Assembly (NCBI RefSeq): GCF_016901575.1
Contig: NZ_JACJKQ010000002.1
Span: 1-64,000 of the forward strand
Reading direction: 5' to 3'
Source: Enorma phocaeensis
GTDB lineage: Bacteria > Actinomycetota > Coriobacteriia > Coriobacteriales > Coriobacteriaceae
DNA length: 64,000 nt
This document shows, one piece after another, positions 1-64,000 of this stretch (position 1 is the first letter of the stretch; every line of letters starts with the position of its first letter). A program made the translations under genes and the position numbers. Under the pieces are notes generated by a model. It saw nothing but the letters and a program-made list of their open reading frames with translations. It was not told the origin of the DNA and did not search any database.

Positions 1-561
1 ACCCGGGCGGCGCCCCCTCCTGAGGAAAGGCTATTCGGTTGGGGCCGGTACCGCGTGCGCGGAACGCCGGTACTCGGTAGGCGGAACAGCGGTACTATTT
101 ACGCGTGCTAGACACTAAACAGAATGCCGCCTTTGGGCATTATTATTTGTGCTACAAGATTCGTATCCAATTTGGGTAATGTCGTCAGCGCCATTAGCGA
201 TGGAAATGTCGTTTGTGTTTGACGGATTACGAGGAGTAAATCCAATCAATCCCATTTTGGCAATGGAGCTCAGTTTTTTGATAGGGTGCGTCTCCGGTTA
301 GTATTCCAAAATCAGATATACACCCATTTGATTTTGCTGGGTTGCATGTCCCGAACAACTAATCATCTTTAGTCAAAACTATCTCGAGCAAATAATCATT
401 TAGCTGCATGGACGGTGGTAAGGCGATGGGGCTTTGCATGCTTGTCACGCACGTCGCAAAACAGCGTCGATTCACTGTTCCATTCAATGGGTATTTATGA
501 GCTGCGCATGGGAAGCCGAATCAAATCATAATTACCCTGCTTAGTGCATCCCAGCGTTCAG
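1..561. other. AT-richer stretch without a convincing gene
   Basis: No reading frame here has a ribosome binding site plus a recognisable product. Base composition is clearly more AT-rich than the rest of the window between about 100 and 540. Near the left end there are two imperfect 16-base direct copies (59-74 and 81-96, differing at two positions) 22 bases apart. The partner toxin expected just downstream of the antitoxin at 562-840 (minus strand) was looked for here on both strands and not recognised, so the region may be scar tissue from a lost or decayed toxin gene. Confidence 0.5.
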
Positions 562-840
562 CTACTCGTCTAATGCGGCGAACATGGCCGACGCCGAGTC
601 ATAGGACTCAGCGGCAACCTCCCCTGCAAGGATACCGCGAGCTTCGCGCATCGCCGCTTCGGTCTCGCTGTTGTATCGCGGCTGCCGAACGTCGAAGGGC
701 AGTCCGCCCTCGAGAATCGATTTGTACAGGAAGATGTTGATCGCTTCGGTGAGCGTCATTCCGAGGCTTTCGTAAATTGATTCTGCTTCTGCTTTGATTT
801 GCGGATTGACCCTCATGCTGATCGATGCGCTCTTAGCCAT
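562..840 (-). CDS. RelB/DinJ-family antitoxin, apparently orphan
   Basis: A 92-residue protein beginning MAKSASISMRVNP, a ribbon-helix-helix type N-terminus typical of RelB/DinJ antitoxins, followed by a helix (ESLGMTLTEAINIFLYKS) and the Gly-Leu-Pro-Phe segment usual in this family. In known systems the N-terminal half binds operator DNA as a dimer and the C-terminal half neutralises a YafQ/RelE-type mRNA interferase. The start at 840 is chosen because AGGAGTG lies 4-5 bases upstream; a frame extending to 861 has no such site. No toxin gene follows on the same strand, which is unusual because antitoxin and toxin normally overlap. It may be a solitary regulator or half of a decayed module. 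Confidence 0.8.
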   Translation of the reverse strand: MAKSASISMRVNPQIKAEAESIYESLGMTLTEAINIFLYKSILEGGLPFDVRQPRYNSETEAAMREARGILAGEVAAESYDSASAMFAALDE

Positions 841-1002
841 TGTCACTCCTTGCATTGACATTGCATATACATCGTATCACATATCCATTTGCTGCGAGAT
901 TGTTCGCGCTGTACGGCTATCCTTAATAAGCGCGCCTTGCATATTCTTCTGGCTGGAAGAGGAATAGGGGGCGTATTGGCACAACTCCGAAGGAGGCCTC
1001 GC

Positions 1003-1446
1003 ATGCAGCTGCTTTCAATTCTCCGGATGGCAAGCGGAGCCTCTCTGTGGCGCGGGCTCGACTATGTGGAGCAGGGGCGCGTGAAGAACCTCCGACCCGG
1101 CGGCGAAGGTGTCTTCGATGCCGAGGTGGAGGGTACGGCGAATCTGCCCTACACCGTTCACGTGGACACCGTGCACGTCCGGCAGTCCCATTGTGACTGC
1201 CCGCACGCGGCGGGTACGAAGCGCATCTGCAAGCACATGGTGGCGACGGTGTTCACCGCCTATCCCCAACAGGTCGATGCATTCAAATGGGAGGTCGAGC
1301 AGGAGGAGCTGGCTTTCCAGCGTGAAGAGGAGGCCCATCGCGCAGAGCTCGTCCGTTACGTGAATAGTCTCAAGAAGGACGAGCTTCGTGAGGCGCTGCT
1401 CGCCGCGCTGATCGAGCTTGAGGAGCGCCAAGATCGTTGGTGGTAA
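1003..1446 (+). CDS. SWIM zinc-finger protein
   Basis: A 147-residue protein preceded by a perfect AGGAGG seven bases before the ATG. The centre carries the SWIM signature C-x-C-x9-C-x-H (Cys64, Cys66, Cys76, His78), a zinc-binding module that in other proteins mediates DNA or protein contacts. Residues 12-30 resemble the segment that precedes SWIM domains in bacterial proteins (a short helix then YVEQGRV). The C-terminus from about 90 is highly charged and predicted helical, ending in two tryptophans. SWIM domains in bacteria are often fused to SNF2 helicases or lie beside them, but none is present here. Function unknown; the domain call is firm. Confidence 0.8.
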   Translation: MQLLSILRMASGASLWRGLDYVEQGRVKNLRPGGEGVFDAEVEGTANLPYTVHVDTVHVRQSHCDCPHAAGTKRICKHMVATVFTAYPQQVDAFKWEVEQEELAFQREEEAHRAELVRYVNSLKKDELREALLAALIELEERQDRWW

Positions 1447-1466
1447 TAAGCGCGGCGCTCGCCGCC

Positions 1467-1640
1467 CTACCTGTTCACGACTATCCACGTGCCCGCTCGC
1501 GGGCTACCTTGCCGCTCGAGCTTCCCGTCTGCGCGAAGCTCGCTGACCAAACGTTCCGTCGAACGTTTCGAGCAAGCGAGCACTTGCGCAAGGTCGGCAA
1601 TAGCTCCCTTCGGATTGCGTGCATTGTATTACCGCCACCG
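1467..1640 (-). pseudogene. Relic winged-helix C-terminus of an AlbA_2/RecG-like protein
   Basis: Read on the minus strand from about 1640 to the TAG at 1467-1469, one frame gives a clear winged-helix tail: RNPKGAIADLAQVLACSKRS, then helix-turn-helix, then KLERQGSPRAGTW and a short end. This matches the C-terminal HTH seen in many putative ATP-binding/AlbA_2 DNA-binding proteins (usual form: IRRNPKAT...ADIA...RTVQR...GLIERVGS...GYW). Upstream in the same frame there is a stop inside the hairpin at 1629-1675, there is no start codon, and the several hundred residues that should precede it are gone. I read it as a gene remnant left by a deletion. Confidence 0.6.
1549..1568. repeat. Inverted repeat AAACGTTC-N4-GAACGTTT
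   Basis: Perfect 8-base arms separated by CGTC, lying inside the relic winged-helix fragment. It may simply be part of the old coding sequence (Lys-Arg-Ser-Thr-Glu-Arg-Leu region). No nearby promoter supports an operator role. Confidence 0.4.
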
Positions 1641-1675
1641 ATTACCGCCATTTTGGCGGTAATCGGTGGCGGTAA
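1629..1675. repeat. Perfect 22-bp hairpin built from four copies of TTACCGCCA
   Basis: Arms 1629-1650 and 1654-1675 are exactly complementary with a TTT loop. Each arm itself contains two direct copies of TTACCGCCA separated by CCGA, so the element has four copies of the same nonamer in a dyad-of-repeats layout. It lies at the broken upstream edge of the relic winged-helix fragment. There is no T tract typical of a terminator on either side. It could be a REP-like or small non-autonomous element, or a tandem operator. Confidence 0.75.
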
Positions 1676-1896
1676 AGCTGTGACTGGCACCTGCCGAAGC
1701 ATTCGGTCATGAAATAGCCGGCATTGCGTGCATGCTGACGCCGTGCGTGATGTTCGTCGGATGTTTAGCGCCAGGGCGCAACCCCCAGCTTGCGAAGGAT
1801 TGTTCTGTGAGCGCGGTTATCCATAAGCAAGGTGCGTTCAATTCCCTGATTGGACCGAGATATGGAACCGCGCTAGCATCAATCCAAAGGAGGTAC

Positions 1897-2376
1897 ATGT
1901 TGAAGATTGATTTGATGCGGCCGGAAGAGTTGGGCGACGCAGTGCGTCTGTTTGTTGATGCGGTGCATCAGATTAACCGGGCAGACTACGCGCCCGAGCA
2001 GCTCGATGCATGGGCGCCGGATGATGCCGCGTTTAGGGCGCAGCTGCAGAACAAGCTTGCCTCATCGTTGACGCTCGCAGCGTGCGACGGCGACACGCTG
2101 GTGGGTTTTGGGAGCCTTTTGGGGGCCGGCGAGCTCGACATGCTGTATGTGGACCCCGGGCATCTTCGTCGTGGCGTCGGCCGCGCGCTTGTTCAGGCGC
2201 TCGAGCAGGAGGCGTGCCGCCGCGGCAGCTCGCATCTTACGGCTTATGCCTCGATCACCGCCCGTCCCTTCTTTGAGAGCATGGGCTATTGCGTGGTGCG
2301 AGAGAACACGGTGCTCCGTCGGGGCGTGGTGCTCCAGAACTTCCTCATGTTCAAAGAGTTGCTAAACATCGAGTGA
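1897..2376 (+). CDS. GNAT-family N-acetyltransferase
   Basis: A 159-residue single-domain acyltransferase starting MLKIDLMRPEE with AAAGGAGGT ideally spaced before the ATG. The acetyl-CoA-binding core is visible as LDMLYVDPGHLRRGVGRALV at about 80-99, matching the family's Q/R-x-x-G-x-G/A loop, followed by the usual C-terminal strand with FFESMGY. GNAT enzymes transfer an acetyl group from acetyl-CoA to an amine; the acceptor cannot be read from sequence. The closest general type is the YafP/ElaA-like group of small putative acetyltransferases. It stands alone between the relic region and a convergent gene, so context gives no hint of substrate. Confidence 0.85.
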   Translation: MLKIDLMRPEELGDAVRLFVDAVHQINRADYAPEQLDAWAPDDAAFRAQLQNKLASSLTLAACDGDTLVGFGSLLGAGELDMLYVDPGHLRRGVGRALVQALEQEACRRGSSHLTAYASITARPFFESMGYCVVRENTVLRRGVVLQNFLMFKELLNIE

Positions 2377-2586
2377 GGCTCATCTGGGATCTTTCACATG
2401 CGTGTAGCGTCTCGGTGTCTGCGCCGGTCCGGGTGACTTGATGGGTAGAATCCCTGGCAGTCCGTAAATTCTGCTGCGAGGAGCATGATAGGCATGAGGC
2501 TCGCGCTCGTTCTTTATGGCTACTGCCGCATGGTGCTCAAATAAGGTTTGCCACGTTTGAAGAGGCTTACGTGGGGCTGCCTCAAA

Positions 2587-3321
2587 TTAAGCGGCATCCT
2601 CCTTCACGCCCAGGTTGCGGAGGGTCTCCACCAGGTCGGGCTCGAAGCAGTTGAAGAGCGGGAAGGATTCGATGCCGTCCGGCATATAGCGCTGGGCGAA
2701 ATCCGAGGGGTCAAGGTCGCGTACGAGCGCGCTGCCATAGCCTGTCCCCTCGAAAATCGCCCGCGAGGCAAAGATCTCAAAGCCGATGGCTCCGTGCCGC
2801 TGCGCCTGTATGACCACGATTTCTGCCGAGGGGTCGTAGCGGAAGCTGCACCACGGCAGATATGCCAGCCGGAGCCGCACGCGCTCGGCGGTGGGGCTCT
2901 TGTGGATGTGCCCGGTCACAGACCCGCATACATATGGCTCCCGGCTGCCAAAGAGCAGATACCCATCGGTGGTTATGCGAAGTCGCTCGTCGTCGATGAA
3001 CGCGATCATGCCGCGCCGGAGGCGATGTGCGCTTACCAGGCATCTGCCTGCGCATGCCGCGGCAAGGAGGCCCGCCGTCGCGCAGATGAACGATGCCATA
3101 AGCGTTGGCGAGGGTCCGCTGCCCGAACGGGTCTCGCTGGCGATCTGCGGCAGGTCAAAAAGAAGCGCGAATGCGACGAGCAAAACGATGGCGACGCATC
3201 CGCATATCGCTGCAGCGACCTTATTTCGCCGTATCTTTCCTTCTCGTGTAGCGCCTTCGCTGCCATAGCGCTTGCGGTGCTCGTCCACGGTAAAGTCGAC
3301 ATCAAAATGGATCCGCTTCAT
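2587..3321 (-). CDS. Membrane protein of unknown function, two TM segments
   Basis: 244 residues, starting MKRIHFDVDFTVDEHRK with a GGGGAG site before the ATG; a longer frame to 3444 lacks such a site. A basic N-terminal part is followed by two hydrophobic segments (about 42-60 and 75-92), then a soluble C-terminal half of roughly 150 residues with alternating strands (DERLRITTDGYLLFG, YLPWCSFRYD, EIVVIQ). This layout of a TM hairpin followed by a small beta-rich domain resembles bacterial PH-like/YcxB-type proteins, but no diagnostic motif is present. It is convergent with the GNAT gene and divergent from the DUF362 fragment. Confidence 0.65.
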   Translation of the reverse strand: MKRIHFDVDFTVDEHRKRYGSEGATREGKIRRNKVAAAICGCVAIVLLVAFALLFDLPQIASETRSGSGPSPTLMASFICATAGLLAAACAGRCLVSAHRLRRGMIAFIDDERLRITTDGYLLFGSREPYVCGSVTGHIHKSPTAERVRLRLAYLPWCSFRYDPSAEIVVIQAQRHGAIGFEIFASRAIFEGTGYGSALVRDLDPSDFAQRYMPDGIESFPLFNCFEPDLVETLRNLGVKEDAA

Positions 3322-3519
3322 GTGCTCCCCCTGTCGGACCATGGTTGTCCGTTCGAGCCGGTTTTTGCTGCACCTCCATAGTATCTGGAGGTGAGGCGCA
3401 AACCCCTGTGGGCATACATGAAAAACTATGCCCCAATCAGGCAATTGACCCTACCTCTTGAGTGGACTCCAGGGAATAGAATCGCGCTTAAGAACCGAAT
3501 GCGAGAGGAAGGATTTGTC

Positions 3520-4041
3520 ATGGCATGCGATCATATGCAAACGGTACCCGGCACCGGCGGCGAGGCCTACGTCCCCATGAGCGAGCGCGCAGGAGCGGAG
3601 TCGACGGTCTATTTCACGCGCGACCTATCGGCAGAGGGGCTTCGCAAGATCTTCGAGCGCGTGAAGGCGGGCATGACCGGAAAGGTCGCCATCAAGCTTC
3701 ATACGGGGGAGCAGAACGGTCCCAACATCATTTCTCGTCCGTGGGTGAAGAGCCTCATCGAGACCGACCTTCCCGGGGCCACGGTCGTCGAGACCAACAC
3801 CTTCTACAAGGGCGATCGCTATACCACCGAGCAGCACCGCAAGACGCTTGAGGTAAACGGCTGGACATTCTGCCCCGTCGACATCATGGATGAGGACGGC
3901 GTCACCACCTTCCCGGTCGAGGGCGGCAAGTGGTTCCATGAGATGCATGTTGGCAAGAACCTCTCCAACTATGACTCGCTCTTTGTGCTCACCCACTTCA
4001 AGGGCCACGCGATGGGGGTGCTGGGGGTGCCGCTATGGTGA
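3520..4041 (+). pseudogene. 3'-truncated DUF362 (ferredoxin-associated) gene
   Basis: The frame starts at MACDHMQTVP after a good GAGGAAGGA site and gives 173 residues matching the N-terminal half of DUF362 proteins: a TVYFTRDLS strand, KVAIKLHTGE, NIISRPWVK, TVVETNTFYKGDRYTTEQH and the conserved HFKGHAMG. Intact relatives run about 370 residues and continue from HFKGHAMGGFGG into a region with Fe-S ligands. Here the sequence breaks right after HAMG into a few junk residues (VLGVPLW) and stops inside the start of the next gene. This is best explained by an internal deletion that removed the 3' half. The product is probably non-functional. Confidence 0.75.
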
Positions 4042-4673
4042 TTGCCTCAAAAGAGCAGCTGCTTGCTGCCGATGCCGAGCGCGACCGCGCGATTTGCGGG
4101 CACGCGCTCGCGACGATGCCTCCCGAGCGGACGCGTATGGCAGACAGGGGCGCCCACGATCCTACGCCGACGCCGTATTTCATTCTCGAAGAGCTGTTGC
4201 AGCCGCTTGGGCTCACCCCGGACGATCATCTGCTTGACGTGGGGTGCGGCGCCGGACGCGTGCTTGCCTACGCCGCGGGGCAGCTGCCTTGTCGCGTCAC
4301 CGGCGTCGAGCTCGACCCACAGCTTGCCTCGGTCGCCGCTGCCTGGGCTGCTCGCTTTCCTCGCCTCGATGTTATCCAGGGGAGCGTGCTCGAGATCCCG
4401 TTGGCAGCTTTTAGCCATTACTATCTGTTCAACCCCTTCGATACCTCGGTGCTCGTTGCTTTTCTCGACAAGATTGAGCGCGAGGCCGTGCGTCCCGTCA
4501 CGCTCATCCATATGTCGGATAACGGGGAGACCTACGCCTATCTCGCCCGCCCTACATGGCGACTCGTGCGCGATGGGTCCATTCAGACGTATCCGTCGTC
4601 CTCGGGGCGCGCGTTCGATGTCTATGCGTATCCGCAGCATTGGTCGATGTGGCGCTACGAGCTGTCGGCATGA
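4035..4673 (+). CDS. SAM-dependent class I methyltransferase
   Basis: A 212-residue protein overlapping the end of the truncated DUF362 frame by seven bases. The Rossmann motif I is LLDVGCGAGR (66-75), motif II acidic end is VELDP (about 95-99), and an NPF motif follows a strand at about 133-135 (HYYLFNPFD). These are hallmarks of class I methyltransferases; NPF resembles the D/N-P-P-Y/F motif of enzymes acting on planar nitrogens, though the fit is partial. The substrate is unknown. The start at 4035 is preceded by GGGGGTG, which itself lies in the junction created by the upstream deletion, so present-day expression depends on that junction. Confidence 0.75.
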   Translation: MVIASKEQLLAADAERDRAICGHALATMPPERTRMADRGAHDPTPTPYFILEELLQPLGLTPDDHLLDVGCGAGRVLAYAAGQLPCRVTGVELDPQLASVAAAWAARFPRLDVIQGSVLEIPLAAFSHYYLFNPFDTSVLVAFLDKIEREAVRPVTLIHMSDNGETYAYLARPTWRLVRDGSIQTYPSSSGRAFDVYAYPQHWSMWRYELSA

Positions 4674-4856
4674 TGTGCTCATACGATGTGTCATCAACAA
4701 AGCAACAATATTCTTTGCAGGTAAAGCGGCCAGAATCCCCCTTCATTTATTCCTAAGTACTGTGTTGGAAACAATCGGAGGCGCCCGGGCAGAAGAGAGC
4801 CATCTACCACTTCGACCCGGCTGCTGCATGCTCCGGGCAAGAAAGGGGGCGGGCCC

Positions 4857-5912
4857 ATGTGCACGGGCATCCGCTTTACCGATTCAAACGGTTCCATGTA
4901 TTTCGGTCGCAACCTTGACTGGACCCAGGGCTACGGCGAGCGCGTGGTGGTGACGCCCCCTGCCGCGCAGGTGCCGGCTGCCTTCGAGCGTTCCGGCGAC
5001 CTTGATGCAAAGCACGCTCATGCGGTGATCGGTATGGGCATCATCGCCGAGGGCGTTCCGCTCTATTTTGACTGCGGCAACGACGCAGGCCTTGCGGTGG
5101 CGGGTCTCAACTTCCCGCAGAGCGCGCGCTATGCGGCGGATCCGGCGTCGGTGGTGGCGGGGGATTCCGAACAAGAAGCAGGGCCTTCCACCTCGTCTAA
5201 GAGGCGGGTCGGCGCTGTCGGGGCTGATCGAGGGAGCAATCCCATCAACGTCGCGGCCTACGAGTTCCCGTTCTGGGTCGCGCGCAATTTCGCGACGCTG
5301 GATGACGCGCGAGAGGTGCTCGGACGCGTGACGGTGGTTGCAAAGCCGGTATCGCCCCAGCTCCCGGTTGCCAATCTGCATTGGATGATCGGTGATGCCA
5401 CGGGTAGCGTCGTGGTCGAATGCCTGGAGGGTGGTCTGCGCGTGTGGGAAAACGACGTCGACGTGCTCACCAACGAGCCTGATTTTGGCTGGCATCGACA
5501 GAATCTGCGAAACTACCTCATGCTCTCGGGCGCTGAGCCGGAGGCGGCGACGTGGGACCGAGCGCGTTTGGCGCCCTTCGGGTCTGGAATGGGCCTGCAG
5601 GGGATGCCCGGTGACTACAGCGGCCCCGCTCGCTTTGTGAAGGCGGCGTTCGTGAACAGCCACTACCCGGTGCAGGACACCGAAGGGGCAAACGTCACGC
5701 GGCTCTTCCGCACGCTCGCATCGGTTGCGGTTCCCATGGGCGCGGCGCAGATGTCCGATGGTTCCTTCGAGATCACCCTCTACACCAGCTGCTTTGCTGC
5801 GGCGAGCCTTACCTACTACCATGCCACCTATTCTGATCCGCAGATTCGGGCATACCATCTTGCCGCGTACGACCTGGGCGGCACCGAGCCCTTTGTTGCC
5901 CAGGCGGCATAG
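4857..5912 (+). CDS. Choloylglycine (bile salt) hydrolase family protein
   Basis: A 351-residue Ntn-hydrolase starting MCTGIRF, so Cys2 becomes the N-terminal nucleophile after Met removal. The other residues known to be catalytic in bile salt hydrolases are all present: Arg18 and Asp21 (FGRNLDW), an Asn at 85 (AGLNFP), Asn206 (LTNEPDF) and Arg259 (PARF). The family deconjugates glycine or taurine from bile acids, or opens penicillin V. Compared with the usual ~317-325 residues there is a Ser/Ala/Gly-rich insertion at about 100-129, between AGLNFP and NVAAYEFPFW. GAAAGGGGGC precedes the start. It lies just upstream of an MFS exporter, a pairing seen in gut bacteria. Confidence 0.9.
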   Translation: MCTGIRFTDSNGSMYFGRNLDWTQGYGERVVVTPPAAQVPAAFERSGDLDAKHAHAVIGMGIIAEGVPLYFDCGNDAGLAVAGLNFPQSARYAADPASVVAGDSEQEAGPSTSSKRRVGAVGADRGSNPINVAAYEFPFWVARNFATLDDAREVLGRVTVVAKPVSPQLPVANLHWMIGDATGSVVVECLEGGLRVWENDVDVLTNEPDFGWHRQNLRNYLMLSGAEPEAATWDRARLAPFGSGMGLQGMPGDYSGPARFVKAAFVNSHYPVQDTEGANVTRLFRTLASVAVPMGAAQMSDGSFEITLYTSCFAAASLTYYHATYSDPQIRAYHLAAYDLGGTEPFVAQAA

Positions 5913-6011
5913 CGCCGCATCCCACAGAAGCGGTCGGTCAGGGTAGAGACAAGGGTCCGCCCTGGCCGCCTCGCCCCATTTCATCTTTTCGTCCTTAAGA
6001 AAGGGCACATC

Positions 6012-7667
6012 GTGCATATCACCTTGACGGAGCGGGCCCCTCGGCCCGTTGGGGACGCCCATGCCGCGAGGGCGGCGAAGTTCCTCGTAACACCTATCAT
6101 CATTCTCATCTTGGCCCAAATGGGGGCCACCGGCGACAACGGAGCGCTCTCGCTCGCGGCGTCGGCGCTCACAAGCGATCTGGGCGCCACCACGGCGCAG
6201 ATCCAGCTTGCCAATATGGTCTATCCGCTCGTTGGCGGCGCGTTCATGATCGCGGGCGGCCTGGCGGGAACCATCGTCGGCTGGACGCGGACCTTCCGAG
6301 GCGGCATGTTGCTCTGCGCCTTGGGAGAGGTCGTGCTCGCGCTCTCACCGTCCATGGAAGTGTTCATCTGGGGCGGCCGCGTGCTCGTCGGCCTCGGTGC
6401 GAGCTTCATGATTCCCTCGGTGCTCGGTCTCATCCCGCTCATCTATCAAGGGGCAAACAGGACCATCGCCTTTGGCGCGATCGGCGCGGCGTCGGGGCTG
6501 TCGGCGCTGTTGCCGCTGGGTCTTGGCGTGGTCATGGAGGCCGCCGGCATGCGGGCGACCTTCCTGACGCTGGCCGCCTACTTTGCCATCGTGTTTGCCT
6601 GCTCGTTCGCGCTCCCACATATCGAGCAGCGGCGTGCCAAGTCCTCGTTTGACGCGGCGGGCGTTGGGCTGGCGGCGTCAGGCCTCTTCTTGCTGCTCAT
6701 CGGCCTGTCGAGCATCTCTTCGTGGGGGCTCGTCGCCCCGCTCGCGGGAGCGCCCTTCACCATCTTCGGCATCTCTCCGGCGCTGCCGCTCGCCCTCGCC
6801 GGCCTGGCGGTCCTCGGAGTCCTCGTGGTCGTGGAGCGTCGCGTCGAGGAGCGTGGCGGCATTCCGGTGCTGCCGAGCGTGTTTTTGACGACGCCTCAGG
6901 TCCGCGCGGGCCTCGTGGCATGTGCCCTCACGTTCTTCTTCATGGGCGCCCAGTCCATTCTCATGGCGCCCTACCTGCAGCTCGTCGCAGGCTGGTCGCC
7001 CGTTGCCGTGGGTGCGATTTCCATCGTCACGGGCGTGCCCACCTTCGCGCTTGCCCTGGGAATCCCCAAGCTCGCGCCGCACGCCGAGCCGCGCCGCGTG
7101 ATACAGGCGGGGTATGTGGTCATGGCGCTGGCCCTGGGCGTCATGGCGCTCTCGGTGACCTTGGACGGCGCGAGCGCCCCGCTCGTCTACCTGGGCGCAT
7201 TCCTTGCCGGCGTCGGTGCGGGAACGGTCTCCTCGCATGCGAGCAATGTCGTCGCAGCCGCCCTGCCCGAGCGCGAGGCTTCCCAGTCGGGCGGCATCCA
7301 AAGCACGATGCGCAACGTCGGCCAGGCCTTGGGCGTTGCCCTGCTTGGAGCGGTTCTCCTTTTCGGGATAACCGGGACGGTGCGCGAGAGGGCGGCGGAC
7401 GCCTCTATCTCGGAGAAGGCCCAGCGGCAACTTGCGGGCGTGACCATCGATCTGGGCAGCGACCGCACGTTTGAGGACGAGATTGCCAAGCTCGACCTCA
7501 CGTCGTCCGAGAGAGGCGAGCTGGTAGGCATCGAGGCCGACGCCAGGCTCGGGGCGGTGCGCACCGCATACGTGGTCGGCGCCGTCATCGTGCTCGCCGG
7601 CCTGGCGACGACTCCCTCGATCGCGCTGACGCGCCCCTCGCGACGCGACCAGCCGAAGGCGGCATAA
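6012..7667 (+). CDS. MFS drug/solute exporter, DHA2-like
   Basis: A 551-residue polytopic membrane protein with GTG start (MHITLTERAP) behind GAAAGGG. Many hydrophobic segments are visible, consistent with the 14-TM EmrB/QacA branch rather than the 12-TM branch. The DHA2-type features include a first helix ending in ATGDNGALSLAASALTSDL (where proton/antiporter families carry D and L-x-x-D), the GRVLVGLGASFMIPSVLGLI motif C-like region, and a hydrophilic loop between the last two helices (about 470-520). It probably exports amphipathic compounds by proton antiport. Its position just after the bile salt hydrolase suggests bile acids as one possible substrate, an inference only. Confidence 0.85.
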   Translation: MHITLTERAPRPVGDAHAARAAKFLVTPIIILILAQMGATGDNGALSLAASALTSDLGATTAQIQLANMVYPLVGGAFMIAGGLAGTIVGWTRTFRGGMLLCALGEVVLALSPSMEVFIWGGRVLVGLGASFMIPSVLGLIPLIYQGANRTIAFGAIGAASGLSALLPLGLGVVMEAAGMRATFLTLAAYFAIVFACSFALPHIEQRRAKSSFDAAGVGLAASGLFLLLIGLSSISSWGLVAPLAGAPFTIFGISPALPLALAGLAVLGVLVVVERRVEERGGIPVLPSVFLTTPQVRAGLVACALTFFFMGAQSILMAPYLQLVAGWSPVAVGAISIVTGVPTFALALGIPKLAPHAEPRRVIQAGYVVMALALGVMALSVTLDGASAPLVYLGAFLAGVGAGTVSSHASNVVAAALPEREASQSGGIQSTMRNVGQALGVALLGAVLLFGITGTVRERAADASISEKAQRQLAGVTIDLGSDRTFEDEIAKLDLTSSERGELVGIEADARLGAVRTAYVVGAVIVLAGLATTPSIALTRPSRRDQPKAA

Positions 7668-7734
7668 GGCCTGTCGAGCGGGCCCGGCCCCACGCGTGCA
7701 CGCAATGCGCCGCATGCGTCGGGGCGGGGGCCGC

Positions 7735-9750
7735 TCATTTCTTCAGCTTGTTTACGCGCCGGTCATAGGTGAGGATGCCGTTGAGCTCGTCTTCGACGTC
7801 GGAGAGCTGGGTGTAGACATAGCCGGCCAGCCCTTGGGCGGAAAGCTCCTGGGCCCGGCCGATCTCGCGGAGCACCGCCTGGCGCCATGCATCGATCGAG
7901 GGGTAGTTGCCGTAGCCGTATCCTATGGGCGAGGCGCTGTGCTCGGCGACGAGCTGCGTGAGCCCGCCGAACTCGGAGAGCACGAAGGCGCGTCCAGCCG
8001 GGTCGCGGAGCGCCCCCAAGGGTCGGAAATAGTTGTGATGCGAAAGAAAGTCGCCGCAGCGCTGGTCATACCAGCCGCTTGTCGCATCGACGGGCCGCGT
8101 GGGGTCAAGTGCCCGCACGGCCCGGCAAGCGGCGGCAGCGTCGAATTGGCCCCAGCCCTCGTTGAAGAGCACCCAGGTCACGATTGAGGGATGTCCCGCC
8201 AGAAGGCGCACCATGTCCTCGCAGGACCTAGTCCATTCGTGGCGGTATTCGGCGTCTGCAGCCGAGAGCGCCGCCCGGTGCGAGGGGGTGTCGTCCCGGA
8301 AGCGGCTCCACGATGCCTGAAAGAGCGTGGGCTTCCGGCTGGTGTGCCAAGGGCTGTATGCCCCTCCGCCCGATACGGCATCCTGCCACACGAGCATCCC
8401 GAGCCGGTCGCAGTGGAAATACCAGCGCTGCCGCTCGATCTTGATGTGCTTCCGCAGCATGTTGAACCCGGCGGAGCGCATCTCTTGGATGTCATGCACA
8501 AGCGCCGCATCGGAAGGCGCCGTCATGAGCCCGTCAGGCCAGTAGCCTTGATCGAGCACGCCGCGGACAAGCAGCGGCGTTCCATTTAGATGGAGACGGG
8601 GGCATCCGGCCCCGTCCCGTTTCACCTCGACGGTGCGAAACGCGCAGTAGCTGCGGACGCGGTCCCGGGGAACCTCCGGGGCGTTCGCGTCAAGCGTGAC
8701 GAAGGCGTCATAGAGATAGGGCTCGTCCGGCGACCAAAGGCGGGGGCCATCGACGCTCAGGGTGGCATGGGCGAGCAGCCGCCGTGCGCACTTCTCGCTT
8801 GGTGCGAGGGCGAGAGACGAGCGCGCCACGATGGCCCCGTCTGAGTCGCGCAGGCATACCTGGAGCGTCGCGTCGGCGGGGGAGGTGCCGTCGCGTCGCG
8901 ATGGCCGGGGCGCCTCAGTGCTGTCGGTGCGGACGTCTCGGGCATCGATGGCGGTCACCCGGACCTCAAGCTCGCCCCGGGCGGTTCCTTGCAGCGCAAG
9001 CCCGGCTATGTAGATCGCGGGAACCACTTCGAGCCAAACGCTCTGCCAGATGCCGCTCTGCGCGGTGTACCAGATGCCGCCGGGGCGAAGCCGCTGCTTG
9101 CCGCGCGGCTGGGTGCCGGCATCGGAGGGGTCATAGACGCAGAGGGCGATCTCAAAGCTGCCGCCCGCCTGCAGGGGAGAGGTGGTGTCCGGGGCGTCGC
9201 CGTCGCGAGAGGTTGCATCGTCCGTGTCGACGCGTGCCACATGGGGTGTGATGTCGACGTCGAAGGGCAGGTAGCCGCCTTGGTGCACGGCCGCAAGAGA
9301 GCCGTTCACGTAGACGGCGCAGATCCAGTCGACGGCCTCGAAATGCAGGAGTACCCGCTCGTGCCGGGCGCACGCGGGCATCTTGGCATCCCGTCGATAC
9401 CAAAGCAGCTCGTCAGGCGAGAGATGGCGCTCCATGCCTGAGAGCGGGGCCTCGGGAGAAAAGGGGACCAAGATCTTTCCGTCCCATGTGCTGGGCAGGG
9501 GAGCTTCGGATACCGCTTTGCGCGCTTTTGGAGCGGGGAGAGGACCGGATCTTCCTTGGGGAAGCGGTGTTACGGCATAGTCCCAGCGACCGTTGAGCAT
9601 GGTGTATGCTTCGCGCTGCAAGGTCGGGCGCGGATGCTCCGGAAGGACGTAGGCGGGGTCGATCGAGTCTCCCCATGGCGTCGACAGCGGGAGAAGCTCG
9701 CCTCGTTCGTGGGATTTGGCGCTTTTGAGAACCCGTATGATGTCCAGCAT
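7735..9750 (-). CDS. Glycoside hydrolase family 2 protein
   Basis: A 671-residue protein, convergent with the MFS gene. The domain order is that of GH2: a jelly-roll sugar-binding domain (about 45-240, with LHFEAVDWICAVYVNG and GYLPFDVDIT), an Ig-like domain (about 240-360) and a TIM barrel. The acid/base glutamate is in LFNEGWG (Glu531) and the nucleophile candidate in LSEFGG (Glu593). The family includes beta-galactosidases, beta-glucuronidases and beta-mannosidases; the specificity cannot be read here. There is no signal peptide, so it probably acts on imported or intracellular sugars. The start at 9750 has GAAGGGTAG upstream. Confidence 0.88.
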   Translation of the reverse strand: MLDIIRVLKSAKSHERGELLPLSTPWGDSIDPAYVLPEHPRPTLQREAYTMLNGRWDYAVTPLPQGRSGPLPAPKARKAVSEAPLPSTWDGKILVPFSPEAPLSGMERHLSPDELLWYRRDAKMPACARHERVLLHFEAVDWICAVYVNGSLAAVHQGGYLPFDVDITPHVARVDTDDATSRDGDAPDTTSPLQAGGSFEIALCVYDPSDAGTQPRGKQRLRPGGIWYTAQSGIWQSVWLEVVPAIYIAGLALQGTARGELEVRVTAIDARDVRTDSTEAPRPSRRDGTSPADATLQVCLRDSDGAIVARSSLALAPSEKCARRLLAHATLSVDGPRLWSPDEPYLYDAFVTLDANAPEVPRDRVRSYCAFRTVEVKRDGAGCPRLHLNGTPLLVRGVLDQGYWPDGLMTAPSDAALVHDIQEMRSAGFNMLRKHIKIERQRWYFHCDRLGMLVWQDAVSGGGAYSPWHTSRKPTLFQASWSRFRDDTPSHRAALSAADAEYRHEWTRSCEDMVRLLAGHPSIVTWVLFNEGWGQFDAAAACRAVRALDPTRPVDATSGWYDQRCGDFLSHHNYFRPLGALRDPAGRAFVLSEFGGLTQLVAEHSASPIGYGYGNYPSIDAWRQAVLREIGRAQELSAQGLAGYVYTQLSDVEDELNGILTYDRRVNKLKK

Positions 9751-9821
9751 ATCCGGCTACCCTTCTGTGCGGTTGTCCGTAATGCTAGGGCAAGAGCGTC
9801 CTCAATCCAACAGGCCCGCCG

Positions 9822-9856
9822 CCCGAGCTGTTCGGACGGCGGGCCTCGGCGCTCTT
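9822..9856. terminator. Hairpin between two minus-strand genes
   Basis: Perfect 10-base arms AGGCCCGCCG (9822-9831) and CGGCGGGCCT (9847-9856). It follows the stop of the M60-like gene (9902, minus) and precedes the GH2 start, as expected for a terminator separating the two units, but the T tract is poor on the minus strand. Confidence 0.55.
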
Positions 9857-9901
9857 TTGCGCGGTGCCCTGGCGGCAGCGGGCTGCAGGTGTGCTCCAGA
9901 A

Positions 9902-12900
9902 CTAAGACGTCCTGCTACGACGAACGATGGCTGCTGCAATAAAGGCGATGGCGGCGCCGATCACGCCTGTGCCGACAAGCAGCGCGGACGCGTCGCCCGT
10001 CTGGGCGAGGGTTTCCCCGCGGCCCTCGGTGCCGGCGGCGTGGCCACCGGGCTTGTCGCTGCCTTCGGGGCCGGCCCCGTCAGATCCAGCGGCGCCGTTC
10101 GAGGGGCCCTCGCCGTCGTCTCCGCCGGGCCGTCCCGGTGAGCCGGTTCCCGAGCCGTCTTCGGCGCTGCCGGTGTCGCCGGAGCCGTCCTCTCCATCGT
10201 CATCGCTTCCGCCAGAGCCCTCGCCTCCGGGCGTGTCGGGGAGGTCCGGCACGTCGCCCTCCGGCTTATCGCCAGGGTCGGTGCCCGGTCCGCCTTCGGC
10301 ATCGCCTGCGCCTCCCTGTCCGTCATCCGGCTTCTCGTCCGTGCCGCCGTCGCCTCCGGGCTGCTGGCTGCCGTTGTCGGGATTGGACCCGTCTGGCTCG
10401 TTCGGGGCTCCTTCCTCCCCGTCGCCCTCGGTGTTGTCGCCGGCTCCTCCGTTCGAAGCGTCACCATCGCCGGAGCCGCCGTTGCTAGGCGGCGCCTGAT
10501 CGTCCCCATCGGAGCCGTCGCCGCTTCCGTTGCCGGGGGGATTTGTCTCGCCCCCGTTCTCGCCATCTCCGTTCTCGGGCGGCGCGACCTCGCCGGAGCC
10601 GTCTCCGTCGGGCTGTTCCCCTCCGCCGTTCTCGACATCGTCATCGGGGGCGAAGTCTGTGCTCGGGTTGAGTCTGACGTCATAGGCCACCACGGAGAAC
10701 CCTGTATGGCCAGGCGTATCCGAGGCGCCGCTATCGGCTGCAAGGGACGTAGCTCCCGGCGTCTCTGGGTCGTTCGTGCCTGCAAGGTCTTCTGCTGCGA
10801 CCTCAAATGCTCCGTCACGCGAGAACCCGACGAGCTCTCCGTCGCGATAGAGCTCCCAGGCGCAGGTCGCCTTGGCGAGGTCGTCGTTTGGCATGGTGGC
10901 CCTCACGCGAGCCACGCCGTCGGCGAGCGTGACCTCGAGCTCGGGCTCAACCGTGCCGTCGGACCCCACAAGCTCGGCGTATGACTTTGCGCCATTGATG
11001 ATCGCGGCGTCGGTGTCCAGCGAGAAGTAGCGTACCTTTCGCGGCATGGAGGGGTACTGTGCGCACCACTCCAGGACCTGGGGCGCCAGGTCGCGCTCGC
11101 CGAGTTCGTAGAGGTACTCGGCGAAGTTGTAGCCGGTTCCCATGGTGAACGCCACGGCCATGCGGTTGTATTTCACGCCGGTCGCGGCATTCGATGCCAG
11201 GTCCTGGATGGTCTTCACGGCGTCGGGGTCTCCGCGCAGAATGCGCACCGTCGCCCCATAGGCGCCGTACTTCTTCACGTCTGCCGCGATCTGCTCCGTA
11301 TAGGGGCTTGCGGAGAAATCGTAGTCCGAGTAGTCCCATGAGTCGAAAAAGTGGAGGCCGTTCCACCAGGTGGTCACGTGGGTCCAGATATAGGTGCCCC
11401 AATCGTCGCCGTTCATCCAGTCGGGGACATAGGAGGGGTCTTCCGCCATCCGGGCAAGCTCGGCGTCGCGGCGCCTCGTGGCGTTCATGGCGTTGACGTG
11501 GTAGTACCGGGACGGGTTGAACGCGATGCCCGCCGTCCGCGCCTCCTCGATGCCGCCGTGGCGCGACCCCGCGATGGAGTACAGGTTGTTGGTCTCTTCG
11601 GCGACGGCGATCACGTTGTTGTCCAACATGTGCCCGTATTCGTGCGACATGCCCCATCCATACATGCTCTCGCCCGACAGGAAGGACGCGGCCGAGCTTT
11701 CGGGCATGTGGAAATAGCTTCCGTAGGCATACATGGTGGAGGGGCTGGAGACCGTGCGCGTGAAGGCCGTGTGCACGCGCGCCGTGGTGATCGCGTTCGG
11801 GCCGCTCGCTTCGCCGGCATCGAATCCGTCAAAAGCCCAATAGAACTCGAGCCTGTTCTGGATGGCGGTGTTCGAGCGCTCGACATAGGCCTTGGCGTCC
11901 GCTTCCGAGGCGAGGCCTTCGTAGGCCTTCGCCATGGCGGTCGCGCTGATGGCAAACTGCGCATGCCCGTCGTCGCCCATCTGGATGAGCGTCATATCCG
12001 CCGCCTTGCCGGCTCGCGCCAGCTCGGCATATGCGCGGATGTCCTGCACGTAGGTCCAGAAGCGCTCGGGATGAGCCGGGTCGTGCTCGTAGAAGGGGTG
12101 CTCGCCGAGGCTCGTGCCCAGAAAGGGGCTCGCCTGACCGGCTTCGCCCGCGGCCGCGCCGCCGCCAAGGGCGCCCCCGGCGCTGGGGACGGCGGCTGCG
12201 GCCACGTCGGGCGCGTCCGCAGCCTCGATGCGCACGCGGGCGCTGTTGTCGGTGGAGTTGTTGCGCAGGTAGAGCATCGACCCATAGGTCTTGGTCGTGA
12301 GGTCGATCGTGATGCGGTTCTCGCCGTTGACCAGCTTCGAGCGCTGCTCCATGTTGAGCGAGGGGTAGTTCGAGGTGTCCGTCAAGCCCACCTGTCGCCA
12401 GGCGATCGCGAGCTTGCTGGGGTCGTCGGCGTCGACATGGACGACGATCTCATTCTTCTGGCCCGGCTTGAGATACAGGCCCGTGGCGTCGAGGTTGTCA
12501 AACTGATACCCCTGGTTCGTGCGGCGCGCCTCTGCCCAGGGGTCGCCCAGCTGCGATGCCGTCTGCACCGAGTCGGCGAGTGCCTCGCGGTTTGCTTCCA
12601 GGTAGGCGGCATAGCGCTCGATGCGATCGACCTGCTGCAGGCGGATGCGGCGCTCGGGCGTGTCGATGCCGGCGAAGTGTGCCTCCACCATGGCGCGCAG
12701 GCCCTCGACGGCGCCGGGCTGGCTCAACTCTTCGCGCAGGTCCAGCGCGAGGTTGTCGGCAAAAGGATGCTCGAGCTCGTCAAACGCGGCGACCACGTCG
12801 GAGGCGGCAAGGGAGATGCGCGCGTCGTCGGCGGGATCGATGCCCACCGATGCGATGGCTTCGGGCGTGCCGGAGCGCTTTACCGAGAGACGTTCAAGGG

Positions 12901-14116
12901 CGGCGCGGGCCACCTCGGGAGACGATGCCGCGGCTACGGTCGAGCCTTCGGCCCAGGTGCCGGACAGCACCACCTCGATCGGGTCGTCGACGCTGTGCGA
13001 CGTAGGGGCGCCTGCGAAGCTCAGCGCTGCCCCCTGGGCGAGGTTGATGCGGTCCGCGCCTTCGAGGCGCGCGCCCTCGCCCAGCTCGAGCGAGGCGTTT
13101 GCGTCAATACGGATGCCGAAGGTGTTGTTGGGATTGTTGTTTCCGATGGTGCCGCCTGCAATGGAGAGCGTTCCGCCGTCGAGCACGTGCACCACGCCGT
13201 CGCTCGATACATTTGACGAGTTGCCCGCGATGCTGCCGCCTGTCATGCGGACGACGCCTTTGGTCCACACGATTGACTGCGAGTAGCTTGTGCGGTTGCC
13301 GGTGATGGCTCCGGCTCGCATCTCGAAGGTCGCGCCGCGCTCCACGGCAACCGCCGCGTTGCGCATCGCAAAGCCGCCTCGGAGTTCGCCGCCGTCGAGC
13401 ACGAAGGTCCCGCTGTGGACATAGACGGCGCCCCATGGCTTCCAGGAGCACTGGGCGCGCTCGATGGCCGTGCCTGCACGCATGGTGAGGCTCGACCCCT
13501 CGCGGACGGTCGCGACGGCCTCGTTGGAATCGGTGGCGGCGCCGTCGAGGACAAGTTCGCCGGCATCCGGATCGGCCGCTTCGAGGGTGAGCGAGGCTCC
13601 GCCGAGGACGCGGAACATGCCGGCAGCCTTGCCGCCCTCTAGGGGATAGCCCGCCGCCCGGGTGATGGTGGCTGCAGAGGCGGCGCGCAGCGTGACGGCG
13701 CGCCCGGCGTCGAGTACCGCGGGCTCCGTGATGCTGACAGAGCCCGCGACCTCGATGACATCGCCCGTCTGCGCTGCCTTGAAGGCCGCGGGGAGCGATT
13801 CTGCAGGCATGCGCTCCGCCCCGCGAACGAGCGTGACGCCGCTGGCTTCAACAGGCGCCTCGGCTGCAGGCGAATGCTCCTCCTCAGATGCGGCGCGCCC
13901 TTGCGCCCCTGCGGTCTCGCTGTTCGAGCTTGCGTCGCTTGGCTGAGGGCCCACCACATCGAGCGTCTCGGTCCCGGAAGGCCCGACCGTCTCTAGAGAA
14001 AGCCCGTCTGTCGGTTGCCCGGCGTGCGAGGCATCGGCTGCGCCGACGCTTGCCGGGGCAAGGCTTGCCGCCAGAAGCGTCCCCAGCACCACGGGGGTGA
14101 TTTTGCTGTATGCCAT
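9902..14116 (-). CDS. Sortase-anchored M60/enhancin-like metallopeptidase with beta-helix region
   Basis: 1404 residues with the start at 14116 set by AAAGGAAC and a signal peptide (1-26, cut after ASVGA). Residues about 130-360 are repeats of short strands with Gly/Asn turns (GGASLTLEA, GSSLTMRAG, GGTLSIAGG), typical of a right-handed beta-helix. About 545-640 is a beta-sandwich (TGLYLKPGQ) as precedes M60 domains. The catalytic site is His825-Glu-Tyr-Gly-His829 with a Glu pair downstream, the gluzincin HExxH pattern. Residues about 1150-1365 are a Gly/Asp/Pro/Ser/Glu-rich spacer, then LAQTG (1370-1374), a hydrophobic helix and RRSRTS, a sortase sorting signal. M60 enzymes known in gut bacteria cleave mucin-type glycoproteins, so a mucus-degrading role is likely. 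Confidence 0.85.
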   Translation of the reverse strand: MAYSKITPVVLGTLLAASLAPASVGAADASHAGQPTDGLSLETVGPSGTETLDVVGPQPSDASSNSETAGAQGRAASEEEHSPAAEAPVEASGVTLVRGAERMPAESLPAAFKAAQTGDVIEVAGSVSITEPAVLDAGRAVTLRAASAATITRAAGYPLEGGKAAGMFRVLGGASLTLEAADPDAGELVLDGAATDSNEAVATVREGSSLTMRAGTAIERAQCSWKPWGAVYVHSGTFVLDGGELRGGFAMRNAAVAVERGATFEMRAGAITGNRTSYSQSIVWTKGVVRMTGGSIAGNSSNVSSDGVVHVLDGGTLSIAGGTIGNNNPNNTFGIRIDANASLELGEGARLEGADRINLAQGAALSFAGAPTSHSVDDPIEVVLSGTWAEGSTVAAASSPEVARAALERLSVKRSGTPEAIASVGIDPADDARISLAASDVVAAFDELEHPFADNLALDLREELSQPGAVEGLRAMVEAHFAGIDTPERRIRLQQVDRIERYAAYLEANREALADSVQTASQLGDPWAEARRTNQGYQFDNLDATGLYLKPGQKNEIVVHVDADDPSKLAIAWRQVGLTDTSNYPSLNMEQRSKLVNGENRITIDLTTKTYGSMLYLRNNSTDNSARVRIEAADAPDVAAAAVPSAGGALGGGAAAGEAGQASPFLGTSLGEHPFYEHDPAHPERFWTYVQDIRAYAELARAGKAADMTLIQMGDDGHAQFAISATAMAKAYEGLASEADAKAYVERSNTAIQNRLEFYWAFDGFDAGEASGPNAITTARVHTAFTRTVSSPSTMYAYGSYFHMPESSAASFLSGESMYGWGMSHEYGHMLDNNVIAVAEETNNLYSIAGSRHGGIEEARTAGIAFNPSRYYHVNAMNATRRRDAELARMAEDPSYVPDWMNGDDWGTYIWTHVTTWWNGLHFFDSWDYSDYDFSASPYTEQIAADVKKYGAYGATVRILRGDPDAVKTIQDLASNAATGVKYNRMAVAFTMGTGYNFAEYLYELGERDLAPQVLEWCAQYPSMPRKVRYFSLDTDAAIINGAKSYAELVGSDGTVEPELEVTLADGVARVRATMPNDDLAKATCAWELYRDGELVGFSRDGAFEVAAEDLAGTNDPETPGATSLAADSGASDTPGHTGFSVVAYDVRLNPSTDFAPDDDVENGGGEQPDGDGSGEVAPPENGDGENGGETNPPGNGSGDGSDGDDQAPPSNGGSGDGDASNGGAGDNTEGDGEEGAPNEPDGSNPDNGSQQPGGDGGTDEKPDDGQGGAGDAEGGPGTDPGDKPEGDVPDLPDTPGGEGSGGSDDDGEDGSGDTGSAEDGSGTGSPGRPGGDDGEGPSNGAAGSDGAGPEGSDKPGGHAAGTEGRGETLAQTGDASALLVGTGVIGAAIAFIAAAIVRRSRTS

Positions 14117-14422
14117 GAAGTTCCTTTCGCATCTCGCGCCCCGGACGGGGCGGTGCCGCGCTGCGGATTTTGAGCGCGGAGGCTTAGGTATGTCCAGGTG
14201 CGACGCAGTTATACCCCACTGACACTTCGTCAATGGATTGTTGAGGCGCGATTACATGCCATTTCCAAAAACCTATGAATGTTATAGGAAAGAATAGCGG
14301 CAGGCAGAAGGCTTGAAGTGGTGGTTGCACATGGCTAACTAATATGTAAGAATCCTTGTAGCAATTAACAGCGCGCACGGTGCCAACGCCTTGCGCCGAG
14401 CGTCGCCAGATAAGGAGCGTCC
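14117..14422. other. Divergent intergenic region
   Basis: 306 bases between the minus-strand M60-like gene and a plus-strand small gene, AT-richer than its surroundings from about 14210 to 14380. Promoters for both directions are expected here but no clear -35/-10 pair stands out. A short dyad CCTAT-N7-ATAGG lies around 14270-14290. Nothing else was recognised. Confidence 0.4.
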
Positions 14423-14641
14423 ATGGCAACCGAGGTCCGCATCTGCAAAAAATGCTCGGGAGTGCAGCCCGGCGATTTCAAAGGCGTCGTCAAGAAAAAG
14501 CATCGCAAAGTCGGATGCTTCGGCGTCTGCGCCAAGAAGCATCCGGAGCTCAAGGGGTCTTGCTATGTGAAGGCGGGGAAGAGGGTCGTGGCGGCTTCCT
14601 CAAAGGAGGAGCTGCTGCGCGCCGTTGCGGGGGCGTGCTAG
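14423..14641 (+). CDS. Small four-Cys protein, ferredoxin-like, unknown
   Basis: 72 residues, ATG preceded by AAGGAG. Cysteines occur as C-x2-C (Cys8, Cys11) near the N-terminus, then Cys32 and Cys36 within KVGCFGVCAKKHPELKGSCYV, with further Cys at 47 and at the last residue. The spacing recalls the thioredoxin-like [2Fe-2S] ferredoxins and DUF1450-type small proteins, and the C-terminus (KEELLRAV) resembles the end of such domains. The protein is strongly basic in the middle (KKKHRK). The next gene is convergent, its stop overlapping this one. The Cys pattern suggests metal or Fe-S binding; I do not recognise a named family with certainty. Confidence 0.6.
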   Translation: MATEVRICKKCSGVQPGDFKGVVKKKHRKVGCFGVCAKKHPELKGSCYVKAGKRVVAASSKEELLRAVAGAC

Positions 14642-14931
14642 CCGCGCCTGGGGTGTGAGGTGAGGTGCCAGCCGCCGCAGTGCGGGCACCTGTAGCAGCT
14701 CAGGCCGCGTCGCCCATGCTCGGCGCAGGCGGCGATGGCCTCGAGTGCATCCGCCTTGGTGTCGTAGCGCGCCTTCGAGCTGCATGCGCGCTCGATCCTG
14801 GCCTCCTCGCGGCGCGCATCGAGCTCGTCGAGCCCACGGCGACCTGCGGCAAAGAGGTCGTCCAGTCCTCCTGCCGAGTTCAAGAAGTCGTCACGCTGCC
14901 GCGCCCGTGCCGAGGGCTTCCTGCTTGTCAT
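14638..14931 (-). CDS. Small protein with C-terminal zinc-ribbon-like motif
   Basis: 97 residues beginning MTSRKPSARARQRDD. The body is charged and helical; the C-terminus carries CYRCPHCGGWHLTSHP, a Cys/His knuckle of the kind found in short zinc-ribbon domains of phage- and plasmid-linked proteins. A further Cys pair around 50-70 may complete a site. The ribosome binding site is weak (GGGAAAC). The four last bases overlap the end of the convergent Cys-rich gene. Function unknown. Confidence 0.5.
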   Translation of the reverse strand: MTSRKPSARARQRDDFLNSAGGLDDLFAAGRRGLDELDARREEARIERACSSKARYDTKADALEAIAACAEHGRRGLSCYRCPHCGGWHLTSHPRRG

Positions 14932-15062
14932 GATCGTTTCCCACCTTGTAGCCAACGCGCGCCTATCCTTCGTAGAGCCATTATGAGGGAATCTCCCGCC
15001 GCGGTCGCGCGCGATCTGTGTCTGGGCAACGTGGGATACTTGCCCCAAGGGAGGTTCATGAC

Positions 15063-15866
15063 ATGAGATCGATTCACCTACGAAGGGCGTCTGCCCTTGC
15101 GGCGTTGCTGCTGGGCGTCGCGCTTGTTCTGGGAGGCTGTTCGCAGATTCCCTCGGTCGTGGGCGAGGCGCTGGGGGAGCTTGTCGGGCGCGACTATCCC
15201 GCCGAGGTGCTCGACGCCCTCGCGATCGCCGACGACGCCGTGACAGACGTCAACGAGGGCGTCCCGTCGTTTTCCGAGGACGACCTCGCGTATGCGCGCG
15301 ACCATCTGGGATATGAGTCGTATAGCATGCTCGATCTGTTGGGGCGGTGCGGGGTCGCCATGGCATGCGTCGGGCCGGAGACCATGCCCGGTCCCGACGA
15401 GGAGCGCGAATCCATCGGGGACATCCATCCATCGGGGTGGCACAGCGTGAGCTATGACATCGTGGAGAACGGCAGCCTCTACAACCGCTCCCATCTCATA
15501 GGTTGGCTCTTGAGCGGGGAGAACGCCAACGAGCGCAACCTCATCACCGGCACGCGCTTCATGAATGCGGACCTCATGCTGCCGTTCGAGGAAGAGGTCG
15601 CCCGCTATATCGACGACACGGGAAACCATGTGCTCTATCGGGTGACCCCGATATTCGAGGGGACGGAGCTTGTGGCGCGCGCGGTCGAGATGGAGGCTGT
15701 CTCGCTTGAGGACGACGGCGCTGGCGTGTCGCTTAACGTGGTGTGCCGCAACATCCAGCCGGGCATCGGCATCGACTATGCTACGGGCGACAGCTGGGAG
15801 GAAGACGAGGGCGCGTCTCAGGAGGGTGCCTCTGTGTGGGAAGAGATGCTCCCGGCGCTTCAGTAG
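15063..15866 (+). CDS. DNA/RNA non-specific endonuclease, lipoprotein
   Basis: A 267-residue protein. The first 26 residues are a lipoprotein signal with lipobox LGGC (Cys26), so it is probably anchored outside the membrane. The core resembles the DNA/RNA non-specific endonuclease family of streptococcal type: LYNRSHLIGWLLSGENANERNLITGTRFMN carries the His-containing NRSHLIG motif (in place of DRGH) and downstream Asn residues that bind the metal ion. Such extracellular nucleases (EndA/SpnA types) degrade environmental or host DNA. A GGGAGG site precedes the chosen ATG; an earlier frame start at 15018 has no better signal. The last seven bases overlap the end of the convergent ABC ATPase gene. 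Confidence 0.82.
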   Translation: MRSIHLRRASALAALLLGVALVLGGCSQIPSVVGEALGELVGRDYPAEVLDALAIADDAVTDVNEGVPSFSEDDLAYARDHLGYESYSMLDLLGRCGVAMACVGPETMPGPDEERESIGDIHPSGWHSVSYDIVENGSLYNRSHLIGWLLSGENANERNLITGTRFMNADLMLPFEEEVARYIDDTGNHVLYRVTPIFEGTELVARAVEMEAVSLEDDGAGVSLNVVCRNIQPGIGIDYATGDSWEEDEGASQEGASVWEEMLPALQ

Positions 15867-16690
15867 CGTCCGCGCAGGGAGTACCAGCCGTGCGATTCAT
15901 CGACCGCAAGCGGCACGCCGAAGAGCTCCGTCATGGTCTCGCTTGTCAGCAGCTCATCTTTGGGGCCGTCGGCAAAGATGGTCGCCTCTTTGATGAGCAG
16001 CACGCGCTTGATGTCGGGGATGATGTCTTCGGGATAATGGGTCACCAGCACGACCGAGCGACCCTCGCTTGCCAGCATGCGCATGGTGTCGCGCACGTGG
16101 TACATGCCCTCGGGGTCGAGCCCCGTGCAGGGCTCGTCGAAGATGAGGACGCTGGGGTCGCTCATGAGCTCCCGCGCCACGAGCGCGCGGCGCACCTGGC
16201 CGGTCGAGAGCGTCATGACGTCGCGGTCTGCGATCTCCGCGATGCCCAGGCGTTCGAGCGCGTCCATGCCTCGCCTGTGGACCTCAGGGGTCATCTCGAC
16301 GTGACGAGGAAGGCCAAGCGTGCCGAACATGCCGCCGCATACGATGTCTATGACGGGAAGATGCACGCGGACCTGGTCGTGCATGGTGGCGCTCACGATG
16401 CCCAGGCCACGCTTGATGTCGGAGAGTTCGGGCCGCGCGGAGCCACGGAAGCGCACCGGCGGCTCCTCGCGCCACAGCGGGAAGACCTCACGGGTGAGCA
16501 GCTGGATGAAGGTCGACTTTCCTGCGCCATTTGGACCGAGCAGCGCCACATGTTCGCCTTCCGCGAGGTCGAAGCTCGGCACGTCGAGGATGGTCTTGCC
16601 GCCGCGAACCACCTGTGCGTCGCGCAGCGAGAACAAAGGGGCGCTCCCTTCGACGTTGGCTTCCTCTTCGTTCAGCTCCTCGGTTCCCAT
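15860..16690 (-). CDS. Single-domain ABC ATPase
   Basis: 276 residues with Walker A GPNGAGKST (52-60), signature LSTGQ (about 160), Walker B VLIFDEP and switch His in LVTHYPEDI. The start at 16690 is preferred over the ATG two codons earlier because GGAAGGG is spaced seven bases from it. The domain resembles the YlmA/ModF-like soluble ATPases that occur without a permease; none is encoded next to it. LSTGQ instead of LSGGQ is a mild deviation. Transport or regulatory role cannot be decided. Confidence 0.8.
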   Translation of the reverse strand: MGTEELNEEEANVEGSAPLFSLRDAQVVRGGKTILDVPSFDLAEGEHVALLGPNGAGKSTFIQLLTREVFPLWREEPPVRFRGSARPELSDIKRGLGIVSATMHDQVRVHLPVIDIVCGGMFGTLGLPRHVEMTPEVHRRGMDALERLGIAEIADRDVMTLSTGQVRRALVARELMSDPSVLIFDEPCTGLDPEGMYHVRDTMRMLASEGRSVVLVTHYPEDIIPDIKRVLLIKEATIFADGPKDELLTSETMTELFGVPLAVDESHGWYSLRGRY

Positions 16691-16781
16691 GACCATACCC
16701 TTCCTCTTGCCTCGTGTCCGCTCGAATATGCTACGCTACTTTACTACACCAAAGCGTATACGTGAGCAAAGGAAGTGCGTT

Positions 16782-18002
16782 ATGCCTGAGATGCTAACGC
16801 TCGATGCGTTCGAGCAGGCCTCCGAGAAGGTTAAGGAAGTCACCCAGAAAACCGAGCTCGTCGAGAGCGTCCACTTCAGCCAACAGACGGGCAATCGCGT
16901 GTTCTTCAAGCCTGAGAACATGCAGCGCACGGGTGCCTACAAGGTGCGCGGCGCCTACTACAAGATCTCGACGCTCACGCCCGAAGAGCTCGGGCGCGGC
17001 ATCATCACCGCGAGCGCAGGCAATCATGCCCAGGGTGTTGCGTTTGCCGCCACGCGGGCAGGCGCGCGATCGATCGTGGTCATGCCCACCACCACGCCCC
17101 TCATCAAGGTGGAGCGTACCAAGGGCTACGGCGCCGAGGTGGTGCTCTACGGCGACGTGTATGACGAGTCGTGCGACTACGCCATGCGCCTCGCCGAGGA
17201 AGAGGGCTATACGTTCATCCATCCCTTCAACGACCCGGTGGTCGCTACGGGGCAGGGCACCATCGCCATGGAGATCGTTCAAGAGCTGCCGCTCGTGGAC
17301 ACCATTCTGGTTCCGGTGGGCGGCGGCGGCCTCGCCTGCGGCGTATCGACGTTCGCCAAGCTCTATAACCCCAAGATTCGCGTGGTCGGCGTGGAGCCCG
17401 AGGGGGCGGCGTCGCTTACACGTGCGCTCGAGGCGGGACATCCGGTGAAGCTCGACTCTGCCAACACCATCGCCGACGGCACCGCGGTGCTCGAGGTGGG
17501 CGACAAGGTGTTTCCCTACCTGCAGCAGAATCTCGACGACATCATCACCGTGCCCGACGACGAGCTCATCGTCGCCTTCCTCGACATGGTGGAGAACCAT
17601 AAGATGATCGTCGAGAACTCGGGCCTGCTTACGGTGGCTGCCCTCAAGCACCTGCCTGCCGAGAACAGGCGCATCGTGTCGATCCTCTCGGGCGGCAACA
17701 TGGATGTGATCACCATGTCGAGCGTGGTGCAGCACGGCCTTATCGCCCGCGACCGCATCTTCACGGTGAGCGTGCTTCTGCCCGACCGCCCCGGCATGCT
17801 CGTCAAGGTGGCGTCGATCATCGCCGGCGAGAACGGCAACGTCATCAAGCTCGAGCACAACCAGTTCGTAAGCACCAACCGCAACGCGGCGGTGGAGCTG
17901 CGCGTGACCATCGAGGCGTATGGCCCAGCCCATAAGGAGCAGATCGTGGAGGCGCTTCGCGCGGGAGGATTCGATCCCACGCTGGTCCAGACCTCGCTGT
18001 AG
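16782..18002 (+). CDS. ilvA: Threonine ammonia-lyase (threonine deaminase)
   Basis: 406 residues, AAAGGAAG before the ATG. PLP-binding lysine is Lys54 in TGAYKVRGA; a glycine-rich phosphate-binding loop (PVGGGGLACG) and SGGNMD near 290-300 fit the fold-type II dehydratases. The C-terminal part from about 328 (FTVSVLLPDRPGMLVKVASIIA) is a single ACT domain, as in the IlvA/TdcB forms of about 400 residues, indicating allosteric control. The enzyme converts threonine to 2-oxobutanoate and ammonia, the committed step to isoleucine. It lies upstream of ilvD-ilvB-ilvN-ilvC but is separated by a ~550-base leader, so it may be a separate unit. Confidence 0.93.
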   Translation: MPEMLTLDAFEQASEKVKEVTQKTELVESVHFSQQTGNRVFFKPENMQRTGAYKVRGAYYKISTLTPEELGRGIITASAGNHAQGVAFAATRAGARSIVVMPTTTPLIKVERTKGYGAEVVLYGDVYDESCDYAMRLAEEEGYTFIHPFNDPVVATGQGTIAMEIVQELPLVDTILVPVGGGGLACGVSTFAKLYNPKIRVVGVEPEGAASLTRALEAGHPVKLDSANTIADGTAVLEVGDKVFPYLQQNLDDIITVPDDELIVAFLDMVENHKMIVENSGLLTVAALKHLPAENRRIVSILSGGNMDVITMSSVVQHGLIARDRIFTVSVLLPDRPGMLVKVASIIAGENGNVIKLEHNQFVSTNRNAAVELRVTIEAYGPAHKEQIVEALRAGGFDPTLVQTSL

Positions 18003-18300
18003 CGGACAATCGTCCCGGGGCGCGGCGCTTGATCGGATGCGTCTGGTATGACTGCATCGAGGAACAAGAGGAGTAGCGCCGGATGCTTGAAGGTGCGGCT
18101 CTATCGAGGCCTCCGGCGCCGAGCGATGCCATCGATTGATGGCGGCGTGCGCGCGAGAGCGCGCGGGTTACCGTTCATGTACGTATGAGACCACTTTCGC
18201 CGAATAAAGTGTTTCGAATGCGTTTCATTATCGCGCCTGGAGAATCAGGTTATGCCGTCAGCGAGATACTCACGACTTAGCAAATGCGATGACGGGACGA
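18003..18300. other. ilvA-ilvD intergenic, proximal half
   Basis: Contains two small perfect hairpins, GCCATC-GATT-GATGGC (about 18127-18142) and GCGCGC-GAGA-GCGCGC (about 18149-18166), which could end the ilvA transcript, although neither has a T tract. The following AT-richer part (18170-18290) is where a promoter for ilvD would be expected. No leader peptide rich in Ile, Leu or Val was found. Confidence 0.4.
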
Positions 18301-18558
18301 GTATCGGACGTGCCATCCCACAGCGAGCAGGGTGCGAAGCACTCCAGGCGCCACAGCGCCAGAGAGCGGTGAGAACCTGCGGTGGACGGTCGAGAACACA
18401 CCCCCGAGCAGTGCGGCCAAACGTGTGAGCGGCCATGGGCGATCCCCGTGTGAGCGCTGGCACCAACGTCGCGCCGGAGCCTCCGTGATGGGCATCGGGC
18501 AGGAGCGCCTGCCGTCTCGCATTTCTTGGTCGAAGCGCGAGAGGAAGCGAGGGCGCAC
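18301..18558 (+). promoter_or_regulatory. Candidate T-box-like leader of ilvD
   Basis: The sequence shows several T-box features in order: AGAGAGC at 18361-18367, then TGAGAACC, then GGTCGAGAACACACCCCCGAG as a specifier-loop-like strand, and later GCTGGCACC with GTCGCGCC resembling the antiterminator T-box (consensus GGTGGNACCGCG). The fit is imperfect: the second base of the T-box core differs, and TGGC would pair with a tRNA having discriminator G73, not the A73 expected for Ile, Leu or Val. The specifier codon is not clear (AAC, ACA or CAC are possible readings). T-box leaders are known upstream of ilv genes in other Gram-positives. Treat as a hypothesis. Confidence 0.35.
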
Positions 18559-20223
18559 ATGCAGATGCGTAGCGATGCCATCAAGAAGGGGCTGGCGCGA
18601 GCGCCGCACCGAAGCCTGCTGAAGGCCGACGGCCTCACCGACGAGGAGCTCGACCGGCCGCTCGTAGCGGTGGTTTCCGCTCAGAACGAAGTGATTCCCG
18701 GACATATCCACCTCCAGCAGATCGCTGACGCCGTCAAGGCGGGCGTGCGCATGGCGGGCGGAACCCCGCTCCAGGTCAACACCATTGGCGTGTGCGACGG
18801 CATCGCCATGAACCACGAGGGGATGCGCTACTCGCTGACAAGCCGCGAGGTCATCGCGGACTCTGTGGAGTGCGTGATCCAGGGCCATCAGTTCGACGCC
18901 ATGGTGCTCATCCCCTCCTGCGACAAGATCGTCCCGGGCATGCTCATCGCGGCTGCGCGCCTCAATATCCCCACGATGCTCGTCTCGGGCGGCCCCATGC
19001 TCGCCGGCCGCGACCGGTGCGGGCGCCAGACCGACCTCAACACGCTCTTCGACGCCGTGGGCCAGGTTACCGCCGGCACCATGACCGAGGAGGAGTGCGC
19101 CTGGCTCGAGAACACCGCCTGCCCCACCTGCGGCAGCTGCTCGGGCATGTTTACCGCCAATTCCATCTGCTGCCTCGCCGAGGCGCTCGGCCTGGCGCTT
19201 CCCGGCAACGGCACCGTGCCCGCCGTGTATTCCGAGCGCATCCGTCTCGCCAAGCGCACGGGCATGCAGGTGATGGACCTCGTCCGCAAGGGAATCAGCG
19301 CCCTCGATATCCTGAACGAGGCAGCCATTCACAACGGCATGGTGCTCGACATGGCCTTTGGCGGCTCGACCAACACCATGCTGCACCTCACCGCCATAGC
19401 GCATGCGGCGGGCTGCCCCATCACCATGGACGACTGGGACGCCGTCTCTTCCGAGACGCCCAACATCGTGCGCATCGCGCCGGCAGGCCCCCTGCACATC
19501 GAGGACCTGAACTCCGTCGGCGGCATCCCTGCCATCATCGGCGTGCTCGGTCGCGCGGGGCTGCTGCGCGAGGACGCCTGCACGTGCCACGGATGCATGG
19601 CCGATTGGATCGCAGCCTGCCCGCCGGCGGACGGCGAGATCGTGCGCGAGGTGGACAACGCCTACAGCCCCATCGGCGGCCTCAAGGTCATGCATGGCAA
19701 CCTGGCGCCCGACCGCGCGGTCGTGAAGCGCAGCGCCGTCGCGTCCGACATGATGCGCCATTCTGGCCCCGCCCGCGTCTTCAACAGCGAGGAGGAGGCC
19801 TGCGAGGCCATCTTCGGCGGCAAGATCAACGCAGGCGACGTGGTGGTCATCCGCTACGAGGGCCCCGCCGGCGGTCCGGGCATGCGCGAGATGCTCACGC
19901 CAACCTCGGCGATCTGCGGCATGGGGCTTGACCACTCTGTCGCCCTCATCACCGACGGCCGCTTCTCCGGCGCGAGCAAGGGCCCGTGCATCGGCCACGT
20001 CTCGCCCGAGGCGGCTGCCGGCGGCCCCATCGCGCTCGTTCAGGAAGGCGACATCATCGATATCGACATCGAGGCGGGAACGCTTGAGCTGCGCGTGGAC
20101 GCCTCTGAGCTCGAACGCCGCCGCGCCGCTTGGAAAGCGCCCGCGCCGAAGTATGCCACGGGCGTCCTTTCTCGCTATGCCAAGCTCGTCACCAGTGCCG
20201 ACAAGGGGGCGTATCTCTCATGA
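18559..20223 (+). CDS. ilvD: Dihydroxy-acid dehydratase
   Basis: 554 residues. The Fe-S and metal ligands of the family are visible: SCDKIVPGM (Cys at about 117), [18 protein letters not shown] (about 188-205), DMAFGGSTN and the C-terminal TDGRFSG. The enzyme dehydrates 2,3-dihydroxy acids to the 2-oxo acids leading to valine and isoleucine. The ATG at 18559 follows GCGAGGG; an in-frame TTG at 18526 is possible but less likely. The stop overlaps the ilvB start by four bases (ATGA), so the two are translationally coupled. Confidence 0.95.
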
Positions 20224-22328
20224 CAGACATCAACCAGGCGGCTTCGCTCGCCGGCAGCCCGCGTACTCCCGACATGCCCGACGATATTCGCCAGCACATC
20301 TGCGTCTCTGCGGCTCAGGCGACATCGGGAACCGGCACCACACGCGCCGAACGCCTCGCTCTGAAGGAGCTCGCCATCAGCGGCAAGCCCTTTGGTCCCG
20401 GTAGTGCTACCGAGCACGAGGGCAAGACCATGACCGGCGCCCAGGCAATCATCGCGTCGCTTGAGGCCGAGGGCGTCGACGTGCTCTTTGGGTATCCGGG
20501 CGGCCAGGCCATCAAGATCTACGACGCGCTCTACGACTCGAAGACCATCCATCACGTGCTCGCGCGCCACGAGCAGGGTGCCGTGCACGAGGCGGACGGC
20601 TATGCCCGCGCCACGGGCAAGGTCGGCGTGGTGCTCGTGACGAGCGGCCCCGGCGCCACCAACACCGTGACGGGCATCGCCACCGCCTACATGGATTCTG
20701 TTCCGCTCGTGGTAATCACCGGCCAGGTCACGCGCGGCGTCATCGGAACCGACGCCTTCCAGGAGGCAGACATCGTCGGCATCACCATGCCCGTGGTGAA
20801 GCACAGCTTCTTGCTGCAGAGCAACGACGACCTGACCCGTACCTTCCGCGAGGCCTTCTATATCGCGTCGACCGGGCGCCCCGGCCCCGTGCTCATCGAC
20901 GTTCCCTCCGACCTTGCCGGCGCCGAGATGGTCTTCCACTATCCCGACCATGTGGATATCCCCAGCTACCGTCCGACCTACAAGGGCAACGCCAAGCAGG
21001 TGCGTCAGGCCGTCGAGCTTATCCGTGCCGCCGAGCGCCCGCTGCTCATGGTGGGCGGCGGCGTGGTGTCGAGCCATGCCTGCGACGAGGTCGTGGAGCT
21101 CTCCGAGAAGATGCAGATCCCGGTGGTGACCACCCTGCTCGGCAAGGCGGCCATGCCGTGCTCGAACCCGCTCAACCTGGGTCCCGTCGGCATGCACGGC
21201 TCCAAGTATGCCAACATGGCGGTCACCGAATCCGACCTCATCATCGCCGTGGGCGCGCGCTTCTCAGACCGCGTGACCGGCAAGCTTTCCGAGTTCGCGC
21301 CGCATGCAAGGGTCATCCATATCGACATCGACCCCGCCGAGATCGGCAAGGTGCGCGACCCGCAGGTGCCCATCGTGGGCGATGCGCGCAACGTCGTGGC
21401 AGCGATCAACATTCGTCTCGACAAGGTCGGCGCGCAGCCGGTGAGCCAGAAGTGGGTCGAGCAGTGCTTCGAGTGGCGCGAGCGCTGGCCGTTCTACACC
21501 GCCGACTTCACCGACTATCCTGACCGCATCGCACCCGAGGTCGTGCTCGAGCGGCTGTCCGAGAAGCTCGATCCGCACGCGAGCGTGGTCACCACCGAGG
21601 TCGGCCAGCATCAGATGTGGGCGCACCAGCACATCCATCGCGAGGAGTCTCGAACCTTCATCTCGTCGGGCGGCCTGGGCACCATGGGCTTCGGTTTCCC
21701 GGCGGCCATCGGCGCCAAGATCGGCAGGCCCGACGCCCAGGTGGTGTGCATCGCCGGCGACGGATCGCTGCAGATGAACATCCAAGAGATGGCGACCGCC
21801 GTCGGCAACGGCGTGGCGGTGAAGGTCCTGCTCATCGACAACAATGCCCTCGGCATGGTGCACCAGTGGCAGCGCCTGTTCTATCACGAGCGCTATTCGT
21901 GCACCGAGTTCACGGCAAACCCCGACTTCGTGAAGCTCGCCGAGGCATACGGATGGGCTGCCGAGCGCATCTCGCATCCCGACCAGATCGACGCCGCGCT
22001 CGACCGCATGCTCGCCTGCGATGGCCCGTACCTCTTGGACGTCATCATCCCGACGGCCCAGACGGTCTATCCCATGGTTGCCCCCGGTGCCGCCATCGAT
22101 GACATCATCGGCGCCATCGACGTGACGCTCGGCGGCGTGCGCGTGACCGAGAAGGGCATGAGCCCGGCAGGCTCCATGGGTGGCACGGTGGCAGAGCCCC
22201 TGCCGCTTACGGCGCGGACGGACGGCGCCTCGCGCGTCGCCGGTGCCACGAAGGTCTCTTCGGCGGATGCCGAGATGGGCGCCGAGGCAAAGCCTGCGGA
22301 TGTCGCCGACGCGAAGGGAGGCGAGTGA
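20220..22328 (+). CDS. ilvB: Acetolactate synthase large subunit with N- and C-terminal extensions
   Basis: 702 residues, clearly longer than the usual 560-600. The catalytic core begins at [17 protein letters not shown] (from residue 71) with the ThDP-activating Glu in [16 protein letters not shown], a central FAD/Rossmann-like domain, and the ThDP-binding motif GDGSLQMN...NN (about 525-550). Residues 1-70 are an extra Ala/Ser/Thr-rich segment and about 640-702 an Ala/Gly/Pro-rich tail. An internal ATG at 20430 with GAGGGC upstream could produce the standard-length form. The upstream start overlaps the ilvD stop. The enzyme makes 2-acetolactate or 2-aceto-2-hydroxybutanoate. Confidence 0.93.
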
Positions 22329-22329
22329 G

Positions 22330-22815
22330 ATGAAATACATCCTCTCCGTGCTCGTCGAGAACAAGCCGGGCGTGCTCTCCCGCGTGACCGGGCTGATCAG
22401 CCGTCGCGGCTTCAATATCGATTCGCTCACCGTGGCGCCTACCGAAGACGTCACCATGAGCCGCATGACCATCATCGTCCAGGCGGACGAGGTCGGCTAC
22501 GAGCAGATCACCAAGCAGTTGCACAAGCTTGTGTCCGTCTACAAGATCTCCGACCTCACCGACGAAGACGCCATCGAGCGCGAGCTTGTTCTGTTCAAGG
22601 TGCTCGCTCCGCCCGACCGTCGCCACGAGATCATCGAGATCGCCAACATCTTCCGCGCGAACGTCGTGGATGTGGGCAAGAACTCCCTCACGGTGGAGGC
22701 GACGGGCACGCAGAGCAAGCTCGACGCGCTCGAGGACCTCTTCCGCGGCTATGGCATTCGCCAGCTCACGCGAACAGGCAAGATCGCCATGTCGCGTGGG
22801 GCGCGAGATTCGTAG
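22330..22815 (+). CDS. ilvN: Acetolactate synthase small (regulatory) subunit
   Basis: 161 residues, one base after the ilvB stop, with GGGAGGCGAG upstream. The N-terminal ACT domain (ILSVLVENKPGVLSRVTGLISRRGFNIDSL, 4-34) binds valine in characterised enzymes and gives feedback inhibition; the C-terminal half (from about 84, ELVLFKVLAP) matches the standard ALS small-subunit C-terminal domain. Length and architecture are those of IlvH/IlvN proteins of about 160 residues. Confidence 0.95.
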   Translation: MKYILSVLVENKPGVLSRVTGLISRRGFNIDSLTVAPTEDVTMSRMTIIVQADEVGYEQITKQLHKLVSVYKISDLTDEDAIERELVLFKVLAPPDRRHEIIEIANIFRANVVDVGKNSLTVEATGTQSKLDALEDLFRGYGIRQLTRTGKIAMSRGARDS

Positions 22816-23029
22816 GCGCGGCTGGTCGGCGCCGTGCGGCCGTCGTGCGGCGGGTTCGGCTTTCAATCGCTGATCGCATGCCGAAGCGTGCTTTCGCCTC
22901 CTATCAAGCCGACCCGCCCCGGCCATGACCGCTCTCTGGCGTCGCTCGGCCTTCAGCCCATTCGTCTCAGAAGCCCCCTATTTTCCCATTACTTGGTAAC
23001 ACCAGCCACGAACAACTAAGGAGAAGAAC

Positions 23030-24025
23030 ATGGCTGTTACGATCTATTACGAATCCGACTGCGATCCGAAGGTCATCCAGGGCAAGAAGATTGCCATCAT
23101 CGGCTACGGCTCCCAGGGCCATGCCCATGCCCTGAACCTGCTCGATTCCGGATGCGACGTGCGCGTCGGCCTGCGTGAGGGCTCCAGTTCTTGGGCGAAG
23201 GCCGAGGAGGCGGGCCTCAAGGTCACGAGCATGGACGAGGCGGCTGAGGAAGCCGACGTCATCATGATCCTCACTCCCGACGAGACCCAGCCCAAGGTGT
23301 ACGAGGAGCACATCAAGGCCCACCTCAAGCCCGGCGACACCCTCGCCTTCGCCCATGGCTTCAACATCCACTTCGGCTATATCGTTCCTCCCGAGGATGT
23401 GAACGTCATCATGTGCGCCCCGAAGGGCCCGGGCCACATCGTGCGCCGTCAGTACACCGAGGGCTCCGGTGTGCCCGACCTCGCGTGCGTGCAGCAGGAC
23501 GCTACCGGCGACGCCTGGGATATCGTGCTTTCCTACTGCTGGGGCGTCGGCGGCGCCCGCTCCGGCATCATCAAGGCCACCTTCAAGGAGGAGACGGAGG
23601 AAGACCTCTTCGGCGAGCAGGCCGTGCTCTGCGGCGGCCTCGTCGAGCTCGTCAAGGCCGGCTTCGAGACCCTGACCGAGGCGGGCTATCCGCCGGAGCT
23701 CGCGTATTTCGAGTGCTACCACGAGATGAAGATGATCGTCGACCTCATGTACGAGAGCGGCATTCACTTCATGAACTACTCCATCTCCAACACCGCCGAG
23801 TACGGCGAGTACTACGCCGGCCCGAAGGTCATCAACGAGGAGTCTCGCGCCGCCATGAAGCAAATCCTGGCACGCATCCAGGACGGCAGCTTCGCCCAGG
23901 AGTTTGTCGACGACTGCAACAACGGCCACAAGTGGCTCTTTGAGCAGCGCGAGAAGATCAACGAGCACGAGATCGAGAAGACGGGCGAGAAGATCCGCTC
24001 CATGTTCTCCTGGATCAAGAAATAA
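23030..24025 (+). CDS. ilvC: Ketol-acid reductoisomerase, class I
   Basis: 331 residues, the length of short class I enzymes. The NADPH-binding loop [13 protein letters not shown] (25-37), followed by [10 protein letters not shown] with basic and Ser residues for the phosphate, and the knotted C-terminal domain with metal ligands ([24 protein letters not shown]) are all present. AAGGAG lies eight bases before the ATG. It catalyses the alkyl migration and reduction between acetolactate and dihydroxy acid. The 214-base gap from ilvN leaves room for its own promoter; a terminator follows. Confidence 0.95.
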
Positions 24026-24114
24026 CTTTTGGCTTACCGGTTTGGTTTGGTAGGGCATCCTGACGCGTAGCCGCGGCGGCCCGTTCTCTTTCCTACGCCT
24101 TAATTCAGCAGAAG

Positions 24115-24146
24115 CCCGGCACGCCCGTTGCGGCGGCCGGGTTTTT
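24115..24146 (+). terminator. Rho-independent terminator of ilvC
   Basis: Stem CCCGGC (24115-24120) with GCCGGG (24136-24141), followed by five T. It ends the branched-chain amino acid block before the sigma-factor operon. Confidence 0.75.
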
Positions 24147-24207
24147 GCGTATGGCTGCAACGAAGGGGACGGGCTGTTCGTACATAGCAATAAAGGGAGG
24201 TGAGTCA

Positions 24208-24804
24208 GTGGCATGGGGCAGCGAGGGGCGCATGGATGAGGCGCGCCGCGATGCACGCTTGGTGCGTGCCGTGGTGCGTCGCGGGTCGCGCGATGCGGCA
24301 GATGCGCTGGTGAGACGGCATTACGACGAGGTGTACCGCTACTGTGCGCGGCGGCTGCATGATGCGGACGGGGCGCGTGACCTGACACAAGACGTCTTCA
24401 TTGCGGCATTGCGGGCGCTGCCACGCTTCGATGCTCGTCGCGCGTCGTTTCGTACCTGGCTGTTCCACATCGCGACGAACCGGCTCACAGACTATTGGCG
24501 CATGCGGCGGCCTCCTACGGTGCCCGTCGAATCGGTCGAGCTGGAGGATCTTGCAGCGGCGCGCCCTGTGCTCGACGAGACCGGGCTCTTAGCTCGTCTC
24601 GATCGGACGCTTGCAACGGGAGACGCACGGGTGGCGGAGGTGGTGCGCTTGCGCATCTTTGGCGAGATGGGATTCCGCGAGATCGCCACGGAGACGGGAC
24701 AGAGCGAGGCGGCGGTGAAATCCCAGTACCACCGGTTTATGCAGCGGTTCCGCGCGGAGCTGGAGCGGGATGCGGTGGGACGCGAGGAAGGTGGGACATC
24801 GTGA
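24208..24804 (+). CDS. RNA polymerase sigma factor, ECF-like
   Basis: 198 residues with GTG start placed by GGGAGGTGA. Region 2 is visible at about 28-95 (ALVRRHYDEVYRYCARRLHDADGARDLTQDVFIAALRALPRF, then FRTWLFHIATNRLTDYWR) and region 4 at about 130-185 (VVRLRIFGEMGFREIATETGQSEAAVKSQYHRFMQRFR), with no region 3, the architecture of extracytoplasmic-function sigma factors. It is the first gene of an operon whose next start overlaps its stop by four bases. The co-encoded membrane protein is the natural candidate anti-sigma partner. Which promoters it recognises is unknown. Confidence 0.88.
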   Translation: MAWGSEGRMDEARRDARLVRAVVRRGSRDAADALVRRHYDEVYRYCARRLHDADGARDLTQDVFIAALRALPRFDARRASFRTWLFHIATNRLTDYWRMRRPPTVPVESVELEDLAAARPVLDETGLLARLDRTLATGDARVAEVVRLRIFGEMGFREIATETGQSEAAVKSQYHRFMQRFRAELERDAVGREEGGTS

Positions 24805-25802
24805 GGGAAGATCGGATTCCAAGGAATGGGGCGAAGGGCTCGGTTGCAGCTCGTGGGCGGGCTGCGGGGCGGCGCGATAGGCTCACGAACGTGCCCTGCA
24901 AAGACGGGGGCATGGTGGTGCGGGCGGTTGAGGCGCAACGCGGCGTGCTCACAGGTGGTGTCACGGATACACCTGGAACATGGGATACCGACGACGCGCT
25001 GGCGGCGGCGTGCCGGAGCGCGGCGGATGCGCAGATGCCCCCGCTCGATGCCGCAGTGCGCGAGCGGATGATTCGGGAGGCGGTCGCAGAGGGCCTGGGC
25101 CAGCTCGAGCTCCCTGAGGCCCGTTTGCGGGAGGCACTGCGAACGCTCACGCCGGTCACGCTCTTTGCCGGCGTGGGCGATGCGGTTGCCTGTGCCGTTG
25201 CGGGGGCTGCGGCAGTGTTTGCCTGCATCGCGCTCGCGTTGTCCTCGGCATCTACCGCGAGCGTGGTGCCGGTAGCGGCGTTTATGGGGGCGCCGGTGCT
25301 CTATGGGCTCTTGCTTTCGCTCACCATGTGGAAGGACGCCCGGGGGAGTCTGGCGGCCTGGCGGCGCACGTGTCGAGTGACGGTATACGAGGTCGGCGCG
25401 CTGCGCATGCTCGCCTTCGGAGTCGTATCGCTTGCGGCAAGTGTTCCCGCAACGGGGGCGCTCTGGCTGCTTGCGGCGGGAGCGGTGCCGCTGGCTTGGC
25501 TGTTTGCGGTTGCCTGTGCAGGCTTGTGCGTCTTTGCGGCGCTCGCGCTTGCGTCGCTGCTCGCGGCCGATGGCCGGGGATCCGTGGCGCAGATGGGGGC
25601 ATATGCCGCGCCGGTGGTGCTTTGGACCGTGGTGGGGGCGGTTCTGCTGCACGATGCGCACGGCGCGGCGTTCGTGATGCGCGTTCCTGCGGTCGTGTTC
25701 GTGGTCATCGCGCTGTCGGCCGTCGGGTGCTATCTGGTCGAGCTCCGCACCTTTGTGTGGCGCGGGTGCGGCGGGACGCGTCCCGCGGCGGCAGATGTGT
25801 GA
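24801..25802 (+). CDS. Polytopic membrane protein, possible anti-sigma partner
   Basis: 333 residues from a GTG that overlaps the sigma-factor stop (GTGA). Residues 1-120 are hydrophilic and soluble; from about 121 there are about six hydrophobic segments. The soluble part contains a short helical stretch (about 65-115) that could contact a sigma factor, and anti-sigma factors of ECF systems commonly have a cytoplasmic N-terminus followed by TM helices. However no ZAS-type His-x3-Cys-x2-Cys motif is seen. Its exact role is an inference from gene order. No named family recognised. Confidence 0.65.
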   Translation: MREDRIPRNGAKGSVAARGRAAGRRDRLTNVPCKDGGMVVRAVEAQRGVLTGGVTDTPGTWDTDDALAAACRSAADAQMPPLDAAVRERMIREAVAEGLGQLELPEARLREALRTLTPVTLFAGVGDAVACAVAGAAAVFACIALALSSASTASVVPVAAFMGAPVLYGLLLSLTMWKDARGSLAAWRRTCRVTVYEVGALRMLAFGVVSLAASVPATGALWLLAAGAVPLAWLFAVACAGLCVFAALALASLLAADGRGSVAQMGAYAAPVVLWTVVGAVLLHDAHGAAFVMRVPAVVFVVIALSAVGCYLVELRTFVWRGCGGTRPAAADV

Positions 25803-25817
25803 GGGCGAGGAGGAGTC

Positions 25818-26750
25818 ATGCTGGAACTGCAGCAGGTAACGAAGCGCTTTGGAGAGCGCACCATAATCGAGGGTGCCTCCCTGGTCTGCGGGCACGGCGT
25901 TACTGGTCTCATTGCGCCCAACGGCGCGGGGAAGACGACGCTCATCAAGATGCTCGCAACCCTGCAGACGCCGAGTGAGGGCCGTATCCTCCTCGATGGT
26001 GAGGACATCTACGGCCTCGGGGAGGCCTACCGCGCCCACGTTGGATACCTGCCGCAGCAGGTCGGCGTATACCCGAGTTATACGCCGCGGCGCTTCCTGC
26101 GCTATGTGGCGGCGCTCCAGCGCGTGCCGCGTCGCGTTGCCGACCCTCGCATCGGGGAGCTTCTCGACCTGGTGGGTCTGGCCGAGGTGGCCGACACCCG
26201 CATGCGGACGTTCTCGGGCGGCATGATCCAGCGCGTGGGCATCGCGCAGGCGCTCATCGCCGACCCCGACATCCTTTTGTTCGATGAGCCCACGGCCGGC
26301 CTCGACCCCCGCGAGCGCGCGCGGTTCCGGAGCGTCATCCACGGGCTCGCGGCGACGCGCACGGTGATCCTCTCGACACATATCGTTTCAGATATAGAAA
26401 CTATCGCTGGGCAGATCGTGCTGATTCGCGACGGGCAGGTGAAGGCGTATCAGCACGCATCCGAGCTCACCGCCCCGCTTGTCGGGCGCATCCTTGAGGT
26501 TCCGCTCGATGCCCCTGAGCTACCTGGCGAGCTCAGGCTCGGCGAGCGGGAGGGTACGGCGGGACCGGTGCGTCGCATTGCGCTGCCGCAAGCCATCGCA
26601 GCAGGAGAGCTCCCTGCGGGAGCCGTGGCAAGCGCTCCGACGCTCGAGGATGCCTTCTTGGTGCTATATCGCGACGCGCACGTGGACGGTGTGGATGCGT
26701 CGGGTCCGCGCCGGGGCGCTCCGTGGCGCAATTGGAGAGGGTTCCGATGA
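25818..26750 (+). CDS. ABC transporter ATP-binding protein
   Basis: 310 residues, AGGAGGAGT before the ATG. Walker A APNGAGKTT (33-41), Q-loop GYLPQQVGVYPSYT, signature FSGGMIQRVG, Walker B ILLFDEPTAGLD and switch His in LSTHIVSDIE are all intact. The closest type is the ABC-2/CcmA-like ATPases that energise exporters of antibiotics, lantibiotics or polysaccharides. A variable C-terminal region (from about 215) is typical of that group. Its stop overlaps the start of the first permease (ATGA). Confidence 0.9.
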   Translation: MLELQQVTKRFGERTIIEGASLVCGHGVTGLIAPNGAGKTTLIKMLATLQTPSEGRILLDGEDIYGLGEAYRAHVGYLPQQVGVYPSYTPRRFLRYVAALQRVPRRVADPRIGELLDLVGLAEVADTRMRTFSGGMIQRVGIAQALIADPDILLFDEPTAGLDPRERARFRSVIHGLAATRTVILSTHIVSDIETIAGQIVLIRDGQVKAYQHASELTAPLVGRILEVPLDAPELPGELRLGEREGTAGPVRRIALPQAIAAGELPAGAVASAPTLEDAFLVLYRDAHVDGVDASGPRRGAPWRNWRGFR

Positions 26751-27892
26751 GGGCCCTGATGGTCGCGGAGTTTCGCAAGCTCGCCATGATGCCGGTGCTC
26801 GCGGGGTTCCTTGCACTGAGCCTGCTCTTCAACGCATTGATCGTTGCGGGGTCGTCATACCTGGTCCCGTACGTGCGCTCGGCGGCTGGGGTGACGCGCT
26901 CCTTTGGGGGGCGTATCGACGAGACGATGCGGGAAGCCTTTGCGGCGGGCGCGACCGAGGAGGACCGCGCGCTGCTGGGCGATGCGGTGGCGACGGCCGA
27001 GAACATCTTTGAGGGCATGGATACGGCAGAGCTCTCCGCGCACTACACAGCCCCTTTGGGACCCTCGTCGCTCGCAGCTCTGATCGAGCGCAAGTACCAG
27101 GCGTTGCAGGCGCGGGTGGACCACCTTGCCGCGACAGGCGCAGCCCTTGATCTCTACGCAGGGCCCTACACCCACGACGTGCACCAGCTGCTTTTTGGCA
27201 GACTTATGCCCGCGGTGATCGGCGAGGGAGCGTTGGCGGGCATTGCTGTCGCCCTCTTGTTGCAAGAAGTGGAGCGGATGGCCGGAACGCGCCAGATGCT
27301 CTTCTCCTCTGCTATTGGCCGTCGCATCATGCCGGTTAAGCTCGCATGCGCGGCTGCGGTGGGGCTTGCGTGCTACGTGCTGCTCGCGGCGGCTACGCTC
27401 GGCGGCGCGGTCTTCTTCCTAGGTGCGGGCGACCTCATGGGTGCGAACGTGTCGAGCCAGTTCAACTTCTTGGTCGAGGGGAACCTCATCAAGCCATTCA
27501 TGACCTGGGGCGATTTCACGGTAGCGGGATACTTGCTTGCCACATGTGCGCTCGGGGCGGCTTTGGTGCTTATGGCCGTGGTGACGGCGAGTGCCTGGGG
27601 CACGCTGTTTCGCGATGCGTACCGCACGGCGCTTGCGCTTGCGGCCGCCTGCGTGTCGATGCCCGTTATCTCGGACATGGCGGCGCGGATGGGGGCGTGG
27701 GAGATGTACGCGGCAGCCTCATTTTTGCCGGTCAACGTATGGCTGCGGGCTTGGGCATGGTTTACCGACCAAGGGCGCTTCTCCTTCATTCCCTGGCACG
27801 AGGCCGTCGCGGTGGGCGTGGGACTTGTTGGCGTGGCGGCGATGGCTGGTTGGTCGTACCGGCGGTTTTCCCGGAGGGACGTGGTGGTATGA
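26747..27892 (+). CDS. ABC transporter permease 1
   Basis: 381 residues, start overlapping the ATPase stop by four bases. One TM segment near the N-terminus (about 14-40) is followed by a ~130-residue external region with many charged residues and then five or so further TM segments (from about 155). This large first extracytoplasmic loop is seen in ABC-2-type permeases of the bacitracin/lantibiotic resistance and ABC-2 membrane families. No sequence motif assigns a substrate. Confidence 0.78.
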   Translation: MRALMVAEFRKLAMMPVLAGFLALSLLFNALIVAGSSYLVPYVRSAAGVTRSFGGRIDETMREAFAAGATEEDRALLGDAVATAENIFEGMDTAELSAHYTAPLGPSSLAALIERKYQALQARVDHLAATGAALDLYAGPYTHDVHQLLFGRLMPAVIGEGALAGIAVALLLQEVERMAGTRQMLFSSAIGRRIMPVKLACAAAVGLACYVLLAAATLGGAVFFLGAGDLMGANVSSQFNFLVEGNLIKPFMTWGDFTVAGYLLATCALGAALVLMAVVTASAWGTLFRDAYRTALALAAACVSMPVISDMAARMGAWEMYAAASFLPVNVWLRAWAWFTDQGRFSFIPWHEAVAVGVGLVGVAAMAGWSYRRFSRRDVVV

Positions 27893-29103
27893 GACTTGTG
27901 ATCGGTGAGCTGCGCAAGCTCTGGCGTTTGTCGATCGTCCTTGCGTTGCTTTTGCTCAGTGCTCTCTTCTACTTGCTCTTTCCGTCTTATTATGTGACCG
28001 TTGGCCTGGGACGCAACGAGCCGGCGCATACAACGCTGATGCTCGCGCGCTCCTGGGCCGGGCGATTCGGCCCTACCATCGATGCGCGCGAGCGGGCCGA
28101 GATCGCTCAGGACCTCGCGGAGGAGCAGGGGCGCTTGGCGGCCTTTCTTGCGACGGATGAGCGCGCGCAGGCGCTCGGCATCACGAGCTGGGACGAGCTG
28201 CGGGCGGCGGACGAGGCACGTCTGGAGGATGCCGCCGCCGGGATGGAGCTGCCTGACGATGGCTTCTCCGAGCTGTGGTCCGCGGTGCTCGAGGATGCAG
28301 ACGGCTACCTGATCCAAGAGATGGAGGCCTATCTCGTGGGGTGGGACGCTCGCGCCGCCGATCCGGACTATACCGTTGCGCTGCCCTCGTATGTTGGGGA
28401 TGCTGCCTTCGCACGTGTTCGCGAGCTCGGGATGCGTGCAGAGGATGGATATCTATCCGTGTACATCATGGAGATGCTTGGATTCTATATGCGCTATCTA
28501 GCCGTGCACGTGCTCGCTGCGACGCTTGTGCTCGTGTCGCCTGTGCTCGTGCGGGATCGGTTGCACCGGGTCCGGCCGTTACAGCTGACCTCGCGCAGCG
28601 GGCAGCGCGTGCTGTGGGCGCAGTTAGTGGCGACGCTTGTGAGCGCGGCGGGCATCGCTGTGGTGTGCTTGGCAGCCTATGCGGTGCCGCTCGCAGTGCT
28701 CGGCGTGTTCGACCTGGGCAGCAGCATGGTCGGGAGTCTCGCGTGGGACGTGCGCTTCCCCTGGTTCGATATGAGCATGGGTCTCTATCTTGGTATCCGT
28801 GCGGCGATGGTGCTCATGCTCGGACTTGCGACGGCTGCCTTCGCGTTTGCGCTCTCGCGCGTGAGCGCAGGATACGTGGGCGTTTTGCTCAAGGCGATCC
28901 CGCTCTTTGTGGTGTTGGGTCCGCTTGCGTCTCCGATGCTCTTCGATGCGACATTTTGCATCCGCGAGCCGTGGTCTGGTGCAGACTGGGTGATTCCGCC
29001 CGGCGGGGAGGCTGCTGCACTTGCGCTCGTTGCCGCGGCAGCGCTGGCACTGGCGTGCGGGCTGTGCGCGCACCAGAGGTCGCGCTCAGGCTTGCTGCGC
29101 TAG
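27889..29103 (+). CDS. ABC transporter permease 2
   Basis: 404 residues, starting MRLVIGELRKLWRLS with a four-base overlap onto permease 1. Same layout as permease 1: one N-terminal TM segment (about 14-34), a long acidic external domain (about 45-195), then about six TM segments. The two permeases are probably paralogues forming a heterodimer with the shared ATPase. The pair is the output of a sigma-factor-led operon, which suggests export or sensing of an envelope-active compound. Confidence 0.78.
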   Translation: MRLVIGELRKLWRLSIVLALLLLSALFYLLFPSYYVTVGLGRNEPAHTTLMLARSWAGRFGPTIDARERAEIAQDLAEEQGRLAAFLATDERAQALGITSWDELRAADEARLEDAAAGMELPDDGFSELWSAVLEDADGYLIQEMEAYLVGWDARAADPDYTVALPSYVGDAAFARVRELGMRAEDGYLSVYIMEMLGFYMRYLAVHVLAATLVLVSPVLVRDRLHRVRPLQLTSRSGQRVLWAQLVATLVSAAGIAVVCLAAYAVPLAVLGVFDLGSSMVGSLAWDVRFPWFDMSMGLYLGIRAAMVLMLGLATAAFAFALSRVSAGYVGVLLKAIPLFVVLGPLASPMLFDATFCIREPWSGADWVIPPGGEAAALALVAAAALALACGLCAHQRSRSGLLR

Positions 29104-29218
29104 GAGCCATGTGGTGATGAGGCGGTGCAGGTGGGTGCCGGTGCAGGTAGGCGCGCGAACTCCCCCAACCGATTCGAACGTCGCTCGCTACGACCCCTGG
29201 ATTCCTCGTGCCAAGCCA

Positions 29219-29253
29219 AAAGTGAGACTATAAGGGCCGTGGTCTCGCTTTTG
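29219..29253. terminator. Bidirectional hairpin after the ABC operon
   Basis: Arms AAAAGTGAGAC and GTCTCGCTTTT pair over 11 bases with one G-T pair around a GC-rich loop. T-rich ends on both strands suit a shared terminator between the plus-strand ABC operon and the minus-strand YbaK gene. Confidence 0.55.
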
Positions 29254-29304
29254 ACCTCGTTTCGAGCAAGAAACTGAGACTACGTTGCCTCTGGACTCAA
29301 ATGG

Positions 29305-29353
29305 AGCGCCGCCCTGATTCGGCGCGGGGGCGGGTCCGAACCAGGGCGGCGCT
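29305..29353. repeat. Long two-part inverted repeat near a convergent junction
   Basis: A 12-base perfect outer stem AGCGCCGCCCTG (29305-29316) with CAGGGCGGCGCT (29342-29353), then a single A/C mismatch, then a 5-base inner stem TTCGG/CCGAA. Loop of 13 bases. It lies 30 bases past the YbaK stop (minus strand) and could terminate it, but lacks a T tract. Confidence 0.6.
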
Positions 29354-29383
29354 GCCGCGGCGTATATACGCGCCAAAGCGTTG

Positions 29384-29854
29384 TTACGACGGCAGCTTGC
29401 AGACGTCGATCCAGGTGCAGGGGGCACAGAGCTGCTCAAGCTCGTCGCAGGTGAGGCGGACGGCGCTGCTCGAGCTTCCTGCGGCAGGATAGATTTCCTC
29501 GAAGCGCCTGAGCGAGGCGTCGAGATAGATGTCGCAGCCGTCGTTGACGGCAAACGGGCACACGCCGCCCACCGCATGGCCGATGCGCTCTTCAGCGTCG
29601 GCAGCCGAGAGCATCTTGGCCTTGGTGTGGAACTGCGCCTTGTACTTTGGATTGTCGATGCGCGCGTCGCCTGCGGCGACGATCAGCGCCACGCGGTCTC
29701 CGACGTAGAACGAGAGCGTTTTGGCGATGTGTGCGGGCTCGACGCCGACTGCCTGCGCCGCGAGCTCCACCGTGGCGCTCGAGGTGTCAAACTCCATCAC
29801 GCGGTCTTCCATGCCGCGTTCGCGCAGAAACGAACGAACCTTATCAATCGCCAT
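29384..29854 (-). CDS. YbaK/EbsC-type aminoacyl-tRNA deacylase
   Basis: 156 residues with GGGAGG before the ATG at 29854. The YbaK fold is indicated by AKTLSFYVGDRVALIVAAGDARIDNPKYK, with the conserved Lys45 (AKTL) used to hold the mischarged tRNA ester in characterised relatives, and VGGVCPFAV (GGxxP loop) at about 95-103. The family hydrolyses mischarged Cys-tRNA(Pro) or Ala-tRNA(Pro). Because the YbaK, ProX and EbsC subgroups differ in specificity I give no symbol. It is a single-gene unit. Confidence 0.85.
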   Translation of the reverse strand: MAIDKVRSFLRERGMEDRVMEFDTSSATVELAAQAVGVEPAHIAKTLSFYVGDRVALIVAAGDARIDNPKYKAQFHTKAKMLSAADAEERIGHAVGGVCPFAVNDGCDIYLDASLRRFEEIYPAAGSSSSAVRLTCDELEQLCAPCTWIDVCKLPS

Positions 29855-30147
29855 GCCGATTCCCTCCCCGTGGGCGCTTCGCGCGGTCGCGTCTGTATCG
29901 ATCGCGCTGAGCGGTGCAGCGGGCGCCATGCGCCGCACGAAGCGCTGCGCTGTAGCGAACCCATCCAGCTTAGCGCCGCCACGCCTTCGAGAACAGACCT
30001 GATCGCTCTCGACTCCAATCGGTAACCGATGCGGCGACACGTGTGAAAGGGCGCCCGGCGGATGACCGTCGAGCGCCTTGGACTGGCCGATGGTGCCGGA
30101 CGGGCGCATGGCTTGGGTGGCGTGAATCCCAGCGACCCGCTTCTGGG

Positions 30148-30615
30148 CTAGACCGTCATGCCTCCGTCGACGGGGAGCACGGCGCCCGTGACATAGCTCG
30201 CCATGTCGCTCGCCAGGAATACGAAGGCGTTTGCAACGTCTTCGGGCCGACCGACGCGCTTCATGGGGATGGCGTCGGCGATGGGTTTGATCATCTCCTC
30301 GGGGAGGGATGCATCCATATCGGTTGCGGTGACGCCGGGCGCGACCGCGTTCACGCGGATGCCGCGCGGGCCCAGCTCGCGGGCAAGCGAGATGGTGATG
30401 CCGTTAACGGCAAACTTGCTCATGGGATAGCCCACGCCGGAGGGCTGGCCCATCTTGCTCACCATGGAGCTCGTATTGATGATCACGCCTCCCTCTTCAA
30501 GCACGCGGGAGGCTGCCTGGCAGCCGTTGAGGACGCTCTTGACGTTGATGTCGATGATGCTGTCGAACTCCTCGGGCGTGTAGTCACCGAGCGGCGCCCC
30601 TTCGTTGGACGCCCG
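30148..30615 (-). pseudogene. 5'-truncated short-chain dehydrogenase (FabG-like)
   Basis: The frame up to the stop at 30148 has everything of an SDR from the middle on: DYTPEEFDSIIDINVKSVLNG, the catalytic Ser in INTSSMVSK, Tyr and Lys in GYPMSKF, and NAVAPGVTATDM to the usual ASYVTGAVLPVDGGMTV end. The first ~80 residues, with the TGxxxGIG coenzyme-binding loop and the NNAG motif, are missing; upstream of about 30615 the frame reads into unrelated residues up to 30813. No start or ribosome binding site fits. A deletion has probably removed the 5' end, leaving the fragment next to a divergent zf-TFIIB gene. Confidence 0.8.
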
Positions 30616-30775
30616 TGCCGCCGCGGAGGCCGGTCCTGCCTGCGCGCATGCCGTTTTGATGCCACGTCTGCAACATATCGAGAGGCGCTGGGTATAAGGA
30701 CCCTCGTGACCATCTTCCGGCGTGACGCCGCCCGCGTCATGCCGAGGAGCCGACCTCGTGTGGAGAGGGCCGACC

Positions 30776-31138
30776 ATGAAATGTCCCGTATGCAAAGACG
30801 TCACGCTGCTCATGAGCGAGAAGAACGGCGTGGAGATCGACTACTGTCCCGAGTGCCGCGGCATCTGGCTCGACCGCGGAGAGCTCGACAAGATCGTCGA
30901 GCGCGCCCGTACCGCCGAGCAGAGCTATCGCGAGGAGCACCGTCGCGAAGCGCGTGACGATCGTCGGGCCTATAGCAGCTACGACGATCGCGACTCGTAT
31001 GAGGAGCGCCGCCGCGACGAGCGCCGTCGCGAAGAGCGCCGCTACGACGATGACCGCTACTACAAGGACAAGAAAAAGAAGAAGCAAAACCCCATGTCCG
31101 CCCTTTCCGACATCATGGAGATCTTCGGCGGAGACTAG
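30776..31138 (+). CDS. zf-TFIIB domain protein with charged tail
   Basis: 120 residues starting MKCPVCKDVTLLMSEKNG. The first 45 residues are a TFIIB-type zinc ribbon, C-x2-C (3, 6) and C-x2-C (24, 27), followed by GIWLDRGELDKI as in most bacterial zf-TFIIB proteins. The remainder is extraordinarily charged: Arg/Asp/Glu/Tyr repeats (RREERRYDDDRYYKDKKKKKQ) and a short hydrophobic end (ALSDIMEIFGGD). These small proteins are widespread and uncharacterised; a nucleic-acid or protein-binding role is plausible. Confidence 0.8.
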   Translation: MKCPVCKDVTLLMSEKNGVEIDYCPECRGIWLDRGELDKIVERARTAEQSYREEHRREARDDRRAYSSYDDRDSYEERRRDERRREERRYDDDRYYKDKKKKKQNPMSALSDIMEIFGGD

Positions 31139-31145
31139 CCCTGGG

Positions 31146-31171
31146 CCCGTCGACGCTGCGGCGTCGACGGG
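31146..31171. terminator. Perfect 11-bp hairpin after zf-TFIIB gene
   Basis: CCCGTCGACGC and GCGTCGACGGG flank TGCG, eight bases past the stop of the zf-TFIIB gene. No T tract follows, so termination would be inefficient or Rho-assisted. Confidence 0.45.
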
Positions 31172-31245
31172 GATTCCCGCAGCGTGCCGACGGGTGCCGC
31201 CCGGCGGTTCTCCCGCGGCGTTCGGCGTGTGTCCGGGCGCCGCGC

Positions 31246-31251
31246 TATACT
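31246..31251 (+). promoter_or_regulatory. Likely -10 element TATACT for the patatin gene
   Basis: TATACT lies about 30 bases before the GTG start at 31280, with a weak TTCGGC 17 bases upstream as a possible -35. Confidence 0.4.
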
Positions 31252-31279
31252 ACCTTCCATCACAAAGGGAGGTATCGAC

Positions 31280-32191
31280 GTGGCCCAGCAAGAGGAAAAG
31301 GTATTTGTTCGGGGGGTTTCTGTTCCGCAGACGGCGCCGGGCGCCCCGAGCGTCGGCGTGGTGCTCGAGGGCGGCGGATTCCGTGGCATGTACACCGCCG
31401 GCATCACCGATGTGTGGATGGAGCGCGGATTTACCGCTACGGCTACGGTGGGCGTGTCGGCGGGCGCCACGTTCGGCTGCAACTTCAAGTCATTGCAGAT
31501 CGGACGCTCGCTCAGGTACAACAAGCGCTTCTGCGCGGATCCTCGCTATGCCAGCCTGCGCAGCCTCATCACCACGGGCGACCTTTTCAACAAGAAGTTC
31601 GCCTATGGACGCCTGCCATGGGAGCTTGACGTCTTCGATGTGGAGACCTTCCAGGCGAATCCCATGCGATTTACCGTCGTGGCAACCGATATCGAGACGG
31701 GAGAGGCGGTCTATCACGACCTTGAGCTCGGACAAGAGGACGATATCGAGTGGATCCGCGCTTCGGCGTCCATCCCCGCGCTGTCTCGTCCCGTACATCT
31801 CGAGGGGCGCAAGCTGCTCGACGGAGGCACGGCAGATTCCATTCCATACGATTGGATGCTCTCGCAAGGCTATGGCCGCTGTGTGGTGGTGTGCACGCAG
31901 GACGGCTCATATCGCAAGCAGCCCAATGGCCTCATGCCGTTTTTGAAGGTCTGGCTGCATCGCTATCCCAAGCTGGTCGAGCTGCTCGCCAACCGCCATC
32001 TGCGCTACAACGACCAGCGCGACCGCCTCTCCCGCCTCGAGAGCGAGGGGGAGGTATTTGTGATTCGCCCATCGGAGCCGATCGTGCTGCCCACGGTCGT
32101 CAAGGATCCAGAGCTGTTGCAACAGGTGTATGACTTGGGCCGGCGCGATGCCGAGGCGACCTTCGATGCCATGATGGCCTACGTTCGATAG
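31280..32191 (+). CDS. Patatin-like phospholipase / acylhydrolase
   Basis: 303 residues, GTG start behind AAAGGGAGG. The Ser-Asp dyad of patatins is intact: oxyanion loop GGGFRG (31-36), nucleophile elbow GVSAG (Ser60) and DGG (Asp181). The spacing matches the RssA/YjjU-like patatins of about 280-300 residues. Such enzymes hydrolyse acyl chains from lipids. No signal peptide or TM segment is seen, so it acts inside or at the inner face of the membrane. The next gene starts eight bases later, suggesting co-transcription with the DUF2130 gene. Confidence 0.88.
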
Positions 32192-32199
32192 GGGGCGTC

Positions 32200-33705
32200 G
32201 TGAACGAGATCAAATGTCCCAAATGCGGCACGGTGTTCCGGGTCGACGAGACCGGCTACGCAGACATTCTGCGTCAAGTCCGCACCGATGAGTTCAAGCG
32301 TGAGCTGGGGGAGCGCGAGCAGCTGCTGCAGCAGGAGCGCGACCAGGCAGTCAGGCTCGCCCAGCAGGAGGCGGAGGCCCGCCTTCAAAAGGGCGTGTCA
32401 GAGCGCGACACGAAGATCGCCGAGCTGACCGCGCGGCTCGAGGCGGCGTCCTCGGAGCGCGAGCATGCATGCCAGCAGGCGGCGGCCGAGGCGCGCGCCG
32501 AGGCGGGGCGAGTCCAGGCGGAGCTTCAACGCGAGGCCGACCGCCTGAAGGCGGAGCTGGCGTCGCTCGAGGGGCGCCAGGAGCTTGAGCTGCAAAAGGT
32601 TCAGGCCGAGGCCGACCGGCATCTTCAAGAAGAGATGGGCCGTGCGCAGGCCGCTGCCGAGGAGCTGCGCTCCCAGCTGCGTGAGCAGAAAAACGCTGCG
32701 GCGCTCGAGCGCGAGCGCGCGGTGGCGAAGGTTGTTTCCGAGCGAGACGAGGCCCGCTCGCAGCTCGCGAGCGAGCGTGCCGTGCGCGCTTCCGAGCGCG
32801 AGCAGCTCAGGGCCTCCCATGCGCTCGAACTCGAGCAGGCCGCAAAAACGAGCGAGGCCCTGATTCGCTACAAGGATGAAGAGATCGAGCGCCTGCGCGA
32901 CATGAAGGCGCGCCTGTCCACCAAGATGGTCGGAGAGTCGCTCGAGCAGCACTGCGAGACCGAGTTCAATCGCATTCGCATGACGGCGTTCCCCCATGCC
33001 TATTTTGAGAAGGACAACGATGTGAGCGGGGGTACGAAGGGGGACTATATCTTCCGCGAATGCGACGAGGCGGGCAACGAGATCGTCTCGATCATGTTTG
33101 AGATGAAAAACGAAAACGACACGACTGCCACCAAACATAAAAACGAGGACTTCTTCAAGAAGCTCGATCATGACCGCACTACGAAGGGCTGCGAATACGC
33201 GATTCTGGTGTCTCTGCTCGAGCCGGAGAGCGAGCTCTACAATGCGGGCATCGTCGATGTGGGCTATCGCTTCCCCAAGATGTACGTGATTCGCCCCCAG
33301 TTTTTCATCCCTATCATCACCCTGCTCAGAAACGCCGCGCTGAGCTCGCTTTCCTACAAGCAAGAACTCGCGCTGGTGCGCCAGCAGAACATCGATGTCA
33401 CCACATTTGAGGAGAAGCTGCTTAAGTTCCAAGACGGCTTCTCTCGCAACTATGAGCTTGCGAGCCGTAAGTTTCAGACGGCGATCGAGGAGATCGACAA
33501 GACCATCGCGCACCTGCAAAAGACCAAGGAGGCCCTGCTTTCGAGCGACCGCAACCTCCGCTTGGCAAACGACAAGGCCCAAGACCTCACCATCAAGAAG
33601 CTCACGCGGGGCAACAAGACCATGAAGGCGGCATTTGAGGAAGCGCGCGCTGCGGGCGGGCGAATCTCGCCGGAGGACGACCAGGGGCAGGTTGTCAAAG
33701 AGTAG
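32200..33705 (+). CDS. DUF2130 protein with zinc finger and coiled coil
   Basis: 501 residues, GTG start eight bases after the patatin stop. An N-terminal CPKCG knuckle is followed by a very long heptad-rich coiled coil (about 25-245, Glu/Ala/Arg/Gln-rich), then the DUF2130 core (about 245-430) with [36 protein letters not shown] and [13 protein letters not shown]. The acidic and Lys residues of that core resemble the restriction-endonuclease-like fold (E-x-K-type: FEMKNE). The family is widespread and has no proven activity. A nuclease-like or phage-related role is an inference from the core residues. Confidence 0.8.
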
Positions 33706-33774
33706 GCGAGGCGCCGCCCAGTTGTGTTGCCTTCGCGATATGCCTGCTCCACCTGCGGTGCAGGTTGTGTGTCC

Positions 33775-33780
33775 TATAAT
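33775..33780 (+). promoter_or_regulatory. TATAAT -10 element ahead of the PurF-like gene
   Basis: A perfect TATAAT 64 bases before the ATG at 33844. No good -35 is seen; a short hairpin ACCTGC-GGT-GCAGGT lies just upstream in the spacer region. Confidence 0.45.
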
Positions 33781-33843
33781 GAAGCCCTCGAATCGGCCAC
33801 CGCGACACAACGACAAACGACGCGATTTGCAAGGGGAGAGCAT

Positions 33844-35274
33844 ATGGGCGGTTTCTTTGGCGCGGCATCCAAGCGCGACGTGGTGCTGGACGTCTTCTTT
33901 GGCGTGGACTATCACTCGCATCTGGGGACCAGACGTGCCGGCATGGTGTTTTGTGAGGGAACGGGCGGTTTCCAAAAGGAGATCCACTCGATTGAGAATG
34001 CTCCGTTCCGCTCCCGTTTCGACAAGGACCTCGAGCATTTTCATGGCACGAGCGGCATCGGCTGCATTTCCGACACCGATCCGCAGCCGCTGCTCGTCCG
34101 CAGCCACCACGGGACGTTCGCCATCACGACCGTGGGCATCATCAACAACGCCGACGAGCTCATCGAGCGCTATTTCGAGCAGGGCGGCGCCCAGTTCATG
34201 GCGATGAGCTCCGGCGCGGTGAACCATACCGAGCTCGTGGCGGCGCTCATCAACCAGAAGGACGACCTTGTCGAGGGTATCAAGTTTGCCCAATCGCAGG
34301 TCGAGGGCTCACTCACCCTGCTTGTCATGACCGAAGACGGCGTCATCTTCGCGGCGCGCGACCGCATGGGCCGTCTGCCGGTCATCATCGGGCGGGACAC
34401 GGCCGGCGAGGGCTACTGCATCTCGTTTGAAAGCTTTGTCTACCATAAGCTGGGGTACGAGGACGCCTACGAGCTGGGGTCGGGCGAGATCGTGCGCGTC
34501 ACGGCCGAGGGCTACGAGACGCTCTCGCCAGCCACTTCGGAGATGAAGATCTGCGCCTTCTTGTGGGTGTACTACGGCTATCCCAACTCAAATTACGAGG
34601 GCGTGAACGTCGAGGTCATGCGCTATCGCAACGGACGCATCATGGCGCGCGACGAGGCGGCGGCGGGCACGCTTCCCGAGGTCGACTACGTTGCCGGCGT
34701 GCCGGATTCCGGCCTTCCGCATGCCATCGGCTATGCCAATGAGTGCGGCGTCACGTTTGCTCGTCCGTTCATCAAGTACACCCCCACCTGGTCGCGCTCC
34801 TTCATGCCTACCAACCAGGCGGTTCGCGACCGCATCGCCGAGATGAAGCAGATTCCCGTGCCCGAGCTTATCGAGGGCAAGCGCCTGCTGCTCGTCGACG
34901 ACTCCATTGTCCGCGGCACGCAGCTGGGCAACACCGTGGACTTTCTTTACGAGGCGGGTGCCACCGAGGTGCACATGCGCTCGGCCTGCCCGCCGATTAT
35001 GTTCAGCTGCAAATACCTCAGCTTCTCGCGCGGCAAGTCCGACCAGGACCTCATCGCGCGCCGCGTGGTGCGCGAGCTTGAGGGCGAGGAGGGCGACAAG
35101 CACCTCGATGAGTATGCTGACAGCTCGACCGAGCGCGGCAAATGCATGCTGCGTCAGATCTGCGAACAGCTGGGGTTCGATTCTCTGAGCTATCAGAGCC
35201 TGCCGGGCATGCTCGAGGCCATCGGCATCGATCCCGCGAAGGTATGCACCTACTGCTGGGATGGCAGGGAGTAG
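33844..35274 (+). CDS. PurF-like amidophosphoribosyltransferase paralogue lacking the catalytic cysteine
   Basis: 476 residues, AAGGGGAGAG before the ATG. The N-terminal Ntn domain begins MGGFFGAAS where active PurF has (M)CGIFG, so the nucleophilic Cys is Gly. Later glutaminase motifs are recognisable (GTSGIGCIS, GIINNADELIE, GSLTLLVM). The C-terminal half is a normal phosphoribosyltransferase domain with the PRPP loop LLLVDDSIVRGT at about 348-360. Active PurF moves ammonia from glutamine to PRPP; this one cannot use glutamine that way. It may use free ammonia or act in regulation. Hydrophobic and Cys-containing C-terminus (VCTYCWDGRE) is unusual. Confidence 0.85.
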   Translation: MGGFFGAASKRDVVLDVFFGVDYHSHLGTRRAGMVFCEGTGGFQKEIHSIENAPFRSRFDKDLEHFHGTSGIGCISDTDPQPLLVRSHHGTFAITTVGIINNADELIERYFEQGGAQFMAMSSGAVNHTELVAALINQKDDLVEGIKFAQSQVEGSLTLLVMTEDGVIFAARDRMGRLPVIIGRDTAGEGYCISFESFVYHKLGYEDAYELGSGEIVRVTAEGYETLSPATSEMKICAFLWVYYGYPNSNYEGVNVEVMRYRNGRIMARDEAAAGTLPEVDYVAGVPDSGLPHAIGYANECGVTFARPFIKYTPTWSRSFMPTNQAVRDRIAEMKQIPVPELIEGKRLLLVDDSIVRGTQLGNTVDFLYEAGATEVHMRSACPPIMFSCKYLSFSRGKSDQDLIARRVVRELEGEEGDKHLDEYADSSTERGKCMLRQICEQLGFDSLSYQSLPGMLEAIGIDPAKVCTYCWDGRE

Positions 35275-35301
35275 CGAGGCCCTTCAAGGTGACTCGACGG
35301 G

Positions 35302-35333
35302 GGAGGCGGCATCCAGGGGGTGGCGCCTCCTTT
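35302..35333 (+). terminator. Terminator after the PurF-like gene
   Basis: Stem GGAGGCG (35302-35308) with CGCCTCC (35324-35330) followed by TTTGG. It falls between the PurF-like stop and the ThpR start, leaving little room for a separate promoter. Confidence 0.5.
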
Positions 35334-35346
35334 GGTATAGGGGAAG

Positions 35347-35886
35347 GTGATCGGTGTGCGTGCGTTCATCGCGCTGGAGCTTCCGCAAGATTTCGAGGCG
35401 GACGTCGCCGTGCTTGCGCGTCAGCTCCAGGCGCAGGTCCGCGGCCGCTTCATGCGGCGTGACACCTACCATGTGACGCTGGCGTTTCTTGGGGAGATCG
35501 ATGAGGCGGCTGCGCGCCAGGTGGTGGACGCCATGGATCTTGCTTGCGGCGGCGCGCCTGCCATCCAGCTTGTCCCCGACGGCCTCGGCACGTTCGGCCG
35601 TCCGCACGACGCCACGCTGTGGCTGGGGTTACGGCTGACCCCTGAGCTCGATGCCCTTGCATCTGCCGTGCGCGACCAGCTCGATGTCGCGGGCGTCGGC
35701 TACGACCAGAAGGCCTTTCGTCCGCATATCACCCTGGCGCGCCGCGCGGCGCTGCCCAGGCGGCCGCTGGACGGCCCGATGTTCCCCGCTCCGGCCACGG
35801 CCTGCCGCGTCACGCTGTTCAAAAGCGTGCTTTCGCAGGAGGGTGTCACCTATAAGGCGTTGTACCGAGCCGCGTTGGGGGGATAG
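35347..35886 (+). CDS. thpR: RNA 2',3'-cyclic phosphodiesterase (2'-5' RNA ligase family)
   Basis: 179 residues, GTG start behind GGGGAAGG. The two His-x-Thr/Ser-x motifs of 2H phosphoesterases are present: HVTL at 42 and HITL at 127, with FIALELP at the N-terminus, the standard opening. The family hydrolyses 2',3'-cyclic phosphates or ligates RNA ends in vitro. Length and spacing match ThpR/LigT. It is a short single-domain protein with no partner evident. Confidence 0.88.
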   Translation: MIGVRAFIALELPQDFEADVAVLARQLQAQVRGRFMRRDTYHVTLAFLGEIDEAAARQVVDAMDLACGGAPAIQLVPDGLGTFGRPHDATLWLGLRLTPELDALASAVRDQLDVAGVGYDQKAFRPHITLARRAALPRRPLDGPMFPAPATACRVTLFKSVLSQEGVTYKALYRAALGG

Positions 35887-36016
35887 ATGGCCGCCGGACT
35901 CCAAGGCCCGTCGCGCCGCCGGCGCGCGCCCCTCTTGGGGGCGGCGGCTGTCGGCGCGTCCGTGTCGTGGGTGGTGCGCGTATAACTTTGAACCTTGTGC
36001 ATCGCATGATGTGAAA

Positions 36017-36035
36017 ATTGAACTAATAGTTCAAT
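36017..36035. promoter_or_regulatory. Upstream palindrome ATTGAAC-N5-GTTCAAT
   Basis: Perfect 7-base arms around TAATA, placed just upstream of a TATACT -10 (36046-36051). Same half-site as the palindrome at 36058-36081, so the pair looks like a double operator flanking the promoter of the HTH-aminotransferase gene. Confidence 0.75.
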
Positions 36036-36045
36036 ATCAACGTGG

Positions 36046-36051
36046 TATACT
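36046..36051 (+). promoter_or_regulatory. -10 element TATACT between the two palindromes
   Basis: Lies between the operator-like repeats; the upstream palindrome covers the -35 area and the downstream palindrome covers the start-site area, an arrangement typical of repression. Confidence 0.5.
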
Positions 36052-36057
36052 CCCATA

Positions 36058-36081
36058 AAAATTGAACCTAAGTTCAATTTT
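36058..36081. promoter_or_regulatory. Downstream palindrome AAAATTGAAC-N4-GTTCAATTTT
   Basis: Perfect 10-base arms around CTAA, ending 23 bases before the GTG start. It shares ATTGAAC/GTTCAAT with the upstream palindrome, centre-to-centre distance about 43-44 bases, four helical turns. Confidence 0.75.
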
Positions 36082-36104
36082 GAATCTGACGGGAGTGACA
36101 TGCC

Positions 36105-37715
36105 GTGGGCGAGACGTTTTCAGAGCGACTAAGACATGCCTTGGCGAATGCCGGCATGAAGCAGGCCGATCTCATTCGTTGCGCCGCCCAGCGTGGCGAG
36201 CGGTTGGGAAAAAGCCAGGTAAGCCAATATGTAAGCGGAAAAACCGTGCCGCGGCGCGACGTGATGCGCCTGCTCGCCGACATCCTTTCGGTCGATGCGG
36301 CGTGGCTCGCCGGCGCGGACATGCAGGGCGCATGCGCCAAGGGCGCCGGGGCGGGCAAAGCCGCATCAAGCGGAGGGCGAGCTTCCGCGCGGCGTGAGGC
36401 CGCCCGTCGGGGCCCGTCTTCTCGGGACTCAGCTCATGTCGCGTCGCAGGCGGCGGCGCCCGTTCCGTCATCATCAGTTTCGCAAAGGAGCATCCCCATG
36501 CGTGAGTTCAAAAAGTCTTCCAAGCTTGACAACGTTCTATATGACGTGCGCGGCCCCGTTGCCGATGAGGCCGCCCGCATGGAGTCGGAAGGGCTGCGCA
36601 TCCTGAAGCTCAACATCGGCAATCCGGCACCCTTCGGCTTCCGCACCCCCGACGAGGTCGTCACCGACATGCGCCAGCAGCTTCCGGAGTGCGAAGGCTA
36701 TTCGGACTCTCGCGGCCTGTTTTCAGCACGCAAGGCAATCATGCAGTACGCCCAGCTCAAGGGGCTGCCAAACGTTGGCATGGATGACATCTACACCGGC
36801 AACGGCGTTTCCGAGCTCATCCAGCTGTGCATGAACGCGCTGCTGGACACGGGTGACGAGATTCTCATCCCTAGCCCCGACTACCCGCTGTGGACTGCCT
36901 GCGCAACCCTTGCCGGCGGCACGCCGGTTCACTACATCTGCGACGAGGAGGCGGAGTGGAACCCCGACTTGGCCGACCTCGAGTCCAAGGTCACCTCTGC
37001 CACCAAGGCGATCGTGATCATCAACCCCAACAACCCCACGGGGGCGGTCTATCCGCGCGAGGTGCTCGAGCAGATCGTCGAGATCGCTCGGAAGCATCAG
37101 CTCATGATCTTCTCTGACGAGATCTACGACCGCCTGTGCATGGACGGCATCGAGCACGTCTCCATCGCCTCGCTCGCCCCCGATCTTCCCTGCGTGACGT
37201 TCTCGGGCTTGTCGAAGAGCCATATGATCGCCGGTTACCGCATCGGATGGATGATTCTTTCCGGCAACAAGCGCTGCATGCGCGATTTCGTCCTCGGTGT
37301 GAACATGCTCTCCAACATGCGCCTGTGCTCGAACGTGCCCGCGCAGTCCATCGTTCAGACCGCTCTCGGCGGCCATCAGAGCGTGAAGGGCTACGTGGCG
37401 CCGGGCGGGCGCGTGTATGAGCAGCGGAACTATGTCTACGAGGCGCTGAACGCCATTCCGGGCATCACCGCGGTCAAGCCGAAGGCAGCCTTCTACATCT
37501 TCCCGAAGATGGATGTCGAGCGCTTCAACATCACGGATGACGAGCAGTTCGCGCTTGACCTGCTGCACGAGAAACGCATCCTCATCACGCGCGGCGGCGG
37601 CTTCAATTGGGGCAAGCCGGACCACTTCCGCATCGTCTATCTGCCGCGTATGGGTATTCTGCGCGAGGCGCTCGACGACCTTGCGGACTTCTTCGAGCAC
37701 TATCGTCAAAACTAG
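36105..37715 (+). CDS. XRE-HTH / class I aminotransferase fusion
   Basis: 536 residues from GTG. Residues 6-70 form an XRE/Cro-type helix-turn-helix (FSERLRHALANAGMKQADLI, SQVSQYVSGKTVPRRDVMRLLADIL). A 60-residue Ala/Ser/Gly/Arg linker follows, then at 132 (MREFKKSS) a complete class I aminotransferase with LNIGNPAPFGF, GNGVSELIQ, NPNNPTGAVY, SDEIYD and the PLP lysine (SGLSKSHM, Lys371). The enzyme part resembles the AlaA-type alanine/aspartate aminotransferases of about 405 residues. A strong AAAGGAG seven bases before the codon for Met132 (36498) indicates an internal start yielding the free enzyme. Two palindromes at the promoter suggest self-regulation. Confidence 0.9.
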   Translation: MGETFSERLRHALANAGMKQADLIRCAAQRGERLGKSQVSQYVSGKTVPRRDVMRLLADILSVDAAWLAGADMQGACAKGAGAGKAASSGGRASARREAARRGPSSRDSAHVASQAAAPVPSSSVSQRSIPMREFKKSSKLDNVLYDVRGPVADEAARMESEGLRILKLNIGNPAPFGFRTPDEVVTDMRQQLPECEGYSDSRGLFSARKAIMQYAQLKGLPNVGMDDIYTGNGVSELIQLCMNALLDTGDEILIPSPDYPLWTACATLAGGTPVHYICDEEAEWNPDLADLESKVTSATKAIVIINPNNPTGAVYPREVLEQIVEIARKHQLMIFSDEIYDRLCMDGIEHVSIASLAPDLPCVTFSGLSKSHMIAGYRIGWMILSGNKRCMRDFVLGVNMLSNMRLCSNVPAQSIVQTALGGHQSVKGYVAPGGRVYEQRNYVYEALNAIPGITAVKPKAAFYIFPKMDVERFNITDDEQFALDLLHEKRILITRGGGFNWGKPDHFRIVYLPRMGILREALDDLADFFEHYRQN

Positions 37716-37850
37716 CGGCGGCGAACGGCGTCGGAGGCGGGTCCGGCGCCGTTCACGGCTCTATTGGCAACGTTCGCGGCATCTTACATTCCGCTGACAA
37801 TTACCTGACAGGCGCTTTGTGTGTCACGGGTAGGTTGAATATGCATAGTC

Positions 37851-37866
37851 GTCCCCATGCGGGGAC
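37851..37866. repeat. Small hairpin GTCCCC-ATGC-GGGGAC
   Basis: Perfect 6-base stem in the 5' untranslated region of the small membrane protein gene, about 15 bases before its ribosome binding site. It could modulate translation or be a decoy. Confidence 0.4.
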
Positions 37867-37893
37867 GCGGGACAGGCGGGAAGGTGGTGCACC

Positions 37894-38157
37894 ATGAACG
37901 TGAAGTTGGTGCGCGAGAGCGAGTTCACCGGAACTAAGGGCAAGGTGCTCAAATATGTGGGGTGTACCTATGCCATGATCATCCTGAGCCAGTTCATCAA
38001 GGCGTTTGGCATGAGCGCGGACGCGGGAGCCCTCATCGACCTGTCGAGCTTCGTCTTCTTCCTCTCCTTTATTACCTATCCGCTCGGCATTCAGGCGGTG
38101 CGCCTCGCCCGCGAGCTCATGGTGGCGCAGCCCTCGCGCCAGGCCGCCGGCATCTAG
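37894..38157 (+). CDS. Small membrane protein of unknown function
   Basis: 87 residues with AAGGTGGTGC before the ATG. Two hydrophobic segments (about 20-42 and 46-66) separated by a short loop are followed by a basic/amphipathic C-terminus (AVRLARELMVAQPSRQAAGI). It is probably an integral membrane protein with both ends on the same side. No family recognised; terminators on both sides mark it as a single gene. Confidence 0.55.
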   Translation: MNVKLVRESEFTGTKGKVLKYVGCTYAMIILSQFIKAFGMSADAGALIDLSSFVFFLSFITYPLGIQAVRLARELMVAQPSRQAAGI

Positions 38158-38204
38158 TCCGGACGGCGGCGCGCCTCAGCGCGCCTCAGGGATTGACGCG
38201 GTCT

Positions 38205-38235
38205 ATCGCCCCGGTCTGAAGGCCGGGGCGATTTT
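38205..38235 (+). terminator. Rho-independent terminator
   Basis: ATCGCCCCGG (38205-38214) and CCGGGGCGAT (38223-38232) form a perfect 10-base stem followed by TTTT, after the small membrane protein gene. Confidence 0.8.
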
Positions 38236-38385
38236 GTGTGCACACAGATTCTTCGTGGTGCGGACGATCATCCCGCCTACACTTGCAACGAGCCGAAAGG
38301 CTGGAATATCGGGCGATGGGCCCACGAAAGACTGGCGCGAGATTCGCGCCCATGACAAGCGCCGGAAGGCGCAGGAGGAACGTGC

Positions 38386-39378
38386 ATGACTGAGTTCGGC
38401 AAAGTTGAAGAGATGGACAACGAGATGGACGAGACGATGGCCGAGGCCGCCGCGATCGCAGGCGTGTCCGAGTTTGACGAGATGGATGTTGAGGACGCGT
38501 CGATTCTGGCCGACGACGAGGCCGAGGATGCGGCCGAGGACGACAGCGAGGAGGACGAGGCTGCCGATCAGGACGGCAAGGTGGCTCCTGAGAACCTGGA
38601 CGACCAGCTCTTCGATAAGCTGAACCGTGCCGCTCGCCTTATGCGTGCCCGCCGCGACGTGCTCGCCGAGCAGGCGGCCGAGGAGGCCGAGCGCCTGAAC
38701 ACGCTGAAGCGCGCCCTCAAGCTTCTTGAGCTCAAGCCCAAGATGGAGGAGAAGGAGATGGCCGACCTCATGGGCATGCGTCTCCGTGAGCTCAACGACA
38801 TCCTGATCCAGGCCGAGAAGCAGGACATCGTCGCTCGCGTCGAGCCCGAGGACAACGACATGCGTCACGTGGTGGTCTTCGCCAGCGAGGATGCCATGGA
38901 GCTCGCCGAGGCCCAGGGCAAGAAGCGCAAGAAGTATATCCCGCAGCTCTCTGCTGAGTCCGCCGAGCAGCTGCTTTCCCTGCTTGACATGGTCATCGAC
39001 CCGCTCACCGAGATGGGTCTCGACCGTCCCGCCGAGAAGCGCGACGAGCGCGGCGGCGACCGTGGCGGCCGCGGCGGCTTCGGCGGCGGCCGCGGCGGCG
39101 ATCGCGGCGGACGTGGAGGCTTCGGCGATCGCGGCGGACGCGGCGGCTTCGGCGGCGGCCGCGGCGGCGACCGTGGCGGACGCGGAGGCTTCGGCGACCG
39201 TGGCGGCCGCGGCGGCTTCGGCGGCGACCGTGGCGGACGCGGCGGCTTCGGCGACCGTGATCGTGGCGGCCGCGGCGGCTTCGGCGACCGTGGCGGTCGT
39301 GGCGGATTCGGTGGCCACAACGACCGTGGCGGACGCGGCGGCTTCGGCGATCGCGGCGGACGCGGCGGTCGCTACTAG
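38386..39378 (+). CDS. Acidic / winged-helix / RGG-repeat protein
   Basis: 330 residues with AGGAGG-like site (GGAGGAACG) before the ATG. Residues 1-66 are Asp/Glu-rich and probably disordered. Residues about 70-212 resemble a MarR-like winged helix: long helices (LFDKLNRAARLMRARRDVLAEQ), an HTH (KEMADLMGMRLRELNDIL) and a two-stranded wing (QDIVARVEPEDNDMRHVVVF). From 221 to the end are about ten repeats of Gly-Gly-Arg-Gly-Gly-Phe-Gly with Asp-Arg spacers, an RGG/FGG tail of the sort that binds RNA or drives condensation in other organisms. The combination with a winged helix is unusual. Repeat DNA is GC-rich and nearly identical, so it may vary in length between strains. Confidence 0.85.
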   Translation: MTEFGKVEEMDNEMDETMAEAAAIAGVSEFDEMDVEDASILADDEAEDAAEDDSEEDEAADQDGKVAPENLDDQLFDKLNRAARLMRARRDVLAEQAAEEAERLNTLKRALKLLELKPKMEEKEMADLMGMRLRELNDILIQAEKQDIVARVEPEDNDMRHVVVFASEDAMELAEAQGKKRKKYIPQLSAESAEQLLSLLDMVIDPLTEMGLDRPAEKRDERGGDRGGRGGFGGGRGGDRGGRGGFGDRGGRGGFGGGRGGDRGGRGGFGDRGGRGGFGGDRGGRGGFGDRDRGGRGGFGDRGGRGGFGGHNDRGGRGGFGDRGGRGGRY

Positions 39379-39468
39379 GCACCCGCACGCCGCTCCTGGG
39401 TTGCGCCGACGCGTGCCGTCACGCAACCGGAGATTCTCGTGCCGATAAGGTATGAGCTATTGGCTTTG

Positions 39469-39515
39469 GACCGCCCCAGCTCCTCTGCTCGAGGCTGCTG
39501 GGGCGGTCTTCGTTC
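39469..39515 (+). terminator. Terminator of the RGG-protein gene
   Basis: Perfect 12-base stem GACCGCCCCAGC (39469-39480) with GCTGGGGCGGTC (39497-39508), followed by TTCGTTC. It is 90 bases after the RGG-protein stop. Confidence 0.6.
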
Positions 39516-39713
39516 AAACAAGCGCGCCTTTCCGACATTTACGGCGGCAGTGTGAGATAGAGCGCTCTAGTCGTGTAATAAAAAGCCTGGTAGAAGCCTT
39601 GTCCATTTCGCGATCATGTTCATCCCCTCGGCTAAATGTAGGAAAAGCGAATCCTTTTTCTCCGAGGTCCAGGCCGTTGGCGATTCTGGCAAGGTTGCGG
39701 TTCCACATTGGCC

Positions 39714-39754
39714 ATAAAATAAGAGGCGCCCCCGATTTCTCGGAGGCGCCTCTT
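39714..39754 (-). terminator. Terminator of the rubrerythrin gene
   Basis: AAGAGGCGCC (39721-39730) and GGCGCCTCTT (39745-39754) pair perfectly, extended by an inner CCGA/TCGG. On the minus strand the stem is followed by ATTTTAT, a T-rich tail. The gene ends 38 bases earlier. Confidence 0.75.
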
Positions 39755-39791
39755 GCTTACGCGGTGCTCTGCTGCGCTCGAGCGAGCGATA

Positions 39792-40352
39792 TTAGCCGAA
39801 GTAGCGCTTGAGCAGGCCGGCGAACGCCTTGCCGTGACGGGCCTCGTCGCGAGCCATCTCATGCACGGTGTCGTGGATGGCGTCCAGGCCGGCAGCCTTG
39901 GCGCGCTTGGCAAGGTCGGTCTTGCCGGCGGTGGCGCCGTTCTCGGCCTCGACGCGCATCTCGAGGTTCTTCTTGGTGGAGTCGGTCACGACCTCGCCCA
40001 GAAGCTCGGCAAACTTGGCGGCGTGCTCGGCCTCCTCAAAGGCTGCCTTCTCCCAGTACAGGCCGATCTCGGGATAGCCCTCACGATGGGCGACGCGAGC
40101 CATGGCCAGGTACATACCCACCTCGCTGCACTCGCCTTCGAAGTTGGCGCGCAGGTCGTTGACGATGTCCTCGGAGACCTCGGGCAGCTTGCCGACGCCC
40201 ACGACGTGCTCGGCGGCCCAGGTCATCTCGGTCTCGGACTGCTTGATGAAGCGGTCACCGGAGACGCCGCACTGGGGGCACTTGAAGTCGGCGGGCAGCT
40301 CCTCGCCGTCGAACTCCTCGACATAACCGCAGACGGGGCAAACAAACTTCAT
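39792..40352 (-). CDS. Rubredoxin-first (reverse) rubrerythrin
   Basis: 186 residues with AAGGAG eight bases before the ATG at 40352. The rubredoxin domain is N-terminal: CPVCGY (5-10) and CPQCG (25-29), the opposite order of classical rubrerythrin. The ferritin-like diiron domain follows with EXXH-type ligands: [31 protein letters not shown] and DEARHGKAF. Such proteins (revRbr) use NAD(P)H-derived electrons to reduce hydrogen peroxide in strict anaerobes. It stands alone with its own terminator, as expected for a stress-protection gene. Confidence 0.9.
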
Positions 40353-40524
40353 GCTGTTCTCCTTAGAACGCAGGCGATTGCGCGGCGACCCGGTCCCTTC
40401 GGTCCCTCTCCGGTTGCCGCGCGCGTACACGACTATTATGCGCTAAATGTTTCCGGATTGGTAGCTATTAGGACGGATTCTTAAAAAGATTTCGATATCC
40501 GCGCGTAACTACTCGGTAAGCAAA

Positions 40525-40545
40525 GGGGCCCGTGCGGGCCCCCGT
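40525..40545 (-). terminator. Terminator of the PTS IIA gene
   Basis: GGGGCCC-GTGC-GGGCCCC hairpin (40525-40542). On the minus strand it is followed by TTTG. It lies 74 bases beyond the stop of the PTS IIA gene at 40616. Confidence 0.6.
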
Positions 40546-40615
40546 CAGTTCCAAGGCAGCTTGACGCGTTCGCGCCAGCTGCAAGCTGATGTGTTCGCGC
40601 AGGTCAAAGCGCAGG

Positions 40616-41176
40616 CTACTTGCGTACGACGAGCAGCGGGTCGCCGACCTTCACGAGGGGGCGTCCGCCGAGCAGGGTACCCGAGCTGCCGATGTGATTC
40701 ACGCGGACGCTGTCGCCCACGTTGGAGATGATGAGCGTCACGACATCCTCATAGCCGGCAGAGGAGATCGCCTCGGGCTCGAAGGCGATGAGCGGGGTGC
40801 CCGCCTTCACGACATCGCCCTGGTTGACGAAGCAGGTGAAGCCCTTTCCGTTCATGTTCACGGTGCCCAGACCGATGTGCATGATGATTTCCTCGCCGTC
40901 GTCGGTGAGCATGCCGATGGAATGGTTGGTCACCGTGGTCGCGGCGATGCGGCCGTTTGCAGGGGCATAGAGCGTGCGGCTGGTGGGAAGGATGCCGTAG
41001 CCCTCGCCAAAGAGGTGGGCGGAGAGGACCTCGTCGTTGATCTCCTCAAGACGCATGAGGATACCGGATACCGGCGAGTAGATGGTGTCCGGGCGGGTTG
41101 CGAACGATGCAGCCTGCGGAGTCTCGACGCCCGAGTCGGGCGTGACGGTGCCCTTGATCTTATCCCAGAGTTTCAT
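40616..41176 (-). CDS. PTS glucose-type IIA domain protein
   Basis: 186 residues, start set by TAGGAGG at 41180s. The family's active-site and neighbouring His are visible: NHSIGM (His85) and MHIGLGT (His100), the phosphorylated His in Crr-type enzymes being the second. FVNQGDVVKAGTPLIAF matches the C-terminal barrel. The first 30 residues are a variable lead. It is a free-standing IIA domain, with no IIB/IIC beside it, so it may serve another permease or signal sugar status. It forms a single-gene unit. Confidence 0.9.
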   Translation of the reverse strand: MKLWDKIKGTVTPDSGVETPQAASFATRPDTIYSPVSGILMRLEEINDEVLSAHLFGEGYGILPTSRTLYAPANGRIAATTVTNHSIGMLTDDGEEIIMHIGLGTVNMNGKGFTCFVNQGDVVKAGTPLIAFEPEAISSAGYEDVVTLIISNVGDSVRVNHIGSSGTLLGGRPLVKVGDPLLVVRK

Positions 41177-41449
41177 GTGCATCCTCCTATAGGTATGCAG
41201 GATTGCGGCGCTGCCGCTGGTCTTCCCACCCATCATACCGAAAAGGTGGGCCGCTCATGCGATTAGGACGTTCGGCGGTCGGATTCTACACGCCCAAGGG
41301 CGCATGCGATCCGGGGCCGTTCTCGAGGGCGCGCCGGCTCCCGCGGCGGGCCCTCCCTGCTCTTGGCCGGTGCTGGCCTGGCAAGGGGCGAGGCGTCGGA
41401 GGCGATGGCGCCTCGGGACACCCGTTTGGGATGCCGGCGGTCCTGCTTT

Positions 41450-42070
41450 CTAGCGGGGCAGCCCGTCGATGAACGCGGCAAGGGCGTCGGCGTCTCCGGT
41501 GAAATGGAACGCCCTCATGCCCGCCACCTCGGCTCCGCGGCAGTTGTCCTGGTTGTCATCGATGAACAGGCAGGACGCGGGGTCGAGCCCATAGCGGTCG
41601 CACAGCAGCGTATAGATGGCGGGGTCTGGCTTCATGAGGCGCTCGAAGCCGGAGACCACGCGTCCGTCCATAACCTGGTAGGCGGGGCAGTGATTGAGTT
41701 GCTTGTCGATTTCGGTCGATGCGTTGGAGAGCAGATAGACCTTCAGGCCCTCATCCTTGAGGCGCAGGGCAAGGCGGTTGGTGGGTTCGATGGGCCGAGA
41801 GTAGCGCTGCCACTCCGCGGCACATGCGTGCAGGTTGGGGTGAAGGCGCTCGGGCAGGTGCGCTTGGGCAATGCGCTCCATGGTGGGCACGGCGATGACG
41901 CCGGCGTCGAGCAGCGACCATTCGCGGCGTCCAAAGTAGGCGCCGGCAAGCAGGTGCGCGTCCTCATCGGAGTCGGTGTACTGCTGGGCAAAAAACAGGC
42001 CGTCGAAGGTCATGAGCACGCCGCCCATATCGAAGACGACGGCGCGAAGGGCAGCGGTGCTTCCGTACAT
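41450..42070 (-). CDS. HAD-superfamily hydrolase
   Basis: 206 residues with GGAGG before the ATG at 42070. HAD motif I is FDMGGVL (Asp14), motif II is LLSNAS, motif III carries Lys in MKPDPAIY and motif IV is FIDDNQDN. Second motif-I Asp is Gly, as in the YihX/HAD-IA v3 subgroup, so it may act as a phosphatase of sugar phosphates or as a dehalogenase-like enzyme. Substrate unknown. It is divergent from the ECF-transporter operon that follows. Confidence 0.85.
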   Translation of the reverse strand: MYGSTAALRAVVFDMGGVLMTFDGLFFAQQYTDSDEDAHLLAGAYFGRREWSLLDAGVIAVPTMERIAQAHLPERLHPNLHACAAEWQRYSRPIEPTNRLALRLKDEGLKVYLLSNASTEIDKQLNHCPAYQVMDGRVVSGFERLMKPDPAIYTLLCDRYGLDPASCLFIDDNQDNCRGAEVAGMRAFHFTGDADALAAFIDGLPR

Positions 42071-42265
42071 GATGTTTCCTCCGTTCATGTTGGTGGCGCT
42101 TGTGGCGCGAATGTCAACGACAAGTATATGCGCATCTGTGAACACTTCGGCGTTGGCCCAGGGCGGTGAGCTTTGTCAGCGTTTTGTAAGGCAGCTGATT
42201 ATGGCCATTTTCATTCAAAAACTGAGTTCTTTCATTTGTCACATTGTCACAGAGAGGGGAATCCC

Positions 42266-43105
42266 ATGTCGGTTACATCTGCGGAGCAAACCGCTCAGTC
42301 GCATAAGCTCATGGTCTTCGTGCTGAGCATGTCGCTCTACGGGCTTGCAACGCTTGTTTCAGAGCTCATCCCGTCGGTACAGGTGGGTATCGTTGAGTTC
42401 TCGGTCGAGTTTTTCCTGTTTATTCCGCTTACGCTTGCCATGCTGTTCGACCCGCTCTCGGTCGCGCTCGGCGCAGCCACGGGAGAGTTGGTATTCAGCG
42501 AGATAATGCTCGGCCAGTTTGGAGGAATAGGCGAGGTTGAGAAGTTTCTTACCGTGAGCATCGCGGTCTATCTTGCTGGAACGGTCGTGCACGACCCGCG
42601 CAATCTCAAGCTGGTGGGCGTCGCTGCCTTTGGCGCCACCGCCTTGCAGCTTGCCATGAGCGCCGGTGTGGACATCTTGAAGGTGGTTTTTGCGGTTGAG
42701 GAGTTCGAGGCTGTTCCGGGCCTGCCTGAGTCGGTCTTCTTTACTGAGGGCTTTGCCGCTGTGAACGACCTTCTGTTTTCGGGAATACTGTTCTGCCTGC
42801 TGCCGACGCTTTTCTTGGTGCCGCGCCTCTATGGAAAGATTGAGCCTCTGCTGGGCATGAAGCCACGCACCCCCGAAAACGCCCCGCGTCCCGTCGTAGG
42901 CAGGCTCGCCGCCGCATCCGTTGCATTGTTCGTCGTCGCCGCGGGCGCCGCCTGCCTTTCCGAGGCCGGCATGAGCATTGTCGAGTGGGAGGCGGATTGG
43001 GCAGGCGATATGCAGGCGATTTTTGTCGGACTGCTGGTTGCCGTTGTGATTGCGCTGGTCGCATGCTACTGCCTTTTCCGCTCCGCGAAGCTGAGCCGAG
43101 CTTAG
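42266..43105 (+). CDS. Membrane protein, probable ECF S-component-like subunit
   Basis: 279 residues with GAGAGGGGA before the ATG. Many hydrophobic segments (about 15-35, 42-68, 90-110, 120-140, 165-185, 215-235, 250-270) and few charged residues identify it as a polytopic membrane protein. It is the first gene before an EcfA-like double ATPase and an EcfT-like gene, the usual place for the substrate-binding S component, though it is larger than the ~180-200 residues of most S components. Substrate unknown. Confidence 0.7.
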   Translation: MSVTSAEQTAQSHKLMVFVLSMSLYGLATLVSELIPSVQVGIVEFSVEFFLFIPLTLAMLFDPLSVALGAATGELVFSEIMLGQFGGIGEVEKFLTVSIAVYLAGTVVHDPRNLKLVGVAAFGATALQLAMSAGVDILKVVFAVEEFEAVPGLPESVFFTEGFAAVNDLLFSGILFCLLPTLFLVPRLYGKIEPLLGMKPRTPENAPRPVVGRLAAASVALFVVAAGAACLSEAGMSIVEWEADWAGDMQAIFVGLLVAVVIALVACYCLFRSAKLSRA

Positions 43106-43123
43106 GTTCCAAGGGGCTGGGAC

Positions 43124-44914
43124 ATGCCGATCATCTCAATTCATGACCTTACCTTTACCTATCCCGGCGCCGAGAAGCCTACCCTCCGCAATGTGGATCT
43201 TGAGGTTGCGGAGGGCGACTTCCTTGCGGTGATGGGGGCGAATGGCTGCGGCAAATCGACGCTGTGCAAGGCGATCAACGGCCTTATTCCGCAGTTTATC
43301 GCGGGCGACCTGTCCGGCTCGCTTGTGGTGGACGGGCTGGATGCGCCGACGGTTTCTATCGGAGAGCTCGCACGTCATGTGGGCTATGTCTATCAGGATT
43401 TTGAGAACCAGCTCGTTCGCCCTACGGTGCTCGATGAAGCGTCATTTGCATGTCTCAACTATGCTCAGCCTGATTATGTGGAGCGTGGCATGCGTGCGCT
43501 CGAGCTCTGCGGTCTTTCCGAACGGGCTCGCGACTACGTCTGGTCGCTTTCCGGCGGCCAGAAGCATCTGCTCGCGCTCGCGGGCGCCCTCGCTTTGGAG
43601 CCGAAGGTCATTATTCTGGATGAGCCGGTGGCGCAGCTCGACCCCCTTCACGCGCACCAGACCTACGAGGTCTTGCGCGACCTGAACGAGCGCTTTGGCA
43701 AGACCGTCATCGTCATCGAGCATCACACCGACTTTATCGCGGAGTTCTGCCGCCATGCCGTGCTCATGAACGGCGGCGCCGTCTCATGGGTGATGCCCGC
43801 TCGCGATGCTCTGCGTCAGCTCGACGACCTCAGAGCGAGCGATATATATCCGCCACAAATTGCCCAGGCGGCGCAAGAGCTCAAGGACACGGGAATCCTC
43901 GACGCGGCGGTCCCGCTGCCGACAACGGTTGATGAGGGGGTCGGCGCATTCGCGGGCATTCCATTTCACGCCGCTGGTGCTCCGGGCGTTTCCGCTTCGT
44001 CGAGCGATGAGCCGGCCGTCGCCTTTAAGCAGGTCTGCGTCGCCTATCGCAGCGTCAAGGGCGACCCGGTCACGGTCTTCGACCAGTTGGACCTTACCAT
44101 CCATGCGGGCGAGAAAGTGGCGCTGGTCGGGTCAAATGGCGCAGGCAAGACAACGCTCATGAAGCTCATGTGCGGGCTTGTAAAGCCGACAAGCGGGACG
44201 GTGGCGCTGGCGGGCGCCTCCACGCGCGAGCTTGCTCCGGAGGAGCTTTCGGATCGGGTGTCGCTGGTTTATCAAAATCCCGAGCAGATGTTCATCAAAG
44301 ATACCGTTCGGGCAGATATTGAATTTGCCATGCGCGCCCGTGGGGTGGACGGCCGGCGAGACCGCGCTCAGGCGCTCATCGATCGCTTCCGCTTGCATGA
44401 CCTCGCCGATCGCGACGGTCGCCTCATGTCTGGCGGCCAGATGCGGCGCGCCTCTCTTGCCATCGGCATCGCGCTCGATCCCCCGATATTGTTGCTGGAT
44501 GAGCCCACTGCAAATCTGGATATCGCTACGCGTCGGGAAATCGTTCGCACGGTCGCCGACCTACGCGGCATTACCGATACCGTAATCATCGCTACCCATG
44601 ATATGCAGCTTGTGTGCCAGTTTGCAGACCGGGTGATCGTGCTTGACCATGGACGCGTGATAGGGGATGGAACCCCGGACGAGGTGTTTCAAGACCGGCG
44701 GGTGGTCGAGGCGTCAGGCATTCGCCCGCCTGAGATTTTCCGAATGGCACATGCCCTCGATCCAGGTGCCGTGTGCTACGACATCGAGGATTTTCTCATG
44801 TGTTTCGATGGCTATCGTGCGCTTGCCCTTGCGGCTGCGGAGGATGCTCCGGCAGGAGATGGGGAGCAGGAGCCTGGTTGCCTAGACGAAAGGAGACTGG
44901 CTTTCCATGCTTGA
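43124..44914 (+). CDS. ECF transporter double ATPase (EcfA1-EcfA2 fused)
   Basis: 596 residues in one chain with two complete ATPase domains. Domain 1: Walker A GANGCGKST (38-46), signature LSGGQKH, Walker B VIILDEPVAQLDP. Domain 2 (from about 300): GSNGAGKTT (336-344), MSGGQMRRA, ILLLDEPTANLD. Q-loops are VYQDFENQ and VYQNPEQ, the form common to ECF and cobalt/biotin transporters. Both domains look active. Between them lies a 60-residue linker. Its 3' end overlaps the T-component start by eight bases. Confidence 0.9.
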   Translation: MPIISIHDLTFTYPGAEKPTLRNVDLEVAEGDFLAVMGANGCGKSTLCKAINGLIPQFIAGDLSGSLVVDGLDAPTVSIGELARHVGYVYQDFENQLVRPTVLDEASFACLNYAQPDYVERGMRALELCGLSERARDYVWSLSGGQKHLLALAGALALEPKVIILDEPVAQLDPLHAHQTYEVLRDLNERFGKTVIVIEHHTDFIAEFCRHAVLMNGGAVSWVMPARDALRQLDDLRASDIYPPQIAQAAQELKDTGILDAAVPLPTTVDEGVGAFAGIPFHAAGAPGVSASSSDEPAVAFKQVCVAYRSVKGDPVTVFDQLDLTIHAGEKVALVGSNGAGKTTLMKLMCGLVKPTSGTVALAGASTRELAPEELSDRVSLVYQNPEQMFIKDTVRADIEFAMRARGVDGRRDRAQALIDRFRLHDLADRDGRLMSGGQMRRASLAIGIALDPPILLLDEPTANLDIATRREIVRTVADLRGITDTVIIATHDMQLVCQFADRVIVLDHGRVIGDGTPDEVFQDRRVVEASGIRPPEIFRMAHALDPGAVCYDIEDFLMCFDGYRALALAAAEDAPAGDGEQEPGCLDERRLAFHA

Positions 44915-45743
44915 GAAGCTTTCGGAAAATGTGATGGACAAGGTGTCTATCGACTATGTGCGAAACCAGGTGCTTAAAAACGCCTACGGAAATGACGATA
45001 CTCCCATTGCGGCCTTGGATCCGCGCGTGCTCATTGTCTGGTACCTCTTTTTCGGTATAGCACCATGGTTTATGGGCAGCGTACCCATGCTGCTGGCGAT
45101 GTTTCTCTTTACTGCCGTCACAACACGCTTGGCGCGCGTGGCGCCTCTGGTGCTGGTCATCTTTGCCGTGGGCGTGTTCGCGCAAACGGGCTATATGTTT
45201 GTGGCCGCGCTGGTCTTTGGGGGCAACGCCGATACGTTGACGCCGCTTCTGGTGCTTACGCTCAAAGTCGCATCCTGCTCGTTGGCATCCATTACGGTGT
45301 TCTCGGGCCTTGACCCTGACAGGCTCTCAAGCGGCCTGCTGTGGTTTGGTTTTCCTGAGCGGCTGTCGTTTTCTATCTCATTTGCCTACCGCATCCTGCC
45401 CATCATGATGGAAGAGCTGCAGAACATACTGCTCTCATTTCGCCTGCGAGGCAGGGCACCTGCGCACGACACCCTGCTGGGAAAACTGCGTTGGTTGGTC
45501 TATCAGGTGAAAACCATCGTGCAGTCGTTTTATCCGCTTATGCTCAACATGGCGAAGCGCTCCCGCACCACGGTCGAGGCTCTTGAACTCAAAGGCTACC
45601 GCTACGCGTCTGCCAATCCAGACGTGCTCAAGATCCGCCTCTCGTCGCTTGCTGTCGGCAGCAACGACGCCGTCTTCATCGCTGCGTCGGCGGCCTATGC
45701 GTTGTTCTGCTTGGCGCTGCCCGCCCTTCTGGAGGTCCTGTAG
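44907..45743 (+). CDS. ECF transporter T component (EcfT-like)
   Basis: 278 residues, start overlapping the ATPase end. Several TM segments (about 35-80, 95-125, 250-275) enclose a cytoplasmic domain with the short Ala/Arg/Gly signatures that contact the ATPases (FRLRGRAPAHDT, about 178-190, and ALELKGYRYAS, about 222-232). This is the transmembrane coupling subunit of ECF transporters. The PHP gene starts right after its stop. Confidence 0.87.
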   Translation: MLEKLSENVMDKVSIDYVRNQVLKNAYGNDDTPIAALDPRVLIVWYLFFGIAPWFMGSVPMLLAMFLFTAVTTRLARVAPLVLVIFAVGVFAQTGYMFVAALVFGGNADTLTPLLVLTLKVASCSLASITVFSGLDPDRLSSGLLWFGFPERLSFSISFAYRILPIMMEELQNILLSFRLRGRAPAHDTLLGKLRWLVYQVKTIVQSFYPLMLNMAKRSRTTVEALELKGYRYASANPDVLKIRLSSLAVGSNDAVFIAASAAYALFCLALPALLEVL

Positions 45744-46535
45744 ATGCGTATCGATTTTCACACCCACGGCAAGCTTGCTAAGTACCTGAAGTACTCGCCC
45801 GCGTATACCGACTGGCTATTTTCCGAGGCGCGACGCGCCGGTCTTGACGCCATCTGTTTGACCGAGCATTTCAACACGCTGGGATTTGAAGAGGTGTATG
45901 CAGATATCGCTGCGCGTTATGATCGTCGCGGAGACGCCTTTGACGTGGGCGGCCTTCTGGTCTTTCCCGGCATGGAGATCGATGTCGCGGAAGGCGGCCA
46001 TACGTTGGTGCTGGGTACCATGGAGGAGATTCTTGATTTCAACCGCGCGCTTGAGCTCCATAAGCCAAAGGGCTCCTTTCTGTCCCTGGCGGAGCTGGGG
46101 CAAGAGGTGCGCCGGCGCGAGCTGTTCTTTGGGTGCGCGCACCCATTCCGCGAGCCCGGGCATATTCCAGAGCAGCCGGATGAGGCGCTCGAGGCGTTTG
46201 AGTTCGTTGATCTGAACGGCAAAGATCTCGCCCATGGTCGGGATGACGCCATCGAGCGCACCGGTGCCTTCGCACGCCGTTTGGGGATTCCCATGGTGTC
46301 GGGTAGCGATACGCACCAGGCATTTCAATACGGCTGCGTTGCGACATGCATGGAGCGTGCCGTGGACACGGTTTCGGAGCTGCGCAAACAGGTGCTCGCG
46401 GGTGCGTTTACTATCGAGTTTGCCGATGACCTTGCATTTCGGGTGAGGACTGCCGGCCTTCTCAAGCGCGCTCTGAAGGAGATCGACCGTTTAGGCGGTA
46501 GCTATGTGGACGTTTTGCTTGCCGGCGCCGAGTAA
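45744..46535 (+). CDS. PHP-domain metal-dependent phosphoesterase
   Basis: 263 residues, starting immediately after the EcfT stop (MRIDFHTHGK). The PHP metal ligands appear in order: HTH (6-8), LTEHFN (about 39-44), EIDVAEGGHTLVLG, CAHPF and the C-terminal SGSDTHQ. PHP proteins hydrolyse phosphate esters, often histidinol phosphate or other small molecules, with two or three metal ions. Being between an ECF transporter and an RpiR regulator suggests it processes the transported compound or its phosphorylated form. Confidence 0.87.
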   Translation: MRIDFHTHGKLAKYLKYSPAYTDWLFSEARRAGLDAICLTEHFNTLGFEEVYADIAARYDRRGDAFDVGGLLVFPGMEIDVAEGGHTLVLGTMEEILDFNRALELHKPKGSFLSLAELGQEVRRRELFFGCAHPFREPGHIPEQPDEALEAFEFVDLNGKDLAHGRDDAIERTGAFARRLGIPMVSGSDTHQAFQYGCVATCMERAVDTVSELRKQVLAGAFTIEFADDLAFRVRTAGLLKRALKEIDRLGGSYVDVLLAGAE

Positions 46536-46609
46536 CGGCTCGCCCGACGAGCCACGAGATGGCTGGCGGCAAGGCCGCTGCACCGTTTCCCTATCCAAAG
46601 GAGGCCGCC

Positions 46610-47440
46610 ATGACCGACCCGGCGCTGTTTAGGCAGCAGACCGCCTATACTCCCGCTGAACAGGTGATCATGGACTATATCGTCACGAATCCGCAGGAGT
46701 TTCTGCTGCTCTCAATCAAAGAGGTTGCGCGCCGCCTCGAGGTGTCCGAAGCCACCATCTCGCGTTTTGCGCGCCATGCCGGATTCGACGACTTCAAAGC
46801 GCTAAAAAACGGCGTGGCGTCGCAGACGCTAGGTCCTGCGGACAAGATATCCGCCAGCATTGACGAAAGCGGGGGAGACGCGCGTGCGTTCATGATCCAG
46901 CAGCGTGATTACATCGAGACCACGCTGGAAGGCCTGGATGCGGCTCAGTTCGAACGGGCGGTTGGGGCGGTGGCCGGCGCGCGTAGGGTCTACCTTCATG
47001 GCAAGGGCGCTGCCGGCGCGCTGGCAGAGCTGCTGGAGTTCAGGCTGAAGCGGTATGGAATCGCCGTAGAGCGACTGGCATCTGGTGGTTCGGAACTCAT
47101 GGAAGGTCTTGCCTATGCCGGTGCCGGCGACGCTATCGTGCTGTTTGGCTTTCAGCGCGTGCCGGTCGAAGGGCAGGTGCTCATCGATGTGGGCAGACGA
47201 TGTGGCTGCACGACCGTCATCTTTACCGATCGAATGGTGCAAGGGGGAGGTCAGAAGGCGGATGTGATTCTGTATACCTATCGTGGGGAGCCGCGCGCCT
47301 ATCATTCCATGACGAGCGCCGTCGCCTTGCTTGATGCTTTGGTGGTGGCTGTTGGCGCGCGTCTGGATGGGAAGGCGCTTGAAGGCCTTGATCGCATCCG
47401 CGACCTCAAGCGTGCCTACGCACACCTTATTCCGCGATAG
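46610..47440 (+). CDS. RpiR/MurR-family regulator
   Basis: 276 residues, AAAGGAGG before the ATG. N-terminal HTH (about 15-75: QVIMDYIVTNPQEFLLLSIKEVARRLEVSEATISRFARHAGF) and C-terminal SIS domain (about 120-255: VYLHGKGAAGALAELLEFRL, IVLFGFQRVPVEGQV). RpiR regulators sense sugar phosphates. It ends an operon with the ECF transporter and PHP enzyme and probably controls it. Confidence 0.88.
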   Translation: MTDPALFRQQTAYTPAEQVIMDYIVTNPQEFLLLSIKEVARRLEVSEATISRFARHAGFDDFKALKNGVASQTLGPADKISASIDESGGDARAFMIQQRDYIETTLEGLDAAQFERAVGAVAGARRVYLHGKGAAGALAELLEFRLKRYGIAVERLASGGSELMEGLAYAGAGDAIVLFGFQRVPVEGQVLIDVGRRCGCTTVIFTDRMVQGGGQKADVILYTYRGEPRAYHSMTSAVALLDALVVAVGARLDGKALEGLDRIRDLKRAYAHLIPR

Positions 47441-47490
47441 GGGGCGGCTCATCCTCATTGATGTGGAAGCGCGTCGAAGGCTGTTTGAGA

Positions 47491-47506
47491 GTTAGCCATA
47501 GCTAAC
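47491..47506. promoter_or_regulatory. Iron-box-like palindrome before feoAB
   Basis: GTTAGC-CATA-GCTAAC, with perfect 6-base arms, about 94 bases before the FeoA-FeoB start. The half-site is close to that of DtxR/IdeR boxes (GGTTAGSCTAACC), and a metalloregulator is expected upstream of an iron transporter. The consensus flanks are not conserved. Confidence 0.55.
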
Positions 47507-47599
47507 GCATTGTACATCCCATGCTCGTATCGACTCTGCTCGCCACCGCGGCGCCAGATACATAAAATAGCTACGGTTAACATCGTTGTGAGGAACGGT

Positions 47600-49993
47600 A
47601 TGAAAGACATGCGCCATGGGGGAGAGGGTGGCCAGACCACCCTCGAGCAGCTTGAAATAGGAAAAGATGCAATCATCGCGTCGGTCGACTGCGATGACGC
47701 GGCACTGCGCCAGCACATACTGGATATGGGGCTCACGCCGGGTACCGAGGTCACCATGATGAAGTACGCCCCGATGGGCGACCCGATGGAGATCCGTCTG
47801 CGCGGCTATGAGCTCACCTTGCGCCGAGACGACGCGGCGCACATCGCGCTCACCGGGGTGCATGACGCACACGACCGCCCGCGACGTGACTCCAGGGGCC
47901 CCTCGGTCGCACATCCCGCATTTGGCGAGGGCGCCGCCCGGCCGCGGCGTTCGGGCTCGGCGCTTGCCGAGTCGGCGCCGCTCTCGTTTGCGCTTGCCGG
48001 CAACCAGAACTGCGGCAAGACCACGCTGTTCAACCAGCTCACCGGCTCGAATCAGCACGTGGGCAATTTCCCGGGCGTCACGGTCGATCGCAAAGACGGC
48101 CAGATCAGGGGGCATGCGAACGCGCGCATCACCGACCTGCCGGGCATCTACTCGCTGTCGCCTTACACGAGCGAGGAGGTCGTGAGCCGGCGCTTCATCC
48201 TGGACGAGCATCCCGATGCGATCATAGACATCGTGGACGCCACCAATATCGAGCGCAATCTCTACCTCACCCTGCAGCTCATGGAGCTCGACCTGCCCAT
48301 GGTGCTCGCGCTCAACATGATGGACGAGCTGTCCGCCAACGGCGGGTCGGTATATGTGAACGCGCTTGAGGCGGCGCTCGGCATTCCCGTGGTGCCGATC
48401 TCTGCCGCCAAAAACGAGGGCATCGGAGAGCTCGTCGAGCATGCGCTGCACGTCGCTCGCTATCGCGAACGTCCCGGCCGCGTTGACTTCTGTGCTCCCG
48501 ACGGTCCCGACGGCGGGGCGCTCCACCGCTGCATCCACGGCATCTGCCACCTCATCGACGACCACGCGCAGGCGGCGGGCATTCCCGTGCGCTTCGCCGC
48601 GACCAAGCTGATCGAGGGCGACCGGCTCGTCACGCAGGCGCTTGCGCTGGAGCAAAACGAGCTCGACGCCGTCGAGCACATCATCTCCCAGATGGAAGAG
48701 GAGTCGGGCACCGACCGCATGGCAGCCCTTGCCGACATGCGGTTCTCGTTTATCGAGGATGTGTGCGCCCAAAGCGTCGTGAAGCCGCACGAAAGCCGAG
48801 AGCATCTGCGCAGTGTGGCGGCCGACCGCGTCCTTACCGGCAAATACACCGCGATCCCGGTCTTCATCCTCATCATGATGCTCGTGTTCTGGCTTACCTT
48901 CGATGTGGTCGGCCAGCGCCTTTCCGACCTGCTCGAGCTTGCGATACAGGCCTTCACGGGCATCGTTGACCACGCCTTGTACGACTTTGGCGTCAATCCG
49001 GTCGTTCATTCGCTGGTGATCGACGGCGTCTTTGCCGGCGTGGGCAGCGTGCTGTCCTTCATGCCCATCATCGTGGTGCTGTTCTTGCTGCTTTCGGTGC
49101 TCGAAGACTCTGGCTACATGGCGCGCGTCGCCTTTGTCATGGATAAGATCCTGCGCAAGCTGGGCCTTTCCGGTCGAAGCTTCGTGCCCATGCTCATCGG
49201 CTTCGGCTGCAGCGTCCCCGCCATCATGGCGACGCGCACCCTTCCCTCTGAACACGACCGCAAGATGACGGTCATGCTCACGCCCTTTATGAGCTGCTCG
49301 GCAAAGCTTCCGGTGTATGCACTGTTCTCGGCTGCGTTTTTCCCCGACTATGCGCCGCTGGTCATGGTGTCGCTGTATCTGCTGGGCATGGTGGTCGGTG
49401 TGCTCGTGGCGCTCGTGCTCAAGCACACGGCGTTTCACGGCGATCCCGTCCCCTTTGTGATGGAGCTTCCCAACTATCGTCTGCCCTCTGCGAAGACCAC
49501 GCTGCTTTTGGCGTGGGACAAGGCGAAGGGCTTTGCCACCAAGGCGTTCACCATCATCTTCGTGGCAAGTGTGGTCATCTGGTTCCTGCAGACCTTCGAC
49601 ATTCGCTTCAACGTGGTGACCGATCAGGCGCAGAGCATGCTCGCGGCGCTCGGCACGCTTATCGCGCCGGTGTTCGTGCCCCTGGGATTTGGAAACTGGA
49701 TTTCCGCCTCGGCGCTGGCGGCTGGTTTTGGTGCGAAGGAGAACGTCGTCGCGACCCTTACCGTGCTCATGGGTGGTTCGACGGCGGCGCTCGCGCAGCT
49801 GTTCACGCCGCTCACGGCATTTGTGTTCTTGACGTTCGTGTTGCTGTACACGCCTTGCGTGGCGGCGATCTCTGCCGTGAAGAACGAGCTCGGCGGCCGC
49901 TACGCCCTTATCGTGGTGCTCATGCAGTGCGGCGTGGCGTGGGTGGTCGCGCTTGCGGTGAGGCTGTGCGGCATGGCGCTGGGGCTGGCGTAG
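47600..49993 (+). CDS. feoB: FeoA-FeoB fused ferrous iron transporter
   Basis: 797 residues with GAGGAACG before the ATG. Residues 12-87 are an FeoA-like SH3 domain, then a 40-residue Arg/Ala/Pro linker, then the FeoB G domain with G1 GNQNCGKTT (134-142), G3 DLPG, G4 NMMD and the family's VTVDRKDG. A soluble helical spacer follows, then gates with GFGCSVPAIMATRT and MSCSAKLPVYALF, Cys residues placed at the usual pore. It imports Fe2+ in GTP-dependent manner. FeoA normally is a separate small protein; here it is fused to the N-terminus. Confidence 0.93.
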   Translation: MKDMRHGGEGGQTTLEQLEIGKDAIIASVDCDDAALRQHILDMGLTPGTEVTMMKYAPMGDPMEIRLRGYELTLRRDDAAHIALTGVHDAHDRPRRDSRGPSVAHPAFGEGAARPRRSGSALAESAPLSFALAGNQNCGKTTLFNQLTGSNQHVGNFPGVTVDRKDGQIRGHANARITDLPGIYSLSPYTSEEVVSRRFILDEHPDAIIDIVDATNIERNLYLTLQLMELDLPMVLALNMMDELSANGGSVYVNALEAALGIPVVPISAAKNEGIGELVEHALHVARYRERPGRVDFCAPDGPDGGALHRCIHGICHLIDDHAQAAGIPVRFAATKLIEGDRLVTQALALEQNELDAVEHIISQMEEESGTDRMAALADMRFSFIEDVCAQSVVKPHESREHLRSVAADRVLTGKYTAIPVFILIMMLVFWLTFDVVGQRLSDLLELAIQAFTGIVDHALYDFGVNPVVHSLVIDGVFAGVGSVLSFMPIIVVLFLLLSVLEDSGYMARVAFVMDKILRKLGLSGRSFVPMLIGFGCSVPAIMATRTLPSEHDRKMTVMLTPFMSCSAKLPVYALFSAAFFPDYAPLVMVSLYLLGMVVGVLVALVLKHTAFHGDPVPFVMELPNYRLPSAKTTLLLAWDKAKGFATKAFTIIFVASVVIWFLQTFDIRFNVVTDQAQSMLAALGTLIAPVFVPLGFGNWISASALAAGFGAKENVVATLTVLMGGSTAALAQLFTPLTAFVFLTFVLLYTPCVAAISAVKNELGGRYALIVVLMQCGVAWVVALAVRLCGMALGLA

Positions 49994-50041
49994 CGCGAAC
50001 GCCCGGGCGCGGACGCGCCGCATGCAGGCAGGAGAGTCAGA

Positions 50042-50073
50042 AGAGGGCCCGGCATACAGGCGTGCCGGGCCCT
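50042..50073. terminator. Bidirectional terminator feoB / cysteine hydrolase
   Basis: GAGGGCCCGGCA (50042-50053) and TGCCGGGCCCTC (50062-50073) are exactly complementary. It lies between two convergent genes; T tracts are poor. Confidence 0.6.
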
Positions 50074-50098
50074 CGCTTGCGCAGGCTGCGCCGGGTTG

Positions 50099-50641
50099 CT
50101 ACGACGCGCGGTTGAGAATGGCCACCTGGCAGCTTGCCATGGTCATGAGCGCCGCCCGATGCGCCTCGGGCGTTACGCCGGCACAGAGGCTGGCATCGAC
50201 CGAGACGGGGACCTCGGGCAGCGTCGCCTTGATGATGAGTGCATTTGAGACGACGCAGATGTCGGTGCAGACGCCCACGAGCTCGATGGACTCGATGGGG
50301 TCGGCCGCGTTCTCTTGCGCCAGCCAATGGGCGAGTGCCGGCGAACCGAAGGCGGGCTTCTCGAAGACGGGGGATTCGCGGTCGCGCCGGATGGCGTCAA
50401 GGCCGTCGATGAGCTGCCAGCCGTCGGTGCCCCGAATGCAGTGCGCGACGGGCAGATTTGTGCCTTCCTGTGTGGAGAGGTAGTCGTCGCCGTGCGTGTC
50501 GAGCGTGAAGACGACCTCGCCGTCGAACGAGCGCGCCGCTTCGACTACGGCGGGCGCGATGGCTTGCGCCTCGGGTGTGCCGAGGGCGCCGTCTACGAAG
50601 TCGTTCTGCATGTCGATGACGATAAGGTAGCGCTTTCCCAT
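50099..50641 (-). CDS. Isochorismatase-like cysteine hydrolase (nicotinamidase type)
   Basis: 180 residues with GGAGG before the ATG at 50641. The catalytic triad of the family is visible: Asp10 (VIDMQNDF), Lys95 (FEKPAFG) and Cys129 (GVCTDICV). His/Asp in TLDTHGDDY supply metal-ligand positions typical of nicotinamidases. The enzyme probably hydrolyses nicotinamide or a similar amide, feeding NAD recycling. The gene is divergent from the DNA-glycosylase gene with 141 bases between starts. Confidence 0.87.
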   Translation of the reverse strand: MGKRYLIVIDMQNDFVDGALGTPEAQAIAPAVVEAARSFDGEVVFTLDTHGDDYLSTQEGTNLPVAHCIRGTDGWQLIDGLDAIRRDRESPVFEKPAFGSPALAHWLAQENAADPIESIELVGVCTDICVVSNALIIKATLPEVPVSVDASLCAGVTPEAHRAALMTMASCQVAILNRAS

Positions 50642-50782
50642 GGCTGCCTCCATTGCGTGGGGAACGTGTCGTTGGTTCATTGTAGCGTGGGGGCGTTCTC
50701 GCCGGAGCGCCGTCGATCGCGAGAGATAATACTGAGAATACCGGGCGGACGGATGCGCCGCGCAGGGCGTGAGGGGGCGGGC

Positions 50783-51331
50783 ATGGCGGAATACCAGCAC
50801 ATATCGCATGGGTTCGAGCCGGTTTTCGACGAGCGCTCGCGCGTGCTCGTCCTCGGCTCCTTCCCATCGGTGCTGTCTCGCGCGCACAGCTTTTACTACG
50901 GCAATCCGCAGAATCGCTTCTGGCGCGTCATGGCGGCATGCCTCGGCGAAGAGGTGCCGCCAAACGCCGCGGGCGCCGTGTCTGAGGAGATGTCGATCGA
51001 GGCGAAGCGCAGGATGCTGCTGCGCCATGGCGTCGCGTTATGGGATGTCATCGAGAGCTGTGACATCAAGGGGTCGAGCGACGCGAGCATCAAGCATGTC
51101 GTGCCGGCGCGCATCGATCGCATCGTGGACGTGGCTCAGCTTGAGGCGGTGCTGTGCAACGGGGGAACCGCGGGACGGCTGTACCGCCGCCATCTTGAAG
51201 AGAAGGTCGGTCTGGTCGCCCAGGTGTTGCCGTCGACGAGTCCTGCGAACGCCTCATGGTCATACGAGCGCCTGCAGGCGAGGTGGCAGGAGGCCCTGCT
51301 TCCCTATATCGGCGGCGCCGCGGTGGGGTAG
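50783..51331 (+). CDS. DNA-deoxyinosine/uracil glycosylase-like protein (UDG superfamily)
   Basis: 182 residues. The UDG fold signature is shown by VLVLGSFPSVLS (GSFPS at 25-29), YYGNPQNRFW (39-48), a central GVALWDVI and a C-terminal STSPANASW. The NPQNRFW and SxSPA forms fit the family-6 hypoxanthine-DNA glycosylases. They remove deaminated bases from DNA. The start at 50783 follows GGGGGCGGGC; the upstream gene is divergent. Confidence 0.8.
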   Translation: MAEYQHISHGFEPVFDERSRVLVLGSFPSVLSRAHSFYYGNPQNRFWRVMAACLGEEVPPNAAGAVSEEMSIEAKRRMLLRHGVALWDVIESCDIKGSSDASIKHVVPARIDRIVDVAQLEAVLCNGGTAGRLYRRHLEEKVGLVAQVLPSTSPANASWSYERLQARWQEALLPYIGGAAVG

Positions 51332-51403
51332 GGCCGGGCAGCGCATGGGGTGGCGCACAAAGGAGTGTGGCTGGCCGCTCGTCTCGGCGTTTGCGTCGGC
51401 GCG

Positions 51404-52309
51404 CTATCGGGGCGCTTGCAGCTTCGTATAGAGCAGACGAGGAAGGCGGCAGGGGACGGCGAGAACGTCGCTCCGCGCTGCGCCGGGTGAGTCATACACC
51501 TGGGGTGCTTCTCGGGCTGTGGGGTCGCCTGCACGCTTCGGCACCTGTAGAGCGCCGAATGCCATGGTGCCGCGATCGAGTTCGGGCAAGGTATATCCCA
51601 TGCGGACGGCGGCGATCATCTTGTCGATGGCTTCCGAGAGCGGACGCCTCCACATGCCGAGTCGCGGGCAGCGCATGAGGCGCTCAAGCAGGGTCCCGCC
51701 TCCCGCCGCGATGCCGCCGGACCACACAAGTCCATAGTCGCCGCACCTCGAGCGAAGCCTCTCGAGCTCGGCGATGGCTGCCCCGCAATCCCTATCGGGC
51801 GTGATGGCGATGCCAAAGACGCCCATGGCGCCAGGGGTCCAGCCCGCGGCGTGAAGGCGGTCGAGCAGCCGCGTGAGGGTCGCGGCGCTGCCGGGGCGCG
51901 CGCCGTCGTTGGCGGGGGCAGCGCCGATGACGATGAGGGCGTCAGGGCAAGGATGGCATGAGGGCGCACCGCCTGCACCCGGGCATGGTGACGCGCCGCG
52001 AGCGATCGTCTCGTCGAATCGGGACCCTTCGTCAAAAGCCTCGCTTTGGGGAGGCCCCGACTTCGAGGAAGATTGCGCGCAGACCTCGAACACGGGCTTT
52101 CCGCGGGCGGACACCTCAAGGCGAAGGAGTCGCGCCCCTCCCTCAGCGGCGTTGAGCCTCAGGGCGGAGATATGCTCGTAGGCCTGGTAGGCGTCCAGAA
52201 CGTCTGCGGCTACAAGATGCGAGGCATCGTCCAGGCCGTCTCCGTCGATCGCATCGGGTGACGCCGTGGCGACGGCCACGGTGCGGGGAATGTTGCGGAG
52301 CGCGCTCAT
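51404..52309 (-). CDS. Unknown protein coupled to an XRE-TM protein
   Basis: 301 residues, start overlapping the XRE-TM gene stop by four bases (ATGA), so the two are co-translated. The first ~70 residues are a mix of helices and strands; residues 85-120 are a Ser/Gly/Pro/Cys-rich low-complexity stretch. The remainder resembles an alpha/beta domain with DALIVIGAAPAND, GVFGIAITPDRD, GLVWSGGIAAGGGTLLERL and KMIAAVRMG, faintly like a flavodoxin-type fold. No diagnostic motif supports an enzyme class. The partner suggests a role in the same regulatory or envelope function. Confidence 0.5.
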   Translation of the reverse strand: MSALRNIPRTVAVATASPDAIDGDGLDDASHLVAADVLDAYQAYEHISALRLNAAEGGARLLRLEVSARGKPVFEVCAQSSSKSGPPQSEAFDEGSRFDETIARGASPCPGAGGAPSCHPCPDALIVIGAAPANDGARPGSAATLTRLLDRLHAAGWTPGAMGVFGIAITPDRDCGAAIAELERLRSRCGDYGLVWSGGIAAGGGTLLERLMRCPRLGMWRRPLSEAIDKMIAAVRMGYTLPELDRGTMAFGALQVPKRAGDPTAREAPQVYDSPGAARSDVLAVPCRLPRLLYTKLQAPR

Positions 52310-53076
52310 AGGGAAGCCTCCGCATCGCTTGCCGCATCATCCAAAATGGTGATCTGCGTCGCCTCGACGACCTCTGGCATGTTCCGGGACTCCATCCAGG
52401 TCGTCTCATAGCTGACGTTTACATGGTCTCCCTCTCTGAGCGTCGCCGCAGCAGCAGGTTCCCGCTCGGCGGCGCTCACGCGCTCGTCCCAAATGAGGAC
52501 CTCATCGGCGAGCTCGACGCGAAACTCGGTATAGGTATCGACGTCGTTTGCCCATCGGAACGGCTCGTCGAGCACGAGCGTGAACGAGCCTCCCTGCGCA
52601 TCGAGGTCGACGACGCTGCCTTCGAGCTGGACGATGGTCGGTCGGGCCGCTGTGCTCACCAGCGAAGAAACCACCAGGGCGATGGCTGCGATGACAATGA
52701 GTGCCAGGACCGCCTTGCCCGCGGCGCGAATCTTCGCCTTGCCCTGTTCGAGGTTGGCGGCCACCTGTGCCAGCGCCTCTCCAGCATCTGCGTCAAGGCC
52801 GGACGATGCGTTAGGCTCCTGCGTGTTGCCTGGTGCAGCCACCTCGACGCCGTCGCCCGCCCCGGCATCGTCCCGCTCGATACCCAGCAGCTCGTCGAGG
52901 CTCATCCCATACAGGCGGGCCAGGGCGATGAGGTTGTCTGTGTCGGGCGACGTCTCCCCTCGCTCCCAATTCGACACCGCCTGGCGGCTTACGCCCAGGC
53001 GACCCGCCAGCTCCTCCTGCGTGATGCCGCGAGCGCGACGCGCTTCAGCGAGGCGTCGGGCGACCTCGACGTTCAT
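52306..53076 (-). CDS. XRE-HTH protein with one TM segment and an external domain
   Basis: 256 residues, AGGAG before the ATG at 53076. Residues 5-60 are an XRE helix-turn-helix (LAEARRARGITQEELAGRLGVSRQAVSNWERGETSPDTDNLIALARLYGMS). A charged linker precedes a single TM segment (121-143) and an extracytoplasmic domain of about 110 residues (VQLEGSVVDLDAQGGSFTLVLDEPF...HVNVSYETTW), beta-rich. A one-component signalling layout: DNA-binding head inside, sensor outside. The coupled downstream gene is unknown. Confidence 0.75.
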   Translation of the reverse strand: MNVEVARRLAEARRARGITQEELAGRLGVSRQAVSNWERGETSPDTDNLIALARLYGMSLDELLGIERDDAGAGDGVEVAAPGNTQEPNASSGLDADAGEALAQVAANLEQGKAKIRAAGKAVLALIVIAAIALVVSSLVSTAARPTIVQLEGSVVDLDAQGGSFTLVLDEPFRWANDVDTYTEFRVELADEVLIWDERVSAAEREPAAAATLREGDHVNVSYETTWMESRNMPEVVEATQITILDDAASDAEASL

Positions 53077-53431
53077 GGCTTCTCCTCTCGCGATGAAAGG
53101 TGCAGGGCTCAGGCGGGTGCCGACCGTCGTCTCTACGATGGCGCTGGCTGCCGCCTTCTTGATGCCAGTGTATCCGTGAGAAGGGGGAGAGGCTAGCAAG
53201 CGGCGGATGTCATATCGTCCATCTGCGCAATCATCGCTTGCATAGCGAGACGGGGCGTCCTTTTGGGCCAGGGGGGACGAGAACGGGGGCATGGCGGCCT
53301 AGAATCACGGCGGCCGCCGCCAGAGCCTCAGGCGGAAGCGGGCGCCCGGCCCCGGGTTCGTCTCTCCAGGTCCGCGCGACGCGGCGGGCTGTCGGGCGCG
53401 GGCGTGCGGGGAGGTCGACCGGGCGCGGCGT
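53077..53431. other. Intergenic region between XRE-TM gene and ABC exporter
   Basis: 355 bases, mostly GC-rich. It contains the ribosome binding site and presumably promoter of the XRE-TM gene at its left end. No gene or strong hairpin with a T tract was recognised. Confidence 0.4.
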
Positions 53432-55222
53432 CTACTCCGTTCCCAAGAACGCGCCCGACTGGCGGTTCCAAAGCTGGGCATATTCGCCGCCGGCCCGTAC
53501 GAGGTCTTCGTGGCACCCGTCTTCGACGATCTCGCCGTCGCGTATCACGACGATGCGGTCGAGCTCCGCCACGGTCGAGAGGCGGTGCGCGATCACCAGG
53601 GAGGTGCGCCCGCGCATGAGGTTGGCGAGCGCCTCCTGGATGAGCCGTTCGCTTTCGGAGTCAAGGGCGCTCGTCGCCTCATCAAGCACGAGGATGGGGG
53701 CGTCGATGAGGATGGCGCGGGCGATGGCGATGCGCTGGCGCTGCCCGCCGGAGAGCTTGACGCCCCGCTCGCCCACCTGCGTGTCGAAGCCGAGCGGAAG
53801 CTTCTCGATGAACTCAAGCGCGTTTGCCTCGGCGGCTGCCCGGCGGATCTCCTCATCGGTCGCGTCCGGCCTTCCGTAGGCGATGTTCTCGCGCACGGTC
53901 CGATGAAAGAGCAGCGGCTCCTGAGGGACATAGGCGATATGCTGGCGCAAGCTGACCTGGCTCACATGCGCGATGTCCTGTCCGTCAATGAGGATGCGCC
54001 CTCCCGAGAGGTCTGCTAGGCGCAGCAGCAGCGTGGTGAGCGTGGTCTTGCCGCTTCCCGAGCGCCCCACGAGCCCTACGCGCTGCCCGGCCGGGATCGC
54101 AAAGTCAAATCCGCGGAACACCGCGTCGTCGGCCCCGGCGTCGGCGTAGCGGAAATCGACGTCGCGAAACTCGATGGCGCCTCGGGGGACCTTGAGCGCG
54201 GGGGCCGCGGGGTCGTCGGCCACGAGGCGTGGCTCGTCGAGCGCCACCGTAAGGTCGTGAGCCTCGCCAAACACGCGGTTGATCTGCTGGAACATCTGCG
54301 ACAGCATGTTGAAGCGATTGCAGAGCGTGTTGGTATAGGTGAACATCATGACGAGCGTTCCCGCCGAGATGCCAAACCAGGCGCCGCCGCCCGCAATGAA
54401 CACCGCCGTGATGCCCATCATGAGCACGATAAGCGAGCTTGTGACCGCCCCGGTCTTCACGGTACGGCGCATGCGCTGGCTGTCGGCGGCGCGCACCTCT
54501 TGGTTGGCGGCCTCAAACAGGTCCTGCTCGTACGCCTCGCGTCCGGCGGTCTTGACCGCGAGGATGTTGGTGATGGAGTCCGAGAGCTCTCCCGACAGGC
54601 GGTTCTGCGCCGCCGACGCCGCCGCGTTGATGGGCAGGATCTTGCGGTAGAGCTTGAAGACGATCGCAACGTAGAGGGCGAGCACCACGGCGAGTATGGC
54701 GACGTAGGCGGGCACGACGGGCGCGAGCATGGCGAGCGTGAGCACCGCCGTGGCCGCCGTGGGCAGCGCCGAGTAGGTGAAGTTATCCATAAGGAGGCTG
54801 TATGCCGAGATGAATTTCTGCGTCGAGCTGACCAGCGAGCCTCCGAAGCGGTTGGTGTGAAAGGTCATCGACTGGTTGGAGAGAGTGTCGAATGCCTGGC
54901 GGCCCAGCTCATAGCCCGCATGTATCTCCAGGCGGGCGCAGGTGTAATCCTGCAGCTTGCTGCAGACCTGGCCGGCCACATTGACCGCCACGAGCGCGAT
55001 GATATAGGGACCGAAGGTGGGGAGCACCTCGTTGGGCGCCACGTCGCCCTCGCTGACCAAATCGACGATGGCGCCCACGATAAGGGGGTTGGCAAACGTG
55101 AGGAAGAAGACGTATCCCAGGGTCACGGCTACGTCTGCTACAAACATGGGCAGCTGGCTGCGGGTGACGCCCCAGTAGTAGTGAAGGGTCCGAAGGGTGA
55201 CGGAACGCTTGCGGTCGGCCAC
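53432..55222 (-). CDS. ABC exporter, fused membrane and ATPase domains
   Basis: 596 residues, GTG start behind AAAGGAA at 55230s. TM domain of about 320 residues with six TM segments (ABC_membrane type), then a nucleotide-binding domain with Walker A GRSGSGKTT, LSGGQRQR, Walker B ILVLDEATSALDSE and HRLSTVAELD. One polypeptide per half-transporter; it probably dimerises as a multidrug- or lipid-exporter of the MsbA/BmrA type. The partner half (if heterodimeric) is not next to it. Substrate unknown. Confidence 0.88.
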   Translation of the reverse strand: MADRKRSVTLRTLHYYWGVTRSQLPMFVADVAVTLGYVFFLTFANPLIVGAIVDLVSEGDVAPNEVLPTFGPYIIALVAVNVAGQVCSKLQDYTCARLEIHAGYELGRQAFDTLSNQSMTFHTNRFGGSLVSSTQKFISAYSLLMDNFTYSALPTAATAVLTLAMLAPVVPAYVAILAVVLALYVAIVFKLYRKILPINAAASAAQNRLSGELSDSITNILAVKTAGREAYEQDLFEAANQEVRAADSQRMRRTVKTGAVTSSLIVLMMGITAVFIAGGGAWFGISAGTLVMMFTYTNTLCNRFNMLSQMFQQINRVFGEAHDLTVALDEPRLVADDPAAPALKVPRGAIEFRDVDFRYADAGADDAVFRGFDFAIPAGQRVGLVGRSGSGKTTLTTLLLRLADLSGGRILIDGQDIAHVSQVSLRQHIAYVPQEPLLFHRTVRENIAYGRPDATDEEIRRAAAEANALEFIEKLPLGFDTQVGERGVKLSGGQRQRIAIARAILIDAPILVLDEATSALDSESERLIQEALANLMRGRTSLVIAHRLSTVAELDRIVVIRDGEIVEDGCHEDLVRAGGEYAQLWNRQSGAFLGTE

Positions 55223-55425
55223 GGGAATTCCTTTCGACGCTGTTTGGCCCGTATGGTACCCCAAGTTGTTTGCGATGGGCCTCGCCTCGGTCGAACATGG
55301 GGCGTCAGGTCCCGATGCCACGCGCCGCGTCGCGCGCGATAGGGAAAATGTGCACGTTTCCTGCGCGAGTCCGCCGCGACGCTTGACGTGTGGGGCGGCA
55401 GCCTGCATACTATGCAACGGTTCAC
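55223..55425. other. Intergenic region upstream of the L10 leader
   Basis: Divergent intergenic stretch between the ABC exporter and the rplJ leader. Promoters are expected here, but no clear -35/-10 pair could be assigned. Confidence 0.4.
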
Positions 55426-55563
55426 GCACGAACCCGCTGCCAGAGACAGCCGGTGCCAAGGGGCAAGCCCCAAGGCTCAAAGGGGGTACCCGCCAGCCGA
55501 GGTGGTCGAGTTGATTTGCCTTCTCGCCCCCGTCGCTCATGCAGCGCGGGGGTTTCTCTTTTT
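55426..55563 (+). promoter_or_regulatory. Ribosomal protein L10 leader with attenuator
   Basis: The segment from CTGCCAGAGACAGCCGGTGC to CCAGCCGAGG (about 55436-55512) matches the conserved L10 leader shape (AGACAGCxGGTGC ... CCGCCAGCCGAGG), where L10(L12)4 binds its own mRNA. A terminator follows: CCCCCG (55527-55532) with CGGGGG (55547-55552) then TTTCTCTTTTT. The position, 60-190 bases before rplJ, is typical and supports autogenous control. Confidence 0.85.
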
Positions 55564-55626
55564 CGAGGCATCCCCGCCACTCTGCGGAGGGTCGTGCCCG
55601 GAAAGTTTCAGAGGAGGTGTACACGA

Positions 55627-56148
55627 ATGCCCCAGCAGTACAAGATCGACAAGGTCGCCGAGATCGAGTCCCATATCGCAAACACCAACGGCGTGTTTGT
55701 CGTGGGCTACAAGGGCCTGACCGTTAAGCAGGCTCAGGAGCTGCGCCATCAGCTTCGTGAGGTCGGTGCCGAGATGAAGGTGTATAAGAACAACCTCGTC
55801 CGCCTCGCCCTCAAGAACCAGGACCAGCCCGAGATCGACGACGTTCTCTTTGGCCCCACCGCCTACGTCTTCTACGAGAACGAGCCCGTCGAGCCCGCCA
55901 AGGCTCTCAAGGAGTTCGCGCAGAAGTCCAAGGGCGTGCTCGAGATCAAGGGTGGTATCTCCGAGGGGAAGGCTGTGACCGCTGAAGATGTCAGCGCCAT
56001 CGCCGACCTGCCCACCAAGGATCAGCTGCTTGGCCAGATCGCCGGCCTTATCAACGGCTTCGCCCGCGACATCGCAGTTTGCGTCAACGGCGTTTCCAGC
56101 GGTCTTGCCCGTCAGATCCAGCAGATCTCCGAGCAGAAGGCTGCCTAG
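55627..56148 (+). CDS. rplJ: 50S ribosomal protein L10
   Basis: 173 residues, AGAGGAGGTG before the ATG. The N-terminal globular domain begins MPQQYKIDKVAEIESHI with GVFVVGYKGLTVKQAQELRHQLR, and KVYKNNLVRLAL is the rRNA-binding stretch. The C-terminal helix (from about 140) binds L7/L12 dimers. It forms the stalk base of the large subunit. rplL follows 107 bases later, the usual rplJL pair. Confidence 0.95.
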   Translation: MPQQYKIDKVAEIESHIANTNGVFVVGYKGLTVKQAQELRHQLREVGAEMKVYKNNLVRLALKNQDQPEIDDVLFGPTAYVFYENEPVEPAKALKEFAQKSKGVLEIKGGISEGKAVTAEDVSAIADLPTKDQLLGQIAGLINGFARDIAVCVNGVSSGLARQIQQISEQKAA

Positions 56149-56255
56149 CGGCCTTCTGCGGCGTCATCGCCGCACCCCGGCGCGCACGTCGCGCCGCCTG
56201 ACATGTGTTTTAGCTCCGTGCCCACAGGGCACGGCAACTGAAAGGATTGCTTACC

Positions 56256-56633
56256 ATGGCTAAGCTTACCAACGATGAGATCATCGAGGCCCTTAAGGAA
56301 ATGACCCTGCTCGAGGCTTCCGAGCTCGTGAAGGCCATCGAGGACACCTTCGGTGTCTCCGCCGCCGCTCCCGCCGCCGTCGTGGCCGGCCCGGCTGCCG
56401 CCGCTCCCGCCGAGGAGGAGAAGACCGAGTTCGACGTCGTGCTCGAGGGCTTCGGCGACAACAAGATCCAGGTCATCAAGGTCGTGCGCGAGCTCACCAG
56501 CCTTGGCCTCAAGGAGGCCAAGGAGGTCGTCGAGAGCGCTCCCAAGGCCGTCATCGAGGGTGCCAAGAAGGAGGACGCCGAGGCCGCCAAGGAGAAGCTC
56601 GAGGCTGCTGGCGCTGCCGTCTCCCTCAAGTAA
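56256..56633 (+). CDS. rplL: 50S ribosomal protein L7/L12
   Basis: 125 residues. N-terminal dimerisation helix ([30 protein letters not shown]), an Ala/Pro hinge ([20 protein letters not shown]) and the C-terminal domain ([12 protein letters not shown]...[24 protein letters not shown]) are the standard order. It recruits translation factors. A strong terminator follows. Confidence 0.96.
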
Positions 56634-57063
56634 GTGCTCGCAGGCTTCACGTCTGCCGCTTATCGGGGCTCCGCAGAGATGCGGGGCCCCTTTTTTCATG
56701 CGGCTCGTCGGGGAGAGCACCCGGGCGAGCGAGTGCCCCATGCGTATCTGCGGCGTTCGAGTCGCTAGGGGGGCGCTCGCCGGTCAATCTGATAGTCATC
56801 TGGGCGGCATGGGCGCGCCGCGTTCGCCGTGGCTGGTTGCGGGCTGCGCATGCTGCTCGCCCATCTCGACCGCTCGCCCGGCTTTTTATGCCGCCCGGGG
56901 ACAGTCGTTCGGCGACCCCTTGTGATTTGCTTGAGTTTTCTTCCTAGCCGCGGGCTTCGAGGTACTATTGCTCACGTATCGCGTACCAACGTCCCGCGGC
57001 GCTCAGGCATGACACCGTGGGGCATACACCTGCGCCGACGCCTCGGCGCCCGAAAGGAACCTC
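56634..57063. other. rplL-galU intergenic region
   Basis: 430 bases. The first 60 carry the rplL terminator; the remainder is GC-rich with no supported gene. A galU promoter is expected in the last 130 bases; TACTAT at about 56962 is a possible -10, without a good -35. Confidence 0.45.
56665..56696 (+). terminator. Rho-independent terminator of rplJL
   Basis: GGGGC-T-CCGCA (56665-56675) and TGCGG-G-GCCCC (56680-56690) followed by six T. Confidence 0.85.
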
Positions 57064-57969
57064 ATGAAGGCCATAATTCCTGCCGCCGGTCTTGGAACCC
57101 GTTTCCTGCCGTCGACGAAGTGCACCCCCAAGGAGATGCTGCCGGTTCTCGACAAGCCGGTTATCCAGTATGTAGTGGAGGAGGCGCTCGAGCCCGACGA
57201 GGTCGATGACGTCATCATCGTGACGTCTCCGGGCAAGCCCGAGCTGCTGAGCTACTTCCAGCCCGACCGCTCGCTCGAGGGGCTGCTCCGCGAGCGCGGG
57301 AAGGGCGCCTATGCCGACGCCGTCGCCGCGGTGGGCTCGCTGCCGGTCGACTTCCGCTACCAGTATGAGCCCCGCGGCCTCGGTCACGCCATCCGCTCTG
57401 CCGCGGACGCCTGCGCGGGGGAGAGCTTCCTGGTTCTTCTGGGCGACTACGTGGTGCCCGCCCGCGACATCTGCACCAAGATGCTCGAGGTGTCGCGCGC
57501 CCATGGCGGCGCGAGCGTCATCGCCGTGGCGCCCTGTGCCCCCGACGAGGTCTCTCGCTACGGCGTCGTCGCGGGCGAGCGCGCAGGCTCGCTCCCCGGC
57601 TCTGAGGACGTGGCAGACGACGAGCCGGGCGCGGTGTGGCGCATCTCCGGCCTTGTCGAGAAGCCCTCGCCCGAGGACGCTCCCTCGAACCTCTACATCG
57701 TGGGCCGCTATCTGCTTTCCGCGCACGTCATGGAGCTTCTGGCAGACCAGGAGCCGGGCGCCGGCGGAGAGATCCAGCTGACCGACGCGATGGCCCGCTC
57801 GCTCGACCGTGAGAACATGTATGCCGTGGTCATCGATCCGCTGTCTGGCTACGATACGGGCACGCCTTCCGGCTGGATGGCCACCAACGCCCTCATGGCG
57901 GCCGAGGACCCTCGCTTCCGCGACGCCTTCTGGGAGGCCATCGACGAGCGCGGCGGCCTCAAGCGCTAG
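57064..57969 (+). CDS. galU: UTP-glucose-1-phosphate uridylyltransferase
   Basis: 301 residues, GAAAGGAACC before the ATG. The nucleotidyltransferase signature AAGLGTRFLPSTKCTPKEMLPVLDKP (7-32) is intact, with the GalU-type RGLGHAI and LVEKPSPEDAPSN later. The enzyme makes UDP-glucose for cell-wall glycans and galactose use. It is transcribed alone between the ribosomal block and rpoB. Confidence 0.93.
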   Translation: MKAIIPAAGLGTRFLPSTKCTPKEMLPVLDKPVIQYVVEEALEPDEVDDVIIVTSPGKPELLSYFQPDRSLEGLLRERGKGAYADAVAAVGSLPVDFRYQYEPRGLGHAIRSAADACAGESFLVLLGDYVVPARDICTKMLEVSRAHGGASVIAVAPCAPDEVSRYGVVAGERAGSLPGSEDVADDEPGAVWRISGLVEKPSPEDAPSNLYIVGRYLLSAHVMELLADQEPGAGGEIQLTDAMARSLDRENMYAVVIDPLSGYDTGTPSGWMATNALMAAEDPRFRDAFWEAIDERGGLKR

Positions 57970-58022
57970 GCGCCTCGCGGCCGGCAACCGAGCAAAACGG
58001 TAAACATATCGCATGAAATCAG

Positions 58023-58053
58023 GGAGCCCTGCCGCTCGTCGGTGGGGCTCCTT
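58023..58053 (+). terminator. Probable terminator of galU
   Basis: GGAGCCC (58023-58029) and GGGCTCC (58045-58051) followed by TT and a T-rich stretch, about 55 bases past the stop. Confidence 0.55.
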
Positions 58054-58168
58054 GCGTTTGGCTTCACCTAAAACTCATGAACATCTGTTCGTTATAGTGG
58101 CCCTGAGCAGGCATTCTGTAAGAAAAAAACTTTGCTAGCCCAAGCTTGCCCACGAGTCAAGCATTTTC

Positions 58169-58196
58169 TTGCCTAACGGTAGGCGATTGGTAAACT
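58169..58196 (+). promoter_or_regulatory. Possible rpoB promoter
   Basis: TTGCCT (58169-58174) and TAAACT (58191-58196) with a 16-base spacer, about 105 bases before the rpoB start. The spacing is right for a housekeeping sigma factor. Confidence 0.45.
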
Positions 58197-58301
58197 TATA
58201 GGTTGCGATAACTGGCTAGAGAGGCAGCGCCGGCCCCCATCGGCCGCCCGTCTGCGTCCCGGCCAACCAACCCGCCTTTATCTTGAAGGAGGAAACACCT
58301 G

Positions 58302-61793
<3,492 letters not shown>

Positions 61794-61799
61794 TTGACT

Positions 61800-64000
61800 G
61801 TGGCAGAATTCGAAGCTACTGATTTTGACGCGGTAAAGATCTCACTTGCCAGCGCCGACCAGATCCGCTCGTGGTCCTATGGCGAGGTCAAGAAGCCCGA
61901 GACCATCAACTACCGCACCCTGAAGCCCGAGAAGGACGGCCTGTTCTGCGAGAAGATCTTCGGTCCTGCGAAGGACTGGGAGTGCTCCTGCGGAAAGTAC
62001 AAGGGCATCCGCTTCAAGGGCATCGTCTGCGAGCGCTGCGGCGTTGAGGTGACCACCTCCAAGGTCCGTCGCGAGCGCATGGGCCATATCGAGCTGGCGG
62101 CCCCCGTCAGCCACATCTGGTATTTCAAGAGCCCCACGACCTTCCCCATGAGCCGTCTTCTGGACATCAAGTCCAAGGACCTCGAGAAGGTGCTCTATTT
62201 TGCCAGCTATATCATTACGCACGTCGACTATGAGGCGCGCGAGGCCGACGCCGAGGACCTCCGCGAGGAGCTCGCTGCCGACCTCGAGGAGCTCGACGCC
62301 GAGTGCGCGCGCCAGATCGAGAGCCTGAAGGAGCAGGGCGACCCCGAGAACTTCGACGAGTTCTCCGATGAGGAGCCCCTCACCCAGGAGGAGATCGCTG
62401 CCGGCATCGTGGATATCCAGGAGGAGACCCGCGACGAGAAGCAGCTGCGCTCCGACGCCTTCCAGGCCTTCATGAAGCTCCAGGAGCGCGACCTCATCTC
62501 CGACGAGCCCCTGTTCCGCGAGATGAAGCGCTACTACAGCATGTACTTCTCCGGCGACATGGGCGCCGAGGCCATCCGTGACCTGCTTTCCGCGATCGAC
62601 CTCGAGTCCGAGGCCGAGAAGCTCAAGGCCATCATCGCTGACGAGGACGGCCAGAAGCAGAAGCGCGAGAAGGCCGTGAAGCGCCTCGAGGTCGTGGACG
62701 CCTTCCTGAAGGGCGGCAACGATCCGGCCAACATGATCCTCGACGTCATTCCGGTCATCCCGCCCGACCTGCGCCCGATGGTGCAGCTCGACGGCGGCCG
62801 CTTCGCCGCGTCCGACCTGAACGACCTGTATCGTCGCGTGATCAACCGCAACAACCGTCTCAAGCGCCTGCTCGACCTGGACGCCCCCGCGATCATCGTG
62901 AACAACGAGAAGCGTATGCTCCAGGAGGCCGTGGACGCCCTGTTCGACAACGGTCGTCGTGGACGTCCGGTGTCCGGCCGCGGCGGCCGTCCGCTGAAGT
63001 CGCTCGCCGAGTCGCTCAAGGGCAAGCAGGGCCGCTTCCGTCAGAACCTGCTCGGTAAGCGCGTCGACTACTCCGGCCGTTCGGTCATCGTTACCGACCC
63101 GAAGCTCAAGCTGCACCAGTGCGGCCTGCCCAAGACCATGGCGCTCGAGCTGTTCAAGCCCTTCGTCATGAAGCGCCTTGTGGAGCTCGGCAAGGTCGAG
63201 AACATCAAGGGCGCCAAGCGCGCCATCGACCGCGGCGCCAGCTTCGTGTGGGACATCCTCGAAGAGGTCATCGACGGCCGTCTCGTGCTGCTCAACCGTG
63301 CACCGACCCTGCACCGTCTCTCGATTCAGGCCTTCGAGCCCGTGCTCGTCGAGGGCAAGGCTATCCACCTGCACCCGCTCGTCTGCGAGCCCTTCAACGC
63401 CGACTTCGACGGTGACCAGATGTCTGTCCACGTGCCGCTTTCGCAGCAGGCGCAAGCAGAGGCTCGCGTGCTCATGCTCTCGAGCAACAACCTGCGTTCG
63501 CCCGCGTCCGGCAAGCCGGTGAACACCCCGCGCCAGGACATGATCATCGGCGTGTACTACCTCACCCAGGAGCGCGACGGCATGCAGGGCGAGGGCCATG
63601 TGTTCGCCAGCTTCGACGACGCGCTCAACGCCTATGACGCCCGTACCGAGATCGACCTTCAGGCCAAGATCCAGGTGCGCGTGTCCGCGGCGGAGGCAAA
63701 CGTCATCAACGAGGACGGCACGCGCCTGTTCCGCGTGAACAACGGCCGCGGCGACATCGTGGACTACGATGTGACGGGCACCAAGACCTGCCGCTTCGAG
63801 ACCACCATCGGCCGCATCGTCTTCAATCGCCAGTGCCTGCCCGATGACTACGAGTTCATCAACTACAAGATGGGCTCCGGCGACGTGAAGCGCCTCGTGG
63901 CCGAGTGCTGCGACCGCTACCCCTCCTCCGAGGTGGCTCCGATTCTCGACAACATCAAGTTCACCGGCTTCCACTACGCCACCCGCGCAGGCCTCACGAT
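61800..64000 (+). CDS. rpoC: DNA-directed RNA polymerase subunit beta' (partial, cut by window end)
   Basis: GTG start at 61800 ([20 protein letters not shown]) behind AAGGAG in the end of rpoB. The frame is open to the last base, giving 733 residues of an expected ~1,400. The N-terminal zinc ribbon ([20 protein letters not shown]), the lid/rudder region and the catalytic NADFDGDQM are present, so the three Mg-binding Asp are intact. The last residues read [13 protein letters not shown], typical of the bridge-helix approach. Confidence 0.97.

Follow-up and report, generated by a model that had tools for sequence, protein, structure and literature searches.

A CI-like DNA-binding head fused to an AlaA-type aminotransferase: a putative autorepressing trigger enzyme

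Regulation and catalysis are joined in one protein in several described systems. MocR, GabR and PdxR carry an N-terminal DNA-binding domain, a winged GntR head in MocR (PMC6677901, PMC5320631), and a fold-type I aminotransferase domain in a single chain. PutA, BirA and NadR are trigger enzymes, that is, metabolic enzymes equipped with a DNA-binding head, and PutA regulates its own locus only (PMC8249747). A further point of reference is the CI repressor of phage TP901-1 (PDB 3zhm and 5a7l; PMC11149083). CI recognizes the half-site consensus AGTTCAYR (PMC8516035), and its Q45A/N48A variant is impaired in DNA binding (PMC11149083).

The window analysed here, 64,000 nucleotides of Enorma phocaeensis (contig NZ_JACJKQ010000002.1, positions 1 to 64,000), encodes a protein in which a CI/XRE-like head precedes an AlaA-type aminotransferase. 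Judged from sequence comparison, which brings out the fusion, a set of promoter boxes, their confinement to this promoter, joint gain and loss of head and boxes, and selection on an internal start, the fusion enzyme very probably controls its own synthesis. No publication on an XRE-AlaA fusion was found in the open-access literature. Annotators may already know the architecture, since CDD has an entry PRK13355 named 'bifunctional HTH-domain containing protein/aminotransferase'.

The fusion protein and its domains

The gene follows a 2′-5′ RNA ligase-like gene and a GATase/phosphoribosyltransferase gene; this neighbourhood is ordinary, and the fusion gene thus appears to stand alone (Table 1). 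An ORF at 38386-39378 encodes a repetitive RGG-rich C-terminus (GDRGGRGGF units) without a Pfam match.

Table 1. Features of the fusion locus, in positions of the window.
Feature	Position	Strand	Remarks
Outlying degenerate box TTTGAACC	35988..35993	+	
Upstream box AAATTGAACTA	36015..36025	+	1 mismatch to consensus; centre ~-25 from -10 hexamer; left arm of first palindrome
First palindrome TTGAAC-TAATA-GTTCAA	36018..36034		
Upstream reverse box TAGTTCAATAT	36027..36037	-	Overlaps -35 region; right arm of first palindrome
Extended -10 TGG-TATACT	36043..36051	+	TATACT at 36046-36051, TGG directly 5′ of it; TGnTATACT-like between boxes in relatives
Downstream box AAATTGAACCT	36059..36069	+	Centre +19; position best conserved among relatives (+16 to +19)
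Second palindrome TTGAAC-CTAA-GTTCAA	36062..36077		Arms extend to AAAATTGAAC/GTTCAATTTT
Downstream reverse box AAGTTCAATTT	36070..36080	-	Exact consensus; sole exact copy in genome
Full-length fusion gene, 536 aa	36105..37715	+	CI-like HTH, linker and AlaA-type aminotransferase; single uninterrupted ORF from GTG 36105 to TAG 37713-37715
HTH head, residues 1-75	36105..36329	+	Top solved match phage TP901-1 CI N-terminal domain
Low-complexity linker, residues 76-131	36330..36497	+	Disordered, pLDDT < 50
Internal Shine-Dalgarno AAAGGAG	36484..36490	+	Within linker-coding region, 7 nt before ATG 36498 (Met132)
Predicted HTH-free AlaA-type enzyme, 405 aa	36498..37715	+	From Met132; active-site residues present

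An earlier note, made from the DNA letters, had described an HTH domain and an aminotransferase, both complete and joined by a low-complexity linker, in a design distinct from that of MocR, and this description holds. In Pfam searches the HTH_3 match is weak in the full protein and exceeds the cut-off when the domain is isolated; HTH_3 was found at E <= 0.01 in 16/16 relatives tested, and HTH_31 was matched in all 16 as well. The best solved match of the head profile in a PDB profile search is the N-terminal domain of TP901-1 CI (E 4e-16), and the helices of the head are predicted at pLDDT ~95, which together describe a Cro/CI-type fold. GntR was not matched in the Pfam search of the head; lacking a GntR head, the protein is not a MocR protein. 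Recognition-helix residues are invariant in the fusion alignment, as is head Q41, with which CI Q45 aligns, and some Lachnospiraceae heads even retain the four-residue insertion of CI. The core AGTTCA is common to the CI half-site and the fusion-gene box AAGTTCAATTT. The head is best described as a CI-type XRE domain, predicted to read the boxes of its own promoter. Many fusions of Coriobacteriaceae and Atopobiaceae keep a motif, RA[SA]AR.[EA][TA]A (36380-36402, residues ~93-99), in the otherwise variable linker.

The aminotransferase part comprises residues 132-536, of which PF00155 matches 166-512 (E 6e-55). Its nearest structure is E. coli AlaA (PDB 4cvq; E 2e-163), with 57% identity in an end-to-end alignment of residues 132-535, and a fold search with the full predicted model returned solely aminotransferases among the matches listed. 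The active-site residues N310, D338, Y341, K371, R379 and R509 are present and invariant across 36 fusions, the PLP lysine Lys371 included. By full-length homology this part is an intact AlaA-type glutamate-pyruvate aminotransferase; the NCBIfam model NF006230 for alanine aminotransferase scores 350.6 bits against a cut-off of 534, which leaves the exact substrate short of proof.

The protein is likely, in a reading held with good confidence, to be an autorepressing trigger enzyme whose single mRNA also yields a head-free enzyme. Each AlaA-type dimer would have two CI-like heads tethered by long flexible linkers; these heads would bind pairs of AAATTGAACTT boxes around the gene's own extended -10, and the promoter would be shut once enough fusion protein had accumulated. 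Flexible linkers would be the reason why variation in box spacing and orientation is tolerated. A strong internal Shine-Dalgarno (SD) sequence on the fusion mRNA would direct synthesis of a second product, the bare enzyme from Met132, which would partly uncouple catalytic capacity from repressor dose and could form mixed dimers with one head. We infer, rather than observe, that binding is mediated by dimers, that it represses rather than activates, and that both proteins are produced.

The catalytic domain being intact, the enzyme might also sense its metabolites: PLP, PMP, alanine, glutamate or pyruvate at the active site would switch DNA binding and so report alanine or nitrogen status, in the manner of PutA and GabR. 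Precedents exist in PutA, a substrate-controlled single-target trigger enzyme (PMC8249747), and in the characterised MocR regulators, which bind PLP (PMC5320631). However, the long disordered linker offers no obvious path for an allosteric signal, and simple control of protein level explains all the data. Such gating is doubtful, if quite conceivable.

A predicted internal translation start

The head-free enzyme would start from the internal SD sequence, which lies seven bases before Met132 as the earlier note had reported, and which proves to be conserved at the nucleotide level. An AAGGAG-like sequence stands ~7 nt 5′ of the enzyme's first Met in nearly all fused genes, a few relatives (L088, L124) lacking a strong internal SD. 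SD energy has a median of -7.9 kcal/mol over 36 non-redundant genes, as against -1.5 kcal/mol at 597 other internal Met codons, and the SD beats a synonymous-codon null in 28 of these genes. Arg is encoded by AGG in 27/30 cases at the SD site and in 38/1103 elsewhere (Fisher p 3e-33, a value that ignores the relatedness of the rows). The same SD is encoded by differing amino acids and codon frames (QRS, LRS, PGS, GGE and KEH). For instance, locus L137 reads K-E in place of R-S from the same nucleotides, and Lachnospiraceae use GG/GE codons. The internal start is, on these comparisons, under nucleotide-level selection, and a head-free enzyme of 405 aa is accordingly predicted, as the earlier note had proposed. 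The length of 405 aa is also that of E. coli AlaA.

The AlaA gene that received the head already had its own start at this place, so an unused relic of ancestral unfused alaA, or else a ribosome pause site, could lie behind the signal, with the full-length protein as the only product. This is unlikely, since the SD has been kept across two phyla despite changes of amino acid and codon frame, at an optimal spacing from the ATG. An internal promoter in place of an internal translation start was also considered and set aside: no promoter-like site was found in the linker by a scan that is weak evidence here, as it also misses the extended -10 promoter.

Putative operator boxes at the fusion promoter

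The earlier note had proposed twin palindromes as operators. Both are present and flank the -10 hexamer, TATACT lying between them, and the two forward boxes are spaced by 44 bp. Their pairing is not conserved: relatives retain single boxes without it, which rules out the palindrome as operator unit. What is conserved, as a putative operator unit, is the asymmetric box AAATTGAACTT, found in either orientation and usually in two to eight copies around the extended -10. These boxes are phased on the extended -10. Most promoters have a forward box at +16 to +19, and upstream either a reverse box near -15 to -17 or a forward box near -22 to -26. Both palindromes of the present locus are converging box pairs that include the conserved positions, and their perfection is particular to this species.

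In its own genome (2.36 Mb), AAATTGAACTT occurs four times with at most one mismatch. Three of the four copies sit at the fusion promoter, and the arrangement of boxes and palindromes is therefore not due to chance. Exact copies of the 11-mer number 37 across 23 fusion genomes, and 35 of these are at the fusion promoter, which marks the head as a putative near single-target regulator. The shorter cores TTGAAC/GTTCAA number 128 in 26 upstream regions of 200 bp (5.2 kb), against 62 in 112 kb elsewhere in the same loci. A regulon search with patterns from the own genome and from relatives returned almost solely this locus. In some Lachnospiraceae box pairs occur at other sites too, and extra targets are possible there.

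Boxes lie upstream of the -35 region as well, and a good -35 is absent from the fusion promoter, features that would suit a head that activates its own promoter. Yet the most conserved box lies 3′ of the -10, where repressors typically bind, and the weak -35 is accounted for by the extended -10; activation is quite improbable.

Distribution of the fusion and relation to known systems

The fusion occurs in 27 of 40 relatives, one of which (L025) is interrupted by an assembly gap within the head, and in 80/80 named loci from Collinsella, Enorma, Olsenella, Slackia, Thermophilibacter, Eggerthellaceae and a few MAGs named Eisenbergiella. The frame is open in all 80, and the suggestion that the fusion is genuine rather than a sequencing error is thus upheld. 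A frameshift or split-gene artefact, or a head that is a non-functional leftover, has the absence of the head from a few relatives as its sole support and is refuted by the open frames, the invariant recognition helix and boxes that co-vary with the head.

An even draw of the phylum yielded 22 Coriobacteriia genomes with AlaA, the same 22 having the head, and 36 genomes of other groups with AlaA lacking a matching head. The exception among the sampled Coriobacteriia AlaA genes is an order relative, L028, which is unfused. No boxes were found upstream of unfused Actinomycetota AlaA genes. In the family of Eisenbergiella (Lachnospiraceae by name) the fused head was found in 10/100 genomes; 398 genomes drawn evenly from the phylum of Lachnospiraceae contained no fusion, the query genome apart. 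Fused and unfused AlaA coexist within Lachnospiraceae, about a third of the sampled AlaA genes being fused, and there at least two boxes precede 13/14 fused and 0/17 unfused genes. Two Lachnospiraceae fusions, L103 and L144, have one strict box each. The fused gene L198/L209, whose head is divergent (KLSKSQMSQYLSGR), lacks the box cluster and may use another operator.

A maximum-likelihood tree requires four head changes, with the unfused L028 on a long branch; a single gain inside a grade of Lachnospiraceae and three losses would account for them. Gain or loss of boxes tracks the head in 4/4 independent contrasts on the tree, though a sign test on four cannot reach significance. With the boxes essentially confined to the gene's own promoter, this joint history favours the autoregulation that the earlier note had predicted. 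Coriobacteriia sequences are nested among those of Lachnospiraceae, which suggests that the fusion was transferred between the phyla. A more tentative proposal, held at somewhat short of even confidence, is that feedback gain at a single promoter is set by the proportion of AlaA dimer subunits that carry a head, perhaps with a contribution from ligand occupancy. The fusion would then be an enzyme homeostat built on a captured phage CI-like head, and gene and operator would have travelled together between Lachnospiraceae and Coriobacteriia.

Some genomes show further arrangements. In the Eisenbergiella MAG loci L108 and L109 the fusion lies between a SpmB-like Gate-domain gene and a sodium:neurotransmitter-type transporter gene, neighbours in keeping with contigs that stem from Bacillota and perhaps with amino-acid uptake. 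The genomes of L095 and L109 (G422 and G426) have two fused copies each. That of L194 (G458) combines a fused AlaA with an unfused one, a paired comparison provided by nature.

The enzyme-regulator fusion is widespread in gut bacteria, including Collinsella, Olsenella, Slackia and Lachnospiraceae. Its head is unrelated to MocR, its putative near single-target operator can be recognised in the sequence itself, and the predicted second translation start is conserved. It offers a small and clean model for studying how autorepression may keep an enzyme at a steady level, how a flexible-linker repressor would act on variably spaced boxes and what role head-free proteoforms play. Annotation as an aminotransferase alone or a regulator alone overlooks half of the protein.

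The fusion shares with MocR, GabR and PdxR the order of a DNA-binding domain and a fold-type I aminotransferase in one chain. It differs from MocR in its CI/XRE-like head, its AlaA-type catalytic domain and a conserved internal start predicted to release the bare enzyme. E. coli AlaA (PDB 4cvq), in contrast, has no DNA-binding head. With the TP901-1 CI N-terminal domain (PDB 3zhm, 5a7l) the head shares the HTH subfamily, the AGTTCA half-site core and the DNA-binding Gln, and in both proteins a flexible linker leads to a dimerising domain; the C-terminal helical oligomerisation region of CI is replaced here by the enzyme. CI sites consist of two half-sites in the order GTTCA..TGAAC, whereas the boxes of the fusion form clusters of varied order and spacing. 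PutA, BirA and NadR belong to other enzymes and pathways, and no internal start for a head-free enzyme is described for them in PMC8249747. Like them, the fusion is a metabolic enzyme with a head predicted to bind DNA, and like PutA it is near single-target, to judge by box distribution. It would thus work as a trigger enzyme, a kind already known, of which the CI/XRE-AlaA combination appears to be a variant new to the open-access literature.
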